From a virus, in the IMG/VR virus record IMGVR_UViG_3300005264_000092, positions 1 to 24,249 of that record: 24,249 nt of DNA; one strand, written 5' to 3'. The notes below the pieces were generated by a model, which searched no databases, was not told where the DNA came from, and saw only the letters and a program-made list of their open reading frames with translations. Both the position numbers and the translations under genes were made by a program. Below are positions 1 to 24,249 of this stretch, piece after piece. Within the stretch, counting starts at the first letter, position 1; each line of letters starts with the position of its first letter.

Positions 1-180
1 TTATCACAATTAAGTTTTCAGTTAGGATGGAGTTTGGCAAAAACTGGAAGTAATAATGGAGCAGAAAAAGTAGATGACTATAATTTACTACTACAACCTG
101 GAGAATACGCAGTATTTGTAGCAGAATCAAGCAGTGCCACTGAAATTAGTTTTACTAATAGATGGGCAGAATTATTTTAA
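1..180 (+). CDS. C-terminal end of a tail or fibre protein (partial)
   Basis: Frame 1 is open from the window edge to TAA at 178-180, giving the last 59 residues of a protein whose start lies outside the window. The visible end is rich in Ser, Gly, Asn and Ala, has no membrane segment, and finishes in NRWAELF. This looks like a beta-rich virion surface protein, and it lies 15 bases before the lysis amidase and in the same direction as a fibre gene further on. No domain can be recognised from this fragment. The call of tail or fibre protein rests on composition and position only. Confidence 0.5.
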   Translation, partial: LSQLSFQLGWSLAKTGSNNGAEKVDDYNLLLQPGEYAVFVAESSSATEISFTNRWAELF

Positions 181-195
181 AAAGGAGATGATTTT

Positions 196-852
196 ATGGA
201 TATTCAAAATACACATTTAAAATTCAGGGGCAATGGTTTTAATAAAAATCATCCCGAATGGATAATTATTCATCACGCATTAAAGAAAACTTGTAGTATA
301 CAAGATGTTCATAACTGGCATTTAAACAATGGATGGGCAGGCTGTGGATATCATTACTTTATAAAAAAAGACGGGACAATACAAAAAGGAAGAAATGAAG
401 AGTGGAATGGGGTTCATACAAAAGGGAAAAATTTAGAAAGTATAGGAATATGTTTGGAAGGTTGTTATCAAGATTACGGGAAACAAACAGACTATAAAGC
501 TCCAGAAGCTCAATTAAAATCCCTTATAACATTAACTAAAGACATTCAGAACAGATATAATATAGAAGATGATAAAGTTGCTAAACATGCTAAATTTGCT
601 AATAAGCTATGTCCTGGAAATTATTTTCAATGGGAAGAATATAAAGAGAGATTAAAAGATAATAACTGGAAATTAGATTTATTATTAAATAGTTTTAAAG
701 GATTTAAAGATGAAGGGATTTTAGATGGGAAATATGAAACATTAGATGATTTTAAAAATTATATTAATAATGATTTTGATGAAAATAAACCATTACCAAG
801 TTGGTTGTCATCAACAATTTTATTAAGAATATTAAAAAAAAGTAATAATTAG
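196..852 (+). CDS. N-acetylmuramoyl-L-alanine amidase (Amidase_2/PGRP-type endolysin)
   Basis: This is the phage endolysin: it should cut the amide bond between N-acetylmuramic acid and L-alanine in host peptidoglycan at lysis. The Amidase_2 fold spans about residues 20-150. The zinc site is visible as IIIHHA (His26/His27), a distal His131 in KHAKFAN and Cys139 in LCPG; the family's usual distal motif is GHxxxxxxxCPG. YHYFIKKDGTI (about residues 52-62) is the typical core strand pair. The last 60 residues are charged and may bind the cell wall, but no known binding repeat is visible. ATG 196 follows AAAGGAG with good spacing. The next two genes encode small membrane proteins, which fits a lysis cassette. 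Confidence 0.9.
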   Translation: MDIQNTHLKFRGNGFNKNHPEWIIIHHALKKTCSIQDVHNWHLNNGWAGCGYHYFIKKDGTIQKGRNEEWNGVHTKGKNLESIGICLEGCYQDYGKQTDYKAPEAQLKSLITLTKDIQNRYNIEDDKVAKHAKFANKLCPGNYFQWEEYKERLKDNNWKLDLLLNSFKGFKDEGILDGKYETLDDFKNYINNDFDENKPLPSWLSSTILLRILKKSNN

Positions 853-916
853 AATTTAAGTTAAATATAATAAAGTATAAACCAATAATAACAAAAAATA
901 AAAGGAGAGTGGTAAT

Positions 917-1018
917 ATGAAAAAAATTATAATTTTTGTGTTAATGTCCTTATTTGCAGTATATTGTTTATACTTTATAGGATTATTTAATTTAATTAAA
1001 ATAACAACAACAATATAA
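917..1018 (+). CDS. Small single-span membrane protein, lysis cassette (33 aa)
   Basis: A 33-residue open frame starts at ATG 917 after AAAGGAGAG and ends at TAA 1016-1018. It begins MKK and is then almost wholly hydrophobic (residues 4-28, rich in Ile, Leu, Phe and Val), so it is one membrane span or an uncleaved signal-anchor. It lies between the amidase and a second small membrane protein. Position and size suggest a holin partner, antiholin or pinholin-like protein. There is no family motif to decide this. The good ribosome binding site and tight packing support a real gene despite its length. Confidence 0.55.
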   Translation: MKKIIIFVLMSLFAVYCLYFIGLFNLIKITTTI

Positions 1019-1030
1019 AAGGAGGATTTA

Positions 1031-1207
1031 ATGGATATTTTATTTAATAACTTTTTACAAATTTTGATATCAATTATAGGGATATCGGTTATAGTATTTA
1101 TGTTTACAAAAGCAGATAAAGAACAAGTTAATAAAATTTTAGATACTTTATTAAATGTATTTAAAAATAATACGGATAAAAAAGGAGATGATAAAGATGA
1201 AAAATAG
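1031..1207 (+). CDS. Holin-like small membrane protein (58 aa)
   Basis: ATG 1031 follows AAAGGAGG five bases upstream and the frame ends at TAG 1205-1207, overlapping the next gene's ATG at 1197 by 11 bases. The product is 58 residues. Residues 2-25 form one hydrophobic span (LQILISIIGISVIVFMF), followed by a Lys/Asp/Asn-rich cytoplasmic tail ending in KGDDKDEK. One span plus a charged C-terminal tail, next to an endolysin gene, is a common holin layout, so holin is the best call. The overlap suggests translational coupling with the fibre gene downstream, whose ribosome binding site lies inside this frame. Confidence 0.6.
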   Translation: MDILFNNFLQILISIIGISVIVFMFTKADKEQVNKILDTLLNVFKNNTDKKGDDKDEK

Positions 1208-2756
1208 AATAATTATAGATTTTGATATAATTAATGATAATAGTCCTTTGCATATTAATAAATTAATTAAGCAAAATAATGGAAATGAATTATATTTTAG
1301 ATTAATGGATGATAATGGTGCTATTGAATTAGACTCATATCACAAGGCAATTTTAACATTTGATGGAAATGATACAATTATGGATTTTAACGGTAATTAT
1401 ATTACAGTTGAAGTTCCAGATTTAATGGATGATACAATAGGTTTAGTTGAATTTGATATTAGAATATCTGATATTTTTACTAAAGAAACCATTTTAAGAA
1501 GTTATACAATTAATAATGTTTCATCTGAAATATCTGATAAAGCCATGGTGGAGTTAAATAAAAATAATTATGTATATGAATTAGTTGAAGTTAATAAAGG
1601 AGCTAAAACTCACGCAGAATTAACTGAAGTACAAGGTGGACAACAACATCTAGATATACCAGTAGATACAACAGAAATTACTGATGGACAAGTTTTAATA
1701 TATAATGATGCATTAGGTGCTATGATACCTGGAGATGCAGGAGGAGACAGTTTAGATGGAATAACGGGGGCAGAAATAGCATCATTAGGTACATCTAACT
1801 TTACAGAATATGGAGCATCTTTACCTTATGAAAATATTGTAAGTATTGGACATGCATCTTTATATGATACATCAGGGATTACAAATGCATTAAAAAAAGT
1901 AGTATCAATCGGAGATAATGCAGGTACTTATTTGGCAGATAGTTTAATGGAAAATGTAAATCTTATCGGATATCAAGCTGGTTCATCAGGTGGTGGCTCT
2001 TTTAATAATTATGTAGGATGTCAATCTGGAATAAAATCAAAGGGTGATTATAATGTAGGAATAGGCGACCAAGCCTTATACCATATAACATTAACAACAT
2101 TTGAAAAGAACACAGCATTAGGAAGTAAAGCATTAAAATATAATACTACTGGAGCAAGTTCAAATACAGCCGTAGGATATAATTCATTATATCAAACCAG
2201 TTATTCAAATAGTACAGGTTTAGGGGCTAATACATCTGTAAATGGTAGTAATCAAGTACAATTAGGAGATTCAGCAACAACAACATACGCATATGGAGCA
2301 GTTACAGACCGTTCAGATGCAAGAGATAAAACAGATATAGTTAATGAAGATTTAGGATTAAACTTTTTAATGAATATTCAACCAAGAAAATTTAAGATGA
2401 ATTACAGAGAAGATTATATAGAAGAGATTTTAAAAGCTGATTATGATGAAAATGATGAAACAATTGCAGAAGTTATAAGAGAAACTGAAACAAGTTTTAT
2501 AATTAGAAGAGTAAATGATGGAAGTAAAACAAGAATAAGAGAACATCACGGAGTAATAGCTCAAGAAGTAAAAGAAGTATTAGATACAATGGGTATTGAC
2601 TGGGCAGGTTATAAGGATGCGAAAATTGACGGTGGAGAAGATGTTTTAAGTATTGGATACCAAGAGTTCATAGCACCATTAATTCAAGCAGTAAAGGAAT
2701 TAAAGACAAAACAAGATAGTTTAGAAGCAAGATTAATTGCATTAGAAAACTCATAA
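1197..2756 (+). CDS. Tail fibre/baseplate protein: BppU-like N-terminus and S74 self-cleaving chaperone
   Basis: A 519-residue receptor-binding-type fibre. Residues about 1-110 look like the N-terminal domain of phage baseplate upper proteins (BppU family), which attaches the fibre to the baseplate. Residues about 210-350 contain repeated NxAxG-type units (NVGIGDQAL, NTALGSKAL, NTAVGYNSL), like trimeric adhesin head repeats, consistent with a trimeric beta-structure. From residue 373, SDARDKTDI marks a Peptidase_S74 intramolecular chaperone. That family self-cleaves just before this Ser, which would leave a mature 372-residue fibre and release 147 residues. The end (about 495-517) is a coiled coil. 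ATG 1197 is chosen over ATG 1188 and an upstream 1155 start because AAAGGAG at 1181-1187 is spaced correctly only for 1197. An intrinsic terminator follows. Confidence 0.85.
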   Translation: MKNRIIIDFDIINDNSPLHINKLIKQNNGNELYFRLMDDNGAIELDSYHKAILTFDGNDTIMDFNGNYITVEVPDLMDDTIGLVEFDIRISDIFTKETILRSYTINNVSSEISDKAMVELNKNNYVYELVEVNKGAKTHAELTEVQGGQQHLDIPVDTTEITDGQVLIYNDALGAMIPGDAGGDSLDGITGAEIASLGTSNFTEYGASLPYENIVSIGHASLYDTSGITNALKKVVSIGDNAGTYLADSLMENVNLIGYQAGSSGGGSFNNYVGCQSGIKSKGDYNVGIGDQALYHITLTTFEKNTALGSKALKYNTTGASSNTAVGYNSLYQTSYSNSTGLGANTSVNGSNQVQLGDSATTTYAYGAVTDRSDARDKTDIVNEDLGLNFLMNIQPRKFKMNYREDYIEEILKADYDENDETIAEVIRETETSFIIRRVNDGSKTRIREHHGVIAQEVKEVLDTMGIDWAGYKDAKIDGGEDVLSIGYQEFIAPLIQAVKELKTKQDSLEARLIALENS

Positions 2757-2765
2757 TATATATAA

Positions 2766-2798
2766 ATAACTCATTTTAAAAGATGGGTTATTTTTTTT
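2766..2798 (+). terminator. Intrinsic terminator after the fibre gene
   Basis: ATAACTCAT (2766-2774) pairs with ATGGGTTAT (2783-2791), including one G-U pair, around an 8-base loop, and eight T follow. It closes the lysis and fibre block. Confidence 0.85.
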
Positions 2799-2806
2799 AT
2801 ATTACA

Positions 2807-2864
2807 AGTTGTCAATATATTTTGACAAACGGTGAGCACAACTTACTATATGTTTTAGTATAAT
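2807..2864 (+). promoter_or_regulatory. Promoter/operator unit, copy A
   Basis: A perfect dyad TTGTCAA (2809-2815), N6, TTGACAA (2822-2828) overlaps a consensus -35 box TTGACA. TACTAT lies 16 bp downstream (2844-2849), and a perfect TATAAT follows at 2859-2864. A second inverted repeat, AAGTTGT/ACAACTT, encloses the dyad. Near-identical copies occur at 13097-13153 and, inverted, at 10022-10077. The position suits a promoter whose -35 is covered by a repressor or activator dimer; which -10 is used cannot be told. Confidence 0.6.
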
Positions 2865-2892
2865 TTTTAAGGATTTTTAAACTATAATTTTT

Positions 2893-3102
2893 AACGGATG
2901 AAAATAAATATTATGGATGGATATTCTTAAATGAAACTCTTAAAAAATAAATTAAATTATTTAAAAAATCCATTTAAAAATCCATTTAAAACAAGTATAA
3001 TATATATAGATAAAATACAATCTTTAAAAATAAATAAAATTATTTTAAAACTCTTAATTTTAATTAAAAACATCCATCCTATAATATTTATTTTCATCCG
3101 TT
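2893..3102. repeat. Terminal-inverted-repeat element A
   Basis: A 210-bp element starts AACGGATGAAAATAAATATT and ends with its exact reverse complement (3083-3102). The arms extend through GGATGGAT/ATCCATCC for about 32 bp with small mismatches. The interior carries a tandem ATCCATTTAAA repeat (about 2967-2990) and, at about 3019-3050, a run of some 30 bases also present in element C (about 13362-13393). It lies directly behind promoter unit A and is read through by the next open frame. Confidence 0.8.
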
Positions 3103-3863
3103 ATTTTATTACAATTATATTACATTTTAAAAAAAAACATATAAATCCAAATAAAGTATTAATTGTGAATAAAAAGGTTAATTATGTAATAAGTAATGAA
3201 AATATTAACAAAATTTATTATATATTTATTAATGATAAAAAATACAAATCAATATTTACATTAATAGACATAGTAAGGCATTTATATGATTTAGATTTTA
3301 AAAATACTTTAATTAAATTAGACAATGTTAGTGAATTTAACTTTATTAAAAACAATCAGTTAAATATATTGAAAAATAAAATTGAAAATAATTTAGACTA
3401 TGTTAATAGTTTAATAGAACACCCAGTATATAGAAAAATTATTGTAAATATAAAGGATACTATAGAAACTATTAATAGAATAGAGTTAGGAATATATAAT
3501 GATATAAGCAGAAATAAAGAAGGAGACCATTATTTTTTCATCAGTCAAGACAAATTAAGTAAGATTATAAATAAATCAAGAGGTATTGCTGGAAAACATT
3601 TAAATATGATGGTGTTTTTAGGGTTATTAAATAAATTAGAATATAGTGATATTCCAAAAAAATCACTATTAAGAATTAATAAGAAAAATAACTTTAAAAA
3701 TATTAGTTTTTATTCTATACCTAATTATAAAGAAAAAAAGGATATAATTGAAATGTATTTATTTTTAGCTAAAAGTAAAAAAATCACATTGAACAATTTA
3801 ACAACAAAAAAATTAATTAATGATTTAGATATAGAAGAAGAATATGAAGATTTACCATTTTAA
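2931..3863 (+). CDS. Winged-helix protein with CHC2-like stretch, possible replication protein; start uncertain
   Basis: The frame is open from ATG 2931 to TAA 3863 (310 aa). Residues 1-57 are encoded by repeat element A and may not be translated. There is no in-frame ATG between 2931 and the middle of the gene; GTG 3165 is the main alternative and has no clear ribosome binding site. Residues about 95-131 (IYYIFINDKKY, then DIVRHLYDLDFKNTL) resemble the second half of a CHC2 primase zinc-ribbon domain, but the Cys/His ligands are missing. Residues about 202-236 (ISQDKLSKIINKSRGIAGKHL) look like a winged helix. The protein is basic. The resolvase follows at once. A DNA-binding replication or regulatory role is inferred; no family was firmly recognised. 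Confidence 0.55.
   Translation: MKLLKNKLNYLKNPFKNPFKTSIIYIDKIQSLKINKIILKLLILIKNIHPIIFIFIRYFITIILHFKKKHINPNKVLIVNKKVNYVISNENINKIYYIFINDKKYKSIFTLIDIVRHLYDLDFKNTLIKLDNVSEFNFIKNNQLNILKNKIENNLDYVNSLIEHPVYRKIIVNIKDTIETINRIELGIYNDISRNKEGDHYFFISQDKLSKIINKSRGIAGKHLNMMVFLGLLNKLEYSDIPKKSLLRINKKNNFKNISFYSIPNYKEKKDIIEMYLFLAKSKKITLNNLTTKKLINDLDIEEEYEDLPF
3107..3124 (+). promoter_or_regulatory. Paired TATTACA boxes, copy 1
   Basis: TATTACA at 3107-3113 and again at 3118-3124, 11 bp apart, followed by TTTTAAAAAA. The same arrangement occurs at 10080, 11789 and, inverted, at 24092. It lies just right of element A and inside the uncertain N-terminal part of the overlapping frame, which supports a start further downstream for that gene. 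Confidence 0.5.
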
Positions 3864-3878
3864 AAAGGAGGAATTATT

Positions 3879-4433
3879 ATCAAATTATTATGTTTAGACC
3901 AATCATTAGATGTAACAGCATATGCAGTAATAATTAATGGAAGGTTAACAGATTTAGGAATATTTTCCTATAAGAAATTAAAAATCCATCAAAAAAAAAT
4001 ATACCAACAGAAACAAGATATAGAAGATTTAATAATTAAATATAAAATAAATAGTCTTGTAATAGAAGATATTTATTATAGATTTGTAAAATCTTTTAGA
4101 AGTTTATCATATATATATGGCTTAATGTTATTAATATCAGAAGAAAATAATTTAGAATTAATGAAATATTTGCCGAGTGAATGGCGAAAAATCATAGGGA
4201 TAAAAAAACCAGGAAAAACAAGAAAAGAACAAAAAGAAAAAAGTATGAAGTATACAAGAAGAAACTTATTTATAGATACTGATGATATTATGATGAATAA
4301 TTATTATGATATTTATAAAATAAAGAATTTTGAAGATAATGATTTAGCAGATGTATTATGCATTGCAAATGCATATTTAATTGAAAAAAATATAGAATTT
4401 AACCCAGGAGGTTTTAAAAATGATAACGATTAA
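3879..4433 (+). CDS. RuvC-type Holliday junction resolvase, apparent ATC start
   Basis: A 184-residue RuvC-like nuclease that would cut four-way junctions in replicating phage DNA before packaging. LCLDQSLDVTAYAV at the N-terminus carries the first catalytic Asp (D7), LVIED the Glu (E63), and NDLADVLCIA the last acidic pair (D155, D158), so the active site looks intact. The reading frame with the first two motifs has no ATG, GTG or TTG start. AAGGAGG (3865-3871) lies 7 bases before ATC 3879, exactly where the family's usual MKLL..LDQS start belongs; ATT 3876 is the alternative. Starting at the first in-frame ATG (4125) would remove D7 and E63. The end overlaps the next gene by 14 bases. Confidence 0.85.
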   Translation: MKLLCLDQSLDVTAYAVIINGRLTDLGIFSYKKLKIHQKKIYQQKQDIEDLIIKYKINSLVIEDIYYRFVKSFRSLSYIYGLMLLISEENNLELMKYLPSEWRKIIGIKKPGKTRKEQKEKSMKYTRRNLFIDTDDIMMNNYYDIYKIKNFEDNDLADVLCIANAYLIEKNIEFNPGGFKNDND

Positions 4434-5361
4434 AAATAATAAATATATGTTTAAAGAATATAATAAAAACCATATAGTACTAAATAGATTATTAGGTAAA
4501 TATATAAATAAGTATAAACATTATATGGAAAGACCAGATTTGATTCAAGAAATAATAACAGTAATTTTAGAACTGATAAAAGAATATAATATTAATTATG
4601 AAAAAATGACAGAAAAAGATATAACATATATTGGATTTAGATTAAAAATAGATTTGTTTAATATAATTAATAAAGATTATGTTGAGTATATAATTAATTA
4701 TAAAGGAAAAACTGAAAGAGTTTATTTAAGATATACAAATTGTAATATGATAACTTCTGATACTGAAGATGGTTTTAATTTAATGGATTATTTAGATGAA
4801 AACAATTCTTTATTCAATAAAGATGATTACAATTACAAAAGAGTTATAAATTTAGATTATATAATTAATAAAATTAGCAAAACAGAATTAAAATATTTAA
4901 ATGATTTTATGCGTTTTAATGGTGATTATAAAAAATTAGATAATATATATAAAAATAAAAATATGATTAAATATACTTTATTAAAAAAAATAAGTAAATT
5001 GGATTTGTATAGTATTAGGTATTATAATTTTGTAGAATTAAGGAATAAAATCAGTGATTTTTTAAATGATATTTACAATAAAAAAACTAATGAAGTAAAT
5101 TCTTTTTTAGAAGATTTACCAGAATTGTTCTATATAAGCGTTAAGAGTTTTAAAAATCTAAATGAAGGAATAGACAGGATGTTTGATTTTGTTAAATATG
5201 TAGATAATATGAAACCAGAGTTTCTAAATAAAGAATTAATTAAAAAAGATAATACTTTAATTAATCAGATTAAAAATATAAAAGATAATTATGATAAAGA
5301 TGCAAAAATATTTAATGTTAATACTTATGGAATAATAACAGAGTGGAATAAAAGACTATAA
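4420..5361 (+). CDS. Divergent sigma-70-like protein, putative late transcription factor
   Basis: A 313-residue protein starting at ATG 4420 behind GGAGG. Residues about 38-85 (RPDLIQEIITVILELIKEYN, then FRLKIDLFNII) resemble sigma region 2, where the family has DLxQE and a helix that binds core polymerase and opens the -10. Residues about 148-195 (LDYIINKISKTELKYLNDF, then KLDNIYKNKNMIKYTLLKK) could be a region 4 helix-turn-helix. Similarity is by eye and weak. The location directly before the terminase operon, after a resolvase, is where many phages of Gram-positive bacteria carry a late activator or sigma-like factor. A terminator overlaps its stop, and a TATTACTAATATA site then precedes terminase. 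An unrelated helical DNA-binding protein is the alternative. Confidence 0.5.
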   Translation: MITIKNNKYMFKEYNKNHIVLNRLLGKYINKYKHYMERPDLIQEIITVILELIKEYNINYEKMTEKDITYIGFRLKIDLFNIINKDYVEYIINYKGKTERVYLRYTNCNMITSDTEDGFNLMDYLDENNSLFNKDDYNYKRVINLDYIINKISKTELKYLNDFMRFNGDYKKLDNIYKNKNMIKYTLLKKISKLDLYSIRYYNFVELRNKISDFLNDIYNKKTNEVNSFLEDLPELFYISVKSFKNLNEGIDRMFDFVKYVDNMKPEFLNKELIKKDNTLINQIKNIKDNYDKDAKIFNVNTYGIITEWNKRL

Positions 5362-5380
5362 TTTACATAGTCTTTTTTTT
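5351..5380 (+). terminator. Intrinsic terminator overlapping the sigma-like gene stop
   Basis: AAAGACTAT (5351-5359) pairs perfectly with ATAGTCTTT (5367-5375) around a 7-base loop, with a T tract to 5380. The TAA stop lies inside the hairpin. Confidence 0.9.
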
Positions 5381-5384
5381 ATTA

Positions 5385-5405
5385 TATTACTAATATATGT
5401 AATAT
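5385..5405 (+). promoter_or_regulatory. Late-type promoter motif before terminase
   Basis: TATTACTAATATA at 5385-5397, matching sites at 13489 and 19126. It also forms an inverted repeat, ATATTAC (5384-5390) and GTAATAT (5399-5405). A direct repeat AAGTACAT follows at 5406 and 5417, 11 bp apart. It directly follows a terminator, so a promoter is needed here to transcribe terminase. Confidence 0.55.
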
Positions 5406-5452
5406 AAGTACATTAAAAGTACATAAAAATAATGTATAAAGGAGGTTATAAA

Positions 5453-5887
5453 ATGGCAGAATTAACAAATCAAAGACATGAAGAATATTGTTTATATAGA
5501 GCTAAAGGATTATTACAATATGAAGCATATTCTAAAGTATACACTAAAGCTAAAAATCCCTCTCAATCAGCGTCAAGATTAGAAAAAGAAGATAATATAA
5601 AAGAAAGAATAAATGAATTAAGGGGAGAATTATTCAAAGAATTAAGATTGGATGATTATTATATATATAAAAATTATAAAGATGCATTGAATAGGTTAAT
5701 TAAATTAGCTGAAAAATCTAAAAAATTTGAAGATGTATTGGAAAGCAACAAAACAATAATATCTATATTGATGTCTTTTATATCTATTAGGAGCGGTGGA
5801 ACAGGTGAATTAGATGCGTCTAATAAATATAGTTTTATGAGTGAAAAAGAGTTAGACAAAGCTATTAAGAATTTAGGTGGTAAATAA
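5453..5887 (+). CDS. Terminase small subunit
   Basis: A 144-residue protein that should bind the packaging site and hand phage DNA to the large terminase. The N-terminus (LTNQRHEEYCLYRAKGLLQYEAYSKVY, about residues 4-30) is the helix-turn-helix typical of Terminase_2/XtmA-type small subunits, where it reads like 'ltekQ..F...y..g.n.t.AA..AGY'. The middle (residues 55-105) is helical and would form the oligomer core. ATG 5453 is preferred over an upstream in-frame ATG at 5432, because AAAGGAGG at about 5438-5445 fits only 5453. The stop overlaps the large-subunit start by one base (TAATG). Confidence 0.85.
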   Translation: MAELTNQRHEEYCLYRAKGLLQYEAYSKVYTKAKNPSQSASRLEKEDNIKERINELRGELFKELRLDDYYIYKNYKDALNRLIKLAEKSKKFEDVLESNKTIISILMSFISIRSGGTGELDASNKYSFMSEKELDKAIKNLGGK

Positions 5888-7380
5888 TGACTATTATTGA
5901 AAAAATAGAACTAATAAAATTATTAAGAGAAAGAAGGATTAGAGAATGTCAAGAAAGTTTCTGGGAATTTTGTAAAGAAGTTTCTCCAACTTTAGATAAT
6001 GGTACTAAATTATATAATGATGACACAATATATTTAAAAGATTTAGCAAATTCATTGCAAGATTTAGTAGAGGGAAAATTACTCGATAAAAATGGAGATG
6101 AATTGAAAGGTTTATGTATATCATTACCACCAAGACATGGTAAATCATTAACGGTTACTTTGTTTTCTAAATGGTATTTAGGAGTATATTCAAATAAAAG
6201 AGTTATAGCAGTTAGTTATTCACAAGATTTAATAAATAATTTTTCAAGAAATATCAGAAATAGTATTAAAGAAGAACCTGAAAGTATTGGTTCAGAAATA
6301 ACATATAAAGATGTTTTTAGTCATTTAGAATTGTCTAAAGATAAAAAATCATTAAAAAACTGGAGTTTAGAAGATACTACTCATCAATTTACTTTTGTAA
6401 CAGCATCTTTTAATACAGCCGTAACAGGATTAGGAACTGATTTAATGATTATAGATGACCCACATAAGAATTCTAAAGAAGCAATGAATGATAAAGAATT
6501 AGAGGAAAAATGGAATACTTTTACAAATACTTTTATATCAAGAATAGAAGGAAATGCAAAGCTAATAGTTATACAGACAAGATGGAGTGAAAATGATATT
6601 ATTGGAAGATTAAAAAGACATGATGAATGGAAGCATAAATTAAAATTTATAAATGAAAAAGTAGTGAAAGAAGATACTGAAGGTAATTTACATTTTTTAA
6701 ATGAAAGTATAATGGATGAAAAAGCATATAATGTAAAAAAATCAATCATATCAGAAATGATTTTTGAAGCAAACTATAATCAAAAAATAATAGATTTAGA
6801 TGTTGCACTGTATAAAAAATATAAATTATATGATGAATTACCAGACATTAAAGATAAGGAATTAGTAGGTGTAATTGACCCATCAGCAGATGGAAAAGAT
6901 TATACAGCTGTTCTGATAGGTTATTATTATAAATCTATAGATAAAATATATTTAACTGATATATACTATGATAACTCGCCAATAACCAAGACTGAAGATG
7001 ATATAGTGAATTTTTTAATTGATAGTAAAGTAGAAAGAGTTATTATGGAGACCAATTCGGCATTTGTTATTCTATATAATAATATAAAGAATAAGTTAAA
7101 AAGAAAAGGGCATATAATAGATATGAAAAAATTCACACAAAGACAGAATAAAAAAGAAAGAATTTTAACAGCATCAAATGCGGTTCAATTAGATATATAT
7201 TTTATGCCTGATTTTAAGACAACTCATTATAAAGTATATCAACAATTCAGCAGATTTAAAGCTGATTTTAATGCTAATAAACATGATGATTTTGAAGACG
7301 CATTAACTCTATTATGGGAAAAATTTATAAACGCAAAAGATATTAAAGCAGAAGTATATAATGGTAGAATATTTATATAA
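5887..7380 (+). CDS. Terminase large subunit (ATPase and nuclease)
   Basis: The 497-residue packaging motor that pumps DNA into the prohead and cuts the concatemer. The ATPase half has Walker A PPRHGKS (residues 81-87) and Walker B LMIIDDP (about 186-192). IQTRWSENDIIG (229-240) is a conserved stretch typical of the family. The RNase H-like nuclease half shows its acidic residues in VIDPS (D331), METN (E388) and DDFEDA (D468, D471). All key residues appear present and the length is normal. It is translationally coupled to the small subunit through TAATG. The portal follows after 27 bases with its own ribosome binding site. Confidence 0.97.
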   Translation: MTIIEKIELIKLLRERRIRECQESFWEFCKEVSPTLDNGTKLYNDDTIYLKDLANSLQDLVEGKLLDKNGDELKGLCISLPPRHGKSLTVTLFSKWYLGVYSNKRVIAVSYSQDLINNFSRNIRNSIKEEPESIGSEITYKDVFSHLELSKDKKSLKNWSLEDTTHQFTFVTASFNTAVTGLGTDLMIIDDPHKNSKEAMNDKELEEKWNTFTNTFISRIEGNAKLIVIQTRWSENDIIGRLKRHDEWKHKLKFINEKVVKEDTEGNLHFLNESIMDEKAYNVKKSIISEMIFEANYNQKIIDLDVALYKKYKLYDELPDIKDKELVGVIDPSADGKDYTAVLIGYYYKSIDKIYLTDIYYDNSPITKTEDDIVNFLIDSKVERVIMETNSAFVILYNNIKNKLKRKGHIIDMKKFTQRQNKKERILTASNAVQLDIYFMPDFKTTHYKVYQQFSRFKADFNANKHDDFEDALTLLWEKFINAKDIKAEVYNGRIFI

Positions 7381-7407
7381 TTTAAAATTTAAAAGGAGGT
7401 TTTAAAA

Positions 7408-8805
7408 ATGAGCGAATACACATATGCAAATCCAAGAATAAAAAACTTTAAGATGGGCGAAGAACAAATATTAACAAATGATATAATTAAAGATTTAATA
7501 AATAAGCATAAAATGGAAATATTACCATTATTAGAAGAGAATGAAGATTTTCTTTATCAGGACAATTTACCAATCGAGGAACATTTTAAAGAAGAGGAAG
7601 ACGCAGGTTCTTTTAATGGTGTAAGATTAAAAAACAATATACCTAATGTAATAGTTAATACACATTTATCATATGTAATAGGTAATGGTATATCATTTGA
7701 ATCAGATGAAACTGAAAAAGATTCTTTAGATGAATTCTTAAAAATAAGAACAGATAATTATTTAGATGATAAAGAAAAAGATTTAATGGAATACATGGGA
7801 AGATATGGAGTAGGTTATGAATTAGTATATTATGATGATAATGAAATACAAGTAGATACAGTTAATCCTAAAGAATGTTTTATAGTTGATGATTATTCAA
7901 TTAAAGAAAAACCATTATATGGATTTAGATATTATTTAGACTATAATAAAAATACAATAGTTGAAATTTACGGCAAAAAAGAAAACGCCAAAGTAAAAAT
8001 TATGAAAAGTACAGGAGAAATTGTATTAATTTATAAGAAAGAAAATATTTATAATGAAGTACAATTAATTCAATATAAAAACAATGATTTTATGCACTCT
8101 GATTTTCAACCAGTAAAAAGATATTTAGAAGATTTAAACAAAACAATGACATCTGAATCAGATTTAATTCATTATATGGCATCAGCAACAATTGTTTTTG
8201 AAAATATATTAGTAGATGAAGAGAGTGTAAGATTAATGATAATTAATAAAAATATAATGACGAAGAGTGATGAAAATAGTAATGGTGGTAGAGTTTATTT
8301 TTTAGAAAAACCATTAAATGTAGATGGTATTAAACAACATTATGATATGTTAAGAAATAATATATTTTTAGAAAGTTTCACTCCATTTTTATCAATGCAA
8401 CAATTAACAAAAGCACCATCTGGAAAAGCATTACAAACTTTATATTTAAATGCTGGGATAATTGCAGATAAGAAAATAAGAGAGTTTAAAAAAGGATTAA
8501 GAAAAAGAATATCAATTATATTTAATATCTTAAATTTTGGAAAAATAACAGGAACAATGGATTTTAAAACAATTAAGCCAAAGTTTACAAAAAATTTACC
8601 AACTTTAACATCATCTGAATTAGAAGATTTAAAAACTATTGCACAATCTGGGATTAAATTAAGTACAAAAACACAATTAGACATATTACCATCTAAATAT
8701 GTAGATAATACAGATGCAGAATTAAAAAGACTGAAAGAAGAAAGAGAAGATGATGAAAATAATTTAGATTATATCCCTCAAGTAGGAGAAGTATTAAATG
8801 GATAA
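7408..8805 (+). CDS. Portal protein (SPP1 gp6-like)
   Basis: A 465-residue portal that would form the dodecameric ring at the special capsid vertex, dock the terminase and nucleate the head. NNIPNVIVNTHLSYVIGNGISFES (about residues 77-100) is the signature of the SPP1 gp6/phage_prot_Gp6 family. EYMGRYGVGYELVYYDD and later SGKALQTLYLNAG match the clip and crown-side helices by eye. The C-terminus is acidic. ATG 7408 follows AAAAGGAGG at normal spacing. The last 8 bases overlap the start of the minor head gene. Confidence 0.92.
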   Translation: MSEYTYANPRIKNFKMGEEQILTNDIIKDLINKHKMEILPLLEENEDFLYQDNLPIEEHFKEEEDAGSFNGVRLKNNIPNVIVNTHLSYVIGNGISFESDETEKDSLDEFLKIRTDNYLDDKEKDLMEYMGRYGVGYELVYYDDNEIQVDTVNPKECFIVDDYSIKEKPLYGFRYYLDYNKNTIVEIYGKKENAKVKIMKSTGEIVLIYKKENIYNEVQLIQYKNNDFMHSDFQPVKRYLEDLNKTMTSESDLIHYMASATIVFENILVDEESVRLMIINKNIMTKSDENSNGGRVYFLEKPLNVDGIKQHYDMLRNNIFLESFTPFLSMQQLTKAPSGKALQTLYLNAGIIADKKIREFKKGLRKRISIIFNILNFGKITGTMDFKTIKPKFTKNLPTLTSSELEDLKTIAQSGIKLSTKTQLDILPSKYVDNTDAELKRLKEEREDDENNLDYIPQVGEVLNG

Positions 8806-9676
8806 AAAAAATAAGGAATTTAATAAATTTTTAGAAAATGCTGATAATCTTTTTTATGAAAAAGAAAGAATAATGACTGAAAAAACATTAGAGAAAATAA
8901 TAATTCCTTATAAAATAGTAATTAAGAAAAATAAGAAATTATATACAGAATATTATAATGATATTGTTGCAGTTGAGGGAGCAGTAATATCTAAAGAGTT
9001 TATTAAAAAAGAAGTATTGGTTAATAATAAAAGAATATTATCTGAAGTAGCTGATTTAATAGGTAGTAGTTTAAAAGGTAGTTTAGATTTAGCATTTAAA
9101 TCAAAACAGAGTGTAAATAAGGAGTTTTTTGATGGTAGTATAAAAGTTAATGGAGCACCTAAAAAGACAGCAGAAGCGATAATAAACGCAAAATATTATG
9201 GGTTAAACTGGGAACAAAGAACGGTTAAATTATGGAACTCATTAAATGATGAAATTGTAGATATTATATTTGATGGTTTAGAAGCTGGAAACAATCCGAA
9301 TATAATTGGTGGAATAATAGAAAAAAGAATGAATATTAATAGTAAAAGAGCAATGACTATTGCAAGAACTGAAAGTAGCAGGGTTTTTAATCATGGTAAA
9401 TTTGAAGCATTGAAAACTAATCCTTACATTGATAAAATTCTAATTATTGCAACAACAGATGATAGAACAACTCAAATATGTAGAGACAAAGATGGATTAA
9501 TTTTAAATTTAAAAGATATTACAACTGATGATTTACCACCATATCATCCAAATTGTAGAACAACTTTTAGTAATTATGTTGACCAGAAATTATATAAAAG
9601 AATGAAAAATAAAGATAGAAGTATAATGGAATATGATAAATATAGAGACTATGAAAAGAAATATGGTGGATTTTAA
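8798..9676 (+). CDS. Minor head protein, MuF/SPP1 gp7-like
   Basis: A 292-residue head morphogenesis protein. The C-terminal MuF domain (about residues 175-265) has RAMTIARTESSRVFNHGK, then TTDDRTTQICRDKDG and PPYHPNCRTTF, the conserved Cys/His pattern of the Mu gpF family. In SPP1 the equivalent protein binds the portal and is packaged in the head, where it affects DNA delivery. No toxin domain is fused to the end: the protein stops about 30 residues after the MuF core. The start overlaps the portal gene by 8 bases. A terminator follows, then the head operon is interrupted until 13627. Confidence 0.92.
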   Translation: MDKKNKEFNKFLENADNLFYEKERIMTEKTLEKIIIPYKIVIKKNKKLYTEYYNDIVAVEGAVISKEFIKKEVLVNNKRILSEVADLIGSSLKGSLDLAFKSKQSVNKEFFDGSIKVNGAPKKTAEAIINAKYYGLNWEQRTVKLWNSLNDEIVDIIFDGLEAGNNPNIIGGIIEKRMNINSKRAMTIARTESSRVFNHGKFEALKTNPYIDKILIIATTDDRTTQICRDKDGLILNLKDITTDDLPPYHPNCRTTFSNYVDQKLYKRMKNKDRSIMEYDKYRDYEKKYGGF

Positions 9677-9684
9677 AGGTAATT

Positions 9685-9711
9685 AAAGAGGGTTTTATAC
9701 TCTCTTTTTTT
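9685..9711 (+). terminator. Intrinsic terminator after the minor head gene
   Basis: AAAGAGGGT (9685-9693) pairs with ACTCTCTTT (9699-9707) with one G-U pair, a 5-base loop and a T tract to 9711. It ends the packaging and portal transcript. Confidence 0.85.
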
Positions 9712-9825
9712 ATTTATTATTGTTAAGAGATTATTATTATATATTGTATATTATTGTTTATTGTATACAGGTATTTTTAATAGTTTCAAGGTATTGTTAA
9801 TAATTAATTATATTTTTAAAGAATT

Positions 9826-9993
9826 AACAGATGAAATAAAATATAAAGGATGGATATTTTTAGCGTTTCAATTTGAAGCGTTTTATTTTTTAAATATTTT
9901 AATTTATTTTTATAGATATATTTTAGCGTTTCAATTTGAAGCGTTTCATTTTCATTTAAGAATATCCATCCATAATATTTATTTTCATCCGTT
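9826..9993. repeat. Terminal-inverted-repeat element B
   Basis: A 168-bp element. The left arm is the variant AACAGATGAAATAAAATAT, then GGATGGAT. The right arm ends with the exact reverse complement of AACGGATGAAAATAAATATT. Read leftward, the first 40-odd bases (9993 down to about 9951) match the left arm of element A almost base for base. The interior holds two copies of AGCGTTTCAATTTGAAGCG (9862-9880, 9925-9943), a near-perfect dyad. Confidence 0.8.
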
Positions 9994-10021
9994 AAGAATT
10001 ATAATTTAAAAATCCTTAAAA

Positions 10022-10077
10022 ATTACACTAAAACATATAGTAAGTTATGCTCACCATATGTCAAGATATATTGACGG
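10022..10077 (-). promoter_or_regulatory. Promoter/operator unit, inverted copy B
   Basis: The reverse complement matches units A and C. TTGACA is at 10064-10059 on the minus strand, inside an imperfect dyad TGTCAA-N6-TTGACG. GGTGAGCATAACTTACTAT follows, and the -10-like position reads TGTAAT (10027-10022) instead of TATAAT. It points left into element B with no gene downstream before the terminator at 9685-9711. Confidence 0.5.
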
Positions 10078-10079
10078 AA

Positions 10080-10097
10080 TATTACATTTATATTACA
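10080..10097 (+). promoter_or_regulatory. Paired TATTACA boxes, copy 2, before the early-type cassette
   Basis: TATTACA at 10080-10086 and 10091-10097, 11 bp apart, followed by TTTTAAAAAA. A -10 candidate TATAAT at 10134-10139 with TTATAT 17 bp upstream lies between the boxes and the gene at 10179. A similar downstream string, TATAATAGAATATAA, occurs before the minus-strand gene at the right end. Confidence 0.55.
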
Positions 10098-10178
10098 TTT
10101 TAAAAAATAGTTATATAATGCTATTTTTAATAGTATAATAGAATATAACAACAAACAATAAAAAAAGGAGATGTAAAA

Positions 10179-10421
10179 ATGAAAAACACAGAGAATAATA
10201 AAATTAAAGAATTAGAATATGATTTAACAGTTGAGAAATTAGATTTGATTAAAAAAAAGGAAACATATCAGATAATATTATTGAAAGGAATCGAGAGGGG
10301 ATTTAAGAAAGATGAAATTAGATTTATTGTTAATAAAATAGATATTGTAGATGCTGATATTAAGGAATTAGATTATGAATTAATGATGATAAGAGAGGTG
10401 TTTGAAGATGTGTTATTTTAA
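10179..10421 (+). CDS. Hypothetical helical protein (80 aa)
   Basis: An 80-residue, highly charged protein with heptad-like spacing of Leu and Ile (residues 9-45 and 50-70), so probably a helical hairpin or coiled coil. No motif or family was recognised. ATG 10179 follows AAAAAGGAG with normal spacing. The end overlaps the next small gene by 14 bases, which suggests coupling. It is the first gene of the cassette inserted between the minor head and scaffold genes, behind early-type boxes and a TATAAT. Size and position suggest a small early phage protein. Confidence 0.65.
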   Translation: MKNTENNKIKELEYDLTVEKLDLIKKKETYQIILLKGIERGFKKDEIRFIVNKIDIVDADIKELDYELMMIREVFEDVLF

Positions 10422-10557
10422 TAGTTTTGTAAATGAAGATAGGATAGAACATTTAAAAGATTTAAAAGTTGAAATAAATCATGAATATGATGATGTAAAA
10501 AGACTGAAATTAATAAATGAATTTAATAATATATTAGAAACATTAAAAATGAAATAA
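10408..10557 (+). CDS. Hypothetical small protein (49 aa)
   Basis: ATG 10408 to TAA 10555-10557 encodes 49 residues starting MCYFNSFV and continuing as a charged helix (EDRIEHLKDLKVEINHEYDD). GAGAGGTG lies about 8 bases before the start, and the gene overlaps its upstream neighbour by 14 bases. No family was recognised. It is called because of the ribosome binding site, the overlap and the coding-like Lys/Glu/Leu composition shared with its neighbours. Confidence 0.5.
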   Translation: MCYFNSFVNEDRIEHLKDLKVEINHEYDDVKRLKLINEFNNILETLKMK

Positions 10558-10608
10558 AAAAAGTAATAAACTAAAAACAAATTAATTATAATAAAATAAT
10601 TAATAAAT

Positions 10609-10634
10609 AAAATTACTGGGAGGTAATAAAAATG
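10609..10634 (+). promoter_or_regulatory. Ribosome-binding-site hairpin, copy 1
   Basis: ATTACTGGGAGGTAAT (10612-10627) is an inverted repeat, ATTAC/GTAAT, with most of the ribosome binding site (GGGAG) in the loop, 4 bases before ATG 10632. The 26 bases 10609-10634 are identical to the leader of the minus-strand gene (23996-23971). This GGGAGG signal differs from the AAGGAGG used elsewhere in the window. Confidence 0.6.
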
Positions 10635-11270
10635 AAAAAATTTAAAATGGAACAAATAGGAGAAATTAAAGAATATTTAAATGATTTAGGTATAAAATGT
10701 AGTACAGATAGAGAATATCTATTAGAATATAAAATATTATTAATGAATAAAGAAATGGATATTGAAATATATGAGGATTTTATGAATGAAGATTTTGATA
10801 TGAAAATCCAGGAGCAACAAAGGATAATAGAAGATAAGATATTTAATAAAATAGAAGATGAAACAAAAGATGAAGTAGTTGTAATAACATATTTGAATAA
10901 AAAAATCAGTAATGTAATTGGATATAGTAACTTCTTAAAAAGCGTTGATGAAAGATTAGAATATGCAAAAGATTTATTAAATTATGAACTTGATAAATTA
11001 GATATTAAAGAAATAGCATTTGGATATAATAATTCAATAGCGTTATCATTGGCAAGTAATTTTATAGAGGTATCAGAAACTATATATAATGATTTAATAC
11101 ATGAAAACCCATTAAATAGAGAGGAATACCATGATTTAATGAGAACAAACAAAGTAAATAATTTAATTGATATAATTAATAAATTAATAAGGTATATAGA
11201 TGAGTATAATATAGTCAATCAGAGAAATGAAGATAGATTTAAAATAAAGGTTAAAAGGGGGAACAAATAA
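10632..11270 (+). CDS. Hypothetical helical protein (212 aa)
   Basis: A 212-residue acidic, largely helical protein with no recognised motif or membrane segment. Runs such as EYLLEYKILLMNKEMDIEIYEDF (in the first 65 residues) and the region LDERLEYAKDL onward suggest a bundle of amphipathic helices. The C-terminus is basic (FKIKVKRGNK). Its leader forms a hairpin with the ribosome binding site in the loop and is identical over 26 bases to that of the minus-strand gene at the right end. The stop overlaps the next start by one base (TAATG). Function is unknown; an early phage role is inferred from context only. Confidence 0.65.
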   Translation: MKKFKMEQIGEIKEYLNDLGIKCSTDREYLLEYKILLMNKEMDIEIYEDFMNEDFDMKIQEQQRIIEDKIFNKIEDETKDEVVVITYLNKKISNVIGYSNFLKSVDERLEYAKDLLNYELDKLDIKEIAFGYNNSIALSLASNFIEVSETIYNDLIHENPLNREEYHDLMRTNKVNNLIDIINKLIRYIDEYNIVNQRNEDRFKIKVKRGNK

Positions 11271-11653
11271 TGATTTTATATAGAACTGGAGAAGTAGAAA
11301 CAAATATAGGGAATTTTAGTTATAAAATATATAAAATAAAAATGTCAAAGAAATTTAAAATAATATATAATCAAATATCATTGAAATATAAAAATTCAAA
11401 TAATAAGATTGAAAATATTTTATTACCAACAAATACAAATACTTTTCATATTAAAGAATTTATTAATAATCTAAATACAGAAAATGTAAAATACAATAAT
11501 CATATATATAAAAAAGAAAGACAATTATGTATTATAAGATTAGAATTATTAGATAAAAACTTATTAGATTTTTGTATGAATAAAGCAAATAAATATATAC
11601 AAGAAAAATTTAATCAACCATTAACATTAGGAGGTGTAAATGATGAATTATAA
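11270..11653 (+). CDS. Hypothetical protein (127 aa)
   Basis: A 127-residue basic protein, coupled by TAATG to its upstream gene and with GGGGG near its start. The N-terminal half alternates polar and hydrophobic residues (GNFSYKIYKIKM, KFKIIYNQISLKYK), suggesting a small beta-rich domain; the C-terminal half is helical. No catalytic or binding motif is apparent. The end overlaps the next small gene. No family was recognised. Confidence 0.6.
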   Translation: MILYRTGEVETNIGNFSYKIYKIKMSKKFKIIYNQISLKYKNSNNKIENILLPTNTNTFHIKEFINNLNTENVKYNNHIYKKERQLCIIRLELLDKNLLDFCMNKANKYIQEKFNQPLTLGGVNDEL

Positions 11654-11753
11654 TAAATATTTTTTAAATGATTATGATGAAAATCAGGAATATATAAAGA
11701 ATGAAAATATGAAAGAGTATTTAGAGGATGATGAAAAGATGGAATTATTCTAA
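11640..11753 (+). CDS. Hypothetical very small acidic protein (37 aa)
   Basis: ATG 11640 (or the next codon, ATG 11643) to TAA 11751-11753. AGGAGG at 11629-11634 favours 11643 slightly by spacing. The product is Asn/Tyr/Asp/Glu-rich (NYNKYFLNDYDENQEY, ending EKMELF) and overlaps the previous gene by 14 bases. Strongly acidic small proteins of this size are common in early phage regions; no function can be assigned. Confidence 0.45.
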   Translation: MMNYNKYFLNDYDENQEYIKNENMKEYLEDDEKMELF

Positions 11754-11788
11754 ATTATATTTAAAAAATTATAAATAAAAATCCCTTA

Positions 11789-11806
11789 TATTACAATTAC
11801 ATTACA
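11789..11806 (+). promoter_or_regulatory. Paired TATTACA/CATTACA boxes, copy 3
   Basis: TATTACA at 11789-11795 and CATTACA at 11800-11806, 11 bp apart, followed by AAATTAAAAA. They lie before the TOPRIM gene. The AAATTAAAAA runs into the hairpin at 11808-11840, so this site combines the boxes with a possible terminator. Confidence 0.5.
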
Positions 11807-11807
11807 A

Positions 11808-11840
11808 ATTAAAAATCAGTGATATTTGCTGATTTTTAAT
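11808..11840. terminator. Hairpin between the small-gene cassette and the TOPRIM gene
   Basis: ATTAAAAATCAG (11808-11819) pairs perfectly with CTGATTTTTAAT (11829-11840) over 12 bp with a 9-base loop. The T run lies inside the stem, so it may work in either direction as a weak terminator or as an RNA processing site. Confidence 0.55.
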
Positions 11841-11894
11841 TATATAACATATTAAACAATAAACAATATTAAAAATAAAAAGGAGAAAAAAACA

Positions 11895-13043
11895 ATGAAT
11901 AAATTTGAAATAGCAAAAACAGTTGATTTTACAGAGGTAATAGCAGAGCCAGTAAGAATATTATCTAAAGGGTATATGCTTATTAGTAATAATAGCTTAA
12001 AAATATTTGAATGTGATGGAAAATGGTTTTATAGGGATTTTGGGGCAAACAATGATAAAGGTTCTGGAATTGATTATCTAGTAAATAAAGAAAATTATTC
12101 TTTAAAAGAAGCAGTTGATTTATTAGTGAAACATGCAGGTTATAATGTTGAAGATTTAGATAATGAATATAGACAATCTACAAAAATAAATAAAACTATT
12201 AAAAGAAGTTCTGACAATGTTTCAAGAAAAGATAAAATTAGTACTGAAAAATCATTAGAAATTACTAATAATATTATTAAGGAATTTAAAAAATTACAGC
12301 CAGAGAAAAAACAGGAAAAAATAAAGATGAATGATAGAGAGTTAGAAGTATTTTTTAAAAGTATAATTAGTAAAATAAAGGTACATGATAATTTTGGAAC
12401 TTATAGATATTTAGTTAATTTTAGAAAAATAGATATAGGAATATTTAATTTTTTCTACAAACAAGGATATTTAATAAGAGCATTAAAACCTAATATAAAA
12501 GAAAATTACAATCCTTATTATGAATTTAATAAAAGTTATGATAAACATATACAAAATGATGAAACAACAACAGGATTTGTATGTATTAATCCATTAACTA
12601 AAAAAACAACTGGCTTGATGTTAAGAGCTAATAGAGATTTAAGAAAATTCAAAGGTAATAAAAAGGCGTGGTTTAAAAATATAGATAATACTAAATGGGG
12701 ATTTGGATTTTTAAAAGGAAAACCTTATACAATGACAATAATTGAAGCTCCTTTAGATGTATTAAGTTATATATCTATTAATAAAAATCAGAATAAATTA
12801 AAGAATAATTATATTGTAGCAATGGGTGGTAATAATCAAGATATGATGATGGATAATATAGCTGAATTAAGGAGTTCTGGCTTAAGCAAGGTAATTATAG
12901 CAACTGATGCTGATAATGCAGGAGAAGAGATGTTTAAGGGGTTAAAAGACAGAATAAATAACTTATATAATGATTTAGAAGTTGAGCGAGAAAGACCGAG
13001 TGAAAATATTGGAAAAGATTGGAATGATTATCTAACTAAATAG
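11895..13043 (+). CDS. TOPRIM primase-like protein (DUF3991/TOPRIM type)
   Basis: A 382-residue protein of the primase/TOPRIM class carried by phages and plasmids; it would synthesise RNA primers or otherwise act in DNA replication. Residues about 36-84 (KIFECDGKWFYRDFG, then GIDYLVNKENYSLKEAVDLL) are a CHC2-type module without a full Cys/His set. The TOPRIM core shows TIIEAPLDVLS (E284) and IIATDADNAG (D338, D340), the metal-binding residues. The end GKDWNDYL (373-380) is the usual closing motif of this class. Residues 95-145 are a basic linker. ATG 11895 follows AAGGAG at 10 bases. No helicase lies in the window. Confidence 0.8.
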   Translation: MNKFEIAKTVDFTEVIAEPVRILSKGYMLISNNSLKIFECDGKWFYRDFGANNDKGSGIDYLVNKENYSLKEAVDLLVKHAGYNVEDLDNEYRQSTKINKTIKRSSDNVSRKDKISTEKSLEITNNIIKEFKKLQPEKKQEKIKMNDRELEVFFKSIISKIKVHDNFGTYRYLVNFRKIDIGIFNFFYKQGYLIRALKPNIKENYNPYYEFNKSYDKHIQNDETTTGFVCINPLTKKTTGLMLRANRDLRKFKGNKKAWFKNIDNTKWGFGFLKGKPYTMTIIEAPLDVLSYISINKNQNKLKNNYIVAMGGNNQDMMMDNIAELRSSGLSKVIIATDADNAGEEMFKGLKDRINNLYNDLEVERERPSENIGKDWNDYLTK

Positions 13044-13054
13044 AACTGTAAAAT

Positions 13055-13086
13055 AACCATTATTATTAATTTAATAGTGGTTTTTT
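13055..13086 (+). terminator. Intrinsic terminator after the TOPRIM gene
   Basis: AACCATTATTA (13055-13065) pairs with TAATAGTGGTT (13072-13082), one G-U pair and a 6-base loop, followed by T to 13086. Confidence 0.85.
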
Positions 13087-13096
13087 ATTAAATATA

Positions 13097-13153
13097 GTTG
13101 TCAATATATCTTGACAAACGGTGAGCATAACTTACTATATGTTTTAGTATAAT
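13097..13153 (+). promoter_or_regulatory. Promoter/operator unit, copy C
   Basis: TTGTCAA (13098-13104), N6, TTGACAA (13111-13117), then the conserved GGTGAGCATAACTTACTAT and TATAAT at 13148-13153. It matches unit A closely over about 57 bases, with about two differences, while the next 40 bases diverge. It points into element C and the scaffold/capsid operon. Confidence 0.6.
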
Positions 13154-13197
13154 TTTTTTAAGTAAAATATAAATGGAATTTTTAAATTAAAATCATT

Positions 13198-13434
13198 AAC
13201 GGATGAAAATAAATATATTGGATGGATAAAACCCTCTATATATAAAAATATCCTTAAAAATGAAATTCTAACAATATTTAAAGATATAAATATATAAATT
13301 AATCAAGAATATATTAAATCCTCTTAAAATCGAATTTAAGCGTTATTTATTATTAATAATCTTTAAAAATAAATAAAATTATTTTAAAGAGTTTTATTTA
13401 AGAATATCCATCCAAATATTTATTTTCATCCGTT
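13198..13434. repeat. Terminal-inverted-repeat element C
   Basis: A 237-bp element with left arm AACGGATGAAAATAAATAT, then ATTGGATGGAT, and a right arm that is its reverse complement ending ATCCGTT. The left two thirds (13198 to about 13343) match element E with about ten differences. The right third shares a run of about 30 bases with element A. Confidence 0.8.
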
Positions 13435-13488
13435 AGAAGTTTAAATAATTTTATATTTTTTTATAAAAATCCAAATATTTATTTATTA

Positions 13489-13503
13489 TATTACTAATAT
13501 AAT
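13489..13503 (+). promoter_or_regulatory. Late-type promoter motif before scaffold and capsid
   Basis: TATTACTAATATAAT, identical to the site at 19126-19140 and close to that at 5385. ATATTAC (13488-13494) and GTAATA (13508-13513) form an inverted repeat around it. Transcripts from here would carry a leader of about 120 bases. Confidence 0.55.
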
Positions 13504-13528
13504 ATATGTAATAATGATAATCATATTA

Positions 13529-13599
13529 CCTTTTATTAAAGGAAGTTAAATCTATACTTTAATAAATAGTATTATTAGAACTATATTATTTTAATATAG
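13529..13599 (+). promoter_or_regulatory. Structured 5' leader of the scaffold/capsid operon
   Basis: Two small hairpins: CCTTT (13529-13533) with AAAGG (13538-13542), and CTATATTA (13581-13588) with TAATATAG (13592-13599). They precede AAGGAGG and ATG 13627. Their role is unknown; mRNA stability or translation control is possible. Confidence 0.35.
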
Positions 13600-13626
13600 G
13601 TGTAATAACCACAAGGAGGTTAAAGA

Positions 13627-14286
13627 ATGAACACAAAGAATTTATTTAATTTACAGTTATTTTCAGAACCTAATGAAGATGAATCAAAAGATGATGAGAA
13701 TTTAAAAGATGATGAGAGTTCTAAAGGCAATGATGATAAAGGAAAAACTTATACTCAGAGCGAATTAGATAAGGCATTAAATACAAGAGCTAAAAATTTA
13801 GAATCTGATTTTGATAAAAAAATTCAAAGTTTAGTAGATGAAAAAGTAAGCAAAGTATTAGAGCGTGAAAAATCATTATCAGAATTATCGGAAGATGAAA
13901 GAGCAAAGCGTGAATTTGAATTAGAAAAAGAAGAGTTTTATAAACAAAAAAATGAATTGGATTTTAATAATTTAAAGAATGAAATGCGAGATGAATTAAA
14001 GAAAGAAAATTTACCTTTAGAAGCAGTTGATTTGTTAGTTAATCGAAAAGATATGACAAATGAAGAGGCATTTAAAAATGTAAAATCATTCAAAGAAATA
14101 TTAGATGTTTATGTTCAACAAGCATTACAAGCAAAAATGAATGATAGTAAATTAGAAATAGGCAATGGTGATTTATCAGAAACAAGTTTAGATAAGTTTA
14201 AGACAATGGGATATGTAGAAAAAGCAAAACTATTTGATAAAAATCCAAAGTTATTTAAAAAATTAGAAGCAGAGTTATTAGCGTAA
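13627..14286 (+). CDS. Capsid scaffold protein (DUF4355-like)
   Basis: A 219-residue acidic, highly helical protein placed directly before the major capsid gene, as scaffolds of SPP1-like phages are. It opens MNTKNLFNLQLFSE, a typical start for this family, followed by a disordered Asp/Ser/Lys-rich stretch (18-40). TYTQSELDKALNTRAKNLE then leads into a long coiled coil (about 45-130). The end (130-219) contains helices that would contact the capsid shell. It guides prohead assembly and leaves before or during packaging. ATG 13627 has AAGGAGG upstream. It is separated from the other head genes by about 4 kb of unrelated genes and element pairs, which is unusual. Confidence 0.88.
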   Translation: MNTKNLFNLQLFSEPNEDESKDDENLKDDESSKGNDDKGKTYTQSELDKALNTRAKNLESDFDKKIQSLVDEKVSKVLEREKSLSELSEDERAKREFELEKEEFYKQKNELDFNNLKNEMRDELKKENLPLEAVDLLVNRKDMTNEEAFKNVKSFKEILDVYVQQALQAKMNDSKLEIGNGDLSETSLDKFKTMGYVEKAKLFDKNPKLFKKLEAELLA

Positions 14287-14313
14287 TAACTTAAATAAAA
14301 GGAGGTTTTATAA

Positions 14314-15156
14314 ATGGCAACAATGACAAAAGCAGACATAGCGAGTTTTAATCCACAAATATTAGCATCAGATATTCAACTAGGTTTAAAAACTGATTTT
14401 TCATTTTTAGATGGTAAATCTTTTCAATTAGTGAATAAAGAGGGAATGAAACCAGGAAGAACTTTAACAATTCCAACATCAGGACAGTTATCTGATTTTA
14501 CAACAAAAGCAGAAGGCGTTGATATGGATGAAGATTCATTTACAACTGGTGAAGTAGAAGTAACTCCAGCAACTTATGCTAAAAAAGTTTCTTATTCAAT
14601 GGAATCAGAAGCATCTTTTAAAGAAATGAGCACAATGGTTGTTACTAAAATGACACAAGCAATGAAATCAACAATTGATACATTGATTTTTAATGCTATT
14701 GAAACATCAACAACTACACCTTTAGACTATTCAACAGAAACTATTGGTTTAGACGCTATTAGTTTAGCAAGAGCATCAGTTAAAATGAAAGACCCAAGCA
14801 AATATACTTTATATATCTCATTTAATCAAGAACATCAATTAAGAACATTAAAAGATGCAAATGATATGACAGTTTGGAAAGATGCAATTGGTGAAGATAT
14901 GTTAAAAGAAGGTGTAATCGGTACTATTTATGGTATTAAAATTAAGACAGATTCTAAAATAGTAGCAGATACTGGTGTATATACTAATTATTTAGTACAA
15001 GATGGAGCAGTAATATTAGCATGGGCATTAGAAGGGTTAAATTTAGACGCAGAAGTAGATAAATCTAAATTAGTTAAATGGATTTACTCTCATATGGTAA
15101 TGGGGACAGTATTAGACCCAGCAGGAGCAATCCAACCAATTAAATTTAAAGAATAG
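14314..15156 (+). CDS. Major capsid protein
   Basis: A 280-residue HK97-fold shell protein, similar in style to the phage N4 gp56-type capsid family of Gram-positive phages. The body has GRTLTIPTSGQ, then AKKVSYSMESEASFKEMSTMVVTKMTQAMKSTIDTL, the long spine helix preceded by beta strands. The C-terminal half (KYTLYISFNQEHQLRTLKD) fits the A-domain. There is no long N-terminal delta domain, in keeping with a separate scaffold gene upstream. ATG 14314 follows AAAAGGAGG. Connector genes follow, as expected. Confidence 0.9.
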   Translation: MATMTKADIASFNPQILASDIQLGLKTDFSFLDGKSFQLVNKEGMKPGRTLTIPTSGQLSDFTTKAEGVDMDEDSFTTGEVEVTPATYAKKVSYSMESEASFKEMSTMVVTKMTQAMKSTIDTLIFNAIETSTTTPLDYSTETIGLDAISLARASVKMKDPSKYTLYISFNQEHQLRTLKDANDMTVWKDAIGEDMLKEGVIGTIYGIKIKTDSKIVADTGVYTNYLVQDGAVILAWALEGLNLDAEVDKSKLVKWIYSHMVMGTVLDPAGAIQPIKFKE

Positions 15157-15179
15157 TATTCTAAAAGGAGGTGTTAATT

Positions 15180-15494
15180 ATGGCATATAAAGATGATATA
15201 AAATCCGATATAAAACTATGGTTAACCCTCGAAAATGAATATGATGATAAAATAGATTTAATAATTAAAATGAGTACAAATAGAATATTATCAAGATGTT
15301 TTAGGACTGAAGAAGAAGTAGAGTTAGATGAGAGTTTAAAACAATTAATATTGCTTGATAGTATTATCTCATTTAATAAAATGGGACATGAGGGGCAAGA
15401 TGGAGTTAAATTGGGAGTATATAGTAGTAATTTTGAATTACAACAAGATTATACTTTTCTTCTTAACTCCTGTACCCATTTAGGAGTGTATTAG
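15180..15494 (+). CDS. Head-tail connector (gp15/gp6-like)
   Basis: A 104-residue helical protein that would bind under the portal as the first connector ring. The start YKDDIKSDIKLWLTLENEYDDKIDLIIKMSTNRILSR and the middle LKQLILLDSIISFNKMGHEG are characteristic of phage connector proteins of the SPP1 gp15/HK97 gp6 group. ATG 15180 is chosen because AAAGGAGG at about 15164-15171 fits it; an in-frame GTG at 15171 sits inside the ribosome binding site. The head-closure gene follows after 2 bases. Confidence 0.8.
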   Translation: MAYKDDIKSDIKLWLTLENEYDDKIDLIIKMSTNRILSRCFRTEEEVELDESLKQLILLDSIISFNKMGHEGQDGVKLGVYSSNFELQQDYTFLLNSCTHLGVY

Positions 15495-15496
15495 AT

Positions 15497-15790
15497 ATGT
15501 TTAAATATTATTCAATAGAGGGATTAACAGGCGTGAAAGATTCAAGAGGAAATTATGAAGATAATTATGTAGAAATAGGTAGAGCAAGAGGTATTTTAAA
15601 AATCAATAAACAAGGTTATTTTTTAGCAGATGTAGGATTTTTAAGCGAAGACCAATATATTTTTATAGGTAATATTATTAATAAGGATATCTTAAAAGAG
15701 GGGAATAGAATAGAAGGACATATTATAAAAGGCGAACCATTGATAGAAAATAATATAGTATATTGTATTTTAAATAATGGTGGTGAATAA
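15497..15790 (+). CDS. Head closure protein (SPP1 gp16-like)
   Basis: A 97-residue, mostly beta protein. Strand-rich stretches (VEIGRARGILKINKQGYFLADVG and IFIGNIINKDILKEGNRIEGHIIKGEP) fit the small barrel of head-closure/stopper proteins, which seal the filled head and receive the tail. Identification rests on length, fold impression and its place between the connector and the HK97 gp10-like gene. AGGAG lies 10 bases before ATG 15497. Confidence 0.7.
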   Translation: MFKYYSIEGLTGVKDSRGNYEDNYVEIGRARGILKINKQGYFLADVGFLSEDQYIFIGNIINKDILKEGNRIEGHIIKGEPLIENNIVYCILNNGGE

Positions 15791-15791
15791 T

Positions 15792-16121
15792 ATGAATAGT
15801 GTAACAGTTGTTGGTATAAATGATTTATTAAGACAGTTAGATGGTTATACAAAAGCAGTAAATGATATAGATAGGATAATGAATCAAGAATTAAGTATAG
15901 CAGAAACAAATATAAAATTACAAGAACCAGTTATAACTGGATTTTTAAGAAATTCAACAGGATATAGGCGAAATGGTTTAATGAACTATGATATATATGC
16001 ACAAGCAAATTATGCAGTTTATGTAGAATCAATATACGCAAGAAGAAATCAATCATTTTTTTATGATAATTTAGAAAGAAGAATAGATATAATGGTTGAT
16101 AGAATAAAACATTTAATTTAA
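15792..16121 (+). CDS. HK97 gp10-like tail completion protein
   Basis: A 109-residue protein. PVITGFLRNSTGYRR, YAVYVE and RRNQSFFYDNLERR follow the HK97 gp10 pattern, in which the family reads TGxLRxS, YAxYxE and PFxxPA. ATG 15792, with GGTGG upstream, is preferred over ATG 15777, which has no ribosome binding site and would overlap the previous gene by 14 bases. It works at the head-tail joint; in SPP1 the same slot is gp16.1. Confidence 0.8.
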   Translation: MNSVTVVGINDLLRQLDGYTKAVNDIDRIMNQELSIAETNIKLQEPVITGFLRNSTGYRRNGLMNYDIYAQANYAVYVESIYARRNQSFFYDNLERRIDIMVDRIKHLI

Positions 16122-16133
16122 AAGGGGGATAAA

Positions 16134-16472
16134 ATGAAGGATATTCAAGAAGAAGTATTAACATTATTAAATTCAATAGAAAATACTAATGCTTATACTC
16201 ATAAACCCTTTAAAGAATATAATCAAGATAATCCAGTCATAGTATTTTATGAAGATGAAAATAATCCAGATGTCTATTTAGATAATAAGGAATTTACATC
16301 ACAGATATATTATGGAATTGACATTTATAGTAAAAACCCAGATACTTATTCTATAAGAAATCAAATTGATGATTTGTTTACAAATTATGGATTTTTAAGG
16401 ATAAATTCAGGAAGAGAATTAAAGAGTCAGGATTATTACACAAGAAGTTTAATATATAAAATAATTATTTAA
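16134..16472 (+). CDS. Tail terminator protein (SPP1 gp17-like)
   Basis: A 112-residue protein that would cap the tail tube and join it to the head. The central strand YYGIDIYSKNPDTYSIRNQIDDLFTNYGF is typical of tail terminator proteins (often written VxIxxxS...I...ID..), and DYYTRSLIYKIII ends the domain. Placement immediately before the major tail protein supports the call. AAGGGGG precedes ATG 16134. Confidence 0.72.
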   Translation: MKDIQEEVLTLLNSIENTNAYTHKPFKEYNQDNPVIVFYEDENNPDVYLDNKEFTSQIYYGIDIYSKNPDTYSIRNQIDDLFTNYGFLRINSGRELKSQDYYTRSLIYKIII

Positions 16473-16495
16473 TATATAAAAGGAGGTTTTAAAGG

Positions 16496-17065
16496 ATGGC
16501 ATTTATAGATAAAAATAACAATAACATTATAGGTATTAGTGATTTTCACTACGCACTATTAACAGAAAATACTATATCAGCTTATACACATGCAGAAATG
16601 ACACCAATTGTCGGATTAGCACAAGTAGGAGTTTCACCAGTATTGGCAGAAGGTTCTTTTTACGGAGACAATTCAAGATTATTATATGAAAAATCAATAA
16701 CTGGTTTTGATTTAACGGTAGAATTAGGTTCAATTCCTGAAGCGGTTAAAGCTGAATGGTTTGGTAATGATTACAATGAAACAACTGGTAAAGTAATAAT
16801 TAAGAGTTCTGATATATCAGGAGAATTAGCAATTGCATTTAAAGCAGTTAAAGCTGATGGACAGTTTACTTATTTTAAATTTTTAGCAAGTAAAGCTCAA
16901 TTAGGAGATTCAAGTATAGCTACTAAAGGTTCAGATATTACTTTTCAATCAGAAACAATTACTTTTAATTGTATTGCAAGAATTACTGATGGAGCATTAT
17001 ATGAAAAACAATTAGCAGGAACAGATGGAGCTGAAGGTGCAGATTTTTTTAATGCAGTAGTTTAA
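16496..17065 (+). CDS. Major tail protein (phi13 family)
   Basis: A 189-residue tail tube protein. YALLTENTISAYTHAEMTPIVGLAQVGVSP at the N-terminus and KSITGFDLTVELGSIPEAVKAEWFGND match the phi13-type major tail family. A Gly/Asp/Ala-rich end (GTDGAEGADFFNAVV) is typical. It polymerises into hexameric rings that form the non-contractile tail tube, so this is a siphovirus. A strong terminator follows immediately, although the tail chaperone and tape measure genes come only 2 kb later. Confidence 0.9.
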   Translation: MAFIDKNNNNIIGISDFHYALLTENTISAYTHAEMTPIVGLAQVGVSPVLAEGSFYGDNSRLLYEKSITGFDLTVELGSIPEAVKAEWFGNDYNETTGKVIIKSSDISGELAIAFKAVKADGQFTYFKFLASKAQLGDSSIATKGSDITFQSETITFNCIARITDGALYEKQLAGTDGAEGADFFNAVV

Positions 17066-17105
17066 TAATGATAATAATATGCAAATATTATTCATATAAA
17101 TTTAG

Positions 17106-17139
17106 AAAGATATGTATTTAATAATACATGTCTTTTTTT
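17106..17139 (+). terminator. Intrinsic terminator after the major tail gene
   Basis: AAAGATATGTATT (17106-17118) pairs with AATACATGTCTTT (17123-17135) with one G-U pair and a 4-base loop; T continues to 17139. It ends the capsid-tail tube operon. Confidence 0.9.
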
Positions 17140-17212
17140 AATAAAAAAAATAAAAAAAGTTTAAAAAAAAGTAATATTCATATAATAAATTGCATATAAT
17201 ATAATATAAAGA

Positions 17213-17255
17213 AAAGTAATAATTACTTTAAACATATCATATAATATAGTATAAT
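17213..17255 (+). promoter_or_regulatory. Palindrome and promoter before the four-gene cassette
   Basis: AAAGTAAT (17213-17220), one base, ATTACTTT (17222-17229) is a perfect 17-bp palindrome. TATAAT boxes follow at 17240-17245 and 17250-17255, just before AAAAGGAGG and ATG 17275. The palindrome may be an operator overlapping a weak -35. Confidence 0.5.
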
Positions 17256-17274
17256 ATAAAAGGAGGTATTAAAA

Positions 17275-17637
17275 ATGGAATATACAGATATAGAAATAGT
17301 AGAACATATAAGAAATTATAGTTATTTTAATAAATTTAAAGATTTAAGTATTGATGAAGAGGATAATTTTCATAGTGGATTTTTTACATTATCAGCAGTA
17401 ATTAATTATAGTGATTATAAAAAAACAACAACTATTGATACAATATGCAATGAATTTAAAAAAGATATAATTAAGAAAGGTTATAAAATTAATATATATA
17501 ATATAGAACCAAGAATAAATATAGATTTAGAAGCAAGAAATAAATTAGTAGAAACTTACAGATTTATTCATCCAGGAATTAATACAGATAAGATAAATGT
17601 ATTAACAATAGTTTTTTATTATAAAGGAGTGATATAG
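17275..17637 (+). CDS. Hypothetical protein (120 aa), cassette gene 1
   Basis: A 120-residue protein with mixed alpha/beta character (HIRNYSYFNKFKD; VINYSDYKKTTTIDT; INVLTIVFYYKGVI as a final strand). No signal, membrane span or known motif. ATG 17275 follows AAAAGGAGG. It is first in a set of four genes that has its own promoter, lying between the major tail gene's terminator and element D. It could be a tail-associated or accessory protein; nothing in the sequence decides this. Confidence 0.6.
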   Translation: MEYTDIEIVEHIRNYSYFNKFKDLSIDEEDNFHSGFFTLSAVINYSDYKKTTTIDTICNEFKKDIIKKGYKINIYNIEPRINIDLEARNKLVETYRFIHPGINTDKINVLTIVFYYKGVI

Positions 17638-17638
17638 A

Positions 17639-18205
17639 ATGTCAAAAGTATATGAAAAAGCAGTGGAATTTTTATCATTAAATAGTGTTTATGAAGCACC
17701 ACAAGTATTTTTATTTAATAGATTATTAGATAAAATAAAACCAGAACATAGAGAAAAAGTACAGAAAATAATATTAGAGGATTTTGATAATTATGTAGAA
17801 AATTATAAAATAATTAAAGAATATGCAGATGGAAGATTAAAGAAAACATTTTATATACATGCATTTAATTTAGATTATTTAACAGAAAAAGAACAGAAAA
17901 AATATAATGATTTTTTAGCTAAAAGATTAAATGATAATATTGAAGCACATTTAAGTTATATTATCTTCTTAAAAATGGAAAGAAGTATTATTAAAAGTAA
18001 AATTGAAAAAATCAAAGGTAATGTAGTACCTAAAGAATTAGAAGCTATAATTACAAGCCATATTGAAATTAGTAATGATGCAATACAGGCATTAGGGTTT
18101 AAATTAGACTACATGAAAGAAGTAAATAAATTCTTTAATTTAGTTAATAAAGATATTTTTAAAGAAGCAGAACATATATTAAAACAACTAAAAGGGGAGG
18201 TGTAA
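17639..18205 (+). CDS. Hypothetical helical protein (188 aa), cassette gene 2
   Basis: A 188-residue, almost wholly helical, basic protein starting one base after the previous stop, behind AAAGGAG. Repeated amphipathic helices (FLFNRLLDKIKPEHREKVQKIILEDF; EAHLSYIIFLKMERSIIKSKIEKIKG) suggest a helical bundle. No catalytic motif, DNA-binding pattern or membrane span stands out. The longest gene of the cassette; function unknown. Confidence 0.6.
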   Translation: MSKVYEKAVEFLSLNSVYEAPQVFLFNRLLDKIKPEHREKVQKIILEDFDNYVENYKIIKEYADGRLKKTFYIHAFNLDYLTEKEQKKYNDFLAKRLNDNIEAHLSYIIFLKMERSIIKSKIEKIKGNVVPKELEAIITSHIEISNDAIQALGFKLDYMKEVNKFFNLVNKDIFKEAEHILKQLKGEV

Positions 18206-18208
18206 TAA

Positions 18209-18532
18209 ATGAATAAAGAAGATAAATTAAATAGTAAAGTATTATCATTAATATTTAATAAAAATGAAGTAGATTTGAAAAATGCAGGAATATATAAAGA
18301 ATTTAATCAAGATATATATATTGATGAAGATAAAAATATAGAGGAAATAGAAGAGGAAATTAAGATTTATAATAAGATAAGATTAGATTTATTATTAAAT
18401 AACAATAAAGAATATAAAGGTTTTAAATATTATGATTTTTATATAGAGGATTTAGAAAAATATGATTATTCAAGTAATTTTTCTAAAATTAGAATAGTAT
18501 TTGTATTAAAGGAGGTGTTGTTTAATGGATGA
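18209..18532 (+). CDS. Hypothetical acidic protein (107 aa), cassette gene 3
   Basis: A 107-residue protein with an acidic centre (YIDEDKNIEEIEEEIKIYNKIR) and a tyrosine-rich second half (YKGFKYYDFYIEDLEKYDY). AAGGGGAGG precedes ATG 18209. It ends in TGA (18530-18532), the only TGA stop found in the window, and overlaps the next gene by 8 bases. No family was recognised. Confidence 0.55.
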   Translation: MNKEDKLNSKVLSLIFNKNEVDLKNAGIYKEFNQDIYIDEDKNIEEIEEEIKIYNKIRLDLLLNNNKEYKGFKYYDFYIEDLEKYDYSSNFSKIRIVFVLKEVLFNG

Positions 18533-18887
18533 AAAAACATTGAATAAATACACAAAAAAAGAATTAATAACTAAAATATTAAATAATGATTTTAAGAATG
18601 GAAAATATGATGAAGATATAATTAGTCAAATGATGAAAATGAAGATGGTTAGAAGCGTCAAATTAAGGCGTGATGAATTTAAATTAGTATTAGTATATAA
18701 AGCTATAGAACAATATGAAGAGCTTATAAATGAAGATACAGATGTAATTATAGATACTTTTATAAGATGTAGAGAATTTTTAGAAAAAGTAAAGATAGGT
18801 TATAAAGTTAATGAAGATGAAATAGCAGAAGGGTTTTTAGATTTATATGTAAATGCTTATCTATTCTCTGGTGGATTAATTCATTAA
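18525..18887 (+). CDS. Hypothetical protein (120 aa), cassette gene 4
   Basis: A 120-residue helical protein (TLNKYTKKELITKILNNDF; RDEFKLVLVYKAIEQYEELI). AAAGGAGG (18508-18515) precedes ATG 18525. Its TAA stop (18885-18887) shares two bases with the first bases of element D, so the element abuts or overlaps the coding end. No family was recognised; context is the moron-like cassette. Confidence 0.6.
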   Translation: MDEKTLNKYTKKELITKILNNDFKNGKYDEDIISQMMKMKMVRSVKLRRDEFKLVLVYKAIEQYEELINEDTDVIIDTFIRCREFLEKVKIGYKVNEDEIAEGFLDLYVNAYLFSGGLIH

Positions 18888-19113
18888 CAGATGAAATAAA
18901 ATATTTTGGATGGATGTTCTTAAATGAAAAAGTAGCGTTTCAAATTGAAGCGTTATTTTTTTTACATGTAATTCTTTAAATAATTTATTTTATTTTTAAA
19001 AGAAAGTAGCGTTTCAAATTGAAGCGTTAATTCTTTAAATAATTTATTTTATATTTTAAAACTCCTGATTTTTATTTAAAAATATCCATCCATAATATTT
19101 ATTTTCATCCGTT
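18886..19113. repeat. Terminal-inverted-repeat element D
   Basis: A 228-bp element with left arm AACAGATGAAATAAAATAT, then GGATGGAT, and a right arm ending with the exact reverse complement of AACGGATGAAAATAAATATT. The interior is an imperfect tandem duplication: AGCGTTTCAAATTGAAGCG at 18934-18952 and 19008-19026, each followed by ATTCTTTAAATAATTTATTT. It fills nearly the whole gap between the cassette and the tail chaperone gene and has the same orientation as element B. Confidence 0.8.
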
Positions 19114-19125
19114 TATGTTTTATTT

Positions 19126-19140
19126 TATTACTAATATAAT
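19126..19140 (+). promoter_or_regulatory. Late-type promoter motif before the tail chaperone
   Basis: TATTACTAATATAAT, identical to 13489-13503. The embedded TATAAT (19135-19140) would start transcription just before the ribosome binding site AAAGAGGTGA, giving an almost leaderless mRNA. Confidence 0.5.
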
Positions 19141-19159
19141 TTATGAAAGAGGTGATATT

Positions 19160-19765
19160 ATGAAAAAAACTAATACATTTAATTTAAATATGAATGTAAT
19201 TGACAGAAGTAAAAAAATAACATTATTTAATATTGAAATATATTGGCGTTTTACAATGCAATCATTATTTATATTAATGAATGATTTTGATTATAAATCA
19301 GAAGGTGAATTAAATAAAGATTTAAAAGATGGAAACATATATACTATATTAAGAGTTTTTTATTCTGGTATATTATGGGATGAAGAGGAAGATAAACCAT
19401 CATTTGAAAGATTTTTGATGTTCTATAATGCAGGTTATGATTTAGAAAAAAATGAGGAAGTATTAAAAACCTCTGAATTTGTAATTAAGAATTTATCAGA
19501 TTATTTATTTGTTAATAAAGATGATAAAAAAAAAGATAAAAAATCAGATGTAAAAGATGGAAAAGATGAAGGTATTAATTTTGATAGAATGGTATTAGCA
19601 AGTAGAATTAATTTAAATATAAAAGATGATGAATTTTGGACAAGTAGTCCAAGAAAAATATATTCTCAATTTATAGAATATAATAATATGTATTCTAAAG
19701 ATGAAAAAGAAGAGAAAAAAACAATGAATGGTGATGATTTAGAAAAAATGTTATCAGGATTTTAA
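19160..19765 (+). CDS. Tail assembly chaperone (gpG/GT-like) with A9 slippery run
   Basis: A 201-residue protein between major tail and tape measure, the slot of the tail assembly chaperones gpG and gpGT. The N-terminal part (about residues 1-120: FNIEIYWRFTMQSLFILMNDF, then YTILRVFYSGIL) looks like gpG. The C-terminal part (FDRMVLASRINLNIKDDEFWTSSPRKIYSQF) looks like gpT, where related proteins have EFWxxTPRxxxxxL. Here both are in one continuous frame, joined by a Lys/Asp linker with nine A (19526-19534). Slippage by one base in either direction there reaches a stop within a few codons and would give the short gpG-like form. ATG 19160 follows AGAGGTGA; an upstream in-frame ATG at 19115 lies next to element D and has no such site. 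Confidence 0.75.
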   Translation: MKKTNTFNLNMNVIDRSKKITLFNIEIYWRFTMQSLFILMNDFDYKSEGELNKDLKDGNIYTILRVFYSGILWDEEEDKPSFERFLMFYNAGYDLEKNEEVLKTSEFVIKNLSDYLFVNKDDKKKDKKSDVKDGKDEGINFDRMVLASRINLNIKDDEFWTSSPRKIYSQFIEYNNMYSKDEKEEKKTMNGDDLEKMLSGF

Positions 19766-19782
19766 AAAGGAGGTTATGAATA

Positions 19783-22700
19783 ATGGCATTAGGAACAAAT
19801 ACAAGAAATATATTAGTAAATATAAATTCAAATGCAGTTGCGTTTGCTACTCAAATGGGAATAGCTGGAAATGCAGTCGCAGGATTACAAGGAAATATTA
19901 AAAGTTTAGGAAAAACAATGACTACCAAATTAACTTTACCTTTAGTAGCATTAGGTGGAGTTTTAATTAAAACAGCATCAGATGTAGAACAGATGTCTTC
20001 TAAATTTAGCATAGTATTCGGTGATTTGTCAGAAGAGGTTACTGGTTGGAGTGAAGAAGTTGCAGATGTAATGAGTAGGAGCAAATATGATATTCAAGAA
20101 TATGCAGTAAGTTTTCAAGATTTATTAAAACCAATGGGTTTTATGGCAGATGAAGCTAAAGAATTATCAAAAGATTTAACAACTTTAGGAATTGATGTGG
20201 CAAGTTTAAATCACAAATCAGATGTTGATGTTATGAGGGATTTTCAAGGAGCATTAACAGGTTCATCAGAAACGGTTAAAAAATACGGTATAATTATAAA
20301 TGATGCAACAATTAAGCAAGAAGCAGAAAGAATGGGAATAAAAAGAAGCGTTAGAGAATTGACAGAATTAGAAAAAGTAAGGATTAAGTATAATATTTTA
20401 GTAAATTCAACAACAGATGCACACGGAAACGCAGAATTAACAGCACATGAATTAGCTAATGAATTTAAAAATTTGCAAGGAAGTTTAAAAGAATTATCAA
20501 AAGAATTAGGTGAAGAATTAATGCCAATGGCAACTGATGTAGTTGTAAAATTAACAGAATTAGCTGATAAAGTTGCAGGAATGGACAGTGATTCACAAAA
20601 AAGAATATTGGCAATTGGAGCAATAGTCGCATCAGCTGGACCTCTATTATTAATATTGAGTGCATTAATAAGTTCGACAACAGTTGTATTAAGTACAGCA
20701 AAAAAAATCCCATTAGTATTAGGTAAGGTTAAAACAGCTATTATGGGTGTTACTGCATCAACAGCAGGATTAGTTATAGGTTTAGCTGGTATAGTTGGTG
20801 GAATGGCAGTATTAATTAAATTTTTTAAAGATTATGGTGATGAAATAGAAAGAGTAAATACTGGAACTCAAAGAATGAAAGATATATATGCTGATGGAAT
20901 TATAGACAGTAAAGAGTTTGATGAAGGCAGAGAATCAATGAAGAAGATAACTCAAGAATTAGATGATATAAAAAATAAGGGTTTAGAAGTACAAAGGGTT
21001 TTAGAGGGTACTGAATTAAAATTTATAATTAAACCAACGGTGGATTATAAAGGAACAGCATATGAAGCATTAAAAATCCAACATGAAATAAATTCTAAAG
21101 GTGGATTAGTTGATGAAATCCAGTTAAATTTTGGAGATATTGAAACCTTTTTAAAAGCAAATAATGATTTTTTAAATATTCAACAACAAAGAGCAATAGT
21201 TACTAAAGATGTTAAAAATGCAGTTGATAGTTTAACAAATGCTGAAAGTAGAAATAAAGATACTTTATCAAGATTAGTAAAAAGTTATGATATAACTATA
21301 GAGTCAATGGTGGATGAAAAAGAAAGAGTTAATGATTTAGTAAAAACATACAATGATATGTCAGTAGAAACTAATTTAAATATAGAGGATAAGAAAGCAT
21401 TAAAAGCCATAGAAGATGAATTAAGTAATACTATTGGAGTATCATCAACAATCATTGATAAACAAACAAATAGTTTAAAATTAAATATGAATGCTATAAA
21501 TAATTATAATGACACAGTGTCTGGAAGTATATCATCAATGACAGATACAACAACTAAAGGATTGTTAGATTATAAAAAAGAATTAGATTCTCAATATGAA
21601 CAAGCCGAATATAAAAGAGCAATAGCAAGAACAGAATATATGATGGCAGATGATGATTTTAGTAAAAAAGAATATCAAAAGAAAATAGATGCATTAGAAA
21701 CTCATTTATTAGATATTGAAGATTTAAGACAGCAAGCAGATGATAAATTAATTGAAAAAGCCCGAGAAAACACTGATTTATTAATTAAGAATGCAAAAGA
21801 TAGAGCCAGTGAAGAAATACAAGCAGAGGAAGAATTACAGCAGAAATTAGAGGAATTAAGAGCATCTAAAGTAAATAAAGAAATATCTTTAAATCAATAC
21901 AAATATGATGTCCAAGAAAAAACATTAGAAGAATATTCAGCAAAATTAAAATGGATTTTAAAAAATAATAGTAGATATTATGAAGAAAATTTAAATGAAG
22001 AATTAAATATTAGAAGACAAATATATCAATCAGAACAACAATTAGAAGAGAGCAGAATACAAGATAAGATTAATTTATTAAATAAGGCAAATGATGATGT
22101 AATAGATGGAATAAACAAGGAAAAACAAGCCCTAAAAGAGAAATATGATTTAGATATAGGATTTATTAATGATAAAAAAAATGCAGAGATACAAGCATTT
22201 GAAGAGGTAGAAAGAAAATTATCAGATAGTAGAGATAGTGGAAGAATAGAGGAAATAAATCAATTATTAGAAGTATATAAGCAATCAACATCAGCATCAG
22301 GACAAGCAGAATATAAAAAGTTAATTCAGGAAAGAGAAGATTTGCAATTAGATTTACAAAAAAGTTATTTAGATAAACAGTCTGAAGTATATGATGAAAT
22401 TAATGATATTAGAAAATCCCAATATGAAGATGATTTAGCAGAGATAGATAATAAAGAAACATTAATAGAAAATAATTATAAAGAATTGATTAATAATATT
22501 AATAATATAACAGATGAATTATCATCAGAAGCAATATTAAAGATAGATAATTTTAAAATAGAATTAAATAAAGGAATTGCAGATATATTTAATATAGATA
22601 ATATCCCTAAATTCACTGGAAATATTCAAGCATTATCAATAGATACTAATTTATCAACTCCTGAAGCAGTTAAAACTGGGCAGATATATAATGTTAAAAA

Positions 22701-22803
22701 TGATATAACTTTAAATAATAGTTTTAATATCTCGAGTGAAATGGATATAGAGGAAACTGGCGAGAAATTAACTAAAATAATTATAGAAGGAACAAGGGGG
22801 TAA
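19783..22803 (+). CDS. Tape measure protein
   Basis: A 1006-residue tail length ruler. It starts with a tape-measure N-terminal region (MTTKLTLPLVALGGVLIKTASDVEQMSSKF), followed by a long helical part. A hydrophobic stretch at about residues 275-350 (LAIGAIVASAGPLLLILSALI; AGLVIGLAGIVGGMAVLIKF) is the membrane-active part that helps DNA cross the host membrane. Residues about 560-900 are long coiled coils rich in Glu, Lys and Gln. The end is a short beta-rich domain. The family usually scales tail length at about 0.15 nm per residue, which suggests a tail near 150 nm. No lytic transglycosylase or peptidase motif was seen. AAGGAGG precedes ATG 19783. Confidence 0.95.
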   Translation: MALGTNTRNILVNINSNAVAFATQMGIAGNAVAGLQGNIKSLGKTMTTKLTLPLVALGGVLIKTASDVEQMSSKFSIVFGDLSEEVTGWSEEVADVMSRSKYDIQEYAVSFQDLLKPMGFMADEAKELSKDLTTLGIDVASLNHKSDVDVMRDFQGALTGSSETVKKYGIIINDATIKQEAERMGIKRSVRELTELEKVRIKYNILVNSTTDAHGNAELTAHELANEFKNLQGSLKELSKELGEELMPMATDVVVKLTELADKVAGMDSDSQKRILAIGAIVASAGPLLLILSALISSTTVVLSTAKKIPLVLGKVKTAIMGVTASTAGLVIGLAGIVGGMAVLIKFFKDYGDEIERVNTGTQRMKDIYADGIIDSKEFDEGRESMKKITQELDDIKNKGLEVQRVLEGTELKFIIKPTVDYKGTAYEALKIQHEINSKGGLVDEIQLNFGDIETFLKANNDFLNIQQQRAIVTKDVKNAVDSLTNAESRNKDTLSRLVKSYDITIESMVDEKERVNDLVKTYNDMSVETNLNIEDKKALKAIEDELSNTIGVSSTIIDKQTNSLKLNMNAINNYNDTVSGSISSMTDTTTKGLLDYKKELDSQYEQAEYKRAIARTEYMMADDDFSKKEYQKKIDALETHLLDIEDLRQQADDKLIEKARENTDLLIKNAKDRASEEIQAEEELQQKLEELRASKVNKEISLNQYKYDVQEKTLEEYSAKLKWILKNNSRYYEENLNEELNIRRQIYQSEQQLEESRIQDKINLLNKANDDVIDGINKEKQALKEKYDLDIGFINDKKNAEIQAFEEVERKLSDSRDSGRIEEINQLLEVYKQSTSASGQAEYKKLIQEREDLQLDLQKSYLDKQSEVYDEINDIRKSQYEDDLAEIDNKETLIENNYKELINNINNITDELSSEAILKIDNFKIELNKGIADIFNIDNIPKFTGNIQALSIDTNLSTPEAVKTGQIYNVKNDITLNNSFNISSEMDIEETGEKLTKIIIEGTRG

Positions 22804-22805
22804 TT

Positions 22806-23285
22806 ATGTATACAATAAAAATAAACGGAGTTGATTCATATATTAATTTAAATTCATATGTTGATTTTTTAAATAGTCCAATACCTAATAAAATTGAAAA
22901 TAGAATAAATATAGAAGGAAAGAATGGAACAGTATTAGTTGATACTAATTATGATGATAGAATTGTAAACTTTAAAATGTTAGTTAAATTTACGGGGAAT
23001 TTTAGAGAGAAATTGAGAGAAGTTGTTGATTATTTAGATATTAATAATGAAGTATTATTGAATTTTACTATTGATGATAAGATATTTTATACTGGGATTT
23101 TTAATAATTTAATAATTAATAAATTAAATCATAATTCTATAGAATTAGGTATAACTTATAATTGTAGTCCATATATATATAAGATAATAAATGAAAATAT
23201 TGATTTGGAAACTATTTTTAATAAAGAAGATATAGAAAATTTAACATTAAATACAGATTATTTATATGAAATTAATCCAATATAA
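22806..23285 (+). CDS. Distal tail protein (Dit)-like, short form
   Basis: A 159-residue beta-rich protein directly after the tape measure gene, the Dit position. LNSPIPNKIENRINIEGKNGTVL and then DRIVNFKMLVKFTGNFREKLREVVDYLDINNEVLLNFTIDDKIFYTGIF fit the Sipho_tail/Dit N-terminal belt domain that forms the hexameric hub at the tail tip. Full Dit proteins usually have a second galectin-like domain and exceed 200 residues; this one stops after the hub domain. A terminator follows directly, so the rest of the tail tip (Tal and fibres) must be encoded elsewhere. GGGGG within the upstream stop region serves as the ribosome binding site. Confidence 0.75.
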   Translation: MYTIKINGVDSYINLNSYVDFLNSPIPNKIENRINIEGKNGTVLVDTNYDDRIVNFKMLVKFTGNFREKLREVVDYLDINNEVLLNFTIDDKIFYTGIFNNLIINKLNHNSIELGITYNCSPYIYKIINENIDLETIFNKEDIENLTLNTDYLYEINPI

Positions 23286-23313
23286 AAAAAGCCACCTTTT
23301 ATGGTGGTTTTTT
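23284..23313. terminator. Bidirectional terminator between convergent genes
   Basis: GCCACC (23291-23296) pairs with GGTGGT (23303-23308), extended by A and T runs on both sides, with a 6-base loop. A tract on the left and T tract on the right let it stop both the Dit transcript and the minus-strand gene's transcript. Confidence 0.9.
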
Positions 23314-23316
23314 AAT

Positions 23317-23973
23317 TTAATCTATTGAAGTATATTTTAATTTATATCCATATTTTAAGTTGATATATTCAAAGTTTCCAAGATTTTCTTTAAAAGTTAT
23401 ACTTCCTAATACTTTATCATTATATGTAAATAATAAATTATAAACATATGTGTTCATTTTTCCATTAGTACCATTTATAGTAGCTAATTGAATTTTTACA
23501 TCTTCAAATGATACTAATTTATGAATATCTACTATTTTTAATAATACTTTTTCTAAATCTTGATTATCATTACTTCTTAATAGTCCTATTGGATTAATAA
23601 CCGTTGAATCTATAAATATATCATTTGTTGCATATTTTTTTAATAAGTATTCATTTAATATTTTAGTATCTTTTATATATTTATTTATTAATTCTTTTTT
23701 ATCTCTTAATGTTAATTCATCACTAATTCTTATCTTTATCACAAATTTTTCATCATTAACTACATATAATACATTGTTTTTTACATAACTATCAAATCCA
23801 TCATACATATATCTAAAATATATCTTATCTATATATTCATCTAATAATCTTTTAGGTATTAAATCATTATATCTTGATTTTACAGAACCTCCTATACTTG
23901 ATTCAAAGTTTTCATCTTTTACAAATTCCGATATTACTTTAATTAATCTTTTTTCATTGTCTTTTTTTAACAT
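23317..23973 (-). CDS. Hypothetical protein on the minus strand (218 aa)
   Basis: The only convincing minus-strand gene. It encodes 218 residues: a helical N-terminal region (KRLIKVISEFVKDE), a centre with alternating strands (VLYVVNDEKFVIKIRI), and a strand-rich end (KVLGSITFKENLGNFEYINLKYGYKL). No family was recognised. ATG (complement of 23971-23973) follows GGGAGG held in the loop of a hairpin that is identical over 26 bases to the leader at 10609-10634. Upstream on the minus strand are TATAAT (24038-24033) and paired TATTACA boxes, as before the early-type cassette. This suggests early expression, opposite to the late tail genes. Confidence 0.7.
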   Translation of the reverse strand: MLKKDNEKRLIKVISEFVKDENFESSIGGSVKSRYNDLIPKRLLDEYIDKIYFRYMYDGFDSYVKNNVLYVVNDEKFVIKIRISDELTLRDKKELINKYIKDTKILNEYLLKKYATNDIFIDSTVINPIGLLRSNDNQDLEKVLLKIVDIHKLVSFEDVKIQLATINGTNGKMNTYVYNLLFTYNDKVLGSITFKENLGNFEYINLKYGYKLKYTSID

Positions 23974-23996
23974 TTTTATTACCTCCCAGTAATTTT
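23971..23996 (-). promoter_or_regulatory. Ribosome-binding-site hairpin, copy 2
   Basis: The complement of 23978-23993 reads ATTACTGGGAGGTAAT, forming a 5-bp stem with the ribosome binding site in the loop. The 26 bases up to and including the ATG equal those at 10609-10634. Confidence 0.6.
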
Positions 23997-24032
23997 TAAT
24001 TTTATTAGTTGTTGTTATTCTCTTTATATTCT

Positions 24033-24092
24033 ATTATATGATGATTTTTATACTATTATTACTTTTTTTAAAAATGTAATATAATTGTAATA
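24033..24092 (-). promoter_or_regulatory. Early-type promoter with paired TATTACA boxes, copy 4
   Basis: On the minus strand, TATTACA boxes (complements of 24086-24092 and 24075-24081) lie 11 bp apart and are followed by TTTTTAAAAAAA. A TATAAT (24038-24033) and GAATATAA follow, as upstream of the gene at 10179. It would drive the minus-strand gene. Confidence 0.55.
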
Positions 24093-24103
24093 TAAGTATT
24101 TTT

Positions 24104-24249
24104 AACGAATGAAAATAAATATTATGGATGGATAAAACCCTTTATATGTAAAAATATCCTTAAAAATGAAGTTCTAACAATATTTAAAGATATCAATATA
24201 TAAATTAATTAAGAATATATTAAATCCCTTTAGAATTGAAATTTAAGCG
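24104..24249. repeat. Terminal-inverted-repeat element E (cut by the window end)
   Basis: The left arm AACGAATGAAAATAAATATT, then ATGGATGGAT, continues with an interior that matches element C (13198 to about 13343) with about ten differences over some 145 bases. The expected right arm lies outside the window. No coding frame is called in this stretch. Confidence 0.75.

Follow-up and report, generated by a model that had tools for sequence, protein, structure and literature searches.

A tail assembly chaperone gene with its G and T parts in one reading frame and nine A residues at the joint: a possible case of dnaX-like slippage

How does a long-tailed phage obtain two forms of its tail assembly chaperone if both parts of the gene already share one reading frame? 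The G/GT frameshift is among the most conserved recoding events of long-tailed phages. The window analysed here, i.e. the whole 24,249-base IMG/VR virus record IMGVR_UViG_3300005264_000092, belongs to an AT-rich (GC content 23 %), unclassified tailed phage, and a first-pass annotation had proposed that its chaperone gene inverts the usual siphovirus layout, with the long form in frame.

The contig carries intact head and tail genes, i.e. those for terminase, portal, minor head protein, scaffold, major head protein, adaptor and neck, as well as for a phi13-type major tail protein, tape measure and Dit. The major tail protein gene (16496–17065, plus strand, as are all chaperone and tail features below; phrog_88, 5.7e-28; TIGR01603, 5.4e-21) and the TP901-type tape measure gene (19783–22803; several tape-measure PHROGs and tblastn matches to a Methanoculleus virus and others) enclose the chaperone gene at 19160–19765. 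Four extra ORFs without assigned function (17275–18887) separate the major tail protein from the chaperone, an interval in which the relatives mostly have none. Searches with the chaperone, major tail protein, terminase or tape measure found no close relatives in viral contigs, nor did searches of genomes with the chaperone or tape measure or of phages with the chaperone; the best terminase matches among phages and viral contigs share around 30–34 % identity. Plasmid, amidase and Toprim searches for host clues returned distant matches only, and no Rfam family was found in the 24,249-base window. A Toprim-domain protein (11895–13043; PF13155, 5e-13) has almost no match in phages.

The contig also harbours five copies of a MITE-like element (2891–3100, 9824–9995, 13196–13440, 18884–19115 and 24102–24249), mostly intergenic and with inverted arms (TTAACGGATGAAAATAAATATTATGGATGGATA ... 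TATCCATCCATAATATTTATTTTCATCCGTTA), one of which stops some 45 bases ahead of the chaperone start, while another is truncated where the contig ends. Two copies contain inner repeats like GCGTTTCAAATTGAAGCGTT, and an exact 30-base pattern of the repeat arm was not found in other viral contigs. Three of the elements are adjoined by a conserved 58-base module around TTGACAAACGGTGAGCAYAACTTACTATATGTTTTAGTATAAT (2811–2868, 10018–10075 in inverted orientation, and 13100–13157), in which TTGACA- and TATAAT-like words occur and which may be a promoter or operator.

The chaperone ORF follows a Shine–Dalgarno-like AGAGGTGAT (19148–19156), starts at ATG 19160 and encodes 201 aa, comprising a gpG-like part of 125 aa (19160–19534) and a gpT-like part with the core DEFWTSSPRK (19535–19765). 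At the joint lies an A9 run (19526–19534), codon-aligned as AAA AAA AAA and the only run of at least eight A in the ORF, and the frame stays open throughout (GAT GAT AAA AAA AAA GAT AAA AAA TCA). The one-frame arrangement described by the first-pass annotation thus holds, and so do the immediate stops that it had predicted for a one-base slip: a −1 slip, or one extra A in the mRNA, leads to TAA at 19537–19539 and a product of 126 aa ending in DDKKKR, and a +1 slip, or the loss of one A from mRNA or DNA, leads to TAA at 19551–19553 and a product of 130 aa ending in DDKKKIKNQM.

The assignment of the gene as a tail chaperone, also made in the first-pass annotation, is supported by its position between major tail protein and tape measure and by the homology of its C-terminal part, which is, by sequence comparison, a gpT domain. 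This part matches phrog_10988 (E value of 0.001, or 3.1e-5 when only its own contig is searched), a family that also covers the T parts of Ruminococcus phage NatCom_2329 (2e-27) and Enterococcus phage 9183 (8e-8), both of which were reached independently via the phi13-type major tail protein of the window. Pattern searches with the window's T part led to more T domains (loci L112–L123), including that of L115, with EEFWASTPRKI against DEFWTSSPRKI in the window and a blastp value of 4e-7. With an HMM of nine T parts from relatives, the chaperone ORF was the only significant ORF match (E value of 1.7e-10), a value that is partly circular because some members had been found with the window's own T part. 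An independent internal start of T at ATG 19590 was considered and rejected, as no good Shine–Dalgarno sequence was seen there by eye.

For the N-terminal part, the gpG-like assignment is based on its position, its size and a modest fold match. No sequence match was obtained for it, including homology to Phage_TAC_19 and the HMM of the relatives' G parts, and since this HMM had no significant match anywhere in the window, the chaperone and the four extra ORFs alike are not shown to be gpG by sequence; among the ORFs from major tail protein to tape measure, no second gpG-like gene was found (best HMM E value of 0.11). A single-sequence structure model was useless (pLDDT 36), while a model of the G part built with the relatives' G rows (pLDDT 62) shows a beta hairpin followed by helices, and among viral folds it matches a tail assembly chaperone best (E value of 2.5e-3; PDB 2ob9, the HK97 chaperone, Z 3.5). 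This fold match is supportive only, because the relatives entered the alignment as gpG.

The inverted frame logic suggested for this gene finds support in the relatives, which show the reverse arrangement. In all 28 loci with both parts recognisable, a survey that favours recognisable G/T pairs and, as some loci are near-identical, represents fewer than 28 lineages, T lies out of frame with G, i.e. at −1 in 22 loci and at +1/−2 in six, and 21 of the 22 −1 loci carry a slippery heptamer at the joint (A_AAA_AAC, C_CCA_AAC, G_GGA_AAG and similar). As T is never found in the G frame there, the in-frame fusion of the window is an exception. NatCom_2329, phage 9183 and loci L114–L116 share with the window a homologous T part, a chaperone gene adjoining the tape measure gene and a (in the window, candidate) shift site at the G/T joint, and the two phages also its phi13-type major tail protein; they differ in that gpG is in frame and T is reached by −1 (A_AAA_AAC) or +1, whereas in the window T is in frame and a slip would yield gpG. 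The A9 run is located where the relatives carry their shift site, usually 0–5 and up to 14 codons ahead of the G stop, and the predicted short forms of 126 and 130 aa compare with G products of 99–147 aa in the relatives. In distant relatives, the joint holds a heptamer or lacks a run. In tblastn searches with fused G+T queries, 17 records cover most of the NatCom-type query and 12 are Enterococcus records, partly overlapping the 28 loci, and all matches come in two pieces, as expected from a frame break. With these loci and the Cormatin ORF described below taken together, the in-frame state is rare, though perhaps not unique.

Three loci deserve separate mention. The joint of L123 (3935–3950) is near-identical to those of L114, L115 and L116, except that it lacks one C just past the G stop, and this shifts T from −1 to +1/−2, either as a natural change or as a contig error. 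Flavonifractor phage Cormatin (L007, ON453905.1), a distant relative, has, after its major tail protein, a 177-aa ORF (4282–4815) which by eye resembles an in-frame G+T without an A run at the joint and has no library or family match. In L094 (PV036457.1, 4624–7666), a group II intron (RF00029, 7414–7510; reverse transcriptase ORF, 5598–7388) appears to split the T part downstream of A_AAA_AAC, so that making gpGT from this locus would take both splicing and a −1 shift.

How unusual is the A9 run itself? The lysine codons of the chaperone gene are AAA in 25 cases and AAG in one, and when the protein and the gene's own codon counts are held fixed, the KKK at the joint is all AAA in 88 % of synonymous permutations. 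The run by itself is therefore what KKK and codon usage predict. A9 occurs three times on the plus strand of the contig (3129, 3991 and 19526), twice in coding sequence, the other in-frame case (3129–3137) lying within an unrelated ORF. The early stops at the joint are likewise ordinary, since off-frame stops make up 14–17 % of codons in the contig. The unusual feature is the frame relation, with G and T in one frame in the window and in none of the 28 relative loci. Across the genes of the contig, runs of at least eight A are mildly scarce (eight observed versus 13.9 expected; 0.7 % of permutations as low), which would be expected if such runs slip here and slippage is costly. Downstream of the joint there is no RNA structure beyond that of shuffled sequences (fold z −1.1), and by eye no SD-like stimulator is present just upstream of A9, these being the two kinds of stimulator of −1 sites of the E. 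coli dnaX type.

Our preferred reading, held with somewhat less than even confidence, is that this is a chaperone with T in the G frame, in which gpGT is made by standard decoding and gpG by slippage at A9. Slightly more tentatively, we propose that programmed −1 frameshifting has been exchanged for slippage in the style of dnaX, so that gpGT would be the default product and gpG the recoded one. A single-base change close to the homopolymer is the most likely event to have placed the T domain in frame with G, and since then standard decoding would give the long gpGT. A9 would then persist as a residual recoding site, at which the RNA polymerase would slip, giving A8 or A10 transcripts, and the ribosome would slip to a lesser degree (−1 on A_AAA_AAA). 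Whatever its direction, a slip would run into a stop almost immediately and leave a gpG-like protein of 126 or 130 aa, an outcome known from dnaX of Thermus thermophilus. That slippage occurs, how much of it there is and that the short form is needed are points that we infer.

The closest parallel is T. thermophilus dnaX, an unrelated gene in which an in-frame A9 yields around 50 % short product (PMC1088944). Both genes have early stops in the two other frames and make the long protein (tau in dnaX) by standard decoding; they differ in that gamma of T. thermophilus arises by transcriptional slippage measured at about 50 %, while slippage in the window is predicted from its sequence. In E. coli dnaX, too, a −1 ribosomal frameshift (at A_AAA_AAG) gives the short product, gamma, at a near stop, as the putative slip would here, with the difference that the E. 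coli site has SD-like and stem-loop stimulators of which none were found at the window's joint. The chaperone of Stenotrophomonas phage TS-12 likewise has an A9 run at the G/T joint (A9-G), in contrast one base out of phase, which produces the ordinary −1 layout, and its two parts are members of other families (G and T, Phage_TAC_19 and phrog_7255). As Baranov and colleagues note (PMC1088944), slippage that shortens a product is inherently hard to address by comparison, since no coding sequence is gained that could be compared.

The need for a short product is suggested by lambda and TP901-1, in both of which the ratio of short to long form is essential. TP901-1 with gpG and gpT permanently fused forms normal-looking but non-infectious particles (PMC4493119), and lambda requires a balanced gpG : gpGT ratio of about 30 : 1 (PMC5009743). 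On these grounds a phage with gpGT alone would be expected to fail, and the short product is probably needed in this phage as well, with A9 as its plausible source. The lambda ratio also counts against slippage, as slippage at A9 would probably yield mainly the long form, or both forms at nearly 1 : 1, i.e. the reverse of lambda.

It is rather unlikely, though far from negligible, that the gene is a true in-frame fusion without functional slippage, in which the long protein suffices or the short form comes from elsewhere, such as cleavage of the KD-rich linker by a protease or, as has been proposed for T4-like phages, a separate gene, with A9 reflecting mere AT-rich lysine codons. The prediction of the run by codon usage is in line with this, as is the Cormatin ORF at the same position, together with the annotation of a single chaperone gene in 347 SEA-PHAGES genomes and the report, known from a reference title within the same paper, that T4-like phages make their chaperone forms without frameshifting (PMC10885494). 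Against it stand the lost infectivity of the TP901-1 fusion, the two-product layout kept wherever G and T were both recognised (28 of 28 relative loci) and also in the tblastn matches, and the lack of a second gpG-like gene between major tail protein and tape measure. The TP901-1 result can also be turned the other way, i.e. towards a defective copy, a mutant or decaying genome whose chaperone became locked in the gpGT form by a frame mutation. We consider this very improbable, as no recognised structural gene is disrupted or out of order. In its favour, genes are commonly inactivated by the gain or loss of one base in a run.

A rather unlikely but by no means negligible alternative is that the true DNA, all or most of it, has A8, either because of a homopolymer consensus error or because the contig captured one version of a run whose length changes through replication slippage. 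With one A fewer, the gene would be ordinary (AAA AAA AAG ATA AAA AAT CAG ATG TAA), with a 130-aa gpG in frame and a −1 shift to gpGT on the heptamer A_AAA_AAG, five codons past which the stop follows; this is the common layout, −1 being used in 22 of the 28 relative loci. Moreover, the one-base difference between the joints of L123 and L114–L116 demonstrates that such changes occur or are recorded. The remainder of the contig speaks against it, since homopolymer errors left no sign elsewhere, with 27 predicted genes intact over 28 runs of at least seven A (eight of them of at least eight), and terminase, portal and similar proteins aligning across nearly their whole length; even so, a single faulty run would suffice.

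If the short form is indeed made by slippage at A9, selection would keep the two-product rule and not the frame arrangement, and a homopolymer could serve either way, as it does in dnaX, genes for which exist in both orientations (PMC3711429). Frame calls at such joints in metagenomic contigs depend on one base. If the polymerase slips at the run, templates with A8, A9 and A10 would all be expected to give both products, in differing proportions, and the exact number of A residues in the DNA would therefore matter less than it seems. The inverted and the ordinary logic would in that case be adjacent states of a single gene.
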